Shown piece by piece: positions 1 to 64,000 of a stretch of DNA of 64,000 nt. Source of the DNA: a virus; the IMG/VR virus record IMGVR_UViG_3300044825_001572, positions 1-64,000 of that record. One strand, written 5' to 3'. How positions within the stretch are numbered: position 1 is the stretch's first letter; every line of letters begins with the position of its first letter. The position numbers and the translations under genes were made by a program. The notes under the pieces are model-generated. The model saw only the letters and a program-made list of their open reading frames with translations. It searched no databases and had not been told where the DNA came from.

Positions 1-48
1 ATTCCAAGTTTGTCCTCTTTCAATACATCGGGGGCATTTGTAAGTCAT
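1..48 (-). CDS. Partial small protein with zinc-ribbon-like N-terminus
   Basis: Only the first 16 codons are in the window; the gene runs off the left edge. The protein begins MTYKCPRCIERGQTWN. The CPRC pair suggests the first half of a zinc knuckle, but the second half is not visible. The ATG overlaps the stop of the next upstream gene by four bases (ATGA), the coupling used throughout this cluster, which supports the start. Function unknown. Confidence 0.55.
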   Translation of the reverse strand, partial: MTYKCPRCIERGQTWN

Positions 49-221
49 CGGTCAAAGTATCCAGAAGGTTTATAATCACTCAGATATTGAGTTTTGATTA
101 GAACATCAAAAGGGTCAATATCTGGGAATTTCTCTTTGATGAAGATTTTACATTCTTCACGACTGGTAAATGCACAAAAGATTTGACCTTCGTAGTATGC
201 GACTTCAATTGATTCAATCAT
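45..221 (-). CDS. Small hypothetical protein, 58 aa
   Basis: Short protein starting MIESIEVAYYEGQIFCAFTS. A longer reading from 287 is possible but would run through the upstream gene; the ATG at 221 overlaps that gene's end by only eight bases. The pattern 'tyrosine-rich strand, F-x-A/G-A-F-(S/T)-S, charged helix' resembles the protein at 3582-3821, suggesting a shared small alpha/beta fold. Function unknown. Confidence 0.6.
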   Translation of the reverse strand: MIESIEVAYYEGQIFCAFTSREECKIFIKEKFPDIDPFDVLIKTQYLSDYKPSGYFDR

Positions 222-495
222 TCTCAAACTCCTTTTTGAGTTGTTCGTACTGCTTACGACGATGTTCTTTCCAGGATTGTTCTTCACTCATACGAAGGTT
301 GTACTCTTCATCAGTTTCAAGTCGTTCTTTGTAGAGATAGTATTCTTTTTGATTATCATAATCATATTCACTTTCAAGACCTGCCCAACCAGCATCTAAT
401 TCTGCTTGAAGTGAGGAAATAATGTCTTCAAGTGTTCCGTCAAAGTCCCCATAATACTTTTGTGTTTCTTTGACTTGAATGCGTTTGATAGTCAT
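214..495 (-). CDS. Hypothetical charged helical protein, 93 aa
   Basis: Begins MTIKRIQVKETQKYYG at 495, one base after the stop of the upstream gene. A longer reading from 693 exists, but its first 66 codons overlap the neighbour and look like out-of-frame sequence. The second half is rich in Glu, Lys, Tyr and Arg and is predicted to be a long helix (YKERLETDEEYNLRMSEEQS). No family recognised. Confidence 0.7.
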   Translation of the reverse strand: MTIKRIQVKETQKYYGDFDGTLEDIISSLQAELDAGWAGLESEYDYDNQKEYYLYKERLETDEEYNLRMSEEQSWKEHRRKQYEQLKKEFEND

Positions 496-496
496 T

Positions 497-700
497 TCAG
501 TTCTTAAAAAGTTTGTAGATTGCGTCTGCGATTGCAAGTGCCTCTTCTTTTTCCATAGTAATATGAGTATGCCGTTTTCCATCTTGCCAATATGAAATAG
601 TGCAACCATCCATACTGGTGGCAATATTTGAGTCTTCAACTGTATAATACCATTCCTCATCAGGAAGGATGTTGATGCAGGTGCTGGTGTCAATTGCCAT
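497..700 (-). CDS. Hypothetical protein, 67 aa
   Basis: Start chosen at 700 (MAIDTSTCINILPDEEWYY) because AAGGA lies about eight bases before it. Earlier codons from 739 lie inside the promoter. It is the first gene after the promoter cassette at 716-733. The centre has a beta-rich stretch (TISYWQDGKRHTHITM) and the C-terminus a helix (EEALAIADAIYKLFKN). Function unknown; likely an early gene. Confidence 0.7.
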   Translation of the reverse strand: MAIDTSTCINILPDEEWYYTVEDSNIATSMDGCTISYWQDGKRHTHITMEKEEALAIADAIYKLFKN

Positions 701-715
701 TTGGAGTTCCTTTGT

Positions 716-733
716 GTGTATGAGAGTATTATA
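716..733 (-). promoter_or_regulatory. Promoter cassette copy 1: TATAAT-N4-TCATACAC
   Basis: On the minus strand TATAAT (728-733) is followed after four bases by TCATACAC (716-723). The same arrangement is found at 1789-1806 and 5405-5422. A hairpin at 743-763 occupies the place of a -35 box. It precedes the gene starting at 700. Predicted from sequence only; probably an early promoter read by host RNA polymerase. Confidence 0.6.
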
Positions 734-742
734 CGACATCAG

Positions 743-763
743 GAAGCACCTGTGGGATGCTTC
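743..763 (-). terminator. Hairpin just upstream of promoter copy 1
   Basis: GAAGCA and TGCTTC form a perfect six-base stem with a nine-base loop, just beyond the stop of the gene ending at 776. There is no U-run, so it may be a weak terminator or an RNA end-protecting hairpin. Its distance from the TATAAT box (nine bases) matches the hairpins of the two sister cassettes. Confidence 0.4.
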
Positions 764-775
764 TGTGCCAGTTCG

Positions 776-1072
776 TCAAGTGTTTACATAAACCTCAAAG
801 GTTATTTTTGTTCCATACATTATATCTATTTCCATACTCATACTGGATACTTGTGCCTCACCATTTTTGACTTTTTCTACGACTTGATGAAAAGAAACAT
901 TCACACTATTAATGTCATAAGATTTAATTTTACTAACAGGAATAGTTGAAGTGTCCCGAAGTTTTTCCAGTTCTTCTGCATATGACTTTTCACCCTTATA
1001 ATAATCTGGTTTTGGTTCTTCTTTCTTTCCGTAGAGTTCATTATATTTTTCTATGAGAGGATTAGTTATCAT
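776..1072 (-). CDS. Hypothetical protein, 98 aa
   Basis: Begins MITNPLIEKYNELYGKKEEP; the ATG overlaps the upstream gene's stop by four bases. The N-terminal half is charged and helical, the C-terminal half beta-rich (MEIDIMYGTKITFEVYVNT). It is the last gene before the hairpin and promoter at 716-763, so it probably ends a transcription unit. No family recognised. Confidence 0.7.
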   Translation of the reverse strand: MITNPLIEKYNELYGKKEEPKPDYYKGEKSYAEELEKLRDTSTIPVSKIKSYDINSVNVSFHQVVEKVKNGEAQVSSMSMEIDIMYGTKITFEVYVNT

Positions 1073-1626
1073 ACATCAACCCAACGGAAATCCAAAAGTT
1101 TATTCATAAAGAACCGAACAATCGCAGTCGGTTTCTTATTCATATAATATCTCAAATATCCATTACCAAAGGTATAATATCCAACTTCTTTACCACCCGA
1201 TTTGATTACAAAACTGGAAGTAATATTACCACCAGTCGCAGTAAGTTTAGAGTAATCTAATTTTGCTGGAAAACTTCCATTCCTGCGAGCATACTCAATA
1301 TCCTCAATAATCCTTGTAATCTTTTTACTAAACTGATACTCTTGATAGTATTTGAGTTGTGCGAACTTATATTCTACATCCTTAATATGTTTATCAATCT
1401 TCTTATCAAACTCTTGATAGATTTCTTCCAGAGTTTTAGGTTTCTCTGGAATTTTGAGAAATGGTTTGACTACCTCAAAAAATTCATAGTTTTCAGCAAC
1501 ACGCATAGGAGAAAGAAGATGTGCTAAATCACTCATCGTTGCCTTTGAGAATTTTTCTACATCAATCTCATACCAATTTGGTTGATTGATTTTCAGTTCA
1601 AAAATAGGTTTTTCGGTCATCATCAT
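1069..1626 (-). CDS. Hypothetical protein, 183-185 aa
   Basis: One of the longest genes of the left cluster. It can start at any of three consecutive ATGs (1626, 1623, 1620); the conserved-looking start is MTEKPIFELKINQP at 1620. The middle is a long charged helix (about residues 65-115), followed by a beta-rich C-terminal region that includes GGKEVGYYTFGNGYLRYYMN. It overlaps the end of the 59-aa gene upstream. No family recognised. Confidence 0.75.
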   Translation of the reverse strand: MMMTEKPIFELKINQPNWYEIDVEKFSKATMSDLAHLLSPMRVAENYEFFEVVKPFLKIPEKPKTLEEIYQEFDKKIDKHIKDVEYKFAQLKYYQEYQFSKKITRIIEDIEYARRNGSFPAKLDYSKLTATGGNITSSFVIKSGGKEVGYYTFGNGYLRYYMNKKPTAIVRFFMNKLLDFRWVDV

Positions 1627-1777
1627 TCAAAGTAAATTTTACATTCTCAATCCAACGATGAGACAAAATTGCTTCCGCAAGAGCAGAGGCACCAAGAGAA
1701 TTAGAACCATCCACTTCCCGAATAATGTCTGCTAATTTCAAAATGTGTCCTACTTTTGGTGGTAGTTTGTTAGTCAT
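1598..1777 (-). CDS. Small conserved phage-type protein, 59 aa
   Basis: Begins MTNKLPPKVGHILKLADIIR and contains VDGSNSLGASALAEAILSH. Short proteins with this 'IIREVDG...GA..LAEAIL.H' core are, to my recollection, widespread in cyanophages and aquatic phages; function unknown. It is the first gene after a sigma70-like promoter (1801-1829), so probably early. Its last 10 codons overlap the next gene in another frame. Confidence 0.7.
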   Translation of the reverse strand: MTNKLPPKVGHILKLADIIREVDGSNSLGASALAEAILSHRWIENVKFTLNDDDRKTYF

Positions 1778-1788
1778 TAGATGTCTTC

Positions 1789-1829
1789 GTGTATGAAGTC
1801 ATTATACAATAAAAGGCACCCGATTTCAA
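1789..1829 (-). promoter_or_regulatory. Promoter cassette copy 2: TTGAAA-N17-TATAAT
   Basis: The best sigma70-type promoter of the window: TTGAAA (1824-1829), exactly 17 bases, TATAAT (1801-1806), then four bases and TCATACAC (1789-1796). The predicted start is near 1794, upstream of the ATG at 1777. The -35 box sits inside the terminator hairpin of the preceding endonuclease gene, so one short stretch ends one transcript and starts the next. Confidence 0.7.
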
Positions 1830-1834
1830 GTGCC
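1811..1834 (-). terminator. Terminator after the GIY-YIG endonuclease gene
   Basis: On the minus strand GGCAC and GTGCC form a stem with a ten-base loop followed by TTTT. The stop codon of the endonuclease (1826-1828) lies in the loop. The stem is short, so termination may be partial. It is fused to promoter copy 2. Confidence 0.55.
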
Positions 1835-2602
1835 CTTGTGTCTGTTTGAGAATTGTCTTTTTTTCTTCATCATTCCAAGAACCCATCCTTCACCAGGACA
1901 TTTTACAGACATTTTGTTATTTCCACATCCATCATTCCACCATTTTTTACCATAATTATGGTTTTTTTCACCTTTAATTGTTTCACTATGTTTTCTTTTA
2001 ACTTCTTCATTCCTTCCAGGAAACCAACCCTCACCAGGACATTCTACGACAAATTTTGTATTACCATAACCATCATTCCACCATTTTCTTCCTTTCTGAC
2101 TTTCACTCATTTTACTTTTTCTTTCTATAGAGTGTGGTTTGCCTTTATGAGATTTACTCATTTTTTTTCTCGATTCTTCCGACATTATTTTACCCGTATG
2201 AGATTTACTCATTCTTTTTCTTACTTCTTCAGAATGAGATTTGCCGTACATCGGATTTTTTTCACTAGAATATTTAAGTTTTTTTAATTCACTTTGTTTT
2301 CTTCTGGTTTCTTCACTTATAACAGCACCAGAAGGACCTTCCCCACCATCGGTTTTATTATGAAGAATACCATTTCCCAAATCTTTTCTACCGAACACGG
2401 CAATCATATATTTTTCGTGCCTAAATGCATCTTCTTCTGTTAGGTTCTCTTTTAAGAAGATTATTCTTGATTTGTCTTTCGGTGGTTTTATTTCGTTTTT
2501 ATTTCTTGTATATGCTCTTTTTCCACTACCTTTACCGATATAGTAAGGAGTTTTGTCTTTCCGCAAATATGCGTAAGTATAAAACCTATTAGGATTTACC
2601 AT
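1826..2602 (-). CDS. GIY-YIG homing endonuclease with NUMOD3 repeats, 258 aa
   Basis: A free-standing homing endonuclease, which cuts intron- or gene-less alleles so that its own locus is copied in. The GIY-YIG nuclease module is at about residues 7-90 (TYAYL...YYIGKGSGKRAY). It is followed by NUMOD3-type DNA-binding repeats at about 100-170 (MYGKSHSEEVRKRMSKSHTG and two further copies). A duplicated C-terminal module follows, with motifs KWWNDG and PGEGW, at about 172-245. It interrupts a run of tiny genes and has its own control region upstream (2613-2691) and its own terminator. Comparable to T4 seg genes in lifestyle. No frameshift is seen, so it is probably active. Confidence 0.9.
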   Translation of the reverse strand: MVNPNRFYTYAYLRKDKTPYYIGKGSGKRAYTRNKNEIKPPKDKSRIIFLKENLTEEDAFRHEKYMIAVFGRKDLGNGILHNKTDGGEGPSGAVISEETRRKQSELKKLKYSSEKNPMYGKSHSEEVRKRMSKSHTGKIMSEESRKKMSKSHKGKPHSIERKSKMSESQKGRKWWNDGYGNTKFVVECPGEGWFPGRNEEVKRKHSETIKGEKNHNYGKKWWNDGCGNNKMSVKCPGEGWVLGMMKKKRQFSNRHKGT

Positions 2603-2627
2603 TTCTATTCTATTAAGACGGCATTAT

Positions 2628-2635
2628 TATTTATA
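2628..2635 (-). promoter_or_regulatory. Late promoter TATAAATA before GIY-YIG gene
   Basis: Exact match to the T4 late consensus TATAAATA on the minus strand. The expected start about 12 bases downstream (near 2616) lies inside the lower arm of the inverted repeat, upstream of the ATG at 2602. Confidence 0.7.
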
Positions 2636-2638
2636 ATA

Positions 2639-2662
2639 GAAAAGGTGCCCCGAAGGACACCT
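2639..2662 (-). terminator. UUCG-loop terminator
   Basis: Minus strand AGGTGTCC-TTCG-GGGCACCT forms an eight-pair stem (one G-T wobble) with a C(UUCG)G tetraloop, followed by TTTTC. It ends the small-gene transcript coming from the right, between the two arms of the inverted repeat. Confidence 0.75.
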
Positions 2663-2701
2663 AATCTTATCTGTAGAGATTGCCGTCTTAACAGATGTTA
2701 T

Positions 2702-2709
2702 TATTTATA
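2702..2709 (-). promoter_or_regulatory. Second late-promoter match TATAAATA
   Basis: A second exact TATAAATA on the minus strand, overlapping the stop codon (TAA, 2705-2707) of the 41-aa gene. Its surroundings resemble those of the 2628 promoter, suggesting local duplication. Its transcript would pass the whole inverted repeat. Confidence 0.5.
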
Positions 2710-2830
2710 GTAGTTCATCATCTTCGGGAAGAGAAACAGACATATTCAAAATCTCAAAAAGATTTCGCACATCTTTGAGAGTTTTAATTTTACTTGTGTC
2801 TAATTTATGATTTAGTCGTTGTTTAGTCAT
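2705..2830 (-). CDS. Hypothetical protein, 41 aa
   Basis: Reads MTKQRLNHKLDTSKIKTLKD and ends SLPEDDELL. Its ATG overlaps the stop of the next upstream gene by four bases (ATGA), which supports translation despite its size. Basic N-terminus, acidic C-terminus. Function unknown. Confidence 0.6.
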   Translation of the reverse strand: MTKQRLNHKLDTSKIKTLKDVRNLFEILNMSVSLPEDDELL

Positions 2831-3033
2831 AATGCCGAATTAAACCCATATTCGTGTGCGATTGCTATTTTTTGAAGGTCTTTGATTTGAGTTTCAAGAC
2901 TATCAATTCTATCAATAAGTTCTCCAAAAAGACCAATCAGGCATTCATAGTCAATAGTTTCTGTAGTTTCACCATCTTCCCTACTGGAATAAGTGAAATA
3001 GCATAATTCGTTCTTTAGATTTCGTTCAGTCAT
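2827..3033 (-). CDS. Hypothetical protein, 68 aa
   Basis: Starts MTERNLKNELCYFTYSSRED. The C-terminal half (GELIDRIDSLETQIKDLQKI) has a leucine/isoleucine heptad pattern and looks like a short coiled coil, so it may be oligomeric. Its start overlaps the stop of the 53-aa gene. Function unknown. Confidence 0.65.
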   Translation of the reverse strand: MTERNLKNELCYFTYSSREDGETTETIDYECLIGLFGELIDRIDSLETQIKDLQKIAIAHEYGFNSAL

Positions 3034-3187
3034 TTTTCTCTATTTCAAGTTTAGTTTCGGGACATATATTTCCTCGTCTAATATCTGAGGAAGAAATGCG
3101 AAACTTTTCTTCTCCATTAGTATAAAAAATCAAATCATCTGAGTTTTCTTGTGTTTCAGTTTTATCATCCATCATAAGTTTGCCCAT
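3026..3187 (-). CDS. Hypothetical protein, 53 aa
   Basis: Reads MGKLMMDDKTETQENSDDLI and ends CPETKLEIEKND. Overlaps its neighbours at both ends (eight bases with 2827-3033; 23 bases with 3165-3329). A start at the fifth or sixth codon (MMDD/MDDK) is also possible. Function unknown. Confidence 0.55.
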   Translation of the reverse strand: MGKLMMDDKTETQENSDDLIFYTNGEEKFRISSSDIRRGNICPETKLEIEKND

Positions 3188-3329
3188 AATTCAAGTATTT
3201 CCAGAACAATTCTCTCATCTTTTCTTCATTTGTAAATCCATCAAGGTGCATCCATAGAAGATTTCTCCAAGAATACACACAATATTCAAGAAGATGATAA
3301 GAAGTCCAGAAAGTCCATTTAGATTTCAT
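3165..3329 (-). CDS. Hypothetical aromatic-rich protein, 54 aa
   Basis: Reads MKSKWTFWTSYHLLEYCVYS and continues with WRNLLWMHLDGFTNEEK. Five tryptophans and several tyrosines in 54 residues are unusual. It may be a small membrane-surface protein, but no clear membrane span is present. Starts seven bases after the 41-aa membrane protein gene ends. Confidence 0.55.
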   Translation of the reverse strand: MKSKWTFWTSYHLLEYCVYSWRNLLWMHLDGFTNEEKMRELFWKYLNYGQTYDG

Positions 3330-3335
3330 TAGTCA

Positions 3336-3461
3336 TCAGAGAGCAATAGCATACATTAGAAGGAAAAATAGTGCCGTAAGGAACAAGATTGTTGGTTTAT
3401 CTCTTAGATACTGGGCAATAAAAATATTTGCAATGATAAGCAAAACTTGTGCGTCAGTCAT
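3336..3461 (-). CDS. Small membrane protein, 41 aa
   Basis: Reads MTDAQVLLIIANIFIAQYLR then DKPTILFLTALFFLLMYAIAL. Two hydrophobic stretches separated by a charged LRDK turn suggest a two-span membrane hairpin. Its start overlaps the end of the next upstream gene by eight bases. Function unknown; phage proteins of this kind may be inner-membrane effectors. Confidence 0.6.
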   Translation of the reverse strand: MTDAQVLLIIANIFIAQYLRDKPTILFLTALFFLLMYAIAL

Positions 3462-3585
3462 AATCCCAAAATCGTTGTTCCACCAATTCTAACACATCAG
3501 GAGGCACATAAGAAGTGTCTGTGGTTTTTGGAAGTTTTGCGATTTCTTCCATAATGAGTTCATACTCTATGAGTGCGTAGTTCAC
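3454..3585 (-). CDS. Hypothetical protein with GTG start, 43 aa
   Basis: The GTG at 3583-3585 overlaps the TGA of the upstream gene (GTGA), the same four-base coupling used elsewhere with ATG. The protein contains YALIEYELIMEEIAKLPK and ends QRFWDYD. A later ATG inside would give a 32-residue form. Function unknown. Confidence 0.5.
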   Translation of the reverse strand: MNYALIEYELIMEEIAKLPKTTDTSYVPPDVLELVEQRFWDYD

Positions 3586-3821
3586 TCTGCTTTCACCCCA
3601 CCATAAGTATCAAAGTATGGTTTAGGAAACTTTGTAGGTTCTGTGTTGATGAATGGACTTGATGGAGGTTGTGGTGGATGCTTAAACAGGTATTCTTCAA
3701 TCACATTACAATACCAAGCTTGTTCATCAGTATAAGAATATTGAGCATAAGAGATTGCGTGTTCTTTAGATGAGAATGCTCCAATAAACTCATCGTTGTA
3801 GTAAAGGGAATAAACTTTCAT
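3582..3821 (-). CDS. Hypothetical protein, 79 aa
   Basis: Starts MKVYSLYYNDEFIGAFSSKE, a strand-helix pattern typical of short T4-like phage proteins and similar to the one at 45-221. The C-terminal third is proline-rich (KHPPQPPSSPFINTEPTKFP) and probably unstructured. Start overlaps the next gene's stop by four bases. Function unknown. Confidence 0.7.
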   Translation of the reverse strand: MKVYSLYYNDEFIGAFSSKEHAISYAQYSYTDEQAWYCNVIEEYLFKHPPQPPSSPFINTEPTKFPKPYFDTYGGVKAE

Positions 3822-4003
3822 AGGTCTTCAATTTCTTCTGATAATTTTAGCATATCAGGAGCAGCAATCATACCAAAACCATCTTGTAGTTGATTGATTG
3901 TCTCACGGAGAGCAGCAGCAACAGAATACTTATCATAATAATGAGGAGTTCTATTCACAGGTTGATAGAATGCTTCCATAATCTTTTGTGCTCTTTTGGT
4001 CAT
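3818..4003 (-). CDS. Small helical protein, AQKIMEAF family, 61 aa
   Basis: Starts MTKRAQKIMEAFYQPVNRTP and ends KLSEEIEDL. The N-terminal A-Q-(K/R)-I-(M/W)-E-A-F motif, a middle 'VAAALRETI' helix and the C-terminal 'I-(E/D)-(E/D)-L' ending recur in genes 4000-4212 and 5464-5673 and more weakly in 4209-4433 and 6321-6566. These look like diverged tandem duplicates. Function unknown. Confidence 0.7.
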   Translation of the reverse strand: MTKRAQKIMEAFYQPVNRTPHYYDKYSVAAALRETINQLQDGFGMIAAPDMLKLSEEIEDL

Positions 4004-4212
4004 AGGTCTTCAATTTCATCAGCAACTTTATTGATGTCTTCCATAATTTTATGGACTATCTCCCATTCAGCATACTGCATATAAGGAAGCACTACTTCCA
4101 TAACAACTTCACGGAGAACATTCGCAACAACGATTTTGTCTGGAAGTGGTTCTTTATCCCAAGTTTCATCCTTATAGAATGCTTCCATAATCCTTTGTGC
4201 TGTGTCTTTCAT
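4000..4212 (-). CDS. Small helical protein, AQKIMEAF family, 70 aa
   Basis: Starts MKDTAQRIMEAFYKDETWDK and ends INKVADEIEDL, the same C-terminal EIEDL as its neighbour at 3818. The two genes overlap by four bases. The middle 'VVANVLREVVMEVV' helix aligns with 'VAAALRETINQL' of the neighbour. Function unknown. Confidence 0.7.
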   Translation of the reverse strand: MKDTAQRIMEAFYKDETWDKEPLPDKIVVANVLREVVMEVVLPYMQYAEWEIVHKIMEDINKVADEIEDL

Positions 4213-4433
4213 AGTAGTTCAAGTTCATCACAAATACAATCAATTTCTTTGAGACACTCATCCCATCCATTGTTGAACATTACTTCCAGTTCATCAGTAA
4301 AATCAATTGGATGAGTTCCTGATAATTGCCCACGAAGTTTTTCTAAAACTTCTTTTAGTGTCCAAGCAAGATTATGATGCTCACTATCCATCAGAACACT
4401 CAATAACTCCGATGCCCTTTCTTGATTGGTCAT
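4209..4433 (-). CDS. Small helical protein, weak AQKIMEAF family member, 74 aa
   Basis: ATG at 4433 is preferred to the GTG at 4445 because GGTGGAG lies six bases before it. The protein starts MTNQERASELLSVLMDSEHH and ends KEIDCICDELELL. Same size, position and helical layout as the two genes downstream; a probable diverged paralogue. Contains a conserved-looking NNGWDECLKEI. Confidence 0.65.
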   Translation of the reverse strand: MTNQERASELLSVLMDSEHHNLAWTLKEVLEKLRGQLSGTHPIDFTDELEVMFNNGWDECLKEIDCICDELELL

Positions 4434-4434
4434 T

Positions 4435-4698
4435 TTATTCTCCACCTATATGACTTGTTGGTTTTCCATCAGGATTGCGCGATACACTTTCTACCCATTC
4501 TGAACCATCATAGACAGCAGGGAAGTAAATACGATTTGTAGTCCAAAGAGTAAATGGTGCTCCTTCACTACCACCAAAACCACAATCAAACTCTTTGAGT
4601 AGTTCTTCCTCTGTGAGAGTAGAACTTACAACATCGTCAAAGGTTTCTTTGCGTTTATTCATTTCGTGTTGAATGAGTTCTTTCCAGTTAGTGTTCAT
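4435..4698 (-). CDS. Hypothetical protein, 87 aa
   Basis: Starts MNTNWKELIQHEMNKRKETF; the second half is a glycine- and aromatic-rich region (GCGFGG-like FDCGFGGSEGAPFTLWTTNR) that looks like a small beta domain. Start overlaps the upstream stop by four bases. No family recognised. Confidence 0.65.
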   Translation of the reverse strand: MNTNWKELIQHEMNKRKETFDDVVSSTLTEEELLKEFDCGFGGSEGAPFTLWTTNRIYFPAVYDGSEWVESVSRNPDGKPTSHIGGE

Positions 4699-4937
4699 TT
4701 TTCACTCCTCACAACTTGACCATCATCAAACAACTCATAAAACCTCACTTCTCTTTTTGGTTTTTGTTTCCTGCGGTCTCTTTCCCGCTCAAGAATAGCA
4801 ATAGCAGCATAAGATGCCTGTTCCATATCAGGTTGAGGAAACCCTACTTCTTCCCAAAAAAATCCCCAATACCTTTTGTAGATGTAATAAAGAAGAGTTC
4901 CAGTTCTGGTGTATTTTGGAGCAATTTTGAGTTTCAT
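4695..4937 (-). CDS. Hypothetical basic protein, 80 aa
   Basis: Starts MKLKIAPKYTRTGTLLYYIY. Strongly basic centre (ILERERDRRKQKPKREVRFY). Small basic phage proteins of this kind may bind nucleic acid, but no motif supports that here. Lies 16 bases after the membrane-protein gene and overlaps the next gene by four bases. Confidence 0.65.
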   Translation of the reverse strand: MKLKIAPKYTRTGTLLYYIYKRYWGFFWEEVGFPQPDMEQASYAAIAILERERDRRKQKPKREVRFYELFDDGQVVRSEK

Positions 4938-4953
4938 AATCAGAAATCAATTG

Positions 4954-5106
4954 TTAGTCAGTAGTTTTAAGAGTTGTAGAACAAAGAAAAGCAACTAAAA
5001 GAAACCATCCCCATCCTTCAGTACCTTTGGATGCGAGATTAACTGCTCCAATCACACAAGCAATAGAGACAGCATTAGAGACCAGTAGCAGGAGTGTAGG
5101 ATCCAT
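4954..5106 (-). CDS. Small membrane protein, 50 aa
   Basis: Reads MDPTLLLLVSNAVSIACVIG and continues AVNLASKGTEGWGWFLLVAF. Two hydrophobic segments flank a short polar turn, so it is probably a two-span inner-membrane protein. It starts one base after the stop of gene 5108-5395. The MDP...SS/N start resembles the membrane protein at 9615-9854. Function unknown. Confidence 0.6.
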   Translation of the reverse strand: MDPTLLLLVSNAVSIACVIGAVNLASKGTEGWGWFLLVAFLCSTTLKTTD

Positions 5107-5107
5107 T

Positions 5108-5395
5108 TTAAAAGTCAATCAAACGAAGAAAGTTTTTGAAATGGTCAAGCATAGAAAGTTCTTTGATTTCAACAGGGATTTCTCTATGTTCAAAGTTTTT
5201 CCCAAGATGACCACAAAGTTCTTCACTACCCCGTGCTTCATTACAAAGCGTATTCATTTGTGTTACTTCACCAGTAATGTAGTTTGTTTTTTCCCAACCA
5301 TAAAACTTACAAGTATCAACTGTGAATACATTATCATACACATTAGCATTGTGATAATACTTACAGTTTCTACAAGCAGGGATTTGAGAAGTCAT
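5108..5395 (-). CDS. Cysteine-rich, probable metal-binding protein, 95 aa
   Basis: Starts MTSQIPACRNCKYYHNANVY. Earlier codons from 5434 lie inside the promoter and are rejected. Cysteines fall as CRNC, then single Cys in DTCKFYGWE, LCNEARG and LCGHLGK. This spacing could bind one zinc ion or an iron-sulphur cluster. First gene after promoter copy 3. No family recognised with certainty. Confidence 0.7.
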   Translation of the reverse strand: MTSQIPACRNCKYYHNANVYDNVFTVDTCKFYGWEKTNYITGEVTQMNTLCNEARGSEELCGHLGKNFEHREIPVEIKELSMLDHFKNFLRLIDF

Positions 5396-5404
5396 CGGTT
5401 TGTT

Positions 5405-5422
5405 GTGTATGAAGTTATTATA
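5405..5422 (-). promoter_or_regulatory. Promoter cassette copy 3: TATAAT-N4-TCATACAC
   Basis: TATAAT (5417-5422) followed after four bases by TCATACAC (5405-5412) on the minus strand, with the same spacing as copies 1 and 2. No good -35 box: that position is the loop of the terminator hairpin at 5432-5454. Predicted to start the transcript for gene 5108-5395 and those downstream. Confidence 0.6.
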
Positions 5423-5425
5423 GGG

Positions 5426-5454
5426 CAAAATCACCGACCTTTGTGGGGTCAGTG
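5426..5454 (-). terminator. Terminator fused to promoter copy 3
   Basis: Minus strand CACTGACC and GGTCGGTG form an eight-pair stem (one G-T) with a seven-base loop, followed by ATTTTG. It lies just beyond the stop of gene 5464-5673. Confidence 0.65.
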
Positions 5455-5463
5455 GTCAGTTCA

Positions 5464-5673
5464 TCAAGTGTCCAGTTCTTCAATTACCTTCACAAGGTCT
5501 TTCACATTTACCACAGGAATGCCGTGGTCTCCATCAATATCATAATTTGTATATCCCAATTCGGATATTACTTTCAATAGTGCCGTAGCAAGTGCTTGTC
5601 GTTGGTCTTCTGTTGCCTCACCAATAATTTCACCGTTGAATGCTTCCCAGATTTTTTGTGCTTTTTCAGTCAT
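5464..5673 (-). CDS. Small helical protein, AQKIMEAF family, 69 aa
   Basis: Start at 5673 gives MTEKAQKIWEAFNGEIIGEA, matching MTKRAQKIMEAF of gene 3818-4003; an upstream start at 5688 would overlap the neighbour more. Middle helix RQALATALLKVISELGY, then an acidic YDIDGDHGIPVVNVKDL, and the family ending VIEELDT. About 1.5 kb away from the main tandem group. Confidence 0.7.
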   Translation of the reverse strand: MTEKAQKIWEAFNGEIIGEATEDQRQALATALLKVISELGYTNYDIDGDHGIPVVNVKDLVKVIEELDT

Positions 5674-5848
5674 CAGGTAAAGAGGCAATAAGTTTTACGA
5701 TATGATAGTATTGTTTATAATGGTCTGAATAATTGAAATCTATCTCGGCATCTTCTTTTGTTAGGTAAATGACTTGATTACTCTTATGAAGGTCAGCATA
5801 AACTTTATTATCCTGCCTTTTGAGCATTATGGTATAAAAAATAGTCAT
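5666..5848 (-). CDS. Hypothetical protein, 60 aa
   Basis: Starts MTIFYTIMLKRQDNKVYADL and ends KLIASLPDD. Aromatic centre (FNYSDHYKQYYHIV). Overlaps genes on both sides by a few bases. No family recognised. Confidence 0.6.
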   Translation of the reverse strand: MTIFYTIMLKRQDNKVYADLHKSNQVIYLTKEDAEIDFNYSDHYKQYYHIVKLIASLPDD

Positions 5849-6126
5849 ACCAACTCCAATCGTGAATTACCATTTACATCAAAAATTACTTTGACCTGAT
5901 ATTCGTGAGATGCGTTGATTCTCCACATAGCATCTTTAAATTCTTGAGTTTCTTTTTCTGGATACTTGGGAACAAGTTTGAAGTTCTCATCGTATTCATT
6001 ACAATCAACATCACCAAGATAATGAAGATTTAGGAAACGACGAAGTTGTTGCTTTTGTTCGTGGTCAAGTTGAATTCGTACAAATGTAATGAATTCGTTT
6101 GATACTTTAGGTTCTTGTTCAGTCAT
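5845..6126 (-). CDS. Hypothetical protein, 93 aa
   Basis: Starts MTEQEPKVSNEFITFVRIQL; continues with a basic helix DHEQKQQLRRFLNLHYLG and ends with beta-type VKVIFDVNGNSRLELV. The order beta-helix-beta suggests a small alpha/beta domain. Lies three bases after the next upstream gene. Function unknown. Confidence 0.65.
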   Translation of the reverse strand: MTEQEPKVSNEFITFVRIQLDHEQKQQLRRFLNLHYLGDVDCNEYDENFKLVPKYPEKETQEFKDAMWRINASHEYQVKVIFDVNGNSRLELV

Positions 6127-6129
6127 TTC

Positions 6130-6324
6130 TCAATCACAATAGTGGTAAATAGGTTCCTTATATTTTCTCAACAACCTTACTGCTTCGGTTGCCTCTTCAA
6201 GTGTCTCAAAGTTTTTATCAAGAAACAACACATATTCTTTTTGAAGAATGTTATATCGTTGAATAGCAAAGTAAGGTTTTAGAGTGTGCTTATTGAGACA
6301 CTCAGCAATTCTGTAATTGTTCAT
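6130..6324 (-). CDS. Small YRI-type hypothetical protein, 64 aa
   Basis: Starts MNNYRIAECLNKHTLKPYFA and has a C-terminal helix LEEATEAVRLLRKYK. The plan 'YRI-strand, F-x-I/P-Q strand, A..A helix, short aromatic end' matches the protein at 8055-8258, so the two are probable paralogues. Function unknown. Confidence 0.65.
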   Translation of the reverse strand: MNNYRIAECLNKHTLKPYFAIQRYNILQKEYVLFLDKNFETLEEATEAVRLLRKYKEPIYHYCD

Positions 6325-6566
6325 TTTTTCAATTCATTTAGTTCCATAATAAGATTTTGAATATCTTCTACATCTACATAAGTTCCAGAATATCCAATAT
6401 CACCATCATCACAAGTTTCATGTTCGTAAGAAAAGTTATTCAGTAGATACTCAAGAACAGCAACACACACATCTACACGGTCATTTTTTCTTGGTCGTAG
6501 AGTATATTCTTTAGTAACTTCAATCAGTCTTTGTGCATATGTATCTGGTTCTAGTGGATTATCCAT
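6321..6566 (-). CDS. Hypothetical helical protein, distant AQKIMEAF family, 81 aa
   Basis: Starts MDNPLEPDTYAQRLIEVTKE. The YAQRLIEV segment, the following VDVCVAVLEYLLNNF helix and the ending DIQNLIMELNELKK match the layout of the 3818, 4000 and 5464 proteins. An acidic CDDGDIGYSG loop sits where the 5464 protein has YDIDGDHG. Function unknown. Confidence 0.65.
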   Translation of the reverse strand: MDNPLEPDTYAQRLIEVTKEYTLRPRKNDRVDVCVAVLEYLLNNFSYEHETCDDGDIGYSGTYVDVEDIQNLIMELNELKK

Positions 6567-7007
6567 TTATACTCTCTCCATTTTAGCAAGTGGTTCAGTT
6601 CCAAATTTCATAGGAGTATCCCAAGAACATCCAATCATATTACTCCAATCTCTTGGAGAATTGAAGTCTTTTACCCAACCTTTTTCAATTGCACATTCCC
6701 AAGAAAGTTGGTGTCTCAAAACCTGATATAAATCCCAAGCAATATCATGGATTTCAGGTAATTCTGGATGACCTACACCAAAATGACGTCTCCACCCATC
6801 AATACTATCTTCAAGAATTTCAGGCATTCTTTTAGTAAGTTCATCTTGAATTTCGTGATAGACACTCCAATTAATATCTTTTTTAAGAGGAAGATGTTCA
6901 AATGCCTCACGAATTTGACCCCCTTGAATACGAGATAGAAGTTCACAAGCATCCATTATTGTTTTTGCTTGCTTTTCAGTAATAGTAAGAGTATAAGTTT
7001 TAGTCAT
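6567..7007 (-). CDS. Conserved phage hypothetical protein, 146 aa
   Basis: Starts MTKTYTLTITEKQAKTIMDA. The layout (short beta start, helix LSRIQGGQIREAFEH, a central GWRRHFGVGHPELPEIHD, then AWDLYQVLRHQLSWE and a C-terminal SWDTPMKFGTEPLAKME) resembles a hypothetical family I recall from several phage groups. No catalytic motif is apparent. Overlaps the next upstream gene by four bases. Confidence 0.75.
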   Translation of the reverse strand: MTKTYTLTITEKQAKTIMDACELLSRIQGGQIREAFEHLPLKKDINWSVYHEIQDELTKRMPEILEDSIDGWRRHFGVGHPELPEIHDIAWDLYQVLRHQLSWECAIEKGWVKDFNSPRDWSNMIGCSWDTPMKFGTEPLAKMERV

Positions 7008-7336
7008 TCTTGGGTAGTTTGATTTTGTTGCACTGATGATGTAGGTGCTGGTGGTGTAGGTGCTGGTGGTGGTAGTGTAGCAGGTTTTGGTGGTTGTACT
7101 TGGGTATCAATAGGCGGTTGTGGAAGTGTTACAGCAGAAGGTGGATTTACATTCGTCAGTTGCTTTTCAAGTCCTGAAATCTGTTGCTGAAGTTCAGTAA
7201 TATGAGTTTCGTATTTTGTATTAACTTCTTCTGTGGATTTTACTTGACTATCTTGTGCTAGTTTAAATCCCGCAATGGACGCACCAAAGATTGATGTAAG
7301 TGCTGCTACGACTGAAACAGTTTTAGAAAAACTCAT
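7004..7336 (-). CDS. Membrane-anchored coiled-coil, proline-rich protein, 110 aa
   Basis: Residues 5-25 (KTVSVVAALTSIFGASIAGF) form a signal anchor or membrane span. Residues 35-65 form a coiled coil (THITELQQQISGLEKQL). Residues 65-110 are a proline- and glutamine-rich tail. N-terminal anchor plus coiled coil resembles inner-membrane spanins and other envelope-spanning phage proteins. There is no lipobox and no lysis neighbour, so that role is only a possibility. Confidence 0.65.
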   Translation of the reverse strand: MSFSKTVSVVAALTSIFGASIAGFKLAQDSQVKSTEEVNTKYETHITELQQQISGLEKQLTNVNPPSAVTLPQPPIDTQVQPPKPATLPPPAPTPPAPTSSVQQNQTTQE

Positions 7337-7685
7337 CTTCCTCCAAATTAATAATTTCGAAGTCTTGTACTATACCACATTTAAAGTGGATTTTACATCG
7401 TTTATATGGATTATCATACACTTCAATATACTTTGTAATATAAACAGGCGTTACTTTCCCATGATTTCCATTAGGAATCCATTTAAATAATGGAAAATCA
7501 CTATTTGTTTTTATTGGGTCTGCGGTTTCACTAATGTCTACTAAAAATAATCTACCTACATTATCAATCCAATAAAAATCTAAAGTTCCACCAATACAGT
7601 CTTGGATATCTTTTGTCTGTAAGTCTTTATCTGTAAATTCTTCTCCTAGGTCAAAAGAAGATCTTATTGTGTCATAAAGTCCCAT
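7323..7685 (-). CDS. Hypothetical protein, 120 aa
   Basis: Starts MGLYDTIRSSFDLGEEFTDK. Mostly beta: strands around LDFYWIDNVGRLFLVDISE and KRCKIHFKCGIVQDFEIINL. The start MGLYDTI..S...G..F...D.QTK.. resembles a phage hypothetical family whose members begin alike, by my recollection only. Overlaps both neighbours by 14 bases. Confidence 0.65.
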   Translation of the reverse strand: MGLYDTIRSSFDLGEEFTDKDLQTKDIQDCIGGTLDFYWIDNVGRLFLVDISETADPIKTNSDFPLFKWIPNGNHGKVTPVYITKYIEVYDNPYKRCKIHFKCGIVQDFEIINLEEDEFF

Positions 7686-8052
7686 CTGTATCTATCTCCA
7701 CATCTTTTACAAGGTCAGTAAGTTCATCAAACATCTCTTTTGTAAATGGAATTGTTTTAACTTTACCAGTTTCAACATCATCAGCCATCTGCATTAGCTC
7801 TTCTAAAAAAGATTTTGGATAAATATCATCTTCAAGACTATCCCAAAAATACAAAATACATTGTTCTAATGGATCATCAGATACGAGAAGAGCATATTCT
7901 TGATAGTTGTCTAACATCAAATCTTTCCAATTCTCGAAGGCATACCAACAATTATACCACCCTTGAATAATACAGGAATTCCAGATATATTCTATCCAAG
8001 ATAACTTGGTCTTTTTTGTATTCGTTCCTAATAGGGGTCTGGAGAATACCAT
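7672..8052 (-). CDS. Hypothetical tryptophan-rich acidic protein, 126 aa
   Basis: The ATG at 8052 gives MVFSRPLLGTNTKKTKLSWI; the codons before it would need a TTG start. Rich in Trp (IWNSCIIQGWYNCWYAFENW) with an acidic C-terminus. Predicted mainly helical. Starts two bases after the 8055 gene stop. Function unknown. Confidence 0.65.
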   Translation of the reverse strand: MVFSRPLLGTNTKKTKLSWIEYIWNSCIIQGWYNCWYAFENWKDLMLDNYQEYALLVSDDPLEQCILYFWDSLEDDIYPKSFLEELMQMADDVETGKVKTIPFTKEMFDELTDLVKDVEIDTDGTL

Positions 8053-8054
8053 GA

Positions 8055-8258
8055 TCAAAAATAATGAATTTTAGTTTCTGGAGCAAGTTTTTGTTTTAAA
8101 ATAAAATCTCTAGCAGATGCTAATGAATAGAATTTAACTAATTTTGGAAAACAATCCAACTCATAAAAATTCACCCACATCCACATTTTTTTATATTGTG
8201 GTATGAAACAAATTTCTCCTGTAAAATCAGGTTTTTCTACTATACGATACTTTCTCAT
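8055..8258 (-). CDS. Small YRI-type hypothetical protein, 67 aa
   Basis: Starts MRKYRIVEKPDFTGEICFIP. Contains FIPQYKKMWMWVNF and a helix YSLASARDFILKQK. Probable paralogue of the 6130-6324 protein. Overlaps the end of the upstream membrane-protein gene by 32 bases. Function unknown. Confidence 0.65.
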   Translation of the reverse strand: MRKYRIVEKPDFTGEICFIPQYKKMWMWVNFYELDCFPKLVKFYSLASARDFILKQKLAPETKIHYF

Positions 8259-8451
8259 CTAGTATACATTTAGGTGTATTTAAATTATGTATTACACCTA
8301 CAATAATGAATGCATTAGTAATAAAATAAGAAAAGAAAATTAAAGTTCTTATAATAGCTACTTTGTCTGAGGTATGATTGCAATCAGGGTGTGATTTACT
8401 TCCCAGTGCAGAACACCAAACATACCAAAAAGACTTTTTATGCCTCTTCAT
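8227..8451 (-). CDS. Hypothetical single-span membrane protein, 74 aa
   Basis: ATG at 8451 (MKRHKKSFWYVWCSALGSKS) is preferred to a TTG at 8475. One hydrophobic span at about residues 33-56 (IIRTLIFFSYFITNAFIIVG), preceded by a His/Cys-containing loop (HPDCNHTSDK). Start overlaps the upstream gene by 14 bases. Function unknown. Confidence 0.6.
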   Translation of the reverse strand: MKRHKKSFWYVWCSALGSKSHPDCNHTSDKVAIIRTLIFFSYFITNAFIIVGVIHNLNTPKCILDEKVSYSRKT

Positions 8452-8686
8452 TTGTTCTTGGTTTGGTTTTTTCAATCTTATAATCTTTTGATTTTAACTT
8501 AAGCCTTTTTATATACTTATCTAAATGTTCTTTTACTTGAAAATAACAATACTTAGTTGATTTACCTTCTTTATGAATTAAAGTTATTGGAAAAGTAATA
8601 TGAAACGGTGCAGTTTCAATAACTACTTCTTTTGATTCTTTTGGTGGGTGTATTTTCTTTACTGGTTTCCTTTTTCTTGGAGCCAT
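8438..8686 (-). CDS. Hypothetical lysine-rich protein, 82 aa
   Basis: Starts MAPRKRKPVKKIHPPKESKE: a strongly basic, proline-containing tail of about 20 residues, then a beta strand region (FHITFPITLIHKEG) and a basic helix (EHLDKYIKRLKLKSKDYK). The tail suggests nucleic-acid or surface binding, but no domain is recognised. Its start touches the upstream gene by one base. Confidence 0.65.
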   Translation of the reverse strand: MAPRKRKPVKKIHPPKESKEVVIETAPFHITFPITLIHKEGKSTKYCYFQVKEHLDKYIKRLKLKSKDYKIEKTKPRTNEEA

Positions 8687-8883
8687 TACTTAATTTCGTA
8701 GAAATCTAAAACCTCTCGCATAGAATATTCATTCACTTCATAATAATCAGCAAGCATACTGATGCTCCATTTTTCGCAAATTCTTTTTTGTCTTAATTCT
8801 TTTTCGTTCCAATAAAAATATGGACCTAATTTTGGAGTTTTGAATAGTATAGATTTAATTTTATTTTTAATTTTTTTAATCAT
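8686..8883 (-). CDS. Small basic protein with possible helix-turn-helix, 65 aa
   Basis: Start taken at 8883 (MIKKIKNKIKSILFKTPKLG), one base after the upstream stop; ATGs at 8895 and 8907 are alternatives. The C-terminal half (KWSISMLADYYEVNEYSMRE) has the spacing of a helix-turn-helix ('W..S...LA..Y.V...T...') as in homeodomain-like or sigma-type DNA-binding modules. Possible small regulator; not proven. Confidence 0.6.
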   Translation of the reverse strand: MIKKIKNKIKSILFKTPKLGPYFYWNEKELRQKRICEKWSISMLADYYEVNEYSMREVLDFYEIK

Positions 8884-8884
8884 T

Positions 8885-9061
8885 TTAAACTTCATCAAGA
8901 CCTTCAATTTGTGATACAGGTACTATATTTCCAGCAATATTATAGATGTGCTCCCCGTTATGGACCCCCACGTAAGAAAAATCGAGGAAATCATTATCAC
9001 GAATAAGAGCTTGAAGACGATAGTGCATTAGATCCTTATGAGAAATTGAATCAATAGTCAT
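8885..9061 (-). CDS. Hypothetical protein, 58 aa
   Basis: Start chosen at 9061 (MTIDSISHKDLMHYRLQALI), which lies inside the last codons of the upstream gene; 9088 would overlap it much more. C-terminal half is beta-rich (GVHNGEHIYNIAGNIVPVSQ). No family recognised. Confidence 0.6.
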   Translation of the reverse strand: MTIDSISHKDLMHYRLQALIRDNDFLDFSYVGVHNGEHIYNIAGNIVPVSQIEGLDEV

Positions 9062-9329
9062 TTTCAATAACCCTCCAATCAAGGTCAAAATTAATTTCTT
9101 TTAGATACTCTTCAACTAGTTCTTCAATTATAGTATCCTCTGTAATATCCATATCAAAGAAATCTTCTAAATCTAAGATAGAAATGAATGCTTCAACATA
9201 ACTATCTCCATACTCAGGAGGGTCGTATTGAGTTTGATGATAAACTAGGCGAGAATTCTCTGCAATCGCCTTCACATAAACTTTTCGCTCAGCAACTGGA
9301 TAAATTTCAACAACTTCAATGATACGCAT
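9051..9329 (-). CDS. Hypothetical acidic protein, 92 aa
   Basis: Starts MRIIEVVEIYPVAERKVYVK: two beta strands, then a very acidic C-terminal half (ILDLEDFFDMDITEDTIIEE). Acidic small phage proteins can mimic nucleic acid, but nothing specific supports this. Two bases separate it from the DUF433 gene. Confidence 0.65.
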   Translation of the reverse strand: MRIIEVVEIYPVAERKVYVKAIAENSRLVYHQTQYDPPEYGDSYVEAFISILDLEDFFDMDITEDTIIEELVEEYLKEINFDLDWRVIENDY

Positions 9330-9331
9330 AA

Positions 9332-9622
9332 TTATAGAAAAATAGTTTTAGTTTCCTCGGTAAAATCTAATTCTAGATGATAGAACATTTGATAAGGTCC
9401 TTGGTAATAAAGATAAACATCTTTAAGATCATCCATAGTGAGTTCTGGATACTTTTTTAAAACATCTTCTTGGGTTGTTCCGTTGTGAGCTAGTATAGCA
9501 ATAGATTTCGTAGTAATCTCGGTTTCACGGACACAAGGAAGACCGTCACACCGACCCTTCTTAATTGTTACCCTAGGACACAAATAAGAAACTGGATATT
9601 CCTCAAGATAATTTTCAATCAT
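9332..9622 (-). CDS. DUF433-family protein, 96 aa
   Basis: Residues 16-75 match the DUF433 pattern 'PR(I/V)T(I)..G.C.G.PC(I/V)R.T.I....I...L..G.....(I/V)L..YP.L...D(I/L)...L.Y': here PRVTIKKGRCDGLPCVRETE, then AHNGTTQEDVLKKYPELTMD. In bacteria this family is a small winged-helix-like DNA-binding protein, often the antitoxin partner of PIN-type toxins. No toxin gene is adjacent, so it may act as an orphan antitoxin or regulator. Overlaps the next gene by eight bases. Confidence 0.8.
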   Translation of the reverse strand: MIENYLEEYPVSYLCPRVTIKKGRCDGLPCVRETEITTKSIAILAHNGTTQEDVLKKYPELTMDDLKDVYLYYQGPYQMFYHLELDFTEETKTIFL

Positions 9623-9854
9623 TTTTCATTAATTCTTTTTCAAGTTCTTTTGCTAATTTAGCGTATTCTCTTTCTTTTAAGAAATTTGTAATTGGATTTC
9701 TTGGATGAAATCTAATCATCCAAAAAAATCTTTCTATATTAACTCTCATTAGTTTAAAAATAAGAGTGATATAATCTCCAACATTTTTATCTACAATAAT
9801 GATGTAAGCTATTATTGCGGTTAGTAATAATGCTGAAGATTGATATGGATCCAT
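9615..9854 (-). CDS. Single-span membrane protein, 79 aa
   Basis: Starts MDPYQSSALLLTAIIAYIII: an N-terminal membrane span (residues 7-24), a second weaker hydrophobic stretch (YITLIFKLMRVNIERFFWMI) and a basic amphipathic tail (HPRNPITNFLKEREYAKLAK). I recall similar proteins as common hypothetical genes of T4-like cyanophages. Likely inner-membrane; role unknown. Confidence 0.7.
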   Translation of the reverse strand: MDPYQSSALLLTAIIAYIIIVDKNVGDYITLIFKLMRVNIERFFWMIRFHPRNPITNFLKEREYAKLAKELEKELMKND

Positions 9855-9860
9855 TTTAAT

Positions 9861-10094
9861 TTATGCTGCAATTGGTTCGTCATTAAAATTGGGAATATAT
9901 AAATCCCAAGTAAGTTGCATATCTTCTAGAAAATAGCAAAGTTCATCTTCATCTTCTGGAAGAATTTGACCCGACTGAAGAATAAATTCGGTAATTCCTA
10001 GATATTCTTCACCATCTTCAGTTTTTACAGTTGCTACAACTTCAATATGATTTTTAATTTGATGAATTTCTTCAATTAGTTTTACAAAAATCAT
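9861..10094 (-). CDS. Hypothetical acidic protein, 77 aa
   Basis: Starts MIFVKLIEEIHQIKNHIEVV. Beta strands VVATVKTEDGEEYLGITEFI are followed by an acidic stretch (PEDEDELCYFLEDMQ). Start overlaps the upstream stop by four bases. No family recognised. Confidence 0.65.
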   Translation of the reverse strand: MIFVKLIEEIHQIKNHIEVVATVKTEDGEEYLGITEFILQSGQILPEDEDELCYFLEDMQLTWDLYIPNFNDEPIAA

Positions 10095-10291
10095 TTTATT
10101 TTTTTTAACTCCTGAGTAATAAATGTTTTTGCAGTTTTAATATTTCTACAGGTTCTTATTTGTTTTCCATTGTGGATAATAACAAATTGTCCTTTGTGGT
10201 AAGGAACTGCTGCAAAAGTTCCACACTTTGTAACATAACCTAGACTTTCATCCTCGTCAACTTGAGGTTCTAGAAATTTTACTGTGGGCAT
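10091..10291 (-). CDS. Hypothetical protein, 66 aa
   Basis: Starts MPTVKFLEPQVDEDESLGYV. Predicted small beta sheet (GTFAAVPYHKGQFVIIHNGK) closed by a basic helix (NIKTAKTFITQELKKIK). Shares one base with the upstream stop (TAATG). Function unknown. Confidence 0.65.
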   Translation of the reverse strand: MPTVKFLEPQVDEDESLGYVTKCGTFAAVPYHKGQFVIIHNGKQIRTCRNIKTAKTFITQELKKIK

Positions 10292-10431
10292 TATCGTGAA
10301 TAATCATCCATCTCAACATCAAATTCATCTTGAAAATCTTCAGGATTAATCCCAAGATATTCTAGAAATTCATTATAGTATTGAGGTTTTTCAATAAAAT
10401 CTTTTAGAGGGCTTTCTAATTCTTTAGTCAT
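10291..10431 (-). CDS. Hypothetical protein, 46 aa
   Basis: Reads MTKELESPLKDFIEKPQYYN and ends DEFDVEMDDYSR. Acidic. Coupled to both neighbours by one-base overlaps (TGATG upstream, TAATG downstream), strong evidence that it is translated. Function unknown. Confidence 0.65.
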   Translation of the reverse strand: MTKELESPLKDFIEKPQYYNEFLEYLGINPEDFQDEFDVEMDDYSR

Positions 10432-10562
10432 CAGTAACCTCCAAAGCGATTAGCCATTTCTTCCATTCTGTCTTGACGATACTCTTCTTCTGGCTCTTCT
10501 TGTTCTTCTAAATTTTCGTAAAGTAACTCTGGCTCTTGTTCTAGATAGGTTTCGTAAAACAT
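10431..10562 (-). CDS. Hypothetical acidic protein, first gene of left cluster, 43 aa
   Basis: Reads MFYETYLEQEPELLYENLEE, then QEEPEEEYRQDRMEEMANRF. Almost half of the residues are Glu. First gene after the promoter at 10603-10631. No ribosome-binding site is obvious in the 35-base leader. Its stop is fused to the next start (TGATG). Confidence 0.6.
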   Translation of the reverse strand: MFYETYLEQEPELLYENLEEQEEPEEEYRQDRMEEMANRFGGY

Positions 10563-10602
10563 AGTGAAGTTGTTGGGGGAACAGATTTATTTAGGCTTTT
10601 TA

Positions 10603-10631
10603 AGTGTAACAGAGAGGTCTAGATAAGTCAA
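10603..10631 (-). promoter_or_regulatory. Sigma70-like promoter of the left gene cluster
   Basis: Minus strand TTGACT (10626-10631), exactly 17 bases, TACACT (10603-10608). Start expected near 10596, some 35 bases before the first ATG (10562). It lies three bases beyond the U-run of the preceding terminator. Likely early promoter for the small-gene train. Confidence 0.65.
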
Positions 10632-10633
10632 GA

Positions 10634-10662
10634 CAAAAAAAGAGGGGCTCACCAGACCCCTC
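10634..10662 (-). terminator. Strong terminator, second of a tandem pair
   Basis: Minus strand GAGGGG-(nine bases)-CCCCTC followed by seven T. Separates the structural region on the right from the small-gene cluster. Sits directly against promoter 10603-10631. Confidence 0.85.
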
Positions 10663-10702
10663 CATACATCCTCTTTTTCCTTCTTGCTTTTTACTCAAAC
10701 AC

Positions 10703-10747
10703 AAAAAGGGTCTCTAATTCACAAAGTTGCTATGAATTTTCAAGACC
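10703..10747 (-). terminator. Long-hairpin terminator, first of a tandem pair
   Basis: Minus strand GGTCTT...GAGACC (six pairs, one G-T) with an inner AATTCA/TGAATT stem (six pairs), followed by CTTTTT. Together with 10634-10662 it gives a double stop for leftward transcription out of the structural region. A weak promoter match at 10753-10781 would start right at the base of this hairpin and could yield a short structured RNA; this is uncertain. Confidence 0.7.
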
Positions 10748-10912
10748 TTCATAACATACCAGAAGTATTGATAATAGTCAAGTATTAAGAAATGTTACAA
10801 TATACTAAAGAACTACTTGACAGAATTGAATAAATCGGTGACAATATATCTGTTGGTTGATGAAGGTAATTAAATATTAAATTAATTAATAAGATTAAAG
10901 AATACTTAAGAC

Positions 10913-10939
10913 TGTCCGAAGGACAATCCCGAAGGGATT
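10913..10939 (-). terminator. Two adjacent small hairpins after the 50-aa gene
   Basis: Two perfect short stems side by side: TGTCC/GGACA (10913-10925) and AATCCC/GGGATT (10925-10939 by plus coordinates), both with the loop TTC on the minus strand. They lie seven bases beyond the stop of the coiled-coil gene. No long U-run, so they may be RNA-stabilising or a weak terminator. Confidence 0.5.
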
Positions 10940-10945
10940 TAATTA

Positions 10946-11098
10946 TTATTCTTCTAGCTCATTAAGGGCTTCTAGTGCTCCTTGGACTTTAAGAAATTCT
11001 TCTTTCTTTTGATTAAATTGTTGTTCTAAAGAAATTAGCTCATCACGAAGATTATTAGCTTTTTCTGTGAGTAATTCAGTCATTTTAGATTTTTCCAT
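10946..11098 (-). CDS. Small coiled-coil protein, 50 aa
   Basis: Reads MEKSKMTELLTEKANNLRDE, then LISLEQQFNQKKEEFLKVQG and ends ALEALNELEE. Leucine/isoleucine heptads along the whole length give a single coiled coil; similar 45-50-residue proteins are, as I recall, common in cyanomyoviruses. A start at the sixth codon (MTELL, 11083) is equally likely. Own promoter upstream and hairpins downstream suggest an independent short transcript. Function unknown. Confidence 0.65.
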   Translation of the reverse strand: MEKSKMTELLTEKANNLRDELISLEQQFNQKKEEFLKVQGALEALNELEE

Positions 11099-11113
11099 AA
11101 GTAAAAAATTGAT

Positions 11114-11143
11114 ATAGTAAATTCTACAATTTTATATAGTCAA
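11114..11143 (-). promoter_or_regulatory. Possible sigma70-like promoter before the 50-aa gene
   Basis: Minus strand TTGACT (11138-11143), 18 bases, TACTAT (11114-11119). The -35 box begins right after the stop of the giant fibre gene. Predicted start near 11107 leaves a short leader. AT-rich context makes chance matches possible. Confidence 0.45.
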
Positions 11144-14100
11144 TTATAAAATTCTCATAATAAAGGCAAGTGCATAGTATGGAGGTAAATTTTTGTTAAT
11201 TCCAGATTCACCTTCTAATGAAGTTGTAAAGGAGTGACTATGTGATCCATTTTCTGAAGTGCTTGCAAAATATTTCCTTAATCTTTGTCCTTGAGGACTA
11301 CCCTGCTGTTCCAATTCATTAATATCTCCTTGGTTTAAATGATCTGTAGTCCCATTTCCATCAATTGCTGCACCAGTTGCATAAACATATCCATGTCTGT
11401 GTGCCCCTTCAAAAGAAGTAGTTCCAGTATGTTGGTGAGAAACTACAACAGCATTAGCACTACCACCAACATCACCTGGATCATATGGAGAACTTCCTGT
11501 CTGAGCTGTAAGACCACTCTTAGTTATACTATCTACACCAACAATAAATTTATTTCTCAAGTCTGGTGTATTTTGACCAGCAAGTGTACCTGATGAAATT
11601 GTAGAACCATTACATAACTGCCATCCAGGAGGAGTTGTGCTTCCAGACCACATGATAATTCCACCAACTGGAATAGTTCCATTTCCTGAAAATGCAGTTG
11701 CAGATACATTTCCACCAACTGTTAGAGTATTACCAGAATCACAGTAAAGATTTACATTTCCACCGTTGTTTGTGTTATAAAGTCTAATATCACCACCATT
11801 GTAAAGTACAACACCATCACCAGTACCACCTGATATTAGAGAGCTTGCATATAGATTTCCACCAACTGTTAGAGTACCACTCGTATCGCAGTAAAGATTT
11901 ACATTTCCACCGTTGTTTGTGTTATAAAGTCTAATATCACCACCATTAGCAACTCTAATGCCATCACTGGAATCGGATGTTTCTACTCTAGGGACATATA
12001 AAATTCCACCATTACTGAGAGCCATCGAGTCTTGATCTGATGCGTTCCTCCAAGTATAAAGTCCATCAGCACTTCCAAAATATGTTCTTCCATTGTTAGT
12101 AAAATTTAATCTATTCTTTCCATCGGAAGAAGTTATCCAAACATTTGTTGATCTAGATAAGAATCTAGCATCAGATTCACTTTCCGTATAATAGCGACCA
12201 TCTAAATCAACGGATCCAATAGCGGTGATATGACCGTAAGTATCTAAAGTAATATCTTGTATTACTGTTCCGTTAGAATTATCTACTGATACCTGGGATG
12301 ATGTATCAGCGTGTGAAATTGTTACTGTTCCATTAGATGCTTGATTCGTAGTAAATGAACCATTAGTGATTGATATTCCATTACCTGAAGAGAGTGTTAT
12401 TGTTGCATTTCCTACAGATGTAGTATTTACTGGAGTATAACCCAATGCATTTACAATTTCTCTAGAAGTTATGAAATCTTGAGTTCCATCTGCACGTAAC
12501 ATCTTGTAAGTTAGTGTTCCACTTAACACTAGACTTTCAGGATTGGTGGCTACAAATTTAGGTGATTTTATACCATCTAAATTTATAGCTTCTACTTCTC
12601 CCTTGAGTTCAAATCTACTATTTATTTCTGTTATACTAGTAGATGAATCAATTTTTGTTGTAAATAAAGTTTCTCCAATTCGAAGATTCTTTGCAACTCC
12701 AACACCACCAGAAACCACTAGTGCTCCAGTTGAAGTTGTAGTTGATTGTGTTGTTCCGTTAATACTTACTTTTGATGTATTGGTGCTTGCCGCTAGGTTA
12801 ATCGTAGAAGCATTACCAAATGCATTCACAGTTTGAACTTGACTATTGAGAAGATTAAATGTAGATTGATTTGTAATTATATTTGAACCATTAATAGTTG
12901 TAATTCCACTGCTAGAAGTTAAAGCTAAGTTTCCATTAACATCTACTCTTATTTTCACGTCGGTATCAAAATTTTCATTGTTATATGAAACAGTAGTGAG
13001 TGGAGTAGCTAGTTTCCAAGAATATCCATCACTAGTATCAATACCAGCGTACCATCTTCTGTTTATATTATTAAATGTAGTATCCCAGGATAGAGCAACA
13101 TCTCCAGAGCCGGATTGAGTTAATCTTAAATGAGCACCTCTTAAGTTTTCTCCGGAATTATTTTGGAATACTGTAATTGTTCCAGAAGTTCCAATTCTCA
13201 ATCTTTCAGTATTATTTGATAATATTCTTACGTCTCCACCATTATCAATAGCATTAATGAATAGTGGTGTTGTTCCTCTATGAATTATAGAAGAACTTTG
13301 ACTTCCAACACCAGAATTTCTAATTAATCTTAATCCATAATCAAAGGTAGAAGTATCATTATTTAAATCAATATATGAGGATTGGTTGGTATTACCTACT
13401 CCAAGTCTTAAAATTCTACTATCTGTAATATATGCAGTAGAAATTCCAGGAACTCTATTTGTGGTAATTGCAACATTACCATTAACAACAGATAAACTAT
13501 TATTGATGATAGTATTACCTGTTACTGAACTAATAGTTAAATCATTGAATTTATTATCAATAATATTACTACCAGCAATACCAACTCTAATATTTGCTAA
13601 ATCAATTTTATCTGCATATAATGTTGGTGCTACTCCAAATTCATTTTTTTTATTGATATAAACATCTTTATAGAAAGATGATACACCAACCGTCTCAATT
13701 TGATTAAATTTAGATGTTCCTCTTTCGTGAATTTGAGTATAATTAGTTGCGATTCCTGTTGATGGATTGATCCCCAAGAAAGTCATTGTTCCATAAACAT
13801 CAACATCTTCAAATTTTACATCACCCAGGTTAAATGCTTGTGTAAATACAACTCCGCCAGTAACTCTTAGGTTTTGAATTTGAGCAGTACCAGCAACATT
13901 TAGTGGGTATACATCACTTGGAGCAATTCCAATACCAACTTTATCTAATGTAAATGTTAGCTTATTTGGTTCGTTACTAATTAATCCCCACTGCCTCCAT
14001 TCATTACTCTTATAAATATGACCTACGTAATTATTTGTTGGGTTTGAAATAAATGATATATCACCATTTGTTGGTCTTGGAATTGTTACTGCAGTTGGAG

Positions 14101-17100
14101 TTGATATTCCTACTGTGAATAATTTTTCTTGGGATACTGAACCTCTTATAAAGAGATTTCTCAATAACATACCTTCAGGAGAGAGGTTGGTTACTCTCTT
14201 ATCAAAGTTTACTGGACCATAGAACTGTGAACTTTGATTATTATTTTCACCACCTTCTACAGTAATTCTACTTTTTACTAGAACTTCATCAAATAATCCA
14301 CTTTGTGAATTTTGTAATTCTCCATTTGCATCATCTCCGGTAAATGTCAATATTGGAGCACCGACAATTGTTTGCTCTCCAGTGGTTGCAGAAACTTTAG
14401 TACTTCCAGTATAGAATTCACCAAGGTCATTCATTCCAGTATATACAATTGAGCCACCTTGCTCTCTTCTTGCTTGTGAATTAAGAACTTCAATATCTCC
14501 TAGAACTCTATCCTGTCTTTGTGGAAGAGCTGTGGAGTAGTTACCCGGACCATAACCTAAGTATTCAAAAGTATGTCCAGAAGCTCTCATAAATGAAGGT
14601 CTTCTTGTTTCTACTGGAAGTACTCTTATTTTTCTAACAACAGAGCCAGAAACTGCAGAAATTCTTAGTGTACCTAGTTGATTTCTTAAAACATTAAATG
14701 ATGTGCTAGTTGGAGTACCAGCAATCCTCATAATCTCATTTCCAATAGTGATGAAATCTCCTCTCTTTAATCCAGCAGTAGTATCTACATTTAAAGAAGT
14801 TGTATTAATATTAATAGATGATGTTAATGTAAATGATAATCCAGAATATACATAACAAGCTCTAGAAGATAAGTTTTCTTCACCTCTACCTAAGTTTAAT
14901 GCGTTTGAATTAATTCCATACTTAAGAATTTTTCCTGTAGATGGAGTTGTAGTTGTAGTAGCAATCCCAGCACCAACACTAAATGAGAATGTTGTGATTC
15001 CAATAACTTCATTAACAATATAATCTTTATTATTGTAAAATTCTATATTAGACTTGGTAAACTTAAATTTATTACCAATGGATAGTCCGTGAGGATAAGA
15101 TGTAGTAACTGTTGTAATTCCTGTAGTTAAATCGCTCAAAATCATTGAGCTTATTCCAACACCTTTTGATGCAATATAACCAATTGGAACTATTCCATTT
15201 GTATTAGAAGTATATGTAGGTACTCCTTCTGGAACATAAATCGTTACTGATTTTTTATTTGGTACTGCTATAATTTCATAAATTCCATTTAAATCTGTTG
15301 AATGGAATCCAGAAAGTTCTAATCCGTCACCAATATTATTGTTTATCTCAGTTACTTGGACTAGAGCATTGGTAACTGATCCTCCCTGAACTCCAAGTTG
15401 CTCTCCAACAGTATGTGCTGCACCTACGTCTACTAATCTTAAGCTATTAGTATTAATAGTGCCGGTTCCAGTTGTAGAATATCTACAAGTAGCATCTTCT
15501 TCATTAAATTTTACGTCTATTAGGTTTGCTGAGTAAATCGTGGTATTTAGAGGATATCCAGCTCCAGAAGAAATTACGTTTACAGATTTAATAGAGTTTA
15601 ATTTATGTTCTACATCAGTAGATAAAGTTAAAGTTGTATTACCAACACCACTGATAGTAATATTAGTAATTCCAAATCCTACTCTATTGTTTTTATTAAA
15701 TTCGTTAATTACCTCAAGAGTTAATGATTTTTTCTTATCATCAGTTATTACATTACCAACTACTTTTAAATCTGCGTAACTAATAGTGGCATTTGGATTT
15801 GATGTAGGATTATCTCTATCAACTTGCGGATATAAATTTCTAATATCTTGATTAAAATACTTCGATGATAATCCATATCCAACATTATTACTAATTCCTA
15901 TAGAAGATGATAGTACAATAAGATGATAAATTCCATCCTGACCTTCAGTTCCAGGAACGTGTTCTCTTATGGTGTCTACTCTATAAATGTAAAAATTATT
16001 TTTATAAGACTGTCTTGATACTAAAGGTAACGCATTTCTTTGTTGTGTTGTTGTTCTTTGATTAATATTATTTGTAAAAGTTCCTGGATTTGTTTTAACG
16101 CCTTCAAGTTGATATGTGAATGTTCTTGATGATGGTATTGAAAGTACCGGGTAATCTCCATTATAACTACTAACAATTCCAACCCCAGATGGATTGTTTG
16201 TACTTCTTACTGATTGAACCTTTACTACATCTCCAACAATTAAATTATGTGGTAACTCAGTAGTAATTGTAACTGTTTGTTTATTGTTGAGAATTGAACC
16301 AGCAGAAGCATTTACAATAACTTTTTCATTTCTCAATTCAGTTGAATTTAAAAGTTGAGTACCATCACTAATACTTATTGTACTGATAGCTACATTTTTA
16401 CTTTCTTGTAAAATATATCCAGATTGTGGTGCTTTTGCATTAATATATTCTTTTGGTATAACATAACGAAGTTTATATAATCTTTCATCAATAGGTCTAT
16501 TCTCTTGTATCCTTTTTATAAATGTAAATGGAGTTGCATCTCCAAATGTAGCTATGTTGATAGTTGATACTATATCATATATTTTATTTACTGATCCAGA
16601 TTGGGCAGTAAAGATATACCAAGATTTATTTCCTTCATCCCACTGAATTGGATGGCCAAATTCTCCTGCAATTTTATCACTTACAGTACTAATTACAGAA
16701 ATAGTTCCTCCATTGTTTCCTATACTTGTGATCTCTACACCTGATAATGCATCATTTAAAGTTGAAGCAAGCTTTATTTGATTAATTCCAAGAGTTATAT
16801 CAACAGTATTTGTAATTGTATAATATACTTTATCAATCTCTAATCCTTCTGGAGCTTGAGCGTTATCGCTAAAAATTCTTACCTTTTCTCCGGAAAATAA
16901 TTTATGATTTCCAGTAAGTGTTAATACATTATTTGAAATATTATTAACAATTCCAGTTCTAGCAACATTATATGTTTTTTTAGATATTAACCCCTCACTT
17001 TCATCTGGAGTAGTCATATAAATTGGGGTGGAATATGAAGATTGACTTTCATTTCCAGTAATAGTTAAATATAATTTATCTCCTTCTCTTGCACCTATTC

Positions 17101-18877
17101 TATATCCATTAACTTGAGATATGGGTACTACATCCTTACTATTATATCCAAAAATATAAAGTTTATTTGGGTCTGCAATAGATTGAATTTTACCAATATC
17201 TAAAGGTAGCCAAGATACCTCATCCTCTTCTTCTACCAATTCTCTTGGGGGAATTATATGAGTAATATATCCAGTATCATCTCTATCAAATGAAGTTTTC
17301 TTAAATCCTATACTATTAAGTGAGGTAGCACCAAAGTTTGAGTTTGAGTTGGTGATACTCATATCAGCACCACTTTCAGTTAAGAAATGTTTTGCATAAC
17401 CAATAGCAAAAACTGATACTGCCTGAATAAAAGCATCATTAGAACACCTAATATGATAATTCTCAAATTCGGGTTTAAATATTGCTCTTGAGTTTTGATA
17501 TAATGGTCTTAGTTGACTTACTGTGGGAAGTGTAATATTATCGTAATATACTCCATTATCATAAATCAAATATGCATCATTATCTTTCTGTAGAGAAACT
17601 CCGGTAAACTGAGCCACGACCATAGATTTAAATCCATCTGCTCTCGCACCATCAGCCCACATACCACACATACCATATACTGAACGTATAGAGCAGTTGA
17701 AGATATATGGTGATGATGAACTTACAGTATCACTTTCTACAGATACTGTAGCAACATCAAAAGTATTTGAATCTGGTAATACTTCACTTGGAATTGTAGT
17801 GGTTACAAACGTAAATGTATTGATACCAACAACTTCTCTTACTGTAAATGATCCATTATATGCAGTTGGAGATTCGGTAATACCTCTAATTACAATAGGA
17901 GTATCTACTGCGAAATTATGAGGCTTTTCAATTTTACTTTGTAAGTCAGCAGTAGTTACAGTAATGACGCTATTATCACCAGTACCATCACCATTACCAG
18001 CGCGAATACTTGAAATTCCTAGAGGATTTTCTTGAAGTGGACCTACAATTCTAAATTCATTAACATTAGGCTCAAAATCTAGATTTGCTGGGAAATCTTC
18101 AATTCCTCTACCAGAAAGACTATCATATGCCCTAGCAATTTTATAATAATACATTTCTAGGTCGGTTAGGTCAGTTTGGTCTTGACCCAATCTAACCTTA
18201 TTTACACCATCGGCATAAACAAATGATGTTAATTTGTGGTGAGAGAATTTTGGAACGTGTTTAGTATCAGTATAATTTTTATATGCAAATTTTGTTATAT
18301 CTGCATCAAAGAAGGTAAATTGTGAAAAGTAGCAACTACCTGTTACATTAAAAATACTTGAAACTTCTACATCTTGACTTAATGGGTCTGGAACATATAG
18401 AGGTCTAATTTTAGTCTTTCTTAAGTCTTGACCTACTATAGAAGTACCTCTTGGTAAAATTATACCACCATTAACTGAGTTATACTTATATAAGTCATTA
18501 TTTGGATCGAATATATCAAAATTAGTATTCTCCCCAAAAGGTTGTAGACTAGATGTAGTCCAAGTATCTTTTCCAGTTCTTTTCTTATATACGGCAGATC
18601 CACTAATATTTTGTATACTATATCCAGGTCTATTATCAATATAATGTGTTCCAGAAGAAACTATAATCGTAGTTCTATCATTTCTATCGTTATTTCTTCC
18701 AGGAACATATGAGTAGAGAGCAGCCTCTAATAAACAACGCTGGAGGCTAGAAAATGGGCGGAGGGGACTAGTTCCTCTATTTTCTATACTATCTGTAGAA
18801 TCAAAGTTTGACGGGTCTACATAAAGTTGAACTCCAGTAGGATTTGAACCCAGATTTTCTAGTCTAGAGAGTGACAT
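11144..18877 (-). CDS. Giant tail fibre with tail-collar tip, 2577 aa
   Basis: Largest gene of the window and surely a virion fibre. The N-terminus (MSLSRLENLGSNPTGVQLYV) and a beta-helix-like region at about residues 30-480 resemble the start of cyanophage baseplate-attached structural proteins. The centre has repeated short beta segments (SxGxGxTTL type). The C-terminus carries a phage tail-collar domain at about 2400-2470 (IPVGGIIMWSGSTTPPGWQL) and then three HxH motifs (SHQHTG, AHRHGY, SHSHSF), which in T4 fibre tips bind iron. These suggest trimeric receptor-binding tips. Ends the structural block; late-promoter match upstream at 18907. No host receptor can be inferred. Confidence 0.9.
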   Translation of the reverse strand: MSLSRLENLGSNPTGVQLYVDPSNFDSTDSIENRGTSPLRPFSSLQRCLLEAALYSYVPGRNNDRNDRTTIIVSSGTHYIDNRPGYSIQNISGSAVYKKRTGKDTWTTSSLQPFGENTNFDIFDPNNDLYKYNSVNGGIILPRGTSIVGQDLRKTKIRPLYVPDPLSQDVEVSSIFNVTGSCYFSQFTFFDADITKFAYKNYTDTKHVPKFSHHKLTSFVYADGVNKVRLGQDQTDLTDLEMYYYKIARAYDSLSGRGIEDFPANLDFEPNVNEFRIVGPLQENPLGISSIRAGNGDGTGDNSVITVTTADLQSKIEKPHNFAVDTPIVIRGITESPTAYNGSFTVREVVGINTFTFVTTTIPSEVLPDSNTFDVATVSVESDTVSSSSPYIFNCSIRSVYGMCGMWADGARADGFKSMVVAQFTGVSLQKDNDAYLIYDNGVYYDNITLPTVSQLRPLYQNSRAIFKPEFENYHIRCSNDAFIQAVSVFAIGYAKHFLTESGADMSITNSNSNFGATSLNSIGFKKTSFDRDDTGYITHIIPPRELVEEEDEVSWLPLDIGKIQSIADPNKLYIFGYNSKDVVPISQVNGYRIGAREGDKLYLTITGNESQSSYSTPIYMTTPDESEGLISKKTYNVARTGIVNNISNNVLTLTGNHKLFSGEKVRIFSDNAQAPEGLEIDKVYYTITNTVDITLGINQIKLASTLNDALSGVEITSIGNNGGTISVISTVSDKIAGEFGHPIQWDEGNKSWYIFTAQSGSVNKIYDIVSTINIATFGDATPFTFIKRIQENRPIDERLYKLRYVIPKEYINAKAPQSGYILQESKNVAISTISISDGTQLLNSTELRNEKVIVNASAGSILNNKQTVTITTELPHNLIVGDVVKVQSVRSTNNPSGVGIVSSYNGDYPVLSIPSSRTFTYQLEGVKTNPGTFTNNINQRTTTQQRNALPLVSRQSYKNNFYIYRVDTIREHVPGTEGQDGIYHLIVLSSSIGISNNVGYGLSSKYFNQDIRNLYPQVDRDNPTSNPNATISYADLKVVGNVITDDKKKSLTLEVINEFNKNNRVGFGITNITISGVGNTTLTLSTDVEHKLNSIKSVNVISSGAGYPLNTTIYSANLIDVKFNEEDATCRYSTTGTGTINTNSLRLVDVGAAHTVGEQLGVQGGSVTNALVQVTEINNNIGDGLELSGFHSTDLNGIYEIIAVPNKKSVTIYVPEGVPTYTSNTNGIVPIGYIASKGVGISSMILSDLTTGITTVTTSYPHGLSIGNKFKFTKSNIEFYNNKDYIVNEVIGITTFSFSVGAGIATTTTTPSTGKILKYGINSNALNLGRGEENLSSRACYVYSGLSFTLTSSININTTSLNVDTTAGLKRGDFITIGNEIMRIAGTPTSTSFNVLRNQLGTLRISAVSGSVVRKIRVLPVETRRPSFMRASGHTFEYLGYGPGNYSTALPQRQDRVLGDIEVLNSQARREQGGSIVYTGMNDLGEFYTGSTKVSATTGEQTIVGAPILTFTGDDANGELQNSQSGLFDEVLVKSRITVEGGENNNQSSQFYGPVNFDKRVTNLSPEGMLLRNLFIRGSVSQEKLFTVGISTPTAVTIPRPTNGDISFISNPTNNYVGHIYKSNEWRQWGLISNEPNKLTFTLDKVGIGIAPSDVYPLNVAGTAQIQNLRVTGGVVFTQAFNLGDVKFEDVDVYGTMTFLGINPSTGIATNYTQIHERGTSKFNQIETVGVSSFYKDVYINKKNEFGVAPTLYADKIDLANIRVGIAGSNIIDNKFNDLTISSVTGNTIINNSLSVVNGNVAITTNRVPGISTAYITDSRILRLGVGNTNQSSYIDLNNDTSTFDYGLRLIRNSGVGSQSSSIIHRGTTPLFINAIDNGGDVRILSNNTERLRIGTSGTITVFQNNSGENLRGAHLRLTQSGSGDVALSWDTTFNNINRRWYAGIDTSDGYSWKLATPLTTVSYNNENFDTDVKIRVDVNGNLALTSSSGITTINGSNIITNQSTFNLLNSQVQTVNAFGNASTINLAASTNTSKVSINGTTQSTTTSTGALVVSGGVGVAKNLRIGETLFTTKIDSSTSITEINSRFELKGEVEAINLDGIKSPKFVATNPESLVLSGTLTYKMLRADGTQDFITSREIVNALGYTPVNTTSVGNATITLSSGNGISITNGSFTTNQASNGTVTISHADTSSQVSVDNSNGTVIQDITLDTYGHITAIGSVDLDGRYYTESESDARFLSRSTNVWITSSDGKNRLNFTNNGRTYFGSADGLYTWRNASDQDSMALSNGGILYVPRVETSDSSDGIRVANGGDIRLYNTNNGGNVNLYCDTSGTLTVGGNLYASSLISGGTGDGVVLYNGGDIRLYNTNNGGNVNLYCDSGNTLTVGGNVSATAFSGNGTIPVGGIIMWSGSTTPPGWQLCNGSTISSGTLAGQNTPDLRNKFIVGVDSITKSGLTAQTGSSPYDPGDVGGSANAVVVSHQHTGTTSFEGAHRHGYVYATGAAIDGNGTTDHLNQGDINELEQQGSPQGQRLRKYFASTSENGSHSHSFTTSLEGESGINKNLPPYYALAFIMRIL
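11742..11947. repeat. 59-bp direct repeat in fibre tip region
   Basis: An identical 59-base stretch at 11742-11800 and 11889-11947. It encodes the repeated segment IRLYNTNNGGNVNLYC just before the collar domain. Exact identity at the DNA level points to a recent duplication or active recombination within the gene. Confidence 0.85.
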
Positions 18878-18906
18878 TTATATTAAGATACTAGTCTACA
18901 TATGTT

Positions 18907-18914
18907 CTATTTAG
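18907..18914 (-). promoter_or_regulatory. Late-promoter match CTAAATAG before giant fibre
   Basis: Minus strand CTAAATA, a near match to TATAAATA, 30 bases before the ATG at 18877. The same octamer precedes other structural genes (27326, 36206). Confidence 0.5.
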
Positions 18915-18929
18915 TAAGTAAAATAGTAT

Positions 18930-18954
18930 TAAAAAAGAGACCCATAAGGTCTCT
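18930..18954 (-). terminator. Terminator of the 58-aa gene
   Basis: Minus strand AGAGACC-TTATG-GGTCTCT followed by TTTTTT: a seven-pair perfect stem and U-run, five bases beyond the stop at 18959. One of the clearest terminators of the window. Confidence 0.9.
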
Positions 18955-18958
18955 AAAA

Positions 18959-19132
18959 TCAAACAAAATCTGGAACAATTTCTCCTCGAAGTTCAGCTAG
19001 CTTTGCTGTTGCTAGACTTTCAACTACAGTCCAATATAGCTCACCACTCATCATATTTTCATCCGTAAATGAAGCTGCTACATCCTCTTGTAGTCCAGTT
19101 AGCTCATTTAGAAGTTCTTTAGAAATTTGCAT
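18959..19132 (-). CDS. Hypothetical protein with own promoter and terminator, 57 aa
   Basis: Start at 19132 gives MQISKELLNELTGLQEDVAA. An upstream ATG at 19153 would fall next to the -10 box and is rejected. Mostly helical and acidic, ending LAELRGEIVPDFV. Unlike every neighbour it is a single-gene unit: sigma70-like promoter at 19156-19184 and strong terminator at 18930-18954. It lies between two fibre genes but shows no fibre-like sequence; perhaps an early gene inserted into the late region. Confidence 0.7.
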   Translation of the reverse strand: MQISKELLNELTGLQEDVAASFTDENMMSGELYWTVVESLATAKLAELRGEIVPDFV

Positions 19133-19155
19133 AAAGTAATTTCGATGACCCAATT

Positions 19156-19184
19156 AGTCTACCATAGGTACGACAGGCTGTCAA
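19156..19184 (-). promoter_or_regulatory. Sigma70-like promoter TTGACA-N17-TAGACT
   Basis: Minus strand TTGACA (19179-19184), 17 bases, TAGACT (19156-19161); start near 19150, 18 bases before the ATG at 19132. A perfect -35 box in a late-gene region. Confidence 0.7.
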
Positions 19185-19198
19185 GTGTCCTGAATTAG

Positions 19199-19324
19199 AG
19201 AAATTTAACTTCTCAAGAATTAACATCTACAGAGTATGTCAATTATGAATGTGGAGTGGAATTAAGTCTAAATGGTGGTGTTTACAATTTAGAATCTGCT
19301 ATGAAGTTTCTAGAAAATCAATAG
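19199..19324 (+). pseudogene. Possible relic reading frame on the plus strand
   Basis: In the gap between 19184 and 19385 the plus strand is open for 41 codons with protein-like composition (NLTSQELTSTEYVNYECGVE, ending MKFLENQ) but has no ATG near its beginning and no ribosome-binding site. It could be a decayed gene, a very short peptide from an alternative start, or chance. Confidence 0.25.
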
Positions 19325-19384
19325 AATTTTATTGACTTTTATTACTATCAATATGGTGTTGACCTTTTGGATATCTTATTTCTT

Positions 19385-20677
19385 TCATCTCGTTAGTGCC
19401 TGGAGTTGAGCATTTGGAAGTCGTTTTGGGAAATATGTCACTCTAGAAACTGTACCGTTTAAAGGAGAATCGAACGACCAAGGTGAGGAACCAATTGTCA
19501 ATCTATTAATAGTTTTAGGAAATCCAAATATAGTGTTTCCTTCAAAACTAAGCGATCTATTGAATATGTTTCTTACAGGTTCGTCATTAACACACGCAGA
19601 GGCTGTAGGTTCTGCTGTAGTATAACCTAAAATTCCTTTAACTTCCTTATTTGAAGTGTAATTACCTAAAGAACTTATTCCTGTTAGAGGAGACCAAGCT
19701 ACTACTACTGGATTTGATCCCACATTAAAATAAAGTGATGAAAGAAATCCAATCCTACTATCAGCTAAACCTCCAAATAATTTCGCTACATTTGGAGTTG
19801 CTAAAGTTCTACCTGAAAAAAATATTGTAGATTCAAGTTGACTGTAAAAACTAGAAAAATTATTATCAACTATTGAGGCTCTATCTGCGGATCTAGTTCT
19901 TGTGGAACCTACAGTTGGTATGTAGGATGTTGGGAAGGTTCCCAATTCTACTTGAGCACCAAAAACTTGAAATATTTGTCTAACGGCATTTGGTACAACC
20001 ACGACACTTTCAGCAAGTTCTCCATTTTGATCTGCACTTGCAGTCATAGAAAGGCGATACCATCCATCAGAAAATTTCTGAATAGTTTTATTTATTATTG
20101 TCCCTGTAGAATCGACCGCAGTTAATCTCGATAAATTATATCTCACTTGTCTTTGAGTGGTCCATGCTCTATCTGTACCAGTCCAAAAACGTAGATAAAT
20201 ATCATCTTCTGGAATAGTAATACTCTTAAAAAATATGCTAAAAGTTACTGTTTGTCCTGCAGTTACAGATATTGGATTAGTATTATGGAAAATATAATCT
20301 GATCCTAGGCTGGTTGTTATTTTTTCATTATAACCAGTTCCAGTAGGTCCTCCAGTAGTTATAGTAGTACTCGATAATCTTATATTATTATATTCATTCA
20401 AACTCTCACTTCTTCTAGATAAATTACTTCTACTCTCTTCAATAAGTAACCCTAAACTTTCACCTGTATCTGGGTTATGATCGAATCTTGCTTCATTCAC
20501 TCCAGCGTATTTAATAAGACCATCAGCACCTACATAAGATCCACCAGAAGCTCTAGTGAAAGTAATTCTAGGATCTAAGGTTTTTGTTCTTGCAAAATTT
20601 AAATCCAGAGTTGGTCTAACTTCTGGATAATTTAAATCTGTAGTAGTTGCAGAAAGAAGAAATTGATCGATACTCAT
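19385..20677 (-). CDS. Spike/fibre protein, paralogue A1, 430 aa
   Basis: One of six paralogous virion proteins. N-terminal block at about residues 18-85 (LDLNFARTKTLDPRITFTRA, FDHNPDTGESLGLLIEESRS) is the signature of proteins annotated as phage head-spike/fibre domain proteins. Then a beta-sandwich middle, a second conserved block near 250 (TFPTSYIPTVGSTRTRSADR) and a C-terminal LamG/concanavalin-like domain ending TYFPKRLPNAQLQALTR. Likely a carbohydrate-binding appendage. Last gene of the array; four bases after the 134-aa gene. Confidence 0.8.
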   Translation of the reverse strand: MSIDQFLLSATTTDLNYPEVRPTLDLNFARTKTLDPRITFTRASGGSYVGADGLIKYAGVNEARFDHNPDTGESLGLLIEESRSNLSRRSESLNEYNNIRLSSTTITTGGPTGTGYNEKITTSLGSDYIFHNTNPISVTAGQTVTFSIFFKSITIPEDDIYLRFWTGTDRAWTTQRQVRYNLSRLTAVDSTGTIINKTIQKFSDGWYRLSMTASADQNGELAESVVVVPNAVRQIFQVFGAQVELGTFPTSYIPTVGSTRTRSADRASIVDNNFSSFYSQLESTIFFSGRTLATPNVAKLFGGLADSRIGFLSSLYFNVGSNPVVVAWSPLTGISSLGNYTSNKEVKGILGYTTAEPTASACVNDEPVRNIFNRSLSFEGNTIFGFPKTINRLTIGSSPWSFDSPLNGTVSRVTYFPKRLPNAQLQALTR

Positions 20678-20681
20678 AATA

Positions 20682-21086
20682 TCAAGTTGTAGTTATGCTA
20701 TATCTCCATCCAGATGGAGTTCTAATGTATAGACGATTATTTAAGGTATCAAAAATTAATGGTGCTTCTCCAGGAGGAATTGCAGAAGTGACTCCTGTGG
20801 GTGGTCCAGAACAAGTTGGAATACATAAGAATCCTTCAGTAGCAGTAGTTGCTAATGATGTACCTGATCCTACAAATATATTTCCACCATTAGGTTGAAG
20901 AGTTAAGTTGGTGAAAGGATTTGTGGTTCCTGATACTGGAAAGTTATCAATCGTTGTTGTACTTGCAACACCAACAGGAGATTGTATAGATCTTACAGTA
21001 ATTCCAGAACTATTTTGAAATGCTAGTTCCCCAAGCATTCCATTGGTGCTCAACTGGTTTATTCCCGATCCAATGAGGCTCGCCAT
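20682..21086 (-). CDS. Short fibre-like protein, 134 aa
   Basis: Starts MASLIGSGINQLSTNGMLGE. The N-terminus resembles the attachment segment of the longer fibres (NGMLGELAFQNSSG compare LGELALNTNDGRLF in the 1698-aa fibre). The end, DTLNNRLYIRTPSGWRYSIT, resembles the 'G.L.YR.SGWR' ends of short tail-fibre proteins. Probably a small trimeric virion protein or adaptor between spike genes. Confidence 0.65.
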   Translation of the reverse strand: MASLIGSGINQLSTNGMLGELAFQNSSGITVRSIQSPVGVASTTTIDNFPVSGTTNPFTNLTLQPNGGNIFVGSGTSLATTATEGFLCIPTCSGPPTGVTSAIPPGEAPLIFDTLNNRLYIRTPSGWRYSITTT

Positions 21087-21106
21087 ATTACTTAAACTTT
21101 ATTAGT

Positions 21107-21114
21107 TATTTATT
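21107..21114 (-). promoter_or_regulatory. Late promoter AATAAATA
   Basis: Minus strand AATAAATA overlapping the tandem stop codons of the 121-aa gene; about 21 bases before the ATG at 21086. Confidence 0.6.
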
Positions 21115-21478
21115 AGAAGAAAGTCCTTTGTGGATTTTGTGGAGTTACAAGATAAGGCTCCAATTCAGTTGGAAGTGGAATTTCTGGTTTATTACCATAA
21201 ATCGTTCTATAATTGTAATGATATCCATCAATTTGAGTTGGTGGAGTAACTACAGTCATCTCACCAGTTTCTGGATTAGTTTCATAAACTCCATCATCAT
21301 TATAAAGAACTCCAACTTCATCGATTGCGAAAATTTCAGTTTGAGTAGTGACTTCTAATGTGTCCAGAGGTTCATTAGTTTCTGGATCATATGGAGTATA
21401 TGTGTGCTCTGGGATTGTGGAGAACACTTGGAGTGCTTCTTCTTTGGAAGCAAACTTAAGGAAATAATCTGTTATCAT
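21113..21478 (-). CDS. Small fibre-associated protein, 121 aa
   Basis: Starts MITDYFLKFASKEEALQVFS and ends YLVTPQNPQRTFF. The layout (Y-F/Y-L-(K/R)-F-x-(S)-(K/Q)-E-E-A start; central 'VG..YNDDGVY'; 'P..(I/L)DG(Y/W)H.N'; ending 'VTP.NP.R.F') is shared with the 107-aa protein at 26990-27313. I recall small proteins of this layout beside fibre genes of many phages; they may be fibre-assembly chaperones or minor fibre components. Confidence 0.7.
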   Translation of the reverse strand: MITDYFLKFASKEEALQVFSTIPEHTYTPYDPETNEPLDTLEVTTQTEIFAIDEVGVLYNDDGVYETNPETGEMTVVTPPTQIDGYHYNYRTIYGNKPEIPLPTELEPYLVTPQNPQRTFF

Positions 21479-21491
21479 GATGTTTTTGTTT

Positions 21492-21499
21492 TATTTATG
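21492..21499 (-). promoter_or_regulatory. Late promoter CATAAATA
   Basis: Minus strand CATAAATA; includes the stop codon TAA of the 437-aa spike gene (21495-21497) and lies 14 bases before the ATG of the 121-aa gene at 21478. Confidence 0.6.
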
Positions 21500-22808
21500 A
21501 TGTGAGTGAGATTAATTGAGAATTGGGAAGACGTTTGGGGTAGTATGTGAGGCGGCGGATGGTTCCGTTATAATAAAATTGAGTTCCACTAACCGGAATT
21601 CTTGTTCCTATATCCATTCTTGTCATAGGAATAAAAACAAAACTTTGAGGAGAACTTCTAACTAATCCATTAAACGCCGCTGCTATTTCATTCTTACCAT
21701 AGGTTCCAGCAAGTTTAATATTATCTTGTATTGTGTAAAATGTATCACTAATAACAGAACTTGTACCACTATCAGTTCTAGTTTGAAAGGTTGCGGCATA
21801 ATTAGTAGATGCCCGAGTATCAAGATTTGGACCAATTCCTCTTAAATTATCTCCATACTGTATTCGAAATGGAGTTTGATTACTATATTCCCTAGAATTT
21901 ACTTTACAATTAACATATATGGTTCCTTCACTATCTTGCCTATAAAAATCACTAAAGTTCTTACCAGTTATTGATGCATTATCTGCGGCACGGGTTCTTG
22001 TGGATGCTTGTGTTGGTATATAGGATGTTGGGAATGAACCTTGTTCTAGTTGAGCGCCCCATAGGTAGATTCCACTTGTACCATCTCCAATATAAGTTGT
22101 ACTTCTATTAATTAACTGTATTCTAACTCTTAAATCAGTAACACTAGATGTACTGGGAGTTCCAGAAATAGAAAGACAAAACCATCCATTAGGTAAAGGA
22201 ACTATTGAGGAATTTGATATAGAACCTGTACCTCCAGTTCCAGTAGATATTACACTTACACTATCAATATCAAATGTTGTACCAATTCTATCAACATTAC
22301 TGTTTGAAAATAGCACTAAATTGATAAGTCTAACTCCAGAAAGTCTTTTTACATAAATTGACAAAGTTAATGGAACATTTGCTGCTTGAGATATTGTAGT
22401 TCTATCTAAATAATGATCTTGTAATCCACTAGATGAGGGTCTTTCAATAAAAGAGTCTGCAGTTAAAGATCCATCGGGTGCAACAGAAGAATTTAAAATA
22501 ATTGGAGAAGATGCTTTTATATTCCAAGCATTTTGTGCATTTTCACTCCAAGTAAATAAATTAGTCCTACTCTCCTCAATAAGTAACCCTAAACTCTCAC
22601 CAGTAACAGGATCGTGGTCAAATCTAGGTTCATTAACTCCAGCATACTTAATCAATCCATCAGCACCTACATAAGAACCACCAGATGCTCTAGTAAAAGT
22701 AATTCTAGGATCTAAAGTTTTACTATTAGCAAAGTCTAAGTCTAAGGTAGGTAAGACCTTTGGATAGTCTAATTCTGCACTGGTGTTAAATACTTGTTTA
22801 ACTGTCAT
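21495..22808 (-). CDS. Spike/fibre protein, paralogue A2, 437 aa
   Basis: Same family as A1. N-terminal block TLDLDFANSKTLDPRITFTR and SGGSYVGADGLIKYAGVNEP are nearly identical to A1 and A3. The middle beta-sandwich has diverged; conserved GIYLWGAQLEQGSFPTSYIP near residue 255; C-terminal TYYPKRLPNSQLISLTS. Strong ribosome-binding site (AAGGAGG, seven bases before ATG), the best in the array, suggesting high expression. Ten bases after the 938-aa gene. Confidence 0.8.
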   Translation of the reverse strand: MTVKQVFNTSAELDYPKVLPTLDLDFANSKTLDPRITFTRASGGSYVGADGLIKYAGVNEPRFDHDPVTGESLGLLIEESRTNLFTWSENAQNAWNIKASSPIILNSSVAPDGSLTADSFIERPSSSGLQDHYLDRTTISQAANVPLTLSIYVKRLSGVRLINLVLFSNSNVDRIGTTFDIDSVSVISTGTGGTGSISNSSIVPLPNGWFCLSISGTPSTSSVTDLRVRIQLINRSTTYIGDGTSGIYLWGAQLEQGSFPTSYIPTQASTRTRAADNASITGKNFSDFYRQDSEGTIYVNCKVNSREYSNQTPFRIQYGDNLRGIGPNLDTRASTNYAATFQTRTDSGTSSVISDTFYTIQDNIKLAGTYGKNEIAAAFNGLVRSSPQSFVFIPMTRMDIGTRIPVSGTQFYYNGTIRRLTYYPKRLPNSQLISLTS

Positions 22809-22818
22809 TTTTTCCTCC

Positions 22819-25635
22819 TTATACAGTAATTCCAGTTCTTACCCACTTAATCGTATTATTACGATATGTAGGTGTGATCAATAATCGAGCATTAGTACCA
22901 CTAATATCAGCACCAAAAGTACCTAAAATTTCATTATTAGCAATCGTTGCGTATTCCATATAATCACAAGCAGTGGAAGCAGAACCTACAGATTGCATAA
23001 TCATTACATCAGTACTTTGGTAATTTCTTACCACATTAATTGCAATAAAACTAAATCCAGAACCAAGAGTTCCTAATGTAGCACTTAAACTATTTCCTGA
23101 GACATATCCACTTCCTGGTGATACAATTTCAACATAAGAAACTCCTCCCGCTTTAGTCATCGTATTACCAACCCCAGCAAATGTAGTAGTTCCAATTCCA
23201 GTAACTTGTGATGTACCATTAGAGTTATTATAAAGTTGTAAAGTAGTTGTTCCAACACCAACAGCATAGTAAATATTTCCGGCAGTAACGGCAAAACCAG
23301 TAAAACCACTATTTGGAATACTAGAAGCAAATGATACTGCAATTGTTCCTATCCCTGATGGTAGACCGTGAGCATCAGTAGTTACTAATAAATCTGTTGC
23401 ACTTGTAAATCCAACTAAATTAAATGATAATCCAATACCAATATTTGCTCGTGCATCATTTCCAGAACCACCAGTAAGTGCTACGTTTGTATAAGTTGCT
23501 TCAGTATATCCAGCACCAGCAACAATTGTTCCAACTGATGTAAATGCTGTAGTCATTCCAGCAGTTACTAATTGACCAGTACAAGCAATTGATACTTGAT
23601 ACCTTGCAGTTTGGAATGTTGCTGTTGCTAAATTATCTACGACCTGATTTTCAGTTGTTGCTGTAGTAGTAAGAATTCCAGAAGTTTGAGAACCAACTAC
23701 TCCAGTATCATAAGTTGTAGATGTAGTAACACCAGTATTGTTTATTGTGGTACTTCTTACATTAGTAATTGTAGAAATACCTGTATAATTTAAATTAGTT
23801 CCTGAAATATTTGTTACTGTTCCTGTAGTAGAATTTAATGTTGTTATGGTTCCAACACCAGTATTATTAAGAGTTGTACTTCTTACATTAGTAATTGTAG
23901 AAATACCTGTATAATTTAAATTAGTTCCTGAAATATTTGTTATAGTTCCAGTAGTACTATTGAGTGTTGTAATAGTTCCAACACCAGTATAGTTCAAATT
24001 TGTTCCAGATATATTAGTAACTATTCCAGTAACAATATTTCCATTTGTAAAATTTCCTGTTGTATAAGTTGCCGTAGTTCCACTTATTGTAGTTGCAGTA
24101 TTAACTCCAGAAGAGTTTAAGTTTCCATTAAGATTTCCATTAAAAGTAGTTGCTGTAACTACTCCAGATATTAAAGCATTTCCAACGATTTGTAATTTTT
24201 GAGTTGGATTGGTAGTTCCAATTCCCAAATCACCTAAAGAATCAACAACTAAAACATTAGTATTAAATGCCGAATTAATTTGTATTGGTTGAATTGGATT
24301 AGTCGTTGCAATTCCAACAAAACCAGAGGAATTTACAGTTACATCATCTTCACCTCCACCTTCTCTTCGTAATCCATTAGCACTAAAATCATCAAGGAAT
24401 GCTAATTGACCTAGGAATTGATTGAGTGGAACCTGTGATGCACCATAACCAACATCCGCTTGTGTTACTACATTCCAGTAAGTTCCATTAAAGAGTTCGG
24501 TAATTGTTCCACCAACTGCTAATGTTGAACCTGGAATAGTAGAGTTAATTCCTACAAATCCACCAGTAGTTGTAGTAATTATGGTTCCACCAGTTCCAAC
24601 ATTTAATCTTGTAGTTGTTGTTACTCCAGAAGTATTAATGTTGGTGTTAGAAATATTTGTTATAGTTCCAGTAGTACTATTAAGTGTTGTTATAGTTCCA
24701 ACACCAGTATAAGAAACATTAGTACCTGAAAGATTTGTTATAGTTCCTGTGGTGGAATTTAGTGTAGTTATAGTACCAACACCAGTATTATTAAGAGTTG
24801 TACTTCTTACATTAGTAATTGTAGAAATACCTGTATAATTTAAATTAGTTCCTGAAATATTAGTAACTACTCCAGTAACAATATTTCCATTTGTGAAGTT
24901 TCCTGTCGTATAAGTTGCAGTTGTACCGCTAATCGTAGTTGCAGTATTAACTCCAGAAGAGTTTAAGTTTCCAGTTATATTACCAACAAAAGTTGCAGTT
25001 ATAATACCAGCACTAAAACCACCAGAAGCATTTCTTGCAACTATTGTGGAGTTGGTATTATCACTTGTAGCATTAGAGGTTACTGTAAATGTTGAGTTTC
25101 CAGATTGGTTTGCTGTAAATGTTGCAGAGCCAGAAAGACCAGTCCCAGAAACTCCTAAAGTTAAAGTTCCATTATTTGGTGCAACTGTTGATACTCCAGT
25201 AACAAGACCTTTAGCATTTACAGTTACTACTGGAATAGCACCAGTTCCACCATAGGTTCCTATATTACTATTGACTGTTGCAAGAGTTGTTGTTGTGTTA
25301 TTTGAAGTTACATCACCAGAAAGATTTGGAATATTAGTGGTTGATGTTGCGGTTCCACTAAATGTTGTTGATGTAATAACTCCAGTTACATTAATATTAG
25401 AAAATGTTGCAATACCAGTTACATTTAAATCATTAAATGTATTTGGAGCATTTTGAATTGCTGATTCAATCGTAGAGGTTGTGATAGCATCTAGTGAAGT
25501 AATGTTCCTAAGCTGCCTAGAAGAACTTATAACTTCTGTATTACCAATACTTACTGATGTTACTGTTGTGATACCAGCATTTATGATATTTCTACTATCA
25601 TCAATAATAGTAGAATTTTGAATTTTAATTGCCAT
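22819..25635 (-). CDS. Repeat-rich tail fibre, 938 aa
   Basis: Starts MAIKIQNSTIIDDSRNIINA. Residues 1-100 match a segment of the 1512-aa protein (RQL.NI.SLDA.T...IE.AI.NAPNTFNDLNVTGIATF). The centre is built of repeats such as TNISGTNLNYTGISTITNVR and TTLNNTGVGTITTLNSTTGT. At about residues 385-430 is the cassette YWNVVTQADVGYGASQVPLN, shared with two other giants. The last 70 residues (DVMIMQSVGSASTACDYMEY ... TPTYRNNTIKWVR) match the end of the 1512-aa protein and probably form the tip. Sits between A2 and A3. Confidence 0.8.
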   Translation of the reverse strand: MAIKIQNSTIIDDSRNIINAGITTVTSVSIGNTEVISSSRQLRNITSLDAITTSTIESAIQNAPNTFNDLNVTGIATFSNINVTGVITSTTFSGTATSTTNIPNLSGDVTSNNTTTTLATVNSNIGTYGGTGAIPVVTVNAKGLVTGVSTVAPNNGTLTLGVSGTGLSGSATFTANQSGNSTFTVTSNATSDNTNSTIVARNASGGFSAGIITATFVGNITGNLNSSGVNTATTISGTTATYTTGNFTNGNIVTGVVTNISGTNLNYTGISTITNVRSTTLNNTGVGTITTLNSTTGTITNLSGTNVSYTGVGTITTLNSTTGTITNISNTNINTSGVTTTTRLNVGTGGTIITTTTGGFVGINSTIPGSTLAVGGTITELFNGTYWNVVTQADVGYGASQVPLNQFLGQLAFLDDFSANGLRREGGGEDDVTVNSSGFVGIATTNPIQPIQINSAFNTNVLVVDSLGDLGIGTTNPTQKLQIVGNALISGVVTATTFNGNLNGNLNSSGVNTATTISGTTATYTTGNFTNGNIVTGIVTNISGTNLNYTGVGTITTLNSTTGTITNISGTNLNYTGISTITNVRSTTLNNTGVGTITTLNSTTGTVTNISGTNLNYTGISTITNVRSTTINNTGVTTSTTYDTGVVGSQTSGILTTTATTENQVVDNLATATFQTARYQVSIACTGQLVTAGMTTAFTSVGTIVAGAGYTEATYTNVALTGGSGNDARANIGIGLSFNLVGFTSATDLLVTTDAHGLPSGIGTIAVSFASSIPNSGFTGFAVTAGNIYYAVGVGTTTLQLYNNSNGTSQVTGIGTTTFAGVGNTMTKAGGVSYVEIVSPGSGYVSGNSLSATLGTLGSGFSFIAINVVRNYQSTDVMIMQSVGSASTACDYMEYATIANNEILGTFGADISGTNARLLITPTYRNNTIKWVRTGITV
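23852..24861. repeat. 86-bp direct repeats in the 938-aa fibre gene
   Basis: Identical 86-base copies at 23852-23937 and 24776-24861, with a slightly diverged third copy at about 23740-23820. They encode the repeated NTGVG/STTLNNTG modules. Their identity makes slippage or homologous recombination, and so fibre-length change, likely. Confidence 0.85.
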
Positions 25636-25674
25636 TTGGTTCTACCGTCCTCGTATTACACTAGGTAGTTCTTA

Positions 25675-25682
25675 TTATTTAG
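25675..25682 (-). promoter_or_regulatory. Late-promoter match CTAAATAA
   Basis: Minus strand CTAAATAA between the stop of A3 (25687) side and the 938-aa gene, 40 bases before its ATG at 25635. Confidence 0.5.
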
Positions 25683-25686
25683 TTGT

Positions 25687-26988
25687 TTAGCGAGTTAATG
25701 CTTGCAATTGTTGGTCTGGAAGACGTTTTGGAAAGTATGTGAGACGGGAGATTGTTCCATTATACCACCAACCTCCATCAATACCTCTACCAATCCACAA
25801 TCTATCAAGTGTCGTCGGAGTAATAACTGTTATATCTACTAATGGGGGTATTCCATCATATGATACTGCGAAATTATTAAAAGAGTATCTAAATGCGGCT
25901 TTAAATTTTTGTAAGGATATGGTTGAGTTGCTAACTACAGTGGTCTGAATAAGGTCATTAGATTGAATATAAGAAGAATATGTAGAAGAATTTGAATTTT
26001 TTGCTAAACTAATATAGTTAACAGTACTTCCTGATGATGAATAAAATACTCCTGCTCTAGTACCTGGTGGGTGAGTTCCATAATTACTTCTAGAAATTGT
26101 AAAATAAGACCCTTCATCCTGCCTATACCAACTACTAAAGTTACTACCAGTTATTCGAGCATCATCTGCTGCTCTGGTTCTTGTGGAACCTACAGTTGGT
26201 ATATAGGATGTTGGAAAAGAGCCTACTTCTAGTTGAGAGCCCCATAGGTAGATTCCTGAAGATCCATTTCCAGTATATCCAATATCAAAAGCACCTCCAC
26301 TACCAATAAGATACATAGTAACCACACCATCAGTATTATTGCCTATATTTCCAGAAACGGAAATTCGATACCAATCATTTGGATATCTTTCAATAGATGT
26401 ATTGTTTAATGTTCCGCCAACAGTATTGGGGTCGGGAGTTACTACCTGTGTTCTCAGATTAAATGATGCACCAAATCTTGTACTATAATCGCTTTTCCTT
26501 ACGTGTATCATTATAGAAGTTCTTTCTGCTGCCTTTACAAAAACTGAAAACGTATATGTGTTATTTGCAATAGCAGTAAAACTTCTTGCTAATATTTTAT
26601 GATTAGTATTGGTATTTTCTATAAACTTGTCTGCAGTAGAATTTCCATCTGGTGCAGTTACTACATTTGCATCAACTCTAGCTGAATTTATCTTAATCCA
26701 ATAAGCATCATTAAACTCTTCACTTCTCTGTAATAAATTCTGTCTACTTTCCTCAATAAGTAACCCTAAACTCTCACCAGTCATAGGATCGTGGTCAAAT
26801 CTAGGTTCATTAACTCCAGCATACTTAATAAGTCCATCAACACCAACATAAGATGCTCCACTTGCTCTAGTATAAGTAATCCTAGGATCTAAAGTTTTAC
26901 TATTAGCAAAATCTAAATCCAAAGTAGGTCTTATACTTGGAAAATTATTGACTGATGACTTATTAGTTCCTGGTCTAAAAACTGCCAT
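25687..26988 (-). CDS. Spike/fibre protein, paralogue A3, 433 aa
   Basis: ATG at 26988 (MAVFRPGTNKSSVNNFPSIR) follows the stop of the 107-aa gene by one base; an earlier TTG is rejected. N-terminal block TLDLDFANSKTLDPRITYTR and DHDPMTGESLGLLIEESRQN; middle beta-sandwich with conserved SSGIYLWGSQLEVGSFPTSY; C-terminal TYFPKRLPDQQLQALTR as in A1. Subgroup A shares YVG(A/V)DGLIKYAGVNE, which subgroup B lacks. Confidence 0.8.
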   Translation of the reverse strand: MAVFRPGTNKSSVNNFPSIRPTLDLDFANSKTLDPRITYTRASGASYVGVDGLIKYAGVNEPRFDHDPMTGESLGLLIEESRQNLLQRSEEFNDAYWIKINSARVDANVVTAPDGNSTADKFIENTNTNHKILARSFTAIANNTYTFSVFVKAAERTSIMIHVRKSDYSTRFGASFNLRTQVVTPDPNTVGGTLNNTSIERYPNDWYRISVSGNIGNNTDGVVTMYLIGSGGAFDIGYTGNGSSGIYLWGSQLEVGSFPTSYIPTVGSTRTRAADDARITGSNFSSWYRQDEGSYFTISRSNYGTHPPGTRAGVFYSSSGSTVNYISLAKNSNSSTYSSYIQSNDLIQTTVVSNSTISLQKFKAAFRYSFNNFAVSYDGIPPLVDITVITPTTLDRLWIGRGIDGGWWYNGTISRLTYFPKRLPDQQLQALTR

Positions 26989-26989
26989 A

Positions 26990-27313
26990 TCAAGCAAATA
27001 CTCTATAAGGATTGTTAGGAGTTACAATAAATTCTTTGAGTGCTTCTGGAAGACCACCTTGAAGAATTATATTAATATGCCAACCATCCAGTTTGGTCGG
27101 TGGTGTGATGGCTTCCCCAGTTTCTAAATCATAAACACCATCATTTCTATAAATCTCACCAACAATATCAATATCGCCTACTTGGTCAGTAACTGTATAG
27201 AAAGTTTGTTCTACACCATCAAAGGTTTCGGTTCTCTTATAACCAACTTCTTCAAGTTTGGTTTCTGCTTCTTCTTGGGAATTAAAACGAAGATAATAAG
27301 TTTGATAGGTCAT
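26990..27313 (-). CDS. Small fibre-associated protein, 107 aa
   Basis: Starts MTYQTYYLRFNSQEEAETKL, contains TPPTKLDGWHINIILQGGLP and ends FIVTPNNPYRVFA. Clear paralogue of the 121-aa protein at 21113. Each of the two follows one spike gene and precedes another, as expected for a chaperone or adaptor serving neighbouring fibre proteins. Function unproven. Confidence 0.7.
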   Translation of the reverse strand: MTYQTYYLRFNSQEEAETKLEEVGYKRTETFDGVEQTFYTVTDQVGDIDIVGEIYRNDGVYDLETGEAITPPTKLDGWHINIILQGGLPEALKEFIVTPNNPYRVFA

Positions 27314-27325
27314 AGTGTTTTTTGA

Positions 27326-27333
27326 CTATTTAG
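27326..27333 (-). promoter_or_regulatory. Late-promoter match CTAAATAG
   Basis: Minus strand CTAAATAG; its last three bases are the TAG stop of B1. It lies 13 bases before the ATG of the 107-aa gene. Confidence 0.45.
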
Positions 27334-28591
27334 TGAGGTTGATTAATTGATTATCTGGAAGTCTTGATGGATAGTAGGTTAGTTGGGAGATTGTTCCTCC
27401 CCAATAATTACCTATTCCCATTCCAATAAGAAGTTGATTTACTCCGACAGGCATCTCAACTGAAGTATCAGTAGTTGTAAGAGTTCCATTTCCTCCAAAA
27501 GTGGAATCATTTTTTTTGAGTGCTTGTATCATTTTAAATTGCGAAGTGGTTGGAACATTTATTGCTACATATGGTGTTTGATTTACACCACCAGAACCTA
27601 TACTAAAATTTGTAAGTTGAGGACTATCTTTTGCACCATAAAAAGCAATATTATTATTAATAGTTCCATCCCATATTCGTGCAAGGTTTGGAAATGCCAA
27701 AAAGTTTCCACTATAATTTCTTCTTGCTGCAATCATTAAAGTCCATTCTGTTGGATTATACCAACTACTAAAATTACTTCCAGTTATACTTGCGTTATCT
27801 GGTGTGCGAGTTGCTGTGGAACCTGATGTTGGTATATAGGATGTTGGGAAGGACCCTTGTTCTAGTTGAGCGCCCCAGATGTAGATACCTGATGTTCCAT
27901 CTCCTGTATAAATGACATTTCCTGAAGAATCTAATGGTGAAATTGTTGGAATATTAGTGGTATTTACGGAACCTTTTGTTGTTGTTATCGAACATCTATA
28001 CCAACCATTAGGATATTGAGTTATTGTTGCTGCAGTATTTGTGTAATCTGTGTTATCTGAACTTATTGCAATAATTACTCCAGTTGACAAGTTAAAAGTT
28101 GCATTTGCTGAAGTAGTGAAAAAATTACTTAATTGCAATAAAATTTTATCTCTTCCCGCAGATTTACAAAAAACGCTAAATGTTACTGTTTCATTACTTC
28201 CTGTTCTGGATTGATAAACTGCGTGTTGGCTATTAGTTGTATCTTCTACTATTTTTTCTGCATTATTACTTCCATCTGGTGCTGTAGTTGCTGTGGTATT
28301 TGTTGCAATTCCTACAGCACTTTTAACCCAAGAAGTGTTATTAAATTCTTCACTTCTTAGTAATAAATTCTGCCTCTGCTCCTCCACCAACAATCCCAAA
28401 CACTCACCAGTAACAGGGTCGTGGTCAAATCTTGGAGAATTTGCAGGTGCAATTTTAATTAATCCATTCTCATCAATATAAGTTGCACTAGAAGTTCTTG
28501 TGAAAGTAATTCTAGGATCTAGAGTTTTAGACCTTGCAAAGTTAAGATTGAGAGATGGTCTGGTGGATGGGAAGTTTTGTGATATACTCAT
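27326..28591 (-). CDS. Spike/fibre protein, paralogue B1, 421 aa
   Basis: Starts MSISQNFPSTRPSLNLNFAR. Subgroup B has RTSSAT(Y/V/R) and 'GLI(K/E)(I/V)(A/V)PAN(S/T)PRFDH' in place of the A-type block. Middle contains GIYIWGAQLEQGSFPTSYIP; C-terminal LTYYPSRLPDNQLINLTK. Its stop codon lies in late-promoter match CTAAATAG. Four bases after B2. Confidence 0.8.
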   Translation of the reverse strand: MSISQNFPSTRPSLNLNFARSKTLDPRITFTRTSSATYIDENGLIKIAPANSPRFDHDPVTGECLGLLVEEQRQNLLLRSEEFNNTSWVKSAVGIATNTTATTAPDGSNNAEKIVEDTTNSQHAVYQSRTGSNETVTFSVFCKSAGRDKILLQLSNFFTTSANATFNLSTGVIIAISSDNTDYTNTAATITQYPNGWYRCSITTTKGSVNTTNIPTISPLDSSGNVIYTGDGTSGIYIWGAQLEQGSFPTSYIPTSGSTATRTPDNASITGSNFSSWYNPTEWTLMIAARRNYSGNFLAFPNLARIWDGTINNNIAFYGAKDSPQLTNFSIGSGGVNQTPYVAINVPTTSQFKMIQALKKNDSTFGGNGTLTTTDTSVEMPVGVNQLLIGMGIGNYWGGTISQLTYYPSRLPDNQLINLTK

Positions 28592-28595
28592 AGTC

Positions 28596-29756
28596 TTACT
28601 TTGTTAGGTTTTGAAGGATTTGGTTAGATAGTCTTCGTGGGTAGTAGGTGAGTTGAGATATTGTTCCATTAAATAAAGATCCACTTGCAGAAGAACCAAT
28701 TCTCAATCTATTAATATTTGAAATTGTTGAAGAATATGTATTAGTTAATGTATTACTTCCATTATAAGAAGAACCATAATCTCCTGCTTTATATGCACCT
28801 ACCCATTTTGATACTCTACTGGAAGTTCTATCTAATGTCGTTACTACTGCAGATCCTGAACTAAAAGTTAAAAATCTTGCAGTAGATCCCACAGAATGGA
28901 AGAATATCATTCTATTTGATGATGTATTATCATTAAATTCTGCGACTGCTTGATCTCCAGATGCTATAGGAATATTATAATTTATTAAAGAAGTACCCTC
29001 ACTTTGATTATACCAACTTGAGAAGTTCTCACCGACTATAGAGGCATTATCTGCGGTTCTGGTTGCTGTGGAGTTCGTTGTTGGTATATAGGATGTTGGG
29101 AAGGAACCTTCTTCTAATTGTGCTCCCCAAAATACAACAGATTTTGAAGTGCCATCCGAAGAATTCGCAAATCCAATATTTGATCCACCTGCCGTTGATG
29201 TTGCAGTAAAAGTATAGGTATATCTTTTCCACGTTTCATCCACAGCAATATTATCGCTATAAACACCAATAGAAGTATTCCAATATTTAAATCTAAACTG
29301 ACTAGACCCAGAAACAGATCTAGCCCAGACTGATAATGTATATGTAGTTCCGTTTGTGATAAACGCCGTATTATGATTTACATCTGAAAATTGGTTATTG
29401 GAAAATGTAACAATATCTGCAGTTAGAGTTCCACTTGGAGATATTATTGAATTTGTAGTTAATGAAGTTATAAGAAACTGTGACCAAAATGTAGATAAAT
29501 CCTCACTATGAAATAATAAATTACTCCTACTCTCCTCAATCAACAATCCCAAAGATCTCACAGTACCACTCACAGGATCATAAGAATGGTCAAATCTTGG
29601 AGTATTTGCAGGAACCACCTCAATCAATCCTTTACCATTTACTCTGGTTGCAGATGAAGTTCTTATGAATGTAATGCGTGGGTCTAAGGTTTTAGACCTT
29701 GTAAAATTCAAGCAAAGTGATGGTGAAATTGCTGGGAAGTTTTGTTGGATACTCAT
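28596..29756 (-). CDS. Spike/fibre protein, paralogue B2, 386 aa
   Basis: Starts MSIQQNFPAISPSLCLNFTR; shortest member. Has FDHSYDPVSGTVRSLGLLIE with an insertion relative to subgroup A, conserved VVFWGAQLEEGSFPTSYIPT near residue 210, and C-terminal LTYYPRRLSNQILQNLTK. The middle beta-sandwich is about 40-50 residues shorter than in its sisters. ATG overlaps the B3 stop by four bases. Confidence 0.8.
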   Translation of the reverse strand: MSIQQNFPAISPSLCLNFTRSKTLDPRITFIRTSSATRVNGKGLIEVVPANTPRFDHSYDPVSGTVRSLGLLIEESRSNLLFHSEDLSTFWSQFLITSLTTNSIISPSGTLTADIVTFSNNQFSDVNHNTAFITNGTTYTLSVWARSVSGSSQFRFKYWNTSIGVYSDNIAVDETWKRYTYTFTATSTAGGSNIGFANSSDGTSKSVVFWGAQLEEGSFPTSYIPTTNSTATRTADNASIVGENFSSWYNQSEGTSLINYNIPIASGDQAVAEFNDNTSSNRMIFFHSVGSTARFLTFSSGSAVVTTLDRTSSRVSKWVGAYKAGDYGSSYNGSNTLTNTYSSTISNINRLRIGSSASGSLFNGTISQLTYYPRRLSNQILQNLTK

Positions 29757-31063
29757 TTTGTTAAGGATACAAGTTGAGAATTTGGAAGTCTTGTTGGATA
29801 GTAAATAAACTGTCTTATATGACCGTTTAAATAAGATGCAAACACTCCTTCCAATCCAAAAACTATTCTGTTGAATGTTGTTGGTAATACATCTGGGACG
29901 CCTGATGCAAAATCTGCAGTATATAAATCTCCATCAACGGAAATAATCATATTATTTGTTTTTATTGCTAGTGCCTTTTTAACTAATCTATTAATATATG
30001 TCTCATTTTTTCCAACCAAAAAGTTAGTAGTATTATTTTGAATAACTGAAAATAATGGAATTTGGTTTATATTTTGCCAACCTACTATTCTATCTAAAGG
30101 AGGTACTTCTGGACTCATAATTGCAAAATCTGTAGAATTTCCAGCATTAGTCGGTTTATATGTACTATAATTTGATATTATAGTACCTTCTGTCTGATTA
30201 TACCAACTACTAAAATTACTTCCAGCCATACTTGCATTATCTGCAGTTCTTGTTGCTGTGGAGTTCGTTGTTGATACATAGGATGTTGGGAAGGAACCTT
30301 GTTCTAGTTGAGCACCCCAGATATAATATCCATTTGAAGTGTTCCCAACAAATCCAGGAAATACTCCAGAAGTACCAGAAGTTATAGAATTGACTGAAAG
30401 TCTAGCAAGAGTTGATGTAGTTCCAGCAGTACCTGTAACTGATAATCTATACCATCCATTTGGGAATGATGATATACCTGCATTTATTCCAGAACCACTT
30501 CCATAATTTAAACTAGTAGTTACGCCAACTGTAGATAAATTAAAATTAGCATAACTACCATTTGTAGTAGCATTATCATCAAAAACTAATTGAACGAATT
30601 GTTTATTTATTGGTTTTACAAAAATTGAAAAAGTATAAACTGTATTTGAACTTATTCCTATTGCATTAAATGTATTATTAATGTGGATATTATTATCAGT
30701 AGTTTCTAATATTTTGTCCGAGTTATAACTTCCATCAGGAGCGATTGTTTCTGTAGTATTGAATGAAGTAGTAAATCCAGCTCTAGTCCACCTAGAATTT
30801 GAAAAATCCTCACTCCAACTGACCAAATTACTTCTACTTTCCTCAATCAACAATCCCAAACTCTCAACTTCTCCAGTTGTAAGATTATAAAGATGATCAA
30901 ACCTTGGAGTATTCGCAGGAACTACCTCAATTAATCCTTCCCTACCCATTACAGTAGCACTAGAAGTCCTAGTGAAAGTAATTCTGGGATCTAATGTGCG
31001 ACTTCCCGCAAAGTTAAGATTTAAAGTAGGTCCTTCATCTGGGAAGTTTTGCTGTATCGCCAT
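29753..31063 (-). CDS. Spike/fibre protein, paralogue B3, 436 aa
   Basis: Starts MAIQQNFPDEGPTLNLNFAG. Subgroup B features: FTRTSSATVMGREGLIEVVP and LYNLTTGEVESLGLLIEESR. Middle conserved GYYIWGAQLEQGSFPTSYVS; C-terminal IYYPTRLPNSQLVSLTK. First of the six to be transcribed, immediately after the 1698-aa fibre gene. Likely carbohydrate-binding appendage. Confidence 0.8.
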   Translation of the reverse strand: MAIQQNFPDEGPTLNLNFAGSRTLDPRITFTRTSSATVMGREGLIEVVPANTPRFDHLYNLTTGEVESLGLLIEESRSNLVSWSEDFSNSRWTRAGFTTSFNTTETIAPDGSYNSDKILETTDNNIHINNTFNAIGISSNTVYTFSIFVKPINKQFVQLVFDDNATTNGSYANFNLSTVGVTTSLNYGSGSGINAGISSFPNGWYRLSVTGTAGTTSTLARLSVNSITSGTSGVFPGFVGNTSNGYYIWGAQLEQGSFPTSYVSTTNSTATRTADNASMAGSNFSSWYNQTEGTIISNYSTYKPTNAGNSTDFAIMSPEVPPLDRIVGWQNINQIPLFSVIQNNTTNFLVGKNETYINRLVKKALAIKTNNMIISVDGDLYTADFASGVPDVLPTTFNRIVFGLEGVFASYLNGHIRQFIYYPTRLPNSQLVSLTK

Positions 31064-34000
31064 CTAACCTAATTTCTCCTTTAGAATATTTATCTGGTTC
31101 TGCTGTTCCTTTACAACTTCTATAAGTAATCCAATCAAACCATTATAGTTTACAGTTTTAGTTTCTTCCCCATTTACGAGTTCTGGTAAAACTTTTTCAA
31201 TATCTTGAGCTATAACTCCCATAGAAGATTTACCAGTTTCTTTCCAGTCAAAAGAAACTCCAGTAATATTTAGAATTTTATCTATTGGATTTTCTATTGG
31301 TTTAATATTCTCTTTGAGTCTTATGTCTGATGCTGAGTTGAAATCTGTAGATGTAGTAACTCCAGTAATTAGAGCATCACCTTGTATATGAAGTCTTGAT
31401 GTTGGATTTGCGGTTCCTATCCCAAGATTACCAGAAACATAAGCACCACCAGTTACTTGAAGTGGTTGTGATGCGGTTCCTGTTGAACTTACAGAACCAA
31501 CTAAAATATTTGATCCATCAATTGCAAGAGAAGCATTAGTTGCTTGACGATTAAATAAAAATCTTCCAGAAAATTCTGATCTAAAAATAATATCTCCCTG
31601 TGCAGCATTATTTGCATACTGTCCTGGAGCGCCCGCTACTGCAATCGTCAAATCTCCATTATTTCTACCAACAGAAATTCCAGTATTGGAGGTTGAAAAT
31701 CCACTTCTTAATAGAAGTCCGAGATCACCACTTCTTGTTATTGCAACAAAATTCCCATCATAAGAAAGATTAGAAGATGTTGTTGTAGTATTAGTTGCGC
31801 TATTGTAAAGAATTCTGTTTGCTGCACCTACAACATTTGTGGAAGTTGTTGCAGTTCCTGTAAGATTACCTACAAAAGTAGTTGCAGTTGCTACACCAGA
31901 AACATTCAGTTGTCCTAATGTTCCAACAGAAGTGAGTGATGAATTAATAACTCCACTTCCAAGAGTTGTGGAACTTAAGACTGAAGTTCCATTAATTTCA
32001 TACTGCTTACCAGAAACTAGGTTCCAATCTTCACTTGAAGTTAATGCTCCCGCAGTATTATTCCAAGTGATTGTCTTACGAATTCCAGTAGAACCGATAC
32101 CAATTCCAGCACCATCAAGAAGTGCATTAGTTCCTACTGTTGTTGCAATACCAACATTAAAGTCTGCAAGTTCAATAGTTGAAGAATTAACAATAAACTG
32201 AGTACCATCTACATATAAGTCACCTTTAATTCTTACTGCACCTGTATCATCACCAACAACTGCAGGGTCAATAATTAATGTTGAAGGACCATAAATTGAA
32301 CCAGTAAGTTTAATATTTCCTACAACATCCAATTTTTCTGTTGGATTTGTTGTTCCTATTCCAATATTTCCAGAACTATTTCCATAAATCCAATTTACAC
32401 CATTACTTCCAATTGCAAGTTGTGTAGATCCACCAGGTATTGCAGGTTCAGCACTAAAACCTACTGCAACATTATAAGAACCTGTAACATTATATCCTGC
32501 ATAAGAACCTAGAAAAACATTTCCATTTCCAGTATTATTAACAAATCCTGCAAGAGAACCTATGAAAATATTTTCACTTCCATCACTATTATTATATCCA
32601 GACTGTTCTCCTATGAAATTATTATAAGATCCATCAAAATTTGTATATCCTGCAGAATTTCCTAAAAAGTTATTTCCTGTTCCACTATTATTTGTATATC
32701 CAACCTGATAACCTAAAAAGTTATTGTAATTTCCACCAATATTACTATACCCCACCTGATAACCTATGAAGTTATTATTATATCCAGTAATAGCAAGTTC
32801 TCCAGCACCAACTCCTGCAAAAAAATTATAATCTCCATCAATAGAAGTATTGGTAGTACTATCACCAAGTCTTATATTAGTACCATTAAACCCAATAGTT
32901 CCATCAACTTCAAGTTTTACTGTTGGATTTGTGCTTCCTATACCAACAGAACCACTAGAAGTAATTACAAAAGCACTTGAATCTGGATTTGCACTATCTT
33001 CAACAACTAATGCATTACCAGTTCCTGTTTGTGTGATTCTTAAGGCATCATTAGAACTATTAACTGATATTGTTGCAATTCCAGAAGATTGAAGTCCTTG
33101 TGTCTGAAGAATACCAAAGACCGTTGCACCATATCCAGTAGTTTCAAATTCTTTTACATTATCAAAATAGAGTCCTACTGGTCCATTTGAAATAAAACTT
33201 GCTTTTGTTTCCGAACCAGCAGCATTTGTAATAAGAACATTATTATCGCCAGTAAGATATAAATTTCCTGTTCCAAAATCTCCAATAATACTATTTCCAC
33301 CATCATGATAAATTCTTAAATCATTACCATCGCCAAAATATAAAATATCATTATCACCAAAGTAAGCAGAAGTTCCAAAACTTACGGCACCTGTGAATGT
33401 GGTGATTCCAAGTGTTGAAACACCAGAAGAATTAATGTTTGTTAAAGTAACATTGGTGCTATTCAGACTTGTAATCGTACCAACGCCAGTATAATTTAGA
33501 TTAGTTCCAGAAATGTTAGTAACAATACCAGTTACAATATTACCTGTTGTAAAGTTACCAGTCGTATAAGTTGCTGTTGTTCCAGATAGAGTTGGAATTG
33601 TACCAACACCAGAAGAATTAATGTTTCTTATAACTGCTAAATCATTTTGGGTAAATTGAACATTACCAACAGCAAGGTGAGTTCTTGTTGGGAATTGAGT
33701 AGATCCAATACCTACCGCATAGTTAATCAACCAAGCATCTGTATTGAGACCAGCAAAGGAACCGGACTTGAACCACATAATTTTCTTATATGTGGGAAGT
33801 GTTGATTCTCCAATACCAGGATTGTAAATTGAAACTAATGGACTACCTTCTGTTGATGCGACAGAAATACCGCCATGATTTGCTGTTGTATCATTAGAAA
33901 CATCATTATTATTTGAATCTGTTCTAAATCCAAGAACAATATCAGGGTCAGAGACTTTCAGTTCAGTCGTGAATAAAGTAGCAGAAGTTCCACCAATCGT

Positions 34001-36160
34001 AATATTACCAGTAACGTTTAAGTTACGATTAACTTGTAGGTCTCTAGTAACTGTTACATCTTGAGGGGCAGTAAATTGTGATGGGATACTTAATGTTGGT
34101 GTTGAACCCTCACCAGTTCCACTTGTTACTGTAATTTGATTTGATGTTCCAGAAATTGACTGAACATAATCACCAGTAGTATCTGTACCAAGTCCAACTG
34201 AGTTTGGTTGAATTGTTGCTGCTAATGATACATTACCAGTACCATCAAAACTAATTGCTGATGCAACAACGTCACCCGTAATTTCAAAAGTTCTTGGAGT
34301 TACTAATCGTGTTGCGGAACCAGCAATACCAGTTAATGAACCTACAAATGTTGTTGCTGTGACGACACCAGTAACTAATGTATCTCCGGATACGTGAAGT
34401 CTAGATGTTGGATTTGTGGTTCCAATACCAACCCTTTGAGTAGAGTTATTAACAACAAACCAAGTATTTGCCGAACTTCTACCTTCAAATGATACAATTT
34501 CGCTGGAACTTCTTGTGAATCTAAATGTGTCTCCACCACCACTACCAGAATCATTTATTGCTTGAAAATAAAATGTTTCATTATTTGCACCAACATTCCA
34601 GTTTCTATTGTTAGTTGTCGCATCTTCATCAACAAATCTAATAACAGGATCAACTGATTGTAAATGTAGTTCTTCTCTTGGATTTGTGGTTCCAATTCCA
34701 ACCCAACCATACCCACCACCTTTAATTACAAAAGCACTTGAATCTGGATTTGCACTATCTTCAACTACAAAAGCATTACCAGAACCAGATTGAGTAATTC
34801 TTAATGCATCGTTAGAACTATTGACCGATATTGTTGCAATTCCAGAAACATTTAATTGCGTTGATGTTAAATTAGTTAATGTGGTAATTCCAGAAGAATT
34901 TATATTTGTTAATGTTGCATTACTGCTAGTTAAAGAAGTGATTACTCCAGATAAAATATTTGCAGTATTATAGTTTAATGTAGTACCCGAAATCGTTGTT
35001 GCTGTATTAACTCCAGAAGAATTTAAATTTCCAGTAATATTACCAAAAAATGTTGTTGCTGTGACGACACCAGTAACTAATGTATCTCCGGATACGTGAA
35101 GTCTAGATGTTGGATTTAAAACATTTATTCCAACATTTCCAGTTGAACTTACTCGTAATCTCCTAGTGTTTGCAGTAAATATATCAAAATTTCCAAGTTC
35201 TCCTGAAGTTTGTCCCGCACTTATAGATACAGTTCCAGAGCCTCTGTTTAAAATTTGTAATCCGCCATCATCAGTTCCATTTCGTATTAATCTAGCTTGA
35301 TAGTCTGTATATAAAAGTTGTGGAAAATTCCCCCCACCAAAATCAATATATTTGGGAAGATCTGTATTTCCCATACCTATTTCAAATGATCTTCCATTAT
35401 CTGCCCCCATTCTAGTAACAGAATTATTAAATGAATTTGCTACTATCCATTCAGTATCATAAAATGTAAAAGTATTAAATATTTGACTATCACTATCAGA
35501 ATAAAATGGAATAAATGGATTTGTGGTACCTATTCCTATTCCATATCTTGTTTGAGTTACAGCAATTCCAGAAACATTATAACCAGAAGCTTCTCCTTTC
35601 AATGTAGTGATTAAATTGTATGTTCCTCCAATAGATACATTTAAATTTCCATTTATAACGGAATTACCATTAACCTGAAATGTTGATTGTGGATTTGTGG
35701 TTCCTATTCCAACAAAACCACTTGAGTTTACAGTTACATCATCTTCTCCACCACCATCTCTTCTTAAACCATTAGGACTAAAATCATCTAAGAATGCTAA
35801 TTGTCCTAAGTATTGATTGAGTGGTACTTGAGATGCTCCATAACCAACATCTGCTTGAGTTACTACATTCCAATATTGACCTCCGTATAATTCAGTAATA
35901 GTTCCACCAACTGCTAGAGTTGATTGTGGATTTGTGGTTCCTATACCAACATTTCCATCATTATAATATACACTACCACCAGGATTTTCGGTCCAAACGT
36001 TCAATAGTGTAACGGTAGTTCCTATTCCAACAGCTTCTTTCTTTGTGAATAGTCTACCATCATTTGTATTGAGTGCTAGTTCCCCCAGTTCTACTTGATT
36101 AGTAGAAGGTCTCTTCCCTGGAACAGCAGAACGCTTAAACTTTATGTAATTTGTTGCCAT
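31064..36160 (-). CDS. Tail fibre with YadA-like head repeats and S74 chaperone, 1698 aa
   Basis: N-terminus MATNYIKFKRSAVPGKRPST ... VELGELALNTNDGRLFTKKE is the attachment motif of many trimeric phage fibres. Repeated blocks include GIGTTNPTSRLHVSGDTLVT and the cassette YWNVVTQADVGYGASQVPLN (about 85-115). At about 1115-1240 lie seven copies of a 14-16 residue unit (NNFIGYQVGYSN, NNFLGNSAGYTN) like the left-handed beta-roll head of YadA-type adhesins. Residues about 1605-1698 are a peptidase S74 intramolecular chaperone (SDIRLKENI, then MGVIAQDIEKVLPELV and a C-terminal coiled coil). In this family the Ser-Lys pair of SDxRxK cuts the domain off after trimer folding. So the mature fibre should end near residue 1605. 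Confidence 0.9.
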   Translation of the reverse strand: MATNYIKFKRSAVPGKRPSTNQVELGELALNTNDGRLFTKKEAVGIGTTVTLLNVWTENPGGSVYYNDGNVGIGTTNPQSTLAVGGTITELYGGQYWNVVTQADVGYGASQVPLNQYLGQLAFLDDFSPNGLRRDGGGEDDVTVNSSGFVGIGTTNPQSTFQVNGNSVINGNLNVSIGGTYNLITTLKGEASGYNVSGIAVTQTRYGIGIGTTNPFIPFYSDSDSQIFNTFTFYDTEWIVANSFNNSVTRMGADNGRSFEIGMGNTDLPKYIDFGGGNFPQLLYTDYQARLIRNGTDDGGLQILNRGSGTVSISAGQTSGELGNFDIFTANTRRLRVSSTGNVGINVLNPTSRLHVSGDTLVTGVVTATTFFGNITGNLNSSGVNTATTISGTTLNYNTANILSGVITSLTSSNATLTNINSSGITTLTNLTSTQLNVSGIATISVNSSNDALRITQSGSGNAFVVEDSANPDSSAFVIKGGGYGWVGIGTTNPREELHLQSVDPVIRFVDEDATTNNRNWNVGANNETFYFQAINDSGSGGGDTFRFTRSSSEIVSFEGRSSANTWFVVNNSTQRVGIGTTNPTSRLHVSGDTLVTGVVTATTFVGSLTGIAGSATRLVTPRTFEITGDVVASAISFDGTGNVSLAATIQPNSVGLGTDTTGDYVQSISGTSNQITVTSGTGEGSTPTLSIPSQFTAPQDVTVTRDLQVNRNLNVTGNITIGGTSATLFTTELKVSDPDIVLGFRTDSNNNDVSNDTTANHGGISVASTEGSPLVSIYNPGIGESTLPTYKKIMWFKSGSFAGLNTDAWLINYAVGIGSTQFPTRTHLAVGNVQFTQNDLAVIRNINSSGVGTIPTLSGTTATYTTGNFTTGNIVTGIVTNISGTNLNYTGVGTITSLNSTNVTLTNINSSGVSTLGITTFTGAVSFGTSAYFGDNDILYFGDGNDLRIYHDGGNSIIGDFGTGNLYLTGDNNVLITNAAGSETKASFISNGPVGLYFDNVKEFETTGYGATVFGILQTQGLQSSGIATISVNSSNDALRITQTGTGNALVVEDSANPDSSAFVITSSGSVGIGSTNPTVKLEVDGTIGFNGTNIRLGDSTTNTSIDGDYNFFAGVGAGELAITGYNNNFIGYQVGYSNIGGNYNNFLGYQVGYTNNSGTGNNFLGNSAGYTNFDGSYNNFIGEQSGYNNSDGSENIFIGSLAGFVNNTGNGNVFLGSYAGYNVTGSYNVAVGFSAEPAIPGGSTQLAIGSNGVNWIYGNSSGNIGIGTTNPTEKLDVVGNIKLTGSIYGPSTLIIDPAVVGDDTGAVRIKGDLYVDGTQFIVNSSTIELADFNVGIATTVGTNALLDGAGIGIGSTGIRKTITWNNTAGALTSSEDWNLVSGKQYEINGTSVLSSTTLGSGVINSSLTSVGTLGQLNVSGVATATTFVGNLTGTATTSTNVVGAANRILYNSATNTTTTSSNLSYDGNFVAITRSGDLGLLLRSGFSTSNTGISVGRNNGDLTIAVAGAPGQYANNAAQGDIIFRSEFSGRFLFNRQATNASLAIDGSNILVGSVSSTGTASQPLQVTGGAYVSGNLGIGTANPTSRLHIQGDALITGVTTSTDFNSASDIRLKENIKPIENPIDKILNITGVSFDWKETGKSSMGVIAQDIEKVLPELVNGEETKTVNYNGLIGLLIEVVKEQQNQINILKEKLG
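34349..35117. repeat. 67-bp direct repeat in the S74 fibre gene
   Basis: Identical 67-base copies at 34349-34415 and 35051-35117, both encoding VVTATTF and NPTSRLHVSGDTLVTG. They frame about 640 bases; recombination between them would delete or duplicate that fibre segment in frame. Confidence 0.85.
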
Positions 36161-36205
36161 AATCCTGGTATATACCTAAATTAAAAGCTTATATAAGCCT
36201 TTTCA

Positions 36206-36213
36206 CTATTTAG
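36206..36213 (-). promoter_or_regulatory. Late-promoter match CTAAATAG
   Basis: Minus strand CTAAATAG overlapping the TAA stop of the 1512-aa gene (36210-36212), 46 bases before the ATG at 36160. Confidence 0.5.
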
Positions 36214-39200
36214 ACTGTAAACCTATCCCTAGAAATCTTAATAGTATTGTTTCTATAGGTTGGAGTAAATTGAAGATTTGCAGAATATTGTGGATTGGAA
36301 CCCTCTACTATATTAGCAGAAAATGTTCCCAAAATTTCTTCATTAGCTACAGTTGAATATTCCATATAATCTGCAGCGGTATTTCCAGAACCTACAGATT
36401 GTAATAACATTACATCACTTACCTGGAAATTATTAACTGTGATTGGATTGAAACTAAATCCAGAACCAACATTTCCATTATCGAAAGTATTATTTACAGA
36501 AATTATACTACCAGAAGTATATCCAGAACCAGGAGAAACTACAGATACATTTGTTATTTTTCCTCCAGCAAGAACTATAGGATTGCTACTTGCAAAAGAT
36601 ACGTTAGCAACATTACTAGAAGTTAAAGTACCAATTCCAGGTCTTGTAGATAGTTTTAATGTTGATGCTGTAGGAATTTCTGCGATATAATAGATTTGTG
36701 TAGTAACTCCATATCCAGGTCCAGGAAGAATACCGGGGAATCCAAGAGAAGCGGAAGCTCTAGCAGTAGATCCAATTCCAGATACTGGAGCAGTTATAGT
36801 TACAACTGCAGATTGAGCCGTAGTGTAACCAATACCAGTACTTGTTACTGTAATTGTTGATACCCCAAAACCAACTATACCCGTAGTTCCGCTTGGGCTG
36901 AATGTAGCAATTCCAGATTGAGCTAAATCAAATTGTGTATAACCAGCACCAGAATTTGTAATTACTACATTAGTTACAATAATAGTTGATACTGCAGCAC
37001 CAACACCTGATCCAGTATCTCCAGGAACTCCACCAGAGAATGATACTGAAGGAATTGATACAGAATATCCTGCCCCTGGATTAGTAACTAAAATCTCACT
37101 AATTCCTACCCCTACAGATCCTCTAGTACTTGTACCAATACCAGTTGGTGAACTAAATGTTACTGATGGAATAAAGGTATAACCTGCTCCTGGATTAGTG
37201 ATAGTAATGTTGGAAGATGTAACTCCAAGACCTAATGAATTGACCATTCCACCAGCTCCAGTTATACCATCAACAGCTGTAACTGATATAGATGGGTTAG
37301 ATGTATAACCACTTCCAAATTCATTAACAAATACAGTACCAATTCCCATTACAGCAGAAGCGGAAGCGCCATTACCAAGACCACCACTTGGAGATAAGAA
37401 AACAGAAGATACTGTAGTCACACCAAAACCGACATTAAGCACTTGGATATCAGTCAAGAACATTTGCGTAATTGTCGCTACAGCAACTGTCTCTGGAGTT
37501 CCTCCAGTAAATACAATTATTGGTGGAACAGTATAACCAAATCCAGGATTGGTAATAGAAATACTTTCAACTTGACCTGAGACATTGATTTGTGCTGTAC
37601 CTTGTGCTCCAGTACCAATTCCACCTACAGGACTAAATGAAACAGATGGATTACTATCATAACCACCTCCACCACTAATTAAAATTCCAGTTCCACTAAC
37701 CCCCATCCCAACTCTACCAACAAAATTTGTTGGAGATGGTGATACTGTTAATGTAGGAGCTATAGTATATCCAGAACCTGGTAAAATATTTGTAAAGGTT
37801 ACAATACCTAAATTACAACCAATAGTTGCTGTAGTACCTATTCCTGCTGGACTACCAACAGTTAGAATTGGAGGTCTAGTATATCCTGCACCTGGATTTG
37901 GAATACTAAAATGGGTTGAAATACTAAGAGTATTTACTACAGCAGTTGCAGTTGTTCCTACTCCCGTTGGAGATTGTATTGTAATGGTTGGATAATTTGG
38001 TCCGCTAGTTCCAGCGTATCCAAATCCTGTACCATCAATCCTAATGTTAGTAGCAAATAATCTATTGACCCTAGCAGTAGCAGCAGTTCCAACATTATTT
38101 CCTGGTACAGAGACTGTTGGAATAAATGAATAGTTAAAACCACTATTAGTAACAACAATTGTAGAAATGCCAAATCCAATCCGCCCAGTTGCAGTAGTAC
38201 CAACTCCAATTGGCGCATTAAATGTTACTGTAGGAATTTCTGTATGAATTCCTGCTTGAGTTATCCTAAAGTCAGTAATGCACATAGTAGCTACTTGAGC
38301 TGTAGCTGTAGAGCCTATTCCAGATACTCCAGAAATAGGAGGATTATTCGTAGGAGCTGAAATATTTACTGTTGGGAAATTTGTATAACCAAATCCAGTA
38401 TTTGTAATATTAATAGAAGTTAATCTAGAATTTTCTGCCGCAGTTGGTGGAATAGCCTGATTGAAAAGAATAGGCTTGTTTACGTTTAATGATGAAACAT
38501 CATTCTGGAAAGCAAAATTTCCATCTTGAATTGCAGTAAGTGTTAATGATGTTTCAGGCTCTACGGTTAGATTAGCTCTAGCATCATTTCCACTACCACT
38601 TGTTGTTAATAGTTCTATGTTAGTATAACTTCCACTAACATAATCTTGACCTTGACTTAAATTACTTATTGATCTAGATGATGAAGAAGTTCCAGAACCA
38701 ATTAACTGTCCGTTACAAGTAATTTGAATATTATATCTTGCACTTCTTTCAAATCCACAATCTAAACTATCTAACGTAACTGCTGAAGTGGATGTAGTAA
38801 CAACTTCAGTATTTCTAAATTGTGGAGGTAAATATTCATCAAGGAATGCAAGTTGTCCTAGGTATTGATTGAGTGGTACTTGAGATGCTCCATATCCAAC
38901 ATCAGCTTGAGTTACTACATTCCAATATTGACCGGCAAATTCCTCGGTAATAGTTCCACCAATTGCTAGTGTAGATCCTGGATTTGTAGTTCCAATTCCC
39001 AATCTACCAGTAGTAGGTACATAGCGAATTCCAGATGCATTAATATCTAAAGTATCTCTAATGGTAGTAATTCCAGAGAATATACTTCTCCCATTTAATA
39101 ATGTACTTCCACTTACATTTAGATTTGCAGTTGGGGAAGTAGTTCCAATACCTAGACTATTTGTTGATGGATTATAAGCTAAGTTATCACTGTCTAATAA

Positions 39201-40748
39201 TATACTTTGATTTAATGAACCAGTGGTTCTTTCAACAAATGATAGATAATAAGTTTGATTAGTATTAACCCTATCAATTGTAGTTACAGAAGTAGCGGAA
39301 CCTACATTCACGCCAGAAGCAGAACCCCATACTGGAGAACTAGAGCTACCTTTAGATAGTAAGACTTGACCATCAGTTCCAGCATTCCCATTTAAATTTA
39401 AAGTTCCAGTTAAATTTATATTTCCATTGACATCTAAATTATATCTTGCTACAGTAGTTCCAATACCAACTGAAGATGCAATACTTACTGTAGAACCACT
39501 ACTAATAAAGAAATTATTTACTGTAGTAATTCCAGTTACTGTTAAGTTTCTTGATGTGGTTAATCCAGTAACACCTAAAGAACTTAAAGTAGAAATTCCA
39601 GATACTTGTAAATCTCTAGCTGTTGTTAATCCAGTAACTCCTAAAGTTCCTAATGTAGTAATTCCAGTTACTGTTAAGTTTCTTGATGTGGTTAATCCAG
39701 TAACACCTAAAGTTTCTAATGTAGTAATTCCAGTTACTCTTAAATCTCTTGAAGTTGTTAATCCGGAAACTCCAATATTTTGTTGAAATGTTGCAATTCC
39801 TGTAACATTTAAATCATTAAATGTATTTGGAGCATTTGCAATCGCAGTTTCAATTGTTGCAGTGGTAACTGCATCTAAAGAAGCAATATTTTGAAGTTGT
39901 CTTGAACTGCTGATAACTTGAGTAGTACCAATATTTAAAGTCTGAGATGAAATTGAAGTTCTAGATACTAAACTATTTACAGTAGCAACTCCACTAATGT
40001 TTGTAGTCCCTCTTACATCTAAAGTTGCTATTGGTAATGTAGTTCCAATTCCTACTGCATCTTCAGTAATTTTAAATACAATTGTAGTATCGTTTATAGT
40101 AAATCTATCAACTTCAAAAGCATTAGTTTTTATTGAATTAGCTGTTATTGCAGATCCTACAACTAAGTTATTTGAAATATTAGCATTCCCTAGTACATCT
40201 AATCTCTGCTTAGGTTGTGTGCTACCTACACCAACATTATTATTGGATGAATTAAATATAAAAGTATTTGAACCTTGTATCAGACCATTAGAATCCTTAT
40301 AGGCTACAGAACCAGTTTGTCCGGAAACTAAAGATACGTCAGTAACTGTAATATCTACATCTGCTCTATCACTACCTACACCAATAACTGTAACACCAGC
40401 ACCAGTAAAATTAAGTTTGAAGATACTTAATTCATTAGTATTGGGGGCGAGATTACCATTTTGATAAACTGAAATTGCCCCAGGTTGTACTACACCACCT
40501 GCAATAATATTTGCTTTTTGAGTCCAATATCTCTTTCCTGAACCTGAGGCATCACTGACTAAAATATATGGGTCTCCAGCTCCTATGGGAAAAGGGTTTG
40601 CACCAACAGAAGATACCCCTACAAGAGGATCTCCTAAGTCGGGTTCAGCTTGGTCTAACCCTAAAAATTCATATCTATCAGAAGTAATTCCAGATTGTGG
40701 TCTTTTTTTTACTCTTTTACTTTGATAGCTTGGATTTGGATTCGCCAT
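36210..40748 (-). CDS. Giant GAGY-repeat structural protein, 1512 aa
   Basis: N-terminus MANPNPSYQSKRVKKRPQSG and RYEFLGLDQAEPDLGDPLVG probably attaches to the virion. Residues about 300-430 contain LGVTGLTTSRNLTVTGITTL repeats. The cassette YWNVVTQADVGYGASQVPLN is at about 605-640. Residues about 760-1380 hold over a dozen repeats of 35-45 residues with the core 'ITN(P/S)G(A/F)GY...P.V.(F/I)..P.G(I/V)GT', each probably a small beta hairpin pair. The last 70 residues match the end of the 938-aa fibre. Late promoter upstream at 40768. A fibre or a sheath-like decoration are both possible. Confidence 0.8.
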   Translation of the reverse strand: MANPNPSYQSKRVKKRPQSGITSDRYEFLGLDQAEPDLGDPLVGVSSVGANPFPIGAGDPYILVSDASGSGKRYWTQKANIIAGGVVQPGAISVYQNGNLAPNTNELSIFKLNFTGAGVTVIGVGSDRADVDITVTDVSLVSGQTGSVAYKDSNGLIQGSNTFIFNSSNNNVGVGSTQPKQRLDVLGNANISNNLVVGSAITANSIKTNAFEVDRFTINDTTIVFKITEDAVGIGTTLPIATLDVRGTTNISGVATVNSLVSRTSISSQTLNIGTTQVISSSRQLQNIASLDAVTTATIETAIANAPNTFNDLNVTGIATFQQNIGVSGLTTSRDLRVTGITTLETLGVTGLTTSRNLTVTGITTLGTLGVTGLTTARDLQVSGISTLSSLGVTGLTTSRNLTVTGITTVNNFFISSGSTVSIASSVGIGTTVARYNLDVNGNINLTGTLNLNGNAGTDGQVLLSKGSSSSPVWGSASGVNVGSATSVTTIDRVNTNQTYYLSFVERTTGSLNQSILLDSDNLAYNPSTNSLGIGTTSPTANLNVSGSTLLNGRSIFSGITTIRDTLDINASGIRYVPTTGRLGIGTTNPGSTLAIGGTITEEFAGQYWNVVTQADVGYGASQVPLNQYLGQLAFLDEYLPPQFRNTEVVTTSTSAVTLDSLDCGFERSARYNIQITCNGQLIGSGTSSSSRSISNLSQGQDYVSGSYTNIELLTTSGSGNDARANLTVEPETSLTLTAIQDGNFAFQNDVSSLNVNKPILFNQAIPPTAAENSRLTSINITNTGFGYTNFPTVNISAPTNNPPISGVSGIGSTATAQVATMCITDFRITQAGIHTEIPTVTFNAPIGVGTTATGRIGFGISTIVVTNSGFNYSFIPTVSVPGNNVGTAATARVNRLFATNIRIDGTGFGYAGTSGPNYPTITIQSPTGVGTTATAVVNTLSISTHFSIPNPGAGYTRPPILTVGSPAGIGTTATIGCNLGIVTFTNILPGSGYTIAPTLTVSPSPTNFVGRVGMGVSGTGILISGGGGYDSNPSVSFSPVGGIGTGAQGTAQINVSGQVESISITNPGFGYTVPPIIVFTGGTPETVAVATITQMFLTDIQVLNVGFGVTTVSSVFLSPSGGLGNGASASAVMGIGTVFVNEFGSGYTSNPSISVTAVDGITGAGGMVNSLGLGVTSSNITITNPGAGYTFIPSVTFSSPTGIGTSTRGSVGVGISEILVTNPGAGYSVSIPSVSFSGGVPGDTGSGVGAAVSTIIVTNVVITNSGAGYTQFDLAQSGIATFSPSGTTGIVGFGVSTITVTSTGIGYTTAQSAVVTITAPVSGIGSTARASASLGFPGILPGPGYGVTTQIYYIAEIPTASTLKLSTRPGIGTLTSSNVANVSFASSNPIVLAGGKITNVSVVSPGSGYTSGSIISVNNTFDNGNVGSGFSFNPITVNNFQVSDVMLLQSVGSGNTAADYMEYSTVANEEILGTFSANIVEGSNPQYSANLQFTPTYRNNTIKISRDRFTV

Positions 40749-40767
40749 TTCTTATATCTTATAATCT

Positions 40768-40775
40768 TATTTATT
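40768..40775 (-). promoter_or_regulatory. Late promoter AATAAATA
   Basis: Minus strand AATAAATA overlapping the stop of the 118-aa gene, 20 bases before the ATG at 40748. Confidence 0.6.
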
Positions 40776-41130
40776 ATTGGTTTGAAGTTTCAAGAATGGA
40801 AGTTAGGAACTTTAGATCCGTTGATGAACTACCATTAATTGTAATGAAATCATCAGTTTCTAAAACCAATTTTCCTGGTAATAAATTGGCGGTGTCATTT
40901 CCTGGGATAGCAAAGTCTTTTAAAATTTCAGTGGTGACTGTTCCAACTCCAGAAACATTTCTATTATGATAAAAACTAATCGTCTGAGTATTTGAACCAA
41001 TATTAGAACATTGTGCTAATAGAAATACACCAACGTATCCAACAGGCGCCCTATAGATTTCTTCAGTTGTGACCCCTACAACTTTTGTTACCGTTCTAAA
41101 ATTATTGACTGCGGCTGCTGCTACTGCCAT
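40774..41130 (-). CDS. Small virion protein, 118 aa
   Basis: Starts MAVAAAAVNNFRTVTKVVGV; then beta strands YRAPVGYVGVFLLAQCSNIG and TISFYHNRNVSG, ending DLKFLTSILETSNQ. The 'YTAP.GY..V.L.AQ..N....T..V.......' plan is that of small phage structural or decoration proteins. AAGGAGG lies eight bases before the ATG: a very strong ribosome-binding site, suggesting many copies. Fifteen bases after the 1734-aa gene. Confidence 0.75.
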   Translation of the reverse strand: MAVAAAAVNNFRTVTKVVGVTTEEIYRAPVGYVGVFLLAQCSNIGSNTQTISFYHNRNVSGVGTVTTEILKDFAIPGNDTANLLPGKLVLETDDFITINGSSSTDLKFLTSILETSNQ

Positions 41131-41145
41131 TTATAAAAATCCTCC

Positions 41146-44100
41146 TTATTCTGATAGAGCGAGAATGAATGGGGTCATAGTTGTAAAGAGTGCTTTTGTG
41201 AAGTCTCTTCCTGAAATTTGACCTGTTGCCTGATTAATAATTACACCATCACCAATTTTGAAGTTTCCTGCCTGATCTGTTGATGTATATACCACTATAC
41301 CACCATTTTCTTGAACTACTTCATTTTCAGGAACTACAACACCACCTAACGCTGGCTTTGCTTTATTTATATCATTACCAGAACCAACCCATTCAAATGA
41401 ATGTGAAGATGTAATTTGTAAGCTTACTCTAGAGAAATATACGGTAGTTCCTGCGCTGACTTCATTATTAAGATTTTGTAATAGAGAAATTGTAGAAATT
41501 CCAGAAGATGGGAGAGTTGCACTATCAACTTTATAATAAATTGGTTGCATTCTAGAAACTCTTGCAGTTGCTTGAGTTCCAGATGATGGAGGAGCAATCT
41601 CAATAGTTGGTGGCTTTCTATATTGTGTTCCAGAATTTACTATAGTTATTGCAACTACTCTACCATTTTCTATAGTAGTAGTAGCCTGGGCAGTAATTCC
41701 ATTTTGTCCTTCTGGAGTAGTAATAGTTACTCTTGGAGCTGCAGTATAGCCAGATCCACCATCAATTACCTCAATTGTATCTACAAAATATAGTAGTTCT
41801 CCAAAATAACATACTTGACCATCATATGGTCTATAATCACCAACACCAGATACTACAACTTCGTTAGTTTTTTCTGGTGCTGTTGTAAATGCAACTCCAG
41901 TTGATCTATAGATTGATTTAGTACCAGCATCACCAACACCATCTGCAACCAGACCTAATCTACCAAAAGAGCTATTAGAGTTTGTAATATCACACTGTCC
42001 ACCAGATCCAGTAAAGACTGCTATATCATCACAAATTGTAAAGATAGAAACTAATTGAGCATATGCACCATTAGTAATAGAAACTCCAATACCACCTTGA
42101 TTGTATTGAGTGTAAGAATCTACACTCATTGTTCCAGTTACACCGATATCATCTTGGTCTCCAAGTTCTGCAGCAAATCCATCAATTTTCATTCCTATTG
42201 ATTTTGGAATAAAGTTTGTGCAGTTTCTTACATATGGACCTTGAGTTATAGGACCAACACCTCTAGAAAATGGTGGAATTACTATACCACCAGAAACATA
42301 AGTATGTGGAATTGTTGATGGTCCTACATTAATAGTAAATGTATCGTTTGCGGTATTTGTTCTATTAATAGCAATACCACCAGAAACATAAGTATGTGGA
42401 ATTGTTGATGGTCCTACATTCACAGTGAATGTTGAGCCGATTGCACTTAGAACTCTAAATTCAAATCCATTATTTCCTGTTGGATATAAATCGGTTGTAA
42501 TTCCACTTCCTGGAGGACAAGAGAATTTTAAGTTTCTAATTTCTACTAATCCATTATACGTCACTCCAATTCCAGGAGCAGTAATTGTAGTAATTCCAGT
42601 GATGTTATCGTAAACTGCTGTAGTGATTGCTACTGGCTTATCGGTTACTATATCAAGTACTCTGAAATCAAATCCATTATTTCCTGTTGGATAAATTGTA
42701 GTTGTTCCAGAACCACTTGGACATGAGAATTCTAATCCACGAATTCTTACTAGATCTCCAGTTTCTATTGATAAACCTTTTGCTCTAATTGTTGTAATTC
42801 CGGTTAAATTATTATAAGTTGCAGTAGTTACGGCAACTGTTCTATCTACTACTACACCTCCACCAACATAAGTATGTGGAAGTGTTGATGGTCCAACATA
42901 AACATCAAATGAGCCATCGTTATTAATATTATTAACAAAGAAGTCATAACCATATCTTCCAGATGGGAACGATTGTGTAGATATTCCTCCTCCAGAATTA
43001 CAACTAAATCTCAAATCTCTCAACTCAATTTGTTCACCTTCTTGTACTTTAAGACCAGGTGCTGTAATTCTAGTTCTTCCGGTTACTTCATCATAAACTG
43101 CAGTAGTAATTCCTAGAGTAGAAGTAAATCCTATTCCAGAATTTCCTGGATATGAAGTTTTTATTCCAACAGAAGTAAATGCGGTTGATCCAAGTCCAAC
43201 AATATTAGTTACAATACCAACACATGAACGAAGTGCTGATACTACGTTGGCGCAACCATTAATTGCATTATTGAATCCAGTTAATGGATCTTTCTGCATT
43301 CCAAGATCTTTAACTTGATACTTATTGTGTGAGTAGCTGGAATATTTTTGGATAAATCCACCAGAAACATATGTGTGTGGTAGTGAAGATTGTCCAACTA
43401 CAACTTCAAAAGTATTATTATTGATAACTTTAAGGACGTTAAAGATATAACCAAAAGCTCCGCTAGGATAAGTTACAATTCCAGGACCAGATGGACAAGT
43501 AAATCCTATTCCAGTAATTTTAACTGCATCATCTTTAATTAGTCCATGATTTGTAGCAGTAATTGTAGTTATTCCAGTAAATTGATTATATTGAGCATTA
43601 CTTACTGTAGTACCTAGTCCTACTGGATACCCACCCCAAGTAACATTATTAATAATTGCTCTTGCAACATTAAATGAATAGTCAACAGAAGCTACAGTTT
43701 GAGTTACTTCACCAGGATTCTTGAGTATTTGAGGAATTAGATTCCAATTATCATCGTAATAAGACTTACCGGCATCTACTGAACGTGAATTACCACCTCT
43801 TGTGATATCATGGATGATACACTTCCAAATACTCTTGATATCATCTGCACAATCTTGACTTTCTAATGTTACACCATATCTAATGCTTGGAAGACTAGAA
43901 GTATTTCCAGCTGCTATTGCAGATGTAATAATTCCTACTAATTGAGATATTGTAGTTCCAACTGCAACACATCCACCAGGGACTGTAATTACTGAAGGAT
44001 TAAAAGTTTGTGAAATGCTACCAACTCCAGACTGATATGAAGTAGTTGGTCCAACATTATTAATTACTGAATAAGCTATTCCTACAGCATAATTTAAAGT

Positions 44101-46350
44101 TTGAATTGTAGCCTGACTTACCCCAACTCCAGTAATGTGTAAAAGATTGCCCGAAGGACCAAAGTATGATAGTGCTGCACCTATTGATTTTCTATTACTG
44201 TTTGCCTTTAGATCATATGAAATAGCTCTGAAAATATCCTTAATATCATCAGCACAATCACTAGTTGTTCCTGGAGCAGGTACAGTAAAGTTTAGTCCTG
44301 ATGGTGAGGTTAAAAATCCAACTGCTTCTGCAGCAATAAAGTTTATATTACTATCAATCAGTCTAGCAGCATCTTGCTCTCTATGATTACCGGCAAATCC
44401 ACTAAATCCACTAGTTAAGAACCCGACAGTCTCATTTGCAATATAATCAAGGTTCAATCTAATCATTCTTGCAGCATCAAAATATCTATCAACTGCAACA
44501 CCTTCTAAAGTTTGAAGTGCTACTACTGCAGCACCATCGGTCATATCTGGACCAATAAAGCTCATATCAGTAATATGACAGCCATTATTAACGTGGAATA
44601 AGTCTAGATATGGATACCTAGGAGTTACTACACAGTTTCTTAGTTCTGTACCTTCTATTGAAACTGTTTTCTTAAGTACAATTGGATTTTCTTCTACGTA
44701 AACTCCAGGATATACTTTAATAGTATCTCCAAATACTGCTATCTTTGCAGCAGCTTTAATAGTTTTCTTAGCGTTATTTTCACTTAAACCACTATTATTA
44801 TCATTACCATTTTGGGTTACAAAAATGGTTTTTCCAGTTGGTCTGTAAGCCTCTATTTCTACTACACCCTTTCCATTTATTGGCTTAACATTTACACCAA
44901 TTCCAGCAGTTATTTGAGTTACAATTCCGGTTAGTGCTACACCATCACCAATAAATGCGGAAGCGATAATAGTATCTGCAGTAACATCAGCAAGGTTAGA
45001 TACTCCAGAAACATCTAATTGAGTAACGGAAGCTATTCCACCCCTAACATCAATAGCTGTAGAAGCTATACCAGTTACATTACCTATTAGTCTATTAGCA
45101 TTTATATTACCACCTACACTTAATGCATTCGTGTTTGGATTATAAGTTAATCCTGGAGTATCAACTCTTAAATCTGCTACTCCATCAGTTTGGGTAGTTA
45201 TGACTAGATTATAGGTAGCATTTTCATTAGTAGTTTGGACCCCAACGCTTACAACTTCGTCAGGATTCTTCCAAGATGCTGGACTTGTTGAACCACCAGA
45301 AACTAGAACTTGGCCGGGAATTCCTGATGATTGTAAAGCTTCTCTAGTGAATACTAATGAACGAACTTCACTACCGCTAACGAGATGATTTGGACTAACT
45401 CTAATACTATTAATTCCAACACTTATAATTCTAGTATTATTAAATATCCTTAATTGAGGAGAATCTACTACAAAATCTCCTATTTGTAATAATGAGGTAT
45501 TGACTCCAATAAAAGAACTTGAATTTAACGTTCCAGTATCAGTTTTTACTCCAGTTGGTGCTGTATATGTAAATAACCTATTACTTAATGCTATATCACC
45601 TATAACATCTAAAGCATAATTTGGTGAAGTTGTATTAATACCAAATCTTCCAGTTGATGGAATATAAGTTAGGCTACTACCAATAGAAACATTAGTGTAA
45701 CCTGTTCCTGTAGTAAATGTAGGATAAACTACTCTAGATGTACTAGATAGACTTACATTTATATTATTAGAATTTGTAGAAACTCCGGAAATAACCGCAT
45801 ATGAAGATATACCAGCATTTGTGGAATACCCTGCTATATTTGCATACGAGGATGAACCAGTAATACTTATATCGTAAGTTCCTGGAATAATAGTAGCAAC
45901 TGATGTAGCTGTACCAGTAATGCTAATGTTATAAACACCAGTTAATCTATCTGCACTAATAATTCCTTCATTAATATTTGCAGCATTCTGTAAGTAATTA
46001 GCTGTCTGTGCAGTTCCAGTTACATCAATATTATAAGATCCATTTAGGACATTTTGTGGAATTGTTCCATTAATTATACCATCAGCATCAGCAGTTCTAG
46101 CATAATCTACTTCAATTGGATAATATCCAGAGAGTCTTTGAGAACTAATAGTTCCAGCTAATATATTAGCACCATTTAATAGAGTATTAGAATAATCTGC
46201 AATTCCTTCAAGATTACCCACAAATTTTTGTGATGTAATAGTAGTAGCACCTACAATACTACTATTTTGTAAATTAAGATTATCACCAGCAGCTAATTCT
46301 TCAATTCTATTTGTCTGTGAATTAGCTATAAGCGGGTATCTATCAGCCAT
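41146..46350 (-). CDS. Giant virion protein with beta-helix and tandem modules, 1734 aa
   Basis: N-terminus MADRYPLIANSQTNRIEELA is typical of cyanophage structural proteins. Residues about 505-620 look like a pectate-lyase-type right-handed beta-helix (KTIFVTQNGNDNNSGLSENN, TIKVYPGVYVEENPIVLKKT). Around 620-920 are duplicated helical blocks (DCADDIKDIFRAI and DCADDIKSIWKCI). Around 940-1370 lie four 65-85-residue modules with the signatures 'TG.T(T/R)I.A', '(I/L).F(S/T)C.(S/P)G.G' and 'GPSTIPHTYVSGG'. The end (KIGDGVIINQATGQISGRDF) is also of virion type. Probably a baseplate-associated fibre. Late promoter at 46382. Confidence 0.8.
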   Translation of the reverse strand: MADRYPLIANSQTNRIEELAAGDNLNLQNSSIVGATTITSQKFVGNLEGIADYSNTLLNGANILAGTISSQRLSGYYPIEVDYARTADADGIINGTIPQNVLNGSYNIDVTGTAQTANYLQNAANINEGIISADRLTGVYNISITGTATSVATIIPGTYDISITGSSSYANIAGYSTNAGISSYAVISGVSTNSNNINVSLSSTSRVVYPTFTTGTGYTNVSIGSSLTYIPSTGRFGINTTSPNYALDVIGDIALSNRLFTYTAPTGVKTDTGTLNSSSFIGVNTSLLQIGDFVVDSPQLRIFNNTRIISVGINSIRVSPNHLVSGSEVRSLVFTREALQSSGIPGQVLVSGGSTSPASWKNPDEVVSVGVQTTNENATYNLVITTQTDGVADLRVDTPGLTYNPNTNALSVGGNINANRLIGNVTGIASTAIDVRGGIASVTQLDVSGVSNLADVTADTIIASAFIGDGVALTGIVTQITAGIGVNVKPINGKGVVEIEAYRPTGKTIFVTQNGNDNNSGLSENNAKKTIKAAAKIAVFGDTIKVYPGVYVEENPIVLKKTVSIEGTELRNCVVTPRYPYLDLFHVNNGCHITDMSFIGPDMTDGAAVVALQTLEGVAVDRYFDAARMIRLNLDYIANETVGFLTSGFSGFAGNHREQDAARLIDSNINFIAAEAVGFLTSPSGLNFTVPAPGTTSDCADDIKDIFRAISYDLKANSNRKSIGAALSYFGPSGNLLHITGVGVSQATIQTLNYAVGIAYSVINNVGPTTSYQSGVGSISQTFNPSVITVPGGCVAVGTTISQLVGIITSAIAAGNTSSLPSIRYGVTLESQDCADDIKSIWKCIIHDITRGGNSRSVDAGKSYYDDNWNLIPQILKNPGEVTQTVASVDYSFNVARAIINNVTWGGYPVGLGTTVSNAQYNQFTGITTITATNHGLIKDDAVKITGIGFTCPSGPGIVTYPSGAFGYIFNVLKVINNNTFEVVVGQSSLPHTYVSGGFIQKYSSYSHNKYQVKDLGMQKDPLTGFNNAINGCANVVSALRSCVGIVTNIVGLGSTAFTSVGIKTSYPGNSGIGFTSTLGITTAVYDEVTGRTRITAPGLKVQEGEQIELRDLRFSCNSGGGISTQSFPSGRYGYDFFVNNINNDGSFDVYVGPSTLPHTYVGGGVVVDRTVAVTTATYNNLTGITTIRAKGLSIETGDLVRIRGLEFSCPSGSGTTTIYPTGNNGFDFRVLDIVTDKPVAITTAVYDNITGITTITAPGIGVTYNGLVEIRNLKFSCPPGSGITTDLYPTGNNGFEFRVLSAIGSTFTVNVGPSTIPHTYVSGGIAINRTNTANDTFTINVGPSTIPHTYVSGGIVIPPFSRGVGPITQGPYVRNCTNFIPKSIGMKIDGFAAELGDQDDIGVTGTMSVDSYTQYNQGGIGVSITNGAYAQLVSIFTICDDIAVFTGSGGQCDITNSNSSFGRLGLVADGVGDAGTKSIYRSTGVAFTTAPEKTNEVVVSGVGDYRPYDGQVCYFGELLYFVDTIEVIDGGSGYTAAPRVTITTPEGQNGITAQATTTIENGRVVAITIVNSGTQYRKPPTIEIAPPSSGTQATARVSRMQPIYYKVDSATLPSSGISTISLLQNLNNEVSAGTTVYFSRVSLQITSSHSFEWVGSGNDINKAKPALGGVVVPENEVVQENGGIVVYTSTDQAGNFKIGDGVIINQATGQISGRDFTKALFTTMTPFILALSE
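42284..42420. repeat. 47-bp direct repeat in the 1734-aa gene
   Basis: Identical copies at 42284-42330 and 42374-42420, encoding VGPSTIPHTYVSGG. The first copy belongs to a partial module left by a duplication of the C-terminal third of a module. Confidence 0.85.
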
Positions 46351-46381
46351 TACTTATGATTGATTACTTTTTGTTCTTAAG

Positions 46382-46389
46382 ATATTTAG
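46382..46389 (-). promoter_or_regulatory. Late-promoter match CTAAATAT
   Basis: Minus strand CTAAATAT overlapping the TAA stop (46386-46388) of the 534-aa gene, 32 bases before the ATG at 46350. Confidence 0.5.
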
Positions 46390-47990
46390 TTACTTTCATA
46401 TGGACTAAAATCAATATTATCTAATGTAGAAATATCAGATTCTAATCTTTTTATTTCTTCAGTTATACTACCAAGAGCTTGTAGTATCGACCAAGCTTGT
46501 AATTCTTTTCTATCTCTATCTCTTCTTAAGGTTTTTGTTGCATTAATAATAGGTTCAATTTGAGATTGATATTGTGCTATTACATTATTTAAATCTTCTA
46601 TTGCATTATCAATATTCTGTTGTAATTGATTACATAAAGTTCCAGTTGGATCTATTCCAGGAAATCTTGATGTAGTTCCTAGAGATATTGGATTACTAGA
46701 TGATGTAATGGCTACAGTTCCTTCTGGAGCTATTGTACTGGTACAAGATATAGATGGAAATGCTCCAGAACACTTAATTATGCTAGGCCATAGTAAAGTT
46801 CCAATATAATATTCAACTTTTCCACCTCCTACTAAAGGTTCTGGATTAATTTGAGTATTTGTTGAACTATCGAAATAAGAACTACTTGGGCTCCAAGTTT
46901 GAGTTTGACTTGAATTTCCAGAAATATCTAAAAATATACTGTGACCTATACCGACTGTAGATGAATTAATAACACCAATGTTTAATGGCTCTAATGGATT
47001 TTGTAAATAGTCAAAATTTGTATCAATATCTCCAATTCGTAGTACCGTGAAAGTATTATTTGTAGTAGAAGCCAGAGATACAGTAGAAATAAATGCTGCT
47101 GAATATGTTGTAATAATTCCAACAGTAAATATATTTTCAATAGTACCTATTGGCGCAGCATCATTCAATATTAAACTATTACACGGGACTTCCGTAGTTT
47201 CATATTCACCAGTTCCATTTAAAAATGTTACTGGGAATGTAGTAGTACCAAAACCAACAATTGTAGTAGTTATAATACCTACACATTCAAAACTCATTCC
47301 TGTATTAACTCCTATAGTGGAAATTCCCGGACCATAATGAGCGAAAATTGTAGAGCCAGTAGATATTCCTCCACCTAAAGTCGTAACAATACCAACAGCG
47401 TTTATTGTACCAAACCCCACAAATTTAGGAAGATTTGTTGGGGAGAATATTGTAGGATTGGAAATACTATCAACAATTATATCATCAGGTTGAATATTTT
47501 GAGTTAATTGAGAATTATTATCCAATATTGCAATAGCTGTACTACCAACAGATGTTGAACCTGAAAATGTAGTAATAATATTTGAACCATAATCACGATT
47601 TAATGGCTTTTGATAATATTTTAATCCACGATATGGGGTAAAAGAATATGTATTAGAATTTTTCTTAACTTCATATTTGTAATATCTATTAATACTACCT
47701 CCAAACAAAGTATATGATGGAGGTTCCCAAGCATCAACTAATACCCAAGCTAAATCGCTTCTACATCCAGAAGAAATTCTAGCATCATATGCCTGTTTTA
47801 TTGGGGGAATTTTTTCGTTGATAATATTGATAATCCTTAAAGCATCACTATCAATTTTTGATATTAAATTATCTTCTTTATCAATATTAACATCTATTAA
47901 TGTTAATTGATTTAAAAGTGCATCTCTTTGAGTTTTTTTACTTATTAATTCTAATTGAAGTTCTGATATTATTTCTCTAGATATAGTCAT
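46386..47990 (-). CDS. Virion structural protein with coiled-coil ends, 534 aa
   Basis: Residues 1-75 are a coiled coil (REIISELQLELISKKTQRDA). The middle is beta-rich with many GIxT and TVGIITT segments, beginning at GCRSDLAWVLVDAWEPPSYT. Residues about 460-534 form a second coiled coil (QNIDNAIEDLNNVIAQYQSQ). Coiled coil - beta body - coiled coil fits a trimeric tail or baseplate protein. No precise T4 counterpart recognised; by position near the spike genes it is probably a baseplate or fibre connector. Confidence 0.75.
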   Translation of the reverse strand: MTISREIISELQLELISKKTQRDALLNQLTLIDVNIDKEDNLISKIDSDALRIINIINEKIPPIKQAYDARISSGCRSDLAWVLVDAWEPPSYTLFGGSINRYYKYEVKKNSNTYSFTPYRGLKYYQKPLNRDYGSNIITTFSGSTSVGSTAIAILDNNSQLTQNIQPDDIIVDSISNPTIFSPTNLPKFVGFGTINAVGIVTTLGGGISTGSTIFAHYGPGISTIGVNTGMSFECVGIITTTIVGFGTTTFPVTFLNGTGEYETTEVPCNSLILNDAAPIGTIENIFTVGIITTYSAAFISTVSLASTTNNTFTVLRIGDIDTNFDYLQNPLEPLNIGVINSSTVGIGHSIFLDISGNSSQTQTWSPSSSYFDSSTNTQINPEPLVGGGKVEYYIGTLLWPSIIKCSGAFPSISCTSTIAPEGTVAITSSSNPISLGTTSRFPGIDPTGTLCNQLQQNIDNAIEDLNNVIAQYQSQIEPIINATKTLRRDRDRKELQAWSILQALGSITEEIKRLESDISTLDNIDFSPYESN

Positions 47991-47992
47991 TG

Positions 47993-48838
47993 TTATATGT
48001 TATCTCCTTCATATTCTACGATTAATTTATCTACATCTTTTCTTTCGGCAAATACTGTATAAAAGCAATCTATAGGACCACTTAAATTATTCGCAATATT
48101 TATAACTTTACCCCATTCTATATTTTTTACATAAAGTTCTTGATATGCATTATTTGGTGTTAAATTGACTGTGATAGTTTCTATATCGACTAAATTATCC
48201 CAATATTCAGGTAAAATAATTTTATTTTTGTTTTTTAATTTTCCTCTATAATATACACCAACTTCTGGACCTTCAATACAAGCATGTCGTAGTCTCATTC
48301 CACTTTTATTTGGATGAGGAATATCAAATTGTTTAAATGGTGCCGCTACTGATGAAAACGCGCCAAAAGTTGCCTTTATTGATGCTGCATCTATATCACC
48401 ACAAAATATTTTTCCAGTAACATTTAAAGCAGAATTCATAGTTACTGGACCATTAAAAATTCCAGTATCATTACCTATGTTTATTGCATTTTTTAAGTCT
48501 GCACCATTTTTAGTTTCAACTGCTGTTACATTTACAGACCCTGTAAAATTACTAATAGCAGAAACATTTAAAGTTCCAGCGATATTTGTTATAGGACCTA
48601 AAAAATTAGATACTCCTACAACTTCTAATGATGCTGGGGCTGATAGTCCAGCAAGTGGTGGACCAATCATACAAGATGCCCGAGCTACACCAATTTGTGG
48701 AGTAGCTCCAATGTATACGGGACCATTTAAAACTGCAGTTCCAGGAATTACCCTTGAAGTTGCTGTAAGAAATGAGGTATCTACTTGACCTACAACTAAT
48801 TTATCTCCAACATGAGAAATTGAAGTAATATGAGCCAT
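47993..48838 (-). CDS. Virion structural protein, 281 aa
   Basis: N-terminal half (about 1-160) is fibre-like (VGVSNFLGPITNIAGTLNVS, GPVTMNSALNVTGKIFCGDI). The C-terminal 110 residues form a distinct domain starting KQFDIPHPNKSGMRLRHACI and EGPEVGVYYRGKLKNKNKII. This HP(N/T)K..MRLRH.C(I/L)EGPE..VY.RGK domain is, by my recollection, widespread in virion proteins of marine phages; its position suggests a tip or C-terminal chaperone. Follows the spike gene by four bases. Confidence 0.75.
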   Translation of the reverse strand: MAHITSISHVGDKLVVGQVDTSFLTATSRVIPGTAVLNGPVYIGATPQIGVARASCMIGPPLAGLSAPASLEVVGVSNFLGPITNIAGTLNVSAISNFTGSVNVTAVETKNGADLKNAINIGNDTGIFNGPVTMNSALNVTGKIFCGDIDAASIKATFGAFSSVAAPFKQFDIPHPNKSGMRLRHACIEGPEVGVYYRGKLKNKNKIILPEYWDNLVDIETITVNLTPNNAYQELYVKNIEWGKVINIANNLSGPIDCFYTVFAERKDVDKLIVEYEGDNI

Positions 48839-48842
48839 AGTA

Positions 48843-49406
48843 TCAACCTATACCCAAACAATCCTTGAAGAATTTTTTTAATGATTGCAATCCACTAAAT
48901 GCTTGTCCTAAAAAGCTTCCTTGAACTAAATCTACACTACTACCATCGCTGTTTTGAATCTGTGCCGAACCAGATTTAGTTCCAGCCATAGTTTCTAGAT
49001 TTCCAGACCCAGCAACAGTAATATTAGTACCATTTTCTCGTATGGAGGGTGCTCTAATTTCTATAATTTTTCCAGAATTTAGAGTTATTTCTCCACTACC
49101 ATCTTCTGCTACTATTCTAATATTTTTTGCTTTAAGAATAATATCACCATTCTGTGCTTCTAGATGAATGTTACCATTTTTAGCTAATATTATTTTTCCT
49201 GGTTGATCTTCTTTACAAGTATTTCCAACGTATTCATAAGAAGTATTAGGAGTAACTTCAACTTTAACTCCGTCACTTTGCATCATCATAGCATTACCAT
49301 TATCTGTGGTAACACCATATTCTACTTGATAGTTACCATAATTTACATTGCTATAGATTTTAGCAGCAGCTAAAGTTTCTAAATCATATCCTCGTTGATT
49401 TGTCAT
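48843..49406 (-). CDS. Baseplate spike beta-helix protein, 187 aa
   Basis: Start ATG at 49406 (MTNQRGYDLETLAAAKIYSN) overlaps the gp5-like stop by four bases (ATGA). Residues about 70-120 repeat GNIHLEAQNGDIILKAKNIR-type strands like the triple-stranded beta-helix of the T4 gp5 C-terminus and VgrG spikes. Since the adjacent gp5-like protein lacks such a helix, this separate protein probably supplies the membrane-piercing needle. The C-terminus ends SLKKFFKDCLGIG. Confidence 0.75.
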   Translation of the reverse strand: MTNQRGYDLETLAAAKIYSNVNYGNYQVEYGVTTDNGNAMMMQSDGVKVEVTPNTSYEYVGNTCKEDQPGKIILAKNGNIHLEAQNGDIILKAKNIRIVAEDGSGEITLNSGKIIEIRAPSIRENGTNITVAGSGNLETMAGTKSGSAQIQNSDGSSVDLVQGSFLGQAFSGLQSLKKFFKDCLGIG

Positions 49407-51922
49407 ACGCAATCTACTACTTTAATTACTCCTAATTCATTAATAGCAATACCAGAAGAAATATTTCCTTTTGGTAAGTATTTTATAACTGGGTACAATA
49501 CTGCTCCTTCTCCATTATTACTATCTATAAAGGTTGTTGGTAATGTAGTGAATTCTGTAGGACAGAACACAGAACTTACACCAACAATTGAACCATTATT
49601 TGATACTATTGGTGTTATTATACATTCCCCAACTTCTATTCTATCACCAGTGCTATATCCAATTCCGGGATTAGGAATAACAATTCCAGTTAGAATGCCA
49701 GAATTAATTGTACCAATTCCACTTGGTAATGATGGGAAGAATGTAGAAATTCCAAGTGTTATTGGTAAAGTCCCTATTCCAATTGGTACTACAGTTCCTG
49801 GAGGAGATTGATTTGGATTTGTTGAGGGGATTTGAAGTATTGGTGACAACCTGTCATTAACTAAAACTACAGTCCTAGCAACAATATCTTGATTGGAATT
49901 TAATAAATCAAAAGTTAATTGCTCTACCTGCTCTCCAATACTATCTTGTCTAATTTTTACTTGAACTGATGCAGTAGAGTTAAATATCGTTACTGTTCCT
50001 GAAACAGGACCATCAATATCTTCTGGGGTAATTTCTCCACCTAAAGTATATCCTAAAGTTGTTCCATCAGTAACATTCTCTGTTAGTATCGTGAAGTTAC
50101 ACACTTCCCCCTCATAGAAAGAATACTTATCTGCTGTTACAAGATAATATGGATTTATTACTAACCCATCAAGATTAGTTTCACAATATCCACTACCAGT
50201 AGAAGTTACATAAATTTGAGTAACTTTTCCTCCAGAAATTACCGAACTTGCTTTAGCACCAGAGCCAGTATTAGTGTTATCAATAATTGAAACTGATGGT
50301 GGAACACTATATCCAAATCCCTGATTTACAACTTCTATAGAAAGAATTGAACCATTCTCCCCAATAACAGCAACTGCTTGTGCTCCAATTCCATCACCAT
50401 AGATAATGACTTCTGGTGGAATACAAGTAGCTCTTATATTGCCAGTATTTACAATATCACGTTGAGATTGTGGGTTGATGACTCTATCTGCACAATTTGG
50501 GAAAATTGCTGCACTTGAACCTCCACCATAAATTGATAGAAAATTTACTGAGGTCTCTAAACTATCATTAAATCCTCTAATCACATTCATCTTACCAACA
50601 ACTCTATTCCAGTTATCCTTTTCAGCTTGACTTGGACCAACAGCTAAAGCCCATTCACTTGGAGTTTTACATTTTAAATTATCACAACCAATGAGATTAA
50701 AAATTTGTGTTGCTATAGAAGTTGCTTTTGATAAAATACTTTTTACTTGTGAAACCCCATTTAATAGCCAATCCAATCCTGAAAGTATTGGCGCTAAAAG
50801 ATCATCAATAATATCTAAAAGTTTATTTAAGATAGTGGCAGTGAACTCTTCTACTGCACATACTGGAGCGTTAATAGCTCTACCAACTAATCCTTGAAGC
50901 ATATCTAAGAGAAAGTCAAGTAATTGGTCTAGTATTCTTTCAAATAGACAGAAAATAATATTTAAAATATTTTTAGTCGCTTCACCAACTATTGGCTGTT
51001 GTGGAATAGGTACTACAAGACCCACAAATTTTGAAAACAAACAACCAACCATTTTCATAATAATGTTTCTCATATTGTTTATGAGAAACTTTAATGTTCC
51101 TGTTATTATTCTAGCAGTCCTTTTTATTTCTTGGGCAATATCAACAACAGTATTGAGAATTGGGTCAATATAAGTTCCCAAGTAACTTTCAAGACCGCTA
51201 ACAACTGCTATAAAATTTTGAATTGCTCTTGTAATTTTACCAATTACATTATCATCACAACCATTTTCACTTACAATTTTTTCCTTTTCAGCTTGTGCAT
51301 ATGCTTTAGCTAATGCTGAATCTACAGGAAAAAACTTATCAGAATTCTTTGAGAATGTAGTATCTATCCCAACTGAAGTGGGGTCTTGCATCAATCCCCC
51401 AATAATATTTCCACCAGAATTTGATGGTTCCCCTTGAGAAGTATTTGTTTTGGCTACTTGTTTCGTTGGACCTTTAACTACTCTTGAACCTTTTGTATGG
51501 CCTGTGAATGGTTTAAATGCTATTTCATCAACATCAAAACTTGGAACGTTAGCATTTCTATAAATTGAACCAATTACTACCGGCTGTTGAGCGTCATCAC
51601 CATCTAGAAAAAATCCAAAAACTGTTTCGCCACCAATTAGTTTATGAGTTTTACCTAATCCTCCTTGTGCGTTCCCATCACTTGGAGATACTAATACATG
51701 AGCCCAAGGTAAATCTTTATCTGGAAGTTCTGTTCTATCATAAGTATGATATCCAATTATCCTCACTTTACATCTATAAGCCCAAGCTTGTGAGTGTTTG
51801 GTAAAATCTATACCAACCTTATCATCTTTATCCCACACCTCAGGTGGAGCAACTTGACCCAACCACCAGATAAATCCATCTTTACCAAGATAATTAGATT
51901 TTAAAAGACTTTCCTCAATCAT
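49403..51922 (-). CDS. 5: gp5-like baseplate hub/spike protein without lysozyme, 839 aa
   Basis: Residues about 10-130 match the OB-fold of T4 gp5 (DGFIWWLGQVAPPEVWDKDD, then CKVRIIGYHTYDRTELPDKD, LPWAHVLVSPSDGNAQGGLG, TVFGFFLDGDDAQQPVVIGS). Residues about 210-440 are long helices (pore- or coiled-coil-like). From about 515 two 'GFGYSVPPSVSI'-type repeats occur, then a Calx-beta-like domain at about 615-710 (KYSFYEGEVCNFTILTENVT). No T4-type lysozyme domain is present (no E-x8-D-x5-T core seen), unlike T4 gp5. Overlaps the spike-tip gene by four bases. Confidence 0.85.
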   Translation of the reverse strand: MIEESLLKSNYLGKDGFIWWLGQVAPPEVWDKDDKVGIDFTKHSQAWAYRCKVRIIGYHTYDRTELPDKDLPWAHVLVSPSDGNAQGGLGKTHKLIGGETVFGFFLDGDDAQQPVVIGSIYRNANVPSFDVDEIAFKPFTGHTKGSRVVKGPTKQVAKTNTSQGEPSNSGGNIIGGLMQDPTSVGIDTTFSKNSDKFFPVDSALAKAYAQAEKEKIVSENGCDDNVIGKITRAIQNFIAVVSGLESYLGTYIDPILNTVVDIAQEIKRTARIITGTLKFLINNMRNIIMKMVGCLFSKFVGLVVPIPQQPIVGEATKNILNIIFCLFERILDQLLDFLLDMLQGLVGRAINAPVCAVEEFTATILNKLLDIIDDLLAPILSGLDWLLNGVSQVKSILSKATSIATQIFNLIGCDNLKCKTPSEWALAVGPSQAEKDNWNRVVGKMNVIRGFNDSLETSVNFLSIYGGGSSAAIFPNCADRVINPQSQRDIVNTGNIRATCIPPEVIIYGDGIGAQAVAVIGENGSILSIEVVNQGFGYSVPPSVSIIDNTNTGSGAKASSVISGGKVTQIYVTSTGSGYCETNLDGLVINPYYLVTADKYSFYEGEVCNFTILTENVTDGTTLGYTLGGEITPEDIDGPVSGTVTIFNSTASVQVKIRQDSIGEQVEQLTFDLLNSNQDIVARTVVLVNDRLSPILQIPSTNPNQSPPGTVVPIGIGTLPITLGISTFFPSLPSGIGTINSGILTGIVIPNPGIGYSTGDRIEVGECIITPIVSNNGSIVGVSSVFCPTEFTTLPTTFIDSNNGEGAVLYPVIKYLPKGNISSGIAINELGVIKVVDCV

Positions 51923-51927
51923 TTTAA

Positions 51928-52137
51928 TTAAATATCATATTTACGACATTCTGGAGCATCTGGATTTAAATCACAATATAGTTCTAATGATGATGGAATT
52001 TGAGTTATATCTGGATGATTTTTTATATATCTATCCAATTCTTCCATATAACTTTCTAAATATCTCCTTCTTTGTTTTGTTATATTATCCCCATCTAATT
52101 CATTAATAATATTTTGAAATAAAGTTTTAATTTCCAT
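51928..52137 (-). CDS. Hypothetical protein between hub genes, 69 aa
   Basis: Starts MEIKTLFQNIINELDGDNIT one base after the stop of the gp27-like gene; an ATG at 52170 (80 aa) is an alternative, preceded by a weak GAG. Helical, with KQRRRYLESYMEELDRYIKN, and ending LNPDAPECRKYDI. Conserved place between gp27-like and gp5-like genes suggests a small hub or assembly factor. Not recognised. Confidence 0.65.
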   Translation of the reverse strand: MEIKTLFQNIINELDGDNITKQRRRYLESYMEELDRYIKNHPDITQIPSSLELYCDLNPDAPECRKYDI

Positions 52138-52138
52138 A

Positions 52139-53476
52139 TTAAACAATATTGGAAGAGCTGTATAGTCCATAACTATCTCGTATTAATTTCAAACTTGTTA
52201 CCATTGTTGCTGGTTCCATATGATGTCTTAACTCTTTTATGAGATAGTTTCCACTTTGTTGGTCGTCAGCTTCAAGATTATTTCCACTGCGTATTGCTGG
52301 AAATTCTGCATAAATTACATCACCAACTTTTAAATTTATGTTACAAGGGACTACCATATTTAGGGATTGAGTGAATAATAAATTGTATCTAGAAGTAGAT
52401 TTAGCCATATCAGTTTCATCTCTCATAGGAGTTTTATCTGTAATACTAGCTGGACCATCTTTATTATCCATGACCCCAATGTCCGAAGTTCTAACCATAA
52501 TTCTAGAAAAGCTTTCTCCAAGTTCTTCAGAAATAGCTACATTTGCATCAGCACCTAAGGTTGAAGCATCTTTTATTTCATCTTTCAGAACATATTTAAT
52601 AATAGATAATCTATTTTCATATAAATTATAAAAATATGTCGCATTGGCGTACATACCAACTCTTAAGTTTTTCAACAAATCTGTGTTTTTCTCAAAATTA
52701 TAATTAAGTATTGTATACTCATTAATTGGTGAACTTCCTTGTATGACTTGAGAATAATAATATTTTGGAATATTTTTTAAATTAGATGTTCCAGATTGGG
52801 TATTTTTAACTAATTTTTCAACACTTTTAAAATTAAATCCTTCACTATTTTGATAAAATAAAAATCCAGCTACTCCTTTTGCTTGAGCAGTTAAATCTGC
52901 TCCACTTGTATTGGTAGCAGAATTACTTTCTGGAATTGATTTTGGTCCAAGCCAGGTTAAAATATGAAAAGGCTTTTTTTGGTTACTTATAAATGAATAG
53001 CTATTAGCAGTTTTTTCTATATTACTATCTTTGAAGTTATCCGTTTGTAATATATCCTTTAAAATTTTTTTAACAGATTGATCTATAGTTCCATCGTATC
53101 TTTTTTTACAACGTATAGTCTCATTTGTAATTCCTTCTCTAGAAATTAAATTAAGAGTAAATGTTTCGGCAGTACTAGTTTGAGTTATTCCAGAAACTTT
53201 ATATACATATAAAGTTTTATTTCCTTGGAATTCAAAATCTCCAAATGCTGTAGTAATTGATAATGCTACTGCTTCTCCACCCCTTATTGGTAATACATTT
53301 AATATAGATGTACTACAGAGGACTTGAACTGTAAGCATTATTGATGGAGATAATAAATCTTCATAATAATCAAGAAATAATAATGATGAAGATCCCATTA
53401 AGTCAATAGTTTTACTACCATCTAAAGATGTAATAGTAAATAATCTAGGGTTTAGTGAACTTACTGCTGCAGACAT
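52139..53476 (-). CDS. 27: gp27-like baseplate hub protein, 445 aa
   Basis: The pattern of the tail-hub family (T4 gp27, Mu gp44, VgrG N-part) is visible: beta-barrel residues about 10-130 with VLPIRGGEAVALSITTAFGD and KTLYVYKVSGITQTSTAETF, then ETIRCKKRYDGTIDQSVKKI (helix leading to 'IL'), a second barrel, and a C-terminal INLKVGDVIYAEFPAIRSGN. T4 gp27 has 391 residues. It sits between the M23 protein and the gp5-like spike, the expected hub context. Family call by pattern and position, not by close identity. Confidence 0.75.
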   Translation of the reverse strand: MSAAVSSLNPRLFTITSLDGSKTIDLMGSSSLLFLDYYEDLLSPSIMLTVQVLCSTSILNVLPIRGGEAVALSITTAFGDFEFQGNKTLYVYKVSGITQTSTAETFTLNLISREGITNETIRCKKRYDGTIDQSVKKILKDILQTDNFKDSNIEKTANSYSFISNQKKPFHILTWLGPKSIPESNSATNTSGADLTAQAKGVAGFLFYQNSEGFNFKSVEKLVKNTQSGTSNLKNIPKYYYSQVIQGSSPINEYTILNYNFEKNTDLLKNLRVGMYANATYFYNLYENRLSIIKYVLKDEIKDASTLGADANVAISEELGESFSRIMVRTSDIGVMDNKDGPASITDKTPMRDETDMAKSTSRYNLLFTQSLNMVVPCNINLKVGDVIYAEFPAIRSGNNLEADDQQSGNYLIKELRHHMEPATMVTSLKLIRDSYGLYSSSNIV

Positions 53477-55264
53477 TTATGTTGAGGATAAGCTTGTTAA
53501 TAAAATACTCTTCATCAAACTATTTAATACCAAAGAACCTGTTTCTGGAGATATAACAATAGATTGTCCTCCACCCCCACCCCCTACGGGTATCATCATA
53601 GGTCTTTGTGAACCTCCACCACCAGGAGATAAATTAGAAATAATTGTTTGCTTTTCCATAATATACGATTGTCCTTGAGAATATGAAGGATATATTTCAA
53701 TTTGCCTTTCTTGTTTAGGTGGAGATAACATTACATTTTTAGGTAATGGTTGAGTAATTGGTTTTTGTTGTGATTGAGTTGATGCGATTTGAGGAGTTGT
53801 TGAAGTTTGTGGTTTAGTTTGAGATTGTTGTGGTAAATATAAATTTATTCCAGAAGATTGTTGTGTTATATCAGTATTTGATGAATTTTTTAAGCTATTC
53901 TCCTTGGCTTTATCTACAGATAACGGAGCAGGAAGTCTTTTAGCACTTCCCCCAGGACCCACACCAGCATTAAGTGGATTAATAGGAGTTCCACCTTTAT
54001 GAACTTCAAAATGTAGATGTGTAGATTGACCTGCTGGAAATAGTTTGGCAATTTGTTGCCCTCCATAAACAATATCACCTTGCTTTACTAGTGGAGTTAT
54101 ATGGAAATATTTTGTCTTCATTCCATTTCCGTGGTCTATCATTACTCCACTATTATAACTTCCATTAGGAGACGCCCAGATAACTCTTCCACTTTTATAT
54201 GCAACAACCGGAGCATCCAAAGCACCTTTATGATGAGTCATATCTAGCCCAGCGTGTTGTCTAGCTCCACCATCCCTTGGAGCACCAAATGCTTGACCTG
54301 GACTTATAGTTCCTCTAGTTCCAACATCACCTCCTGGTAATGGAAAAAATGTATCTCCATCTACTGGCCCATCATAAGTCTCATTACTAGGAACATCTGG
54401 AAAATCTGGATATTCAGTAGGTTCATTATATGGATTATCAACATTATTTCCCATAAGACTACCAATATTCATAGAGAAGTCTTCAAATTTAATTACGGCT
54501 TCATTAAATTTCATCAATACTTCACTAAAAGATTGAGTAGATACATCAGGTTTCTTTGAAGCTGCTTTTTGTTTTTCTTCTTGAGTTTTTAATTGTTGTT
54601 CTTGCTTTTGTTTAGTATCTCCAGTTATTGCTTCATAAGCTCTATCTGCTCCATAACCACCAAGAAATCCCCCAGCGGCACCACCAACCATACCTATAAC
54701 AAATCCAACTCCCGGAACTGGTATTAATGCTTGACCTAATGCACCAGCTAATAATGAACCAGCAAGTGCTCCACCAAAAGACCCTACTGCACCAGAAGCT
54801 GCTTTACCTACACTTTCCCCTTCAGCAAGTCCAGTAGCAAAATCTAATCCTGCAAAAACTGCATTGGCAATTCCTAATGCCCTTATTCCACCTAAACGTA
54901 ATTTTCCACCACGAACTGTAGGATTTGGTTGAGGTCTAGACTTATTTGGACTTTTACCAACTTTCTCACCTTTTCCAGGAAACATTCCAGAAATAAATCC
55001 ACCTAAATCTAATGCTCCACCTAATAAATTTTGTAATAGATTCCCAGCAGAGCCAAAACTACTTACAATATTAATATTAGCTAAATTTTTTATTTTTCTT
55101 TTATCTGGAAGTTGCTGCCTCTCAAGTTTTAATATTTCTATTTCTAAAAATCTAGAAAAATCTTGAAATTCTCTTTGAGCTTTCGGTAAAGCTCTTTGAT
55201 TTCGATTACCTATAGTAACAATATTATTTGCAGCAATAGAAAGAGGAGATTGAGTAATAGCCAT
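53477..55264 (-). CDS. Tail-associated M23 peptidase, 595 aa
   Basis: Residues about 325-440 are an M23 (LytM-type) zinc endopeptidase that cuts peptidoglycan cross-bridges: ARQHAGLDMTHHKG carries the H-x(3)-D pair (about 338/342) and STHLHFEVHKGG the HxH motif (about 415-417). Residues about 150-215 are a glycine-zipper hydrophobic segment (GGALAGSLLAGALGQALIPV). The C-terminal third is Gln/Pro-rich. T4 has no such enzyme in its hub. TAATG junction with the lysozyme gene upstream; the pair probably opens the cyanobacterial wall during injection. Confidence 0.9.
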   Translation of the reverse strand: MAITQSPLSIAANNIVTIGNRNQRALPKAQREFQDFSRFLEIEILKLERQQLPDKRKIKNLANINIVSSFGSAGNLLQNLLGGALDLGGFISGMFPGKGEKVGKSPNKSRPQPNPTVRGGKLRLGGIRALGIANAVFAGLDFATGLAEGESVGKAASGAVGSFGGALAGSLLAGALGQALIPVPGVGFVIGMVGGAAGGFLGGYGADRAYEAITGDTKQKQEQQLKTQEEKQKAASKKPDVSTQSFSEVLMKFNEAVIKFEDFSMNIGSLMGNNVDNPYNEPTEYPDFPDVPSNETYDGPVDGDTFFPLPGGDVGTRGTISPGQAFGAPRDGGARQHAGLDMTHHKGALDAPVVAYKSGRVIWASPNGSYNSGVMIDHGNGMKTKYFHITPLVKQGDIVYGGQQIAKLFPAGQSTHLHFEVHKGGTPINPLNAGVGPGGSAKRLPAPLSVDKAKENSLKNSSNTDITQQSSGINLYLPQQSQTKPQTSTTPQIASTQSQQKPITQPLPKNVMLSPPKQERQIEIYPSYSQGQSYIMEKQTIISNLSPGGGGSQRPMMIPVGGGGGGQSIVISPETGSLVLNSLMKSILLTSLSST

Positions 55265-57219
55265 TATCCGTCAACAATATTATACACTATTCTAGAGTAC
55301 ATAGTTAAAAAGTTATCAGGATTTGTTGTTGGTAAGAATGGAACTTCTGGAGGATTTGCATTATTGGATGGAGGAGTAACTAAATTATTACCACCAGAAG
55401 ATTGCTGTTGCCCTCCACCACCAGCATCAATAATTGTTGGTGGTAGTGAAATTGTTTGTGGAACTTGTTGAGCTGGTTGTGATATAGTTTGTGCTCTAGC
55501 CTGAGCTGATTGAGATGCTATTGGTGCTGCAGTAACTTGAGTTGTCTGTGATTTTTGAGGTGTTATAGTTCCAAGAGTTTTTGATTTCCCTAACACCTGT
55601 TCTGCAGCTACCACTCTTTCCCTAAGTTCTCTTGGACCTTGATCTGCTGGACCTTCATATCTACCAAGAATTATCTTAGTAGCAGCTTCAATATTTCCAG
55701 AAGCTTTCAAATCTCTTAGTACGTCTGCATAATTTGTACTTAATTCTTTAACTAAAAATCCATAGTTGATTTCATCCGTTAATGGCTGTTTAGTTGGATC
55801 TATACCCTTAGATTTTGCATATTCAAACAATCTCTTTTGCCTACCTGGGCTCGTCCATTGCGCCCAACCATAACCACTTCCTGTTCTCATAGCCTCAGTC
55901 AATAATCCACTACCACCACCTTGAAGTTGAGCTGGATTTAATTGAGAACTTTCATTAAGTAAATTTCCAACAATAGCAGAAGCCTGATAATCTTTTAGCC
56001 CCAAATCTTTTTGCAATCTTTGGGTTATTTCAGCACCCTTTTCAGTTACTCCTTGAGAAAAGGATCCCATAGTTGCTGTGGCTTCCTTACCTGGAGGCGT
56101 AGTTGGTGAAACCCCACCTCCACCTCCTCCCCCACCAGCTCCAGCAGAGCTTTTTGCTCCACTAAGAAGTCCGTTTACTGCTGCAACAAATCTATCTACA
56201 ATTGCAGAAAAACTTTCCACAATACCTTTTGGAATATACTGTTCCCCAGGAGCTGGACTTACTCCACTAGATAATAAACTTTCTTGATATTCTTTAGCTC
56301 TACCCATACCAGATGTTGCTGCGACGGCCCCACCAGCAGCTAATAAACCAGCTCCAACAATACCACCAGCTCTAGCTATATTTCTAACCTTTGGACCACC
56401 AGCTTGTCTTAACCTTCCACCAGGAACATCAATATCTAAATTTAACCCTCCAGATGATGGTGATGCTGTAGGTAGATTAGATAATTGATTTACAATTTTT
56501 ATTATAGTTTGTCTTAAAACTGCAGCAACTTCAAAACTTTCCTCAAATATTTTGCGGAGTGCTTTTAAATTCTTGTCTACAGTGCTAATATTTTTTCTAT
56601 CTCCAAAGAAATTAACAAATCCTATTGCATTTCTATAAAGGTCTAAGAATTTACTTAATACTGTATTTGGTCTTGTATCATCAAAACTTTTTACTTTATC
56701 TTGATAATCTTTTGAAAAATTTCTCAAAGTATTATCTAAAACAGACTTAACTTGATTTTGTATATTTTCTATAACTCTACTAAGATCTGATACTGAAGTT
56801 TGATTTTGAACTTGAAATTCGAGTGGATTTGTTATCTTACTCTGAATTTCCGTAGTTACATTTTTAGTATCTTTTTGTAAATAATTTATGTTTGATTGTA
56901 ATTCTCCAAGTCTTGAATATAAATCACTTCTTAATTTATTTAATTCTAAATCAGTTTCATTCTTCAAGAAATTTGTAGTATTTTTAATAGAATTATCAAC
57001 TTGATTTAAAATATTTGTAGAAATATTTGAAATAAGATTATTAATATTTGGAGTTATTGGAGCAACTCCTGGGCGATTAAATCCAACAATTTTATTTGCC
57101 GCGTTAGTTACAACAGAAGAAGCACCTAAATTACCACCAGTCATAAAACTACCAAAGCTATCAAAAGTAGCCTTAGAATTTCTAGTTATAGCTTGTGGAT
57201 TAAGAGTACTACTAACCAT
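55264..57219 (-). CDS. Tail lysozyme, 651 aa
   Basis: N-terminal half (residues 30-250) is helical and coiled-coil rich (KNETDLELNKLRSDLYSRLG). A hydrophobic glycine-rich stretch lies near 285-305 (GGIVGAGLLAAGGAVAATSG) and a poly-Gly linker near 370. Residues about 395-550 match the phage tail lysozyme family (ASAIVGNLLNESSQLNPAQL, SGYGWAQWTSPGRQKRLFEY, NYGFLVKELSTNYADVLRDL); the Glu of NLLNES is the expected catalytic acid. C-terminal Gln/Pro-rich tail. It should cleave glycan strands, complementing the M23 endopeptidase downstream. Confidence 0.88.
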   Translation of the reverse strand: MVSSTLNPQAITRNSKATFDSFGSFMTGGNLGASSVVTNAANKIVGFNRPGVAPITPNINNLISNISTNILNQVDNSIKNTTNFLKNETDLELNKLRSDLYSRLGELQSNINYLQKDTKNVTTEIQSKITNPLEFQVQNQTSVSDLSRVIENIQNQVKSVLDNTLRNFSKDYQDKVKSFDDTRPNTVLSKFLDLYRNAIGFVNFFGDRKNISTVDKNLKALRKIFEESFEVAAVLRQTIIKIVNQLSNLPTASPSSGGLNLDIDVPGGRLRQAGGPKVRNIARAGGIVGAGLLAAGGAVAATSGMGRAKEYQESLLSSGVSPAPGEQYIPKGIVESFSAIVDRFVAAVNGLLSGAKSSAGAGGGGGGGGVSPTTPPGKEATATMGSFSQGVTEKGAEITQRLQKDLGLKDYQASAIVGNLLNESSQLNPAQLQGGGSGLLTEAMRTGSGYGWAQWTSPGRQKRLFEYAKSKGIDPTKQPLTDEINYGFLVKELSTNYADVLRDLKASGNIEAATKIILGRYEGPADQGPRELRERVVAAEQVLGKSKTLGTITPQKSQTTQVTAAPIASQSAQARAQTISQPAQQVPQTISLPPTIIDAGGGGQQQSSGGNNLVTPPSNNANPPEVPFLPTTNPDNFLTMYSRIVYNIVDG

Positions 57220-57394
57220 TTAACTGTTGGTTTTTGAGATTTTCTTCTTCAATATGTTGTTCCAATAAACCAAGATAAATTTCTCGCTCCCAAGGAACAA
57301 AATTTTCAATCTCACTAATAGGCCATTTATGGAATTGTTGAACGGCAAAATTAATCCTAAAATAACTTTCAAGATTAATATAACTCATACTCAA
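57212..57394 (-). CDS. Small hub-assembly protein, 60 aa
   Basis: Starts MSMSYINLESYFRINFAVQQ and contains WPISEIENFVPWEREIYLGL then LEQHIEEENLK. A short 'PW.R..Y...L...(I/L)EEE' protein directly after the gp26-like gene is usual in T4-like phages, by my recollection, and recalls the G/GT pair of tail-assembly chaperones. ATGA overlap with gp26; eight-base overlap with the lysozyme gene. Exact role uncertain. Confidence 0.65.
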   Translation of the reverse strand: MSMSYINLESYFRINFAVQQFHKWPISEIENFVPWEREIYLGLLEQHIEEENLKNQQLNG

Positions 57395-58116
57395 GTAAAA
57401 AAACTTGTTAGCCCTTCAAGTGTAACTTCATTTTCTTTTTTTGTTTTTGGATTAACTACTTTAAAAGTGTAAGATAATACAGGCATAGTTTGGAAAAAGT
57501 TTTCAATCATTTTAAACTGCTTCGTATCCATACTTTCAATAAAATCAAATAGTTCCTTTTTAGTGCAGTCTTTCGCAGCCCAACTATCTTCTTTTGTAAA
57601 GATTACATCCATACAAGAAGCAATAATTTCAAAAGACTTATCTAAATTAGAAAGTGAATTAGTATCACCAAAATCAAAGTTAGTCTTAATAAACTCATCA
57701 AGTGATGGGTATTTCATTCTCAATACTAAATCATTTCCAAGACTTATATCTGGACTATGATTATCATCTTTTTTAACCTTTATATTATCAATAAAAATTG
57801 TTACTGGGACTTGTGTTTCACCATCATCATTACAGGTAACAATTAATTCAATACTTTCTCCTACAGATTTACCCCTAACATTCAAGAAAATATATTCAAT
57901 ATCAAATGTTGGTAGTTCTTCTACTTTAATTCCACGAGTTAAAATACAATTTTTTAGAATTTGTTTAATAGCATTTGTAATCTGAGTATTATCTTTACTT
58001 TCCAAAGCAAGTAATAGAACTTTCTCTTCTTTAACTAGAAATGGTCTGTATTTTATTTTTTTACCATTTGAAGGTAATTCCAACTCAAATTCAGGTTGTA
58101 TGATTTTGGGAAGCAC
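57391..58116 (-). CDS. 26: gp26-like baseplate hub protein, 241 aa
   Basis: Matches the T4 gp26/gp51 baseplate-protein family: start LPKIIQPEFELELPSNGKKI then KYRPFLVKEEKVLLLALESK, LKNCILTRGIKVEELPTFDI and EYIFLNVRGKSVGESIELIV. C-terminal ENFFQTMPVLSYTFKVVNPK. T4 gp26 has 208 residues. The start is a GTG at 58116: an in-frame TAG four codons upstream excludes an earlier start. Family members bind the hub during assembly rather than being abundant in the particle. Late promoter TATAAATA at 58141. Confidence 0.88.
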   Translation of the reverse strand: MLPKIIQPEFELELPSNGKKIKYRPFLVKEEKVLLLALESKDNTQITNAIKQILKNCILTRGIKVEELPTFDIEYIFLNVRGKSVGESIELIVTCNDDGETQVPVTIFIDNIKVKKDDNHSPDISLGNDLVLRMKYPSLDEFIKTNFDFGDTNSLSNLDKSFEIIASCMDVIFTKEDSWAAKDCTKKELFDFIESMDTKQFKMIENFFQTMPVLSYTFKVVNPKTKKENEVTLEGLTSFFT

Positions 58117-58140
58117 TTTAATAATCTAATACACTAAAGC

Positions 58141-58148
58141 TATTTATA
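58141..58148 (-). promoter_or_regulatory. Late promoter TATAAATA before gp26 gene
   Basis: Exact TATAAATA on the minus strand, 25 bases before the GTG start at 58116; start site expected near 58129. Confidence 0.7.
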
Positions 58149-58154
58149 GGCTTA

Positions 58155-58949
58155 TTAACTCCTTAATATAGTACTCCTTGGCGTTGCGGTTTGATTTCTT
58201 TCCATCACATATCTAGAATATGAAAAACTAACCCTAGTTTTTGTTATAACACTACCTTCATAAGTTACCGGAATTGATGTGAGATTTGTGGGGAAAGCAT
58301 CAATCATACGATAGGTTATCGTAGTTTGATTTCTATAACTATCTGCTTTAGGTTGTGCTGGATTTTCGTGAAAGTCTCTTTCAAATTTTGTTATTGATAT
58401 AATTCTTTTATAATCATCAGGATATCTCATTCTAAAAAAGTCTGGTCTATTTTTAGCATCTCCATAACCATTGCCTGTTACTGTAGGCTCTTGTAAACCT
58501 AAACTAGTGTAAATTGGATTTATAAAATTCATCCATTCTTCAAAAAGTCTTATCATCGTATATTGAGCGTCAACATAAAAAGTCATATCAAATGCTGGAT
58601 AAATTCTATTAGCAGCAAATGGTTCAGATATTCCTTGACGACTTCCTTGTTCTTCAAATGTATTAAAACTAGCTCCGGGAAGACTAGCTTCAGCACATAA
58701 AAAATCATATGTTGCAGCTTCTAGTGAAGTTTGTAATAGTCCATCTTTTCTTAACCAAGTTTCTAATTTACTATTTCCACCTGCAGACAAATGTAGAGAG
58801 ACTTTAAATTGACTTGTTACTGATAATGACCCAAGCATATCCAATGCATTGGGTAATAAATTACCATCTCTCCTTGTAGTTGCAGATATTGGAGTATAAA
58901 ATAATCCAATATCTGGTTTCCCTGGCGAATTCCCCTGCTCGGTAGCCAT
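58155..58949 (-). CDS. Tail-tube-like baseplate protein (gp54-like), 264 aa
   Basis: Beta-rich protein with the tail-tube family pattern: SVTSQFKVSLHLSAGGNSKL, LCAEASLPGASFNTFEEQGS, then NRIYPAFDMTFYVDAQYTMI and RLFEEWMNFINPIY, ending SIPVTYEGSVITKTRVSFSY. In T4, gp54, gp48 and gp19 share this fold; gp54 starts the tube and is 320 residues long. Neighbourhood (gp26 on one side, gp4/gp48/gp53 across) fits gp54, but a different tube-like protein is possible. Confidence 0.65.
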   Translation of the reverse strand: MATEQGNSPGKPDIGLFYTPISATTRRDGNLLPNALDMLGSLSVTSQFKVSLHLSAGGNSKLETWLRKDGLLQTSLEAATYDFLCAEASLPGASFNTFEEQGSRQGISEPFAANRIYPAFDMTFYVDAQYTMIRLFEEWMNFINPIYTSLGLQEPTVTGNGYGDAKNRPDFFRMRYPDDYKRIISITKFERDFHENPAQPKADSYRNQTTITYRMIDAFPTNLTSIPVTYEGSVITKTRVSFSYSRYVMERNQTATPRSTILRS

Positions 58950-58950
58950 C

Positions 58951-58958
58951 TATAAATA
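58951..58958 (+). promoter_or_regulatory. Late promoter TATAAATA for the gp4-gp53 operon
   Basis: Exact TATAAATA on the plus strand; start expected near 58970, 18 bases before the gp4 ATG. Overlaps in space with the opposing promoter at 58971-58982. Confidence 0.75.
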
Positions 58959-58970
58959 CATATAAGCTTT

Positions 58971-58982
58971 TATTTATTTATT
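58971..58982 (-). promoter_or_regulatory. Late promoter AATAAATA, divergent
   Basis: Two overlapping AATAAATA matches on the minus strand (58971-58978, 58975-58982), about 22-26 bases before the ATG at 58949. With 58951-58958 it makes a compact 38-base divergent promoter region. Confidence 0.65.
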
Positions 58983-58987
58983 TGTAA

Positions 58988-59437
58988 ATGTCTGGTCCAT
59001 ATCAACAGGGAAAGTTTAGACCAAAAAATCCAAATAAGTATAATGGAGACCCATCAAATATAGTGTTTAGGAGTTCATATGAACTTAAAATGTTTCAGTA
59101 TTGTGATTTAAAAGAAAATGTAATTTCTTGGGAAAGTGAAGAGAAGTGCATTCCATATCTAGATCCAATTACTGGAAGATATAAAAGATATTTTCCTGAT
59201 GTTCTTATTAAGTATAAAGATGGTGAAGGAAATATCAGGAAAGCATTGATAGAAATTAAACCAAAAAAAGATTTAATTGAACCAGAAAAAAATCCAAAAA
59301 GAAAAACAAAAGCTTGGGTTTATAGAGTTCAAACTTGGGCAAAAAATCAAGCCAAATGGAGTGCCGCTAGAGAATGGTGTAAAGATAGAAATATAGAATT
59401 CCGTATATTTTGTGAAACAGAATTGGGAATAAAATGA
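58988..59437 (+). CDS. 4: gp4 head-completion protein, 149 aa
   Basis: Orthologue of T4 gp4 (150 residues), which completes the DNA-filled head before tail joining. Starts MSGPYQQGKFRPKNPNKYNG. It has a TnsA-like PD-(D/E)XK nuclease core: Glu32 in RSSYELK, Asp71 in YFPDVLI, Glu89 and Lys91 in ALIEIKPK, all present, so it may be an active nuclease that trims DNA. First gene of the plus-strand operon; its end overlaps the next ATG (ATGA). In T4 genes 4, 53 and 5 are neighbours too. Confidence 0.92.
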   Translation: MSGPYQQGKFRPKNPNKYNGDPSNIVFRSSYELKMFQYCDLKENVISWESEEKCIPYLDPITGRYKRYFPDVLIKYKDGEGNIRKALIEIKPKKDLIEPEKNPKRKTKAWVYRVQTWAKNQAKWSAAREWCKDRNIEFRIFCETELGIK

Positions 59438-59955
59438 CTATTTCACAAGACATTAGAAAAAGAGCTGGTAGAACTGGGTACAAATCCAGTGATTGGTATA
59501 CAAATGCGTTAATGAATGAATTAGCATCATATCAAAAGAAAGATATTAATGAATTAGATACTCGTTTTATTATCCCTGGAGATTTTGTATTTTTTCTATA
59601 CTCTGCAAAATATCCACAAAAATATAAGTTTTGGGACCAACATCCTTTGGTATATGTGATAGAGGTTAGACCAAGAGATGGATTATTTTTAGGTTCCAAC
59701 GTTCATTATTTAAATCCAGCTTATCGTGGAGCAGTTGCTAAATCTTATCTAAATAAACTAGGGGTTGTAAATGCTCCTAGAAAAACATTGAAAAATTATC
59801 TTTTTGGAAATGTAGTAACTGACTTTTATAAAGTTCCAAAAGATGATTGGGAAGGAGTATCCTTATTACCAACTGAAAAATTTGTAGATAAAAGAGGACA
59901 ATCTTTTCCAAAGTATAGAGTATGGGATTATCCAGATTCACTTTCATCTCCATAG
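59434..59955 (+). CDS. Conserved T4-like hypothetical protein, 173 aa
   Basis: Starts MTISQDIRKRAGRTGYKSSD. Contains GDFVFFLYSAKYPQKYKFWD, then QHPLVYVIEVRPRDGLFLGS and NVHYLNPAYRGAVAKSYLNK. This looks like a small beta-barrel domain, as in proteins that handle ends of DNA or tails. Placed between gp4 and gp48 and coupled to gp4 by ATGA, so probably involved in head-tail assembly. I do not recognise a named T4 counterpart. Confidence 0.75.
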   Translation: MTISQDIRKRAGRTGYKSSDWYTNALMNELASYQKKDINELDTRFIIPGDFVFFLYSAKYPQKYKFWDQHPLVYVIEVRPRDGLFLGSNVHYLNPAYRGAVAKSYLNKLGVVNAPRKTLKNYLFGNVVTDFYKVPKDDWEGVSLLPTEKFVDKRGQSFPKYRVWDYPDSLSSP

Positions 59956-61443
59956 ATGGCTTACATATCAATTAATGATAATTTCTATAGATGCAATACC
60001 TGCGGACCACTAGGTCTACAGTTGGCACTACAATACAATCCATCTACTGGAGATTATAGATTAATTGAAAAAAATATTACTGGATATGGACCTGCAATAT
60101 TTTATCAAAATGGTATATACTATAGTGATTCTATAAGAGATTCAAATTTATTTACAAGTCAAGACCCAAATAGACTAACATCGGCAGGAAAAACTTTAAG
60201 TAATAATATAAGAAATTCAGTATTTAATACTTATTCTAGATTAGGTGGATTAAATAAAGGAAATAGAATTAACGATACTGTAAAACCTGAAAATCAAACA
60301 GCTTCTCCAGCAGTAACTAATGCAACTCCAGGAACAAATCCAGGTCTTGCTGGAGCTATTCCAGGACTATCTAATCCGCCAGGTCAAGGAAATATACTTG
60401 ACCCAGGATTACCACAGTTAAAAAATCCAATAGTATCTACCCCAAATCCAGCATTTGCTAAAACATTAAAATATCCAGAAAATTTAAATATAGATTTACA
60501 AGATACTTTACATATCACACAATTTAAATATGAGCCTCCAAATAAAGATGTGTTTTCTGGGGATGTTACAAAAATTTTGAGAGAAGGAATCTCTAGAGGA
60601 GCTGTAGCAACTAAAAAGAACCTATTGGGTCAAGTAATACTTCCAATACCAAATAATATCCAAGATAGTAATAATGTATCCTGGGGTGAAGACAATATGA
60701 ATGCTTTTACTACTGCAGCTACTGCTCAAATAATACAAAAACCTGTAGAAGCTTTAGGTGGTTTAGCTGCTGGAAAGGGAGCATCTGCATTATTAGACGC
60801 ATTAGGTAAATCTGGTCTAGCATCTTTAGCTGGAAGTGCTCCTCCTGCAGTATTGAGAATGCTTTTATTATCTCAAGGAATGGATAATCCTGCAACAAAA
60901 GCTGCATTGTTTTCATATATTTTAAGTAAATATCAGTTTGAAGTATCTCCAGAAACAATATTATCCAGGGGATTAGGAGTAGTTCCAAATTCAAATTTAC
61001 AATTACTATTCAATAATGTAAAATTGAGAAACTTTACATTTTCTTACATGATGAGTCCAAGGAGTGAAGCTGAAGCAAAAGATGTAAATATGATATTAAG
61101 ATTTTTTAAGCAAGGGATGGCTGCTAAAAAACAAACAAAAACTGCAGGAGGTCCATCATTAGTATTAGGAACTCCAAATGTATTTAAGTTAGAATATAAA
61201 ACAGGTAATACTCCAATCAAAGGATTAAATAAATTTAAAATCTGCGCTCTTGCTGGATTTGGAGTTAATTATGCCCCATCAGGTCAATGGGCGGCATATG
61301 AAGGAGGTCAGCCAACATCTGTAGTAATGACTATGAGCTTTAATGAACTTGAACCTGTTTATGAAACTGATTATACTGATGATATCAGTTCAGGATTTGA
61401 ATATGATTTACCAAAAGTTGGCTCAGAAGACATAGGATACTAA
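59956..61443 (+). CDS. 48: gp48 baseplate tail-tube cap, 495 aa
   Basis: C-terminal half matches T4 gp48 tail-cap family: YQFEVSPETILSRGLGVVPN, SNLQLLFNNVKLRNFTFSYM, MSPRSEAEAKDVNMILRFFK and GVNYAPSGQWAAYEGGQPTS, TMSFNELEPVYETDYTDDIS. T4 gp48 is 364 residues; the extra length is in the N-terminal 200 residues, including a proline/glycine-rich linker (NPGLAGAIPGLSNPPGQGNI). An Ala/Gly-rich segment lies near 265-290. It forms the platform on which the tail tube grows. Directly follows the 173-aa gene. Confidence 0.88.
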   Translation: MAYISINDNFYRCNTCGPLGLQLALQYNPSTGDYRLIEKNITGYGPAIFYQNGIYYSDSIRDSNLFTSQDPNRLTSAGKTLSNNIRNSVFNTYSRLGGLNKGNRINDTVKPENQTASPAVTNATPGTNPGLAGAIPGLSNPPGQGNILDPGLPQLKNPIVSTPNPAFAKTLKYPENLNIDLQDTLHITQFKYEPPNKDVFSGDVTKILREGISRGAVATKKNLLGQVILPIPNNIQDSNNVSWGEDNMNAFTTAATAQIIQKPVEALGGLAAGKGASALLDALGKSGLASLAGSAPPAVLRMLLLSQGMDNPATKAALFSYILSKYQFEVSPETILSRGLGVVPNSNLQLLFNNVKLRNFTFSYMMSPRSEAEAKDVNMILRFFKQGMAAKKQTKTAGGPSLVLGTPNVFKLEYKTGNTPIKGLNKFKICALAGFGVNYAPSGQWAAYEGGQPTSVVMTMSFNELEPVYETDYTDDISSGFEYDLPKVGSEDIGY

Positions 61444-61444
61444 T

Positions 61445-62299
61445 ATGGCTTATTTCAACGAGTTACCAAATTTACAGGTAGTTTCTAGATTTCCAAATCA
61501 ATCTAGTAATCAAGATTATACTACAATTAAAAATCTGTGGAAAAGAGCTAAATTAAGAGAAGATATTGCAAATGCAATCACTGCTTTTAATTATTATCAA
61601 ATTGAAGGTGATGAAAGACCAGATCAAATAGCTCAAAAAATTTATGGAGATCCGGAGTTAGATTGGGTAATTTTAATTACAAATAATATTACAAATGTAA
61701 ATGAAGAATGGCCGTTAGAGGATGAAACTTTTTATAAGTACCTCATTGATAAGTATGGTAGTGAAGAAGCTTTACAAGAAGTTCATCACACAGAAACTAT
61801 TAATGTTAGAGATGAATTTAATAGATTAGTTATTCCCGAAGGACTACAAGTAGACTCAAGTTCTAATATCCCAAGTAGTTTTAATACAACTACCACGGAA
61901 GACAATTATAAGTTAGATGCATTTCCTTCCGCAGATGGACTTACTTCGGTAAAAGTAAATCTAATACAAGCACTTAAAGTAAATCAAATAGTAGAAGGAG
62001 ATGTTTTCTATCTTATTCCAGATATAAAAATAGAGACATCCACACTAAAAGTATATAAGCGAGATAGTGATATAATGAATGTTACAATAAACAATAATTT
62101 AATTGATAATTGGCCTTCTAGTTGGGGAGGTAATCTTCAAGTGTATGCTAGAGATGGTATAAAAAATATAATAATAGATGATATTCTTTCAAGCACAGTC
62201 TCAATAAATATACCAGATAGACTTTATGAAGTTATTGGTGAGTTAGTTGGTAATAATATTGTTCCAGTATTTAAATTTAGATACATCGCACAAGGATAA
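61445..62299 (+). CDS. 53: gp53 baseplate wedge protein, 284 aa
   Basis: Residues 1-90 match T4 gp53: start AYFNELPNLQVVSRFPNQSS, WKRAKLREDIANAITAFNYY and the LysM-like EGDERPDQIAQKIYGDPELD, then WVILITNNI. T4 gp53 is 196 residues; the additional 90-100 residues form a beta-rich C-terminal domain (VEGDVFYLIPDIKIETSTLK). In T4 gp53 clamps neighbouring wedges together around the hub. One base separates it from gp48. Confidence 0.9.
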   Translation: MAYFNELPNLQVVSRFPNQSSNQDYTTIKNLWKRAKLREDIANAITAFNYYQIEGDERPDQIAQKIYGDPELDWVILITNNITNVNEEWPLEDETFYKYLIDKYGSEEALQEVHHTETINVRDEFNRLVIPEGLQVDSSSNIPSSFNTTTTEDNYKLDAFPSADGLTSVKVNLIQALKVNQIVEGDVFYLIPDIKIETSTLKVYKRDSDIMNVTINNNLIDNWPSSWGGNLQVYARDGIKNIIIDDILSSTVSINIPDRLYEVIGELVGNNIVPVFKFRYIAQG

Positions 62300-62301
62300 A
62301 A

Positions 62302-62595
62302 ATGGCCAATCCATTCCCAGAAATGACTGTTGATTTTGAAACTAGAGCTTATGAAGTAAAAACAACAGATATACAAAATCAAAATATAAAAGTTTTTAGT
62401 GGTTCAAAAGATGTAACTAATTATGAATATGAATTGCAAAAAAATAATGATAAAAGGCAAATTTTAGTATTAAAACCTGAATATCTTGGCGCTTTTATCG
62501 TTGATATGAGAAATATTATGAAATATGATAAATCTTCACAAACAATTGATGATAAAACTAAGCGGGTATATAATCCAAAACTTAAAGGAGTATAA
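62302..62595 (+). CDS. Hypothetical late protein, 97 aa
   Basis: Starts MANPFPEMTVDFETRAYEVK; beta-rich (NIKVFSGSKDVTNYEYELQK), ending RVYNPKLKGV. Last gene of the gp4-gp53 operon, two bases after gp53, so probably a virion or assembly protein. No family recognised. Confidence 0.75.
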   Translation: MANPFPEMTVDFETRAYEVKTTDIQNQNIKVFSGSKDVTNYEYELQKNNDKRQILVLKPEYLGAFIVDMRNIMKYDKSSQTIDDKTKRVYNPKLKGV

Positions 62596-62600
62596 AAGAA

Positions 62601-62626
62601 AGGGAGGTATTTAGCCTCCCTTTTTT
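62601..62626. terminator. Bidirectional terminator between converging genes
   Basis: AGGGAGG (62601-62607), seven-base loop, CCTCCCT (62615-62621), then TTTTTT on the plus strand and TTTCTTTT on the minus strand. It serves the plus-strand baseplate operon and the end of gene 32 from the other side. Confidence 0.9.
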
Positions 62627-62627
62627 A

Positions 62628-63258
62628 TCACATTTGAGATAGCTTTGCGAAATAATCTAAAGCATCATCTTCGTCCGTTGTATCGTCATCATCTTCAATA
62701 ATAGAAGATTTTTTAGATGATTTTGATGATACCATTTCTTGATAATCATCATCAATTTCTTCTTGTAGTTCTGGATCTACTTTTTTCCTTTCTGTATGAA
62801 CATTACCAAGAACTTTATCTAGACGAGCTTGAAGTTCATCATAAGATTTGAACTTTTCGGGATCAACAAATTCATTTAGATTATGAAGTTTATCATAAAC
62901 TTCTTTCAGGTCATCATCATCTCCACCCAATAGAGCAGATGGATTTGCAAACTCTGAGCTATCATAGTTCCAATAACCATCTTTCTTGAGAACCTTTAGT
63001 TTGAAATCAGCACCTTCCCAAAAGTCAAATGGATTGATAGGAGTATCATCTTGGAATTTTGGTTTTAGAGCAGCTTCAATCTTTTCAAAAATCTTCTTAC
63101 CAAATTTAAAGATGCGAACAGTTCCCTCGTTTTCAGGACTATCTGGATCTTTGATTACATAGACATTAGCGTAATATGAAAGCTTACGTTTACGATCCCT
63201 TACAACATTTTGCTTTTGTTTATCTCCAGTTGCCCAATCTTTGCTATTGTTGTCGCAA
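62628..63258 (-). CDS. 32: gp32 ssDNA-binding protein, 3' exon (C-terminal 209 aa)
   Basis: Orthologue of T4 gp32, which coats single-stranded DNA in replication and recombination. In one frame: CDNNSKDWATGDKQKQNVVR, LSYYANVYVIKDPDSPENEG, TVRIFKFGKKIFEKIEAALK, FDFWEGADFKLKVLKKDGYW, then FKSYDELQARLDKVLG and an acidic C-terminal tail (IIEDDDDTTDEDDALDYFAK), the part that recruits partner proteins. From the last zinc-ribbon Cys to the end it has 209 residues, against 212 in T4. The N-terminal part is not contiguous: a group I intron interrupts it at the zinc-ribbon codons. The ATG at 62930 is internal, not a gene start. The 5' exon lies beyond the window. Confidence 0.9.
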
Positions 63259-64000
63259 CATTTATATTCATATAAGTTCGCTAAGCTTATATCGGGTCTT
63301 ACCCTGCTTATAATTTCTTATAAGATTAGACTATATCACACACCTAATAAATTTTAGGTGTCTCCGCATTTCGGGATGCTTATCCCTACTCCCGGTCAAG
63401 GGATAGTCGTTGAACCTTCCTCAAGTATACTTGAGGCTTGGCTGCTGATTGCCTTGTGTAATATGTTTAAATACTTTTGTTTATCTTTGAGAGTTCTATC
63501 TTTATTAATATCTTTGGAATGAATAACAAGAAAAATATGATTATATCCAGAAAGTATAGTATATTTATTTTTGATAATATTTTCTTGATATCTAATGTTA
63601 AAAGTATATTCACTTTTAACCTCAATAATCAAATTATCAATCATTATATCTGGATAATATTTTCTATTATTTGGTAAAGTTATTCTTGGAACATCTTTAC
63701 CAATTTTAATTGAAGATATATCTACAATTTCAGCTAAAAGATTTAAAGCTATGTCTTCATAACCTTGAACTTTAAATTCTCTCCCAGATATAATAATGCT
63801 TTTGTTAGCATTTTTATATGGAGCATCAATATAAGAACCATTTTTTATTCTTGTTGCAACTGATTTAGAAACTAAATCTTTTACATCTTGTTGGGTTCTA
63901 CGTTCCCATTGTCTTTTAGCTTTTTGAGAAAAATAATCATCTCCATAATTTCTTTTAAGAGATGATACTCTTTTTCTAGCTATATCCAAAATTTCTTTAT
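63259..64000 (-). ncRNA. Group I intron in gene 32 (3' part; extends beyond window)
   Basis: On the minus strand the core signals are in order: an AATCAGCAGCC Q-like element (about 63448-63438), GTTCAACGACTA (R, 63415-63404) and GATATAGTC (S, 63337-63329). GACTA/TAGTC form P7. Between them a seven-pair hairpin (63360-63341). After S come CTTATAA-GAAA-TTATAAG (63324-63307; GNRA loop, P9-like), GGGT/ACCC (63304-63294) and ATATAAG/CTTATAT (63292-63270). The probable terminal G is 63259; splicing there would restore CPVC if the 5' exon ends TGTCCTGT. Upstream core parts lie outside the window. Confidence 0.85.
63396..64000 (-). CDS. Intron-encoded PD-(D/E)XK homing endonuclease (5' end outside window)
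   Basis: Open from the right edge; visible protein starts KEILDIARKRVSSLKRNYGD. N-terminal basic helices (AKRQWERRTQQDVKDLVSKS) may bind DNA. KSIIISGREFKVQGYEDIAL is followed by the nuclease core RKYYPDIMIDNLIIEVKSEY, with PD and E-x-K spaced as in PD-(D/E)XK enzymes. I recall similar 'VQGYE...PD...EVKS' nucleases as mobile genes of phages and giant viruses. It ends TTIP-stop inside the intron's R element (stop 63396-63398), so protein code and ribozyme core share bases. It should spread the intron to intron-less gene 32 alleles. Confidence 0.85.
   Translation of the reverse strand, partial: KEILDIARKRVSSLKRNYGDDYFSQKAKRQWERRTQQDVKDLVSKSVATRIKNGSYIDAPYKNANKSIIISGREFKVQGYEDIALNLLAEIVDISSIKIGKDVPRITLPNNRKYYPDIMIDNLIIEVKSEYTFNIRYQENIIKNKYTILSGYNHIFLVIHSKDINKDRTLKDKQKYLNILHKAISSQASSILEEGSTTIP

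Follow-up and report, generated by a model that had tools for sequence, protein, structure and literature searches.

Organization of the homing locus

The window, i.e. the whole 64,000-nucleotide stretch of viral DNA that was analysed, is part of the 76.7-kb IMG/VR virus record IMGVR_UViG_3300044825_001572, and its nearest GenBank phage match is the cyanomyovirus S-SRM01. All genes of the homing locus discussed here are encoded on the minus strand. The locus comprises a free-standing homing endonuclease gene and, upstream of it, two late promoters, two complementary arms, a hairpin (P1), and an intrinsic terminator (Table 1).

Table 1. Features of the homing locus in the window
Feature	Position	Strand	Remarks
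Left late promoter TATAAATA (NATAAATA class)	2709-2702	minus	exact match
TAA stop of the upstream ORF, overlapped by the left promoter	2707-2705	minus	
P1, 5' strand (AUCUGU)	2696-2691	minus	P1 covariation
P1, 3' strand (ACAGAU)	2674-2669	minus	fold, covariation
Distal arm (arm 1), antisense to the mRNA leader	2695-2681	minus	in and beside the P1 loop
UUCG intrinsic terminator, between the arms	2662-2643	minus	
Right late promoter TATAAATA	2635-2628	minus	exact match; predicted mRNA +1 at 2622
Proximal arm (arm 2), nearly the entire homing mRNA leader	2623-2609	minus	
Predicted small RNA, P1 followed by the terminator hairpin	2696-2636	minus	5' end at predicted +1 (2696); putative transcript
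GIY-YIG/NUMOD3 free-standing homing endonuclease gene (258 aa)	2602-1826	minus	ATG at 2602

An earlier, sequence-only reading had described a perfect 11-bp inverted repeat (2613-2623/2681-2691) enclosing a UUCG terminator and an exact late promoter, all of which are present as described; as minus-strand RNA, the arms form 15 pairs (2609-2623 with 2681-2695), one of which is G-U. The overall arrangement was confirmed to be real and widely conserved. Promoters were called by consensus, and start sites were predicted by placing the T4 late box at -13 to -6 (PMC2988020), which gives starts at 2696 and 2622 for the left and right promoters, respectively. The transcription start that had been placed near 2616, within the arm, is therefore shifted by approximately 6 nt, to approximately 2622 at the promoter-side edge of the arm. 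The terminator, regarded earlier as an extra element nested in the loop, does lie between the arms but is a constant part of this type of cassette (type I); that description mentioned neither the left promoter nor P1.

The product of the homing gene matches NUMOD3 (E 5e-19) and a PHROG homing endonuclease, and combines GIY-YIG with NUMOD-type DNA-binding repeats, the residues of the YTY..YIG motif being invariant in 41 relatives. In a structural model of moderate quality (mean pLDDT 71), the top match was the GIY-YIG domain of UvrC, with weak similarity (E about 0.7). Only distant relatives of this gene family were found in bacterial genomes. GenBank labels related GIY-YIG/NUMOD3 homing genes in S-SRM01, B23, and Sf-CH5 (L003, L004, and L005, respectively) as 'translation initiation factor 2', apparently on account of their lysine-rich repeats. 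A terminator at 1812-1837 (minus strand) overlaps the end of the homing gene and is common to L006 but not general; as a component of the cassette, a terminator downstream of the homing gene was found in only 3 of 43 cases.

Conservation of the arm helix

In the window alone, the inverted repeat is not significant: 9 repeats of 11 bp at such spacing were seen, compared with a mean of 5.0 and a maximum of 11 in 20 first-order random sequences. The arrangement is considered real because it is conserved with compensatory change, not because of the repeat alone. A protein search yielded 80 loci, and 58 distinct relatives were considered that had been selected by protein similarity only; most loci derive from metagenome assemblies. 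At a helix score cut-off of 22, 50 of these 58 relatives have a late promoter with an arm immediately after it that can pair with sequence further upstream, so that the arrangement does recur before the homing genes of related phages, where the sequence-only reading had proposed to look for it. The 57 TATAAATA sites below the cut-off have a mean score of 12.8 and a maximum of 21, the latter belonging to L045, which is itself a cassette; L030 is a variant.

Sixty-three cassettes contain 37 distinct 10-bp arm pairs, in which 365 of 370 positions are paired, a figure inflated in absolute terms by the selection of these cassettes for the helix. This bias is addressed by the protein-selected set and by swapping arms between cassettes, which leaves 214 positions paired on average and 248 at most. 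In an alignment of 25 sequences, pairing is 100%, 8 of the 10 arm pairs have changed on both sides, and covariation is 0.727, compared with 0.215 or less when the arms are slid; as the sequences are related, cell counts do not represent independent events. The covariation across relatives rules out a chance repeat. The sequence of the arms thus varies while their complementarity is kept, which indicates that selection acts on the arm helix itself.

The left promoter and empty alleles

Of the 63 cassettes, 62 have TAAATA ahead of arm 1, with the pattern N(A/C)TAAATA: position -13 may be any base, and position -12 is always A (52) or C (11). This left box conforms to the NATAAATA late promoter consensus reported for cyanophages (PMC2984593), and the C variant is known from phage Aeh1 (PMC2988020). 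The right promoter, TATAAATA, lies between the arms in 61 of the 63.

The cassette occupies the left end of the insert. At the peptidase site, the left box is missing from all of approximately 80 empty alleles (four contigs scored as empty are really occupied copies under other locus numbers), whereas the occupied alleles have it, and the upstream genes of empty and occupied alleles are up to 98% identical. Other comparisons between occupied and empty sites agree, including L059 with L027, L013 with L064, and L038 with L076. Three sites are exceptions, with empty alleles that carry ATAAATA near the stop codon (L046, L042, and L009 at 8214). Because most empty sites lack the box, the left promoter was brought in by the inserted element at most comparable sites; a pre-existing promoter serving as the insertion target is ruled out there by the box-less empty alleles, the three exceptions apart. 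In the peptidase-site insert of L079, the region past the homing gene (about 4637-5000) has another late promoter plus one additional ORF (MNSQELRSLQEAYLEVV...), after which the host sequence resumes, and a similar ORF is present at L057:945.

P1 and the predicted RNAs

P1 shows covariation of its own, with a score of 13.4 against 10.3 for swapped partners (maximum, 11.8 of 500). Its 5' strand begins 3-6 nt past the left box in all 37, i.e. around the predicted +1, and the right promoter is reached 49-78 nt (median, 57) past the left +1. Nearly all type I cassettes have a hairpin with a T-rich tail at the terminator position, formed by several unrelated sequences. The predicted small RNA of the window copy folds at -25.3 kcal/mol (z -5.6), and none of 200 shuffled sequences was as stable.

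The predicted duplex between the small RNA and its own mRNA has a mean energy of -21.3 kcal/mol (-16.3 for the weakest of 50), compared with about -9.5 kcal/mol for foreign pairs. It starts at the mRNA +1 in all 63 cassettes and ends a few nucleotides before the AUG. Two further expectations of the sequence-only reading held in folding: read-through RNA (2696-2590) is predicted to form the long stem by the start codon (z -7.2), and late RNA begins past the distal arm, the mRNA from 2622 being predicted to be unstructured (z 0.39).

Thirteen loci yielded no Rfam match at the gathering score, c4 included, and a known RNA family or intron was rejected for them on this ground. Selection for different arms within a genome is unsupported, with identical arms in 2 of 150 comparisons within genomes versus 34 of 2300 between genomes.

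A second scaffold

In S-SRM01, Sf-CH5, and others, a second scaffold (type II) was identified, in which the order is GGGCAGCA, arm 1, and UGCGUAAGUCC, followed by the late promoter (L270-L349, L005, L019:2936, L030:602, L232, and L269). The hairpin GGGCAGCA...UGCGUAAGUCC is conserved, and its loop is complementary to the late mRNA that follows. A search of viral contigs by the scaffold pattern alone returned 113 stretches, of which 55 distinct ones were analysed: 50 are followed by a late promoter, 51 pass the helix cut-off, and 49 do both. L287 passes the cut-off without a late promoter, probably by chance. Folding of type II sequences alone was not exceptional for one of the two copies tested.

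No conserved left promoter was found in type II cassettes, and a sigma-70 promoter before them is plausible in single cases (L030) but follows no consensus. As type II preserves the pairing of the arms but no left promoter, a dedicated small RNA is not general, and this is the main argument for a cis component.

Distribution and exchange between nuclease families

A covariance model search detected seven cassettes in S-SRM01, up to seven per IMG/VR record, and one in the window's own record. The model (R1) found no match in the S-PM2 deletion mutant, S-SZBM1, DSL-LC03, S-CREM1, or Sf-CH5. S-B68 has a cassette recognized by eye (L267), and the cassette occurs in the cultured phages S-SRM01, S-B68, and B23.

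All inspected matches at E < 1e-4 precede nuclease-like or NUMOD-type ORFs. Represented among the downstream ORFs are at least four GIY-YIG subfamilies, HNH-type genes (MNYLK..HH; phrog_655), an Endonuclease_7/HNH-like gene, and, by a weak match (E 0.05), a PD-(D/E)XK-like one. Among unusual ORFs after cassettes are a possible PD-(D/E)XK nuclease (L257), a zinc-finger/HNH gene (L248), short ORFs without a recognized nuclease domain (L223 and L232), and uncharacterized ORFs (L299 and L327). Nine of the 63 arm types are found in front of two or more nuclease families, and the cassettes of L220 (HNH) and L241 (GIY-YIG) are nearly identical. To judge from such sequence comparisons, the cassette moves between nuclease families.

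Proposed mechanism and alternative explanations

We consider it probable, with moderate confidence, that the element is a control cassette, exchangeable among the homing endonuclease genes of cyanophages, that works through antisense RNA and produces a real small RNA. The proposed order is the left late promoter, P1 holding arm 1, the terminator, the right late promoter, the arm 2 leader, and the homing gene. RNA from the left promoter would stop at the terminator, giving a two-hairpin RNA of about 57 nt, whose arm 1 would pair with the mRNA from +1 to a few nucleotides before the AUG and block ribosome binding. RNA that reads through the terminator, whether from upstream or from the left promoter, would be locked in cis by the same pairing. 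Early translation would then be off, and late translation would be damped according to the ratio of small RNA to mRNA. Blocking may occur in cis on read-through RNA, as in I-TevI, in trans, as in c4 of P1 and P7, or in both modes. Three steps of this model are inferred: the left box works as a promoter, the small RNA builds up and acts in trans, and the pairing keeps translation down. To our knowledge, trans-acting RNA machinery has not been characterized in cyanophages, and this counts against the small-RNA model, as do the type II cassettes, the three exceptional sites, and the finding that arms differ no more within genomes than between them. By analogy with I-TevI, mobE, and segB, the pairing would block initiation (PMC2988022, PMC3014915); a free small RNA acting in trans, for which c4 provides the analogy (PMC12197685), is the less certain part.

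The sequence-only reading had proposed a T4-style switch. The helix, the late promoter between the arms, and their conservation agree with it, but the second late promoter and P1 are left unexplained. A version restricted to cis, as in T4 I-TevI and segB and Aeh1 mobE, is possible but doubtful. In read-through RNA the ribosome site would be hidden by the arms, the terminator would insulate the gene, and the right promoter would make unlocked mRNA; a free small RNA would play no part, and the left box would be a leftover or a weak promoter. That the stem folds in read-through RNA and not in late mRNA, that a conserved left promoter is missing from type II cassettes, and that the mechanism has been demonstrated in T4-like phages all speak for such a lock. 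However, it makes P1 unnecessary, and an element-borne left promoter at a fixed spacing to P1 would purposelessly yield locked or terminated late RNA. A pure early-off/late-on lock is incomplete because a late promoter is kept upstream of the blocking arm, and the layout fits a short, terminated antisense RNA co-timed with the mRNA better than a read-through lock.

Two explanations do not involve RNA pairing. Operators overlie the promoter of I-TevI and probably those of I-TevII and I-TevIII (PMC2988022), and the inverted repeat could similarly be a DNA operator or a homing-site mimic bound by the endonuclease for autorepression. This is very unlikely, given that unrelated arms precede closely similar proteins, the same arms precede unrelated nucleases, and compensatory changes with G-U pairs on the transcribed strand point to RNA pairing. 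The position of the cassette at the edge of the insert would suit terminal repeats or recombination ends of a mobile element, but both arms lie on one side of the gene, and their sequence is free to vary while pairing is kept; we regard this explanation, together with that of a plain terminator-promoter insulator with chance repeats, as extremely improbable.

The antisense-RNA reading might be extended, although we think it unlikely, to a small RNA that serves as an identity tag in trans, such that an endonuclease with the same arms on a co-infecting phage is silenced by the resident cassette. If so, the arms would define incompatibility groups of homing genes, like c4 in P1/P7 immunity, from which a homing gene could free itself by exchanging its cassette or altering its arms.

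It has long been asked how free-standing homing genes keep from harming their phage, and a portable RNA module moved among nuclease families would mean that selfish genes bring a brake with them. The arms offer dozens of natural variants for direct tests, and the cassette is a ready covariance-model family, apparently missing from Rfam.

Comparison with known systems

Blocking of a ribosome site by antisense RNA or a hairpin is of a known kind; neither the openly accessible papers searched nor, for the tested loci, Rfam yielded a portable cassette with two late promoters that serves several nuclease families. T4 I-TevI, I-TevII, I-TevIII, and segB and Aeh1 mobE use hairpin/late-promoter logic (PMC2988022, PMC3014915). 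In common with these genes, the cassette has a helix over the ribosome site on the long RNA (here in silico) and a late promoter inside the helix, with late RNA free of the 5' strand. Unlike in them, the helix is a module common to several nuclease families and encloses a terminator, and the distal arm has its own promoter and hairpin. A late promoter (NATAAATA or NCTAAATA) precedes arm 1 in all but one of the 63 cassettes, a departure from the T4-type scheme, in which, on our reading of the published version, no late promoter lies upstream of the 5' strand of the helix. As of a 2010 review, no small trans-acting RNA of T4 had been functionally characterized (PMC3014915).

Like c4, the predicted cassette RNA is encoded upstream on the same strand and is complementary to a ribosome-site region, with the complementary part in a hairpin loop; the cassette differs in having two separate late promoters and homing nucleases and in lacking an Rfam match to C4. 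The c4 RNA is an immunity regulator encoded upstream of its target on the same strand and co-transcribed with it. In P1 and P7, it is complementary to the ribosome-site region of the target through stretches located in loops (PMC12197685).

An antisense RNA linked to a homing endonuclease gene is CfrI of cyanophage S-PM2 (PMC2984593), which differs from the cassette in its length of about 225 nt and in its location on the opposite strand, over F-CphI and psbA. Arm 1 is not such an opposite-strand cis-antisense element, lying upstream on the gene's own strand. IS10 RNA-OUT and the ISPpu9 small RNAs belong to other elements with another layout and resemble the proposed cassette RNA in that a small RNA restrains the enzyme of a selfish element.

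Follow-up and report, generated by a model that had tools for sequence, protein, structure and literature searches.

We conclude with high confidence that gene 32 of this T4-like phage, the gene for its essential single-stranded-DNA-binding protein, is interrupted, after the second base of codon V97, by a mobile group I intron of the P7.1/P7.2 type, as in subgroup IA. The window, that is the whole 64,000-nt stretch analysed (positions 1-64,000 of IMG/VR record IMGVR_UViG_3300044825_001572, 76,729 b), ends inside the intron, and positions 60,001-76,729 of the record were read to go past this end; coordinates outside the window continue its numbering (Table 1). An original prediction, made from the window, had proposed a group I intron at the CPV|C codons of gene 32 with G63259 as its final base. 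The host gene, the insertion point and the 3' splice site all proved correct, and the gene 32 fragment in the window does begin abruptly at T63258-TGC-GAC on the minus strand. The prediction overlooked a large ORF, a putative homing endonuclease gene, that fills most of the intron.

Past position 64,000, where the prediction had expected a 5' exon, we found one encoding MSFENLKKK...VGRKCP plus GT. It ends in TGTCCCGT, one synonymous base from the predicted TGTCCTGT, so that CPVC is restored as anticipated, and its 96 codons plus 2 nt exceed the predicted length of about 88 residues. Exon 2 matches PF08804 (E=1e-32) and phrog_224 (E=2e-70). Taking out the 1,198 nt between the exons joins them into a single complete 306-aa gp32 with CPVC, reading ...GRKCPVCDNNSKDW, and the reading frame across the junction runs ...CPTTVGRKCPVCDNNSKDW. 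By its sequence, gene 32 has an exon/intron structure. Genes for gp59 (phrog_269) and a phrog_468 protein precede gp32, the gene order usual around gene 32 in T4-like phages.

Table 1. Gene 32, its intron and the intron ORF, with the intron lineages found at the same site.
Feature	Position	Strand	Remarks
gp32 exon 1	64746-64457	-	290 nt, 96 codons + 2 nt; outside window
Group I intron	64456-63259	-	1,198 nt; in-window part 63259..64000
P10/P1 guide GTAA-GCGG	64450-64443	-	outside window
P2 (9 bp)	64442-64421	-	outside window; covariation in 15 introns
P3 5' strand CUCCGU	64416-64411	-	outside window
P4 5' strand UGCUG	64406-64402	-	outside window
TATAAATA late-promoter match	64370-64363	-	ends 22 nt before ORF start; outside window
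Start-codon hairpin	64365-64339	-	9 bp, begins at promoter end; outside window
Intron ORF	64340-63396	-	314 aa, 945 nt; in-window part 63396..64000; putative PD-(D/E)XK homing endonuclease
P4 3' strand CAGCA	63443..63447	-	
P6a hairpin	63419..63436	-	covariation
P7 5' strand GACTA (R element)	63404..63408	-	covariation alignment
P7.1 and P7.2 hairpins	63373..63402	-	covariation
P3 3' strand GCGGAG	63362..63367	-	covariation
P8 hairpin	63340..63361	-	covariation
P7 3' strand TAGTC (S element)	63329..63333	-	covariation alignment
P9 with GAAA loop	63307..63324	-	covariation
P9.1 and P9.2 hairpins	63271..63304	-	covariation
gp32 exon 2	62628..63258	-	1 nt + 209 codons + stop; starts T-TGC-GAC
Intron lineages			this window; L092/L117; L093/L108/L135; L101; L105/L106; L111/L113; L133/L171/L194; L149/L224/L250; L164; L191; L195; L204/L206/L251; L234; L239/L248; L240/L246/L249; L241; L242; L247

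The interrupting sequence folds into a core spanning P3-P8, with P7 formed from the R and S elements (S being GATATAGTC), which assigns it to group I. R, S and the GNRA-capped hairpin after S, here P9, lie where the prediction had placed them. The findings that it had named as speaking against an intron included a lack of the upstream helices and a gp32 N-terminus fused in frame at 63258; P1, P2, P3 and P4 are all there and no such N-terminus is present. The 5' splice site is marked by P1, in which exon CCGU pairs with GCGG and includes a U.G pair, P10 pairs UUGC with GUAA, and the last intron base is G63259. The suggested search with Rfam group I models gave no match in the window alone, which ends inside the intron, and gave RF00028 (Intron_gpI) at 63543-63307 on the minus strand once the sequence beyond was included (39.8 bits, E=3.4e-8, under the 50-bit gathering score); this was the sole strong Rfam match in the extended sequence. 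Sister introns L234, L239, L101, L117 and L111 exceed the gathering score. The 945-nt ORF interrupting the core probably lowers the score here, because sister introns that have no ORF in this position of gene 32 reach 73.1 bits (L101) and 94.4 bits (L234).

We then built an alignment of the core regions of 15 different introns from this site, counted pairs and permuted 3' strands among sequences. In tests that ignore shared ancestry, not one of 500 permutations matched the pairing of the real strands for any of P2, P3, P6a, P7.1, P7.2, P8, P9, P9.1 and P9.2. All 90 of 90 P3 cells were paired and four of its six pairs were doubly changed, with strands lying up to ~1.1 kb of ORF apart. P10, whose sequence has to track that of the adjoining exon, paired in 52 of 60 cells versus 38.3 expected (0/5000 permutations). 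P7 contributed a single compensated pair, GACCA/UGGUC in L149; P1 and P4 (UGCUG/CAGCA) are invariant or nearly so and thus provide no covariation evidence, P1 being further restricted, in most alignment rows, by the pattern used for the search. Distinct pair types are numerous enough to leave little doubt on the fold, ancestry being uncorrected, and an intron structure at the gene 32 site is close to certain because of this covariation across 15 same-site introns.

The intron ORF matches Pfam DUF7487 (PF24308), a family found in nine intron ORFs at this site with E-values from 6e-20 to 3e-6, and has no GIY-YIG or HNH Pfam match. Its N-terminal half is Cys-rich, with a cluster at C52, C55, C72 and C76, and its C-terminal part carries QGYE...YYPD...IEVKSEYT. 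Homologues share the motif G[YF]E...PD...[ED]xK: across ten sequences E195, P230, D231 and K242 (L106 numbering) are invariant, and E240 is replaced by D in L133 only. An AF2 model of the C-terminal ORF part in the window, built from two sequences, reached a pLDDT of 36 and was dropped for the homologue L106 (ten sequences, pLDDT 79.7). Foldseek with the L106 model returned weak matches, mostly PD-(D/E)XK nucleases (best E=2e-3), among them the catalytic domain of I-Bth0305I (3r3p_B; TM 0.59-0.66 on target, probability 0.77-0.85, E=0.17-0.20); no other homing endonuclease of solved structure ranked within the top 50. A PDB sequence search with the ORF found nothing significant. The 314-aa product is most likely a homing endonuclease. 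Like I-Bth0305I, an EDxHD enzyme from a group I intron in a phage (PMC3943268), it is a phage intron product, but EDxHD is absent and the motif instead reads GYE...PD...E[VI]KS, the classic PD...(E/D)xK arrangement. It would share PD-(D/E)XK chemistry with I-Ssp6803I, which is reviewed among compact enzymes of mainly cellular origin (PMC3943268), but has neither a sequence match nor a top fold match to that enzyme.

When IMG/VR was scanned for the endonuclease at the protein level, the only matches were free-standing relatives, on L005 and L006; DNA patterns taken from the splice junctions were much more productive. On these contigs (L006:3188-4494, and L005) the relative adjoins a small ORF that is GIY-YIG-like by eye, and an Rfam Polynucleobacter-1 RNA lies near it. 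Dickeya phage JA33 (L253, record 128100-132420) holds a stretch resembling the intron ORF, which runs on the opposite strand and is flanked by two CDSs, each annotated as putative DNA repair helicase and together possibly a split gene.

Expression of the ORF may be controlled from within the intron. The TATAAATA upstream of it is the sole copy in 16.7 kb (3.9 expected), and the hairpin over its start codon (-10.3 kcal/mol, z=-3.35) cannot be formed by an RNA begun ~6 nt below the promoter. Most of the other introns with an ORF have promoter-like matches close to its start, and several have a comparable start hairpin, L111 and L247 having none to speak of. The TATAAATA promoter probably drives late expression of the ORF. 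In T4, I-TevI is likewise preceded by a late promoter, with a hairpin over the ORF start whose loss impairs td splicing (PMC2988022), and we infer that promoter and hairpin in the gene 32 intron resemble this control. Within the window (1-64000), TATAAATA is rarer than expected (7 versus 13.5), as if kept for late promoters; one copy precedes a head-closure gene (58951+).

To survey the site in other phages we scanned IMG/VR, initially for an S element with the exon 2 motif 55-85 nt after it and exon 1 unconstrained, which returned 31 loci; in nine of them a gp32 gene is interrupted at residue 97|98. Further scans used the 5' splice-junction pattern; some demanded CCCGT and GCGGC, which biases the census to this intron type and, the initial scan excepted, makes site uniformity partly a matter of construction. 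Altogether at least 31 further contigs have gp32 interrupted at the same position, forming with this phage at least 18 lineages by intron and exon sequence (at least 17 further); some intron contigs are identical to each other across records, and L105, L108, L135, L195 and L241 each show one intron side only. The earliest 5' pattern scan was dominated by an unrelated prophage gene. In genome contigs the 5' pattern gave a single Photobacterium match, which was rejected for upstream frames unlike gp32. L243, L244 and L245 fit the 5' pattern (CCCGT...GCGGC...GAAAA) with no gp32 match and probably carry introns of this kind in genes other than gene 32.

Of the 80 gp32s closest to this one, 79 are uninterrupted and the last is cut short by the end of its contig. 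The top three (L007-L009, with 83-86% aa identity) are uninterrupted, and their site sequence differs from that at the intron. Cultured-phage records spread over the gp32 ranking were uninterrupted in 59 of 60 cases, the two-piece gp32 of the 60th, Escherichia phage EP32B, being two overlapping CDSs without an insert, and no cultured phage with a gene 32 intron was seen among the matches listed. These data bear on the suggestion that a metal-binding codon run makes a good target since it cannot drift, which is only partly right for both the Cys ligands and the site bases: interrupted gp32s include Cys-bearing (CPV|C) proteins and others that have lost Cys ligands (DPV|S), and the nearest intron-free relatives keep the outer cysteines with altered site bases (GCTTG|C, CCCAC|T).

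Several contigs bear additional elements. L204, L206 and L251 have at the same site a small HNH_3 ORF, placed by sequence in P6, replacing the DUF7487 ORF after P4/P5. Exon 2 of gp32 in L250 and L224 holds a second group I intron-like insertion of ~1.17 kb, ~134 nt past the first, with its own GYE...YYPD...EVKS ORF and TATAAATA upstream. A tmRNA (alpha or permuted) and sometimes tRNA genes lie a few kb from gp32 in L133, L204, L239 and L111. An unrelated phage contig has two more group I introns (L087:739-1100 and 8796-9131), one after a partial terminase-like ORF and the other closely matching this intron in the P7.1 region.

Pairs of sister introns point to movement between phages. The L149 and L224 introns are 99.8% identical over 421 shared nt, and their exons are 94.8% identical in exon 1 and 82-95% overall, the lower exon 2 figure being confused by the second insertion in L224; before that insertion the exons are 91.8% identical (measured on L250, identical there to L224). 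The L092 and L117 introns are 98.9% identical over 470 nt, with exons 82.0 and 77.6% identical. Introns ~99-99.8% identical in gp32s with exons only 78-95% identical indicate horizontal transfer between gp32 lineages, and presence or absence among close relatives combined with intron identity above exon identity marks this as a homing intron. In each pair one intron is without the ORF middle, so loss of the ORF is recent. Across the family the ORF is intact, frameshifted with PD changed to ID (L093), internally deleted (L117, L149, L239, L240) or absent (L101, L234), the ORF-less introns being 268 and 314 nt long. CCCGT stands at the site in six of six intron lineages in which exon 1 was not pattern-selected versus two of 80 intron-free gp32s (Fisher P=6e-8), which mostly read CCTGT. 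The simplest reading of this footprint would be exon co-conversion during homing, with selection for a G-C pair in P1 as an alternative source of the CCC; identity between L149 and L224 upstream of the site showed no smooth fall-off.

We propose that splicing proceeds by two guanosine-dependent transesterifications, most likely self-catalysed, with P1 and its U.G pair setting the 5' site and P10 and the terminal G setting the 3' site. The ORF protein most likely cleaves gp32 genes that have no intron, at this site or close to it, and break repair would then copy the intron in, converting nearby exon bases. On read-through gp32 transcripts the ORF start would be hidden in its hairpin, which would keep ribosomes off the intron core, as known for I-TevI, and which late transcripts could not form.

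The gene could instead be fractured. The nrdA gene of phage Aeh1 is split in this way. If gp32 were made as two polypeptides without RNA splicing, with a free-standing endonuclease gene between them as with mobE in nrdA of Aeh1 (cited in PMC2988022), the ORF separating the gp32 halves would be as expected. We consider this highly improbable: the complete group I core covaries in ten helices including P10, the break falls mid-codon and mid-motif, the C-terminal half has no in-frame start codon at 63258, and the site also holds introns of 268 and 314 nt without an ORF, for which a fracture would have no use. That the arrangement is an assembly chimera or pseudogene would be conceivable for one metagenomic contig, but is scarcely credible with at least 31 independent contigs sharing the architecture and an intact joined frame.

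Two further readings accept a group I intron here and differ on the ORF. Some intron ORF proteins assist splicing, and a maturase or other RNA-binding protein would accord with this; the invariant PD-(D/E)XK residues, the weakly nuclease-like fold modelled for L106 and a core that is intact and covarying in ORF-less introns make such a role very unlikely. That the intron is real but no longer mobile in this phage, with a relic ORF and vertical inheritance, is an unlikely reading too, if one to which the frameshifted or deleted ORFs of sisters L093, L117, L149, L239 and L240 lend some weight; here the ORF retains its full 314 aa, all catalytic residues and its start signals, and the closest gp32s (83-86% aa) are without the intron.

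Introns of T4-type phages are known from td, nrdB, nrdD and gene 43 (PMC2988022, PMC2993671). The td, nrdB and nrdD introns of T4 (I-TevI, I-TevII, I-TevIII; PMC2988022) are likewise group I introns in DNA-metabolism genes, with an endonuclease ORF that ends inside the core and a late promoter with start hairpin, but here the host is gene 32, the putative endonuclease is of the PD-(D/E)XK/DUF7487 type rather than GIY-YIG or HNH, and the ORF follows P4/P5. Group I introns also occupy the replication gene 43 of Aeromonas phage 25 and phage JSE (PMC2993671), there in the DNA polymerase gene and with the ORF absent or truncated. Introns in the terminase gene of Escherichia phage RudolfGeigy and in an unannotated stretch of Acinetobacter phage Herod are ~70-86% identical in the core or 5' region to this intron or a sister, but lie in a different host gene where annotated and have no DUF7487 ORF in those matches. 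The literature we found, with most subscription journals outside the search, describes no intron inside gene 32, alongside which the free-standing endonuclease gene segG is described. As far as searched, what is new lies in the host gene, in the recurrence and in the endonuclease family; the kind of element is well known.

On balance we favour the view that homing in environmental T4-type phages has long had a hotspot at codon V97 of gene 32, served by the DUF7487 PD-(D/E)XK family and in one lineage by HNH, at which the full cycle is visible, from intron gain through decay of the ORF to its loss, and an I-TevI-like timing switch would act with an unrelated nuclease. A practical consequence is that annotation of such phages will show gp32 in two fragments. 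Alleles with an ORF, with a decayed ORF, with an intron lacking the ORF and with an empty site offer, all at a single position, a natural series for study of the homing cycle, and the family gives the uncharacterised DUF7487 a testable function. Replication and recombination both require gene 32, which ties the host gene to the repair process that the element would use to spread, and the intron reads as a genetic parasite that recurs and spreads in a core replication gene.
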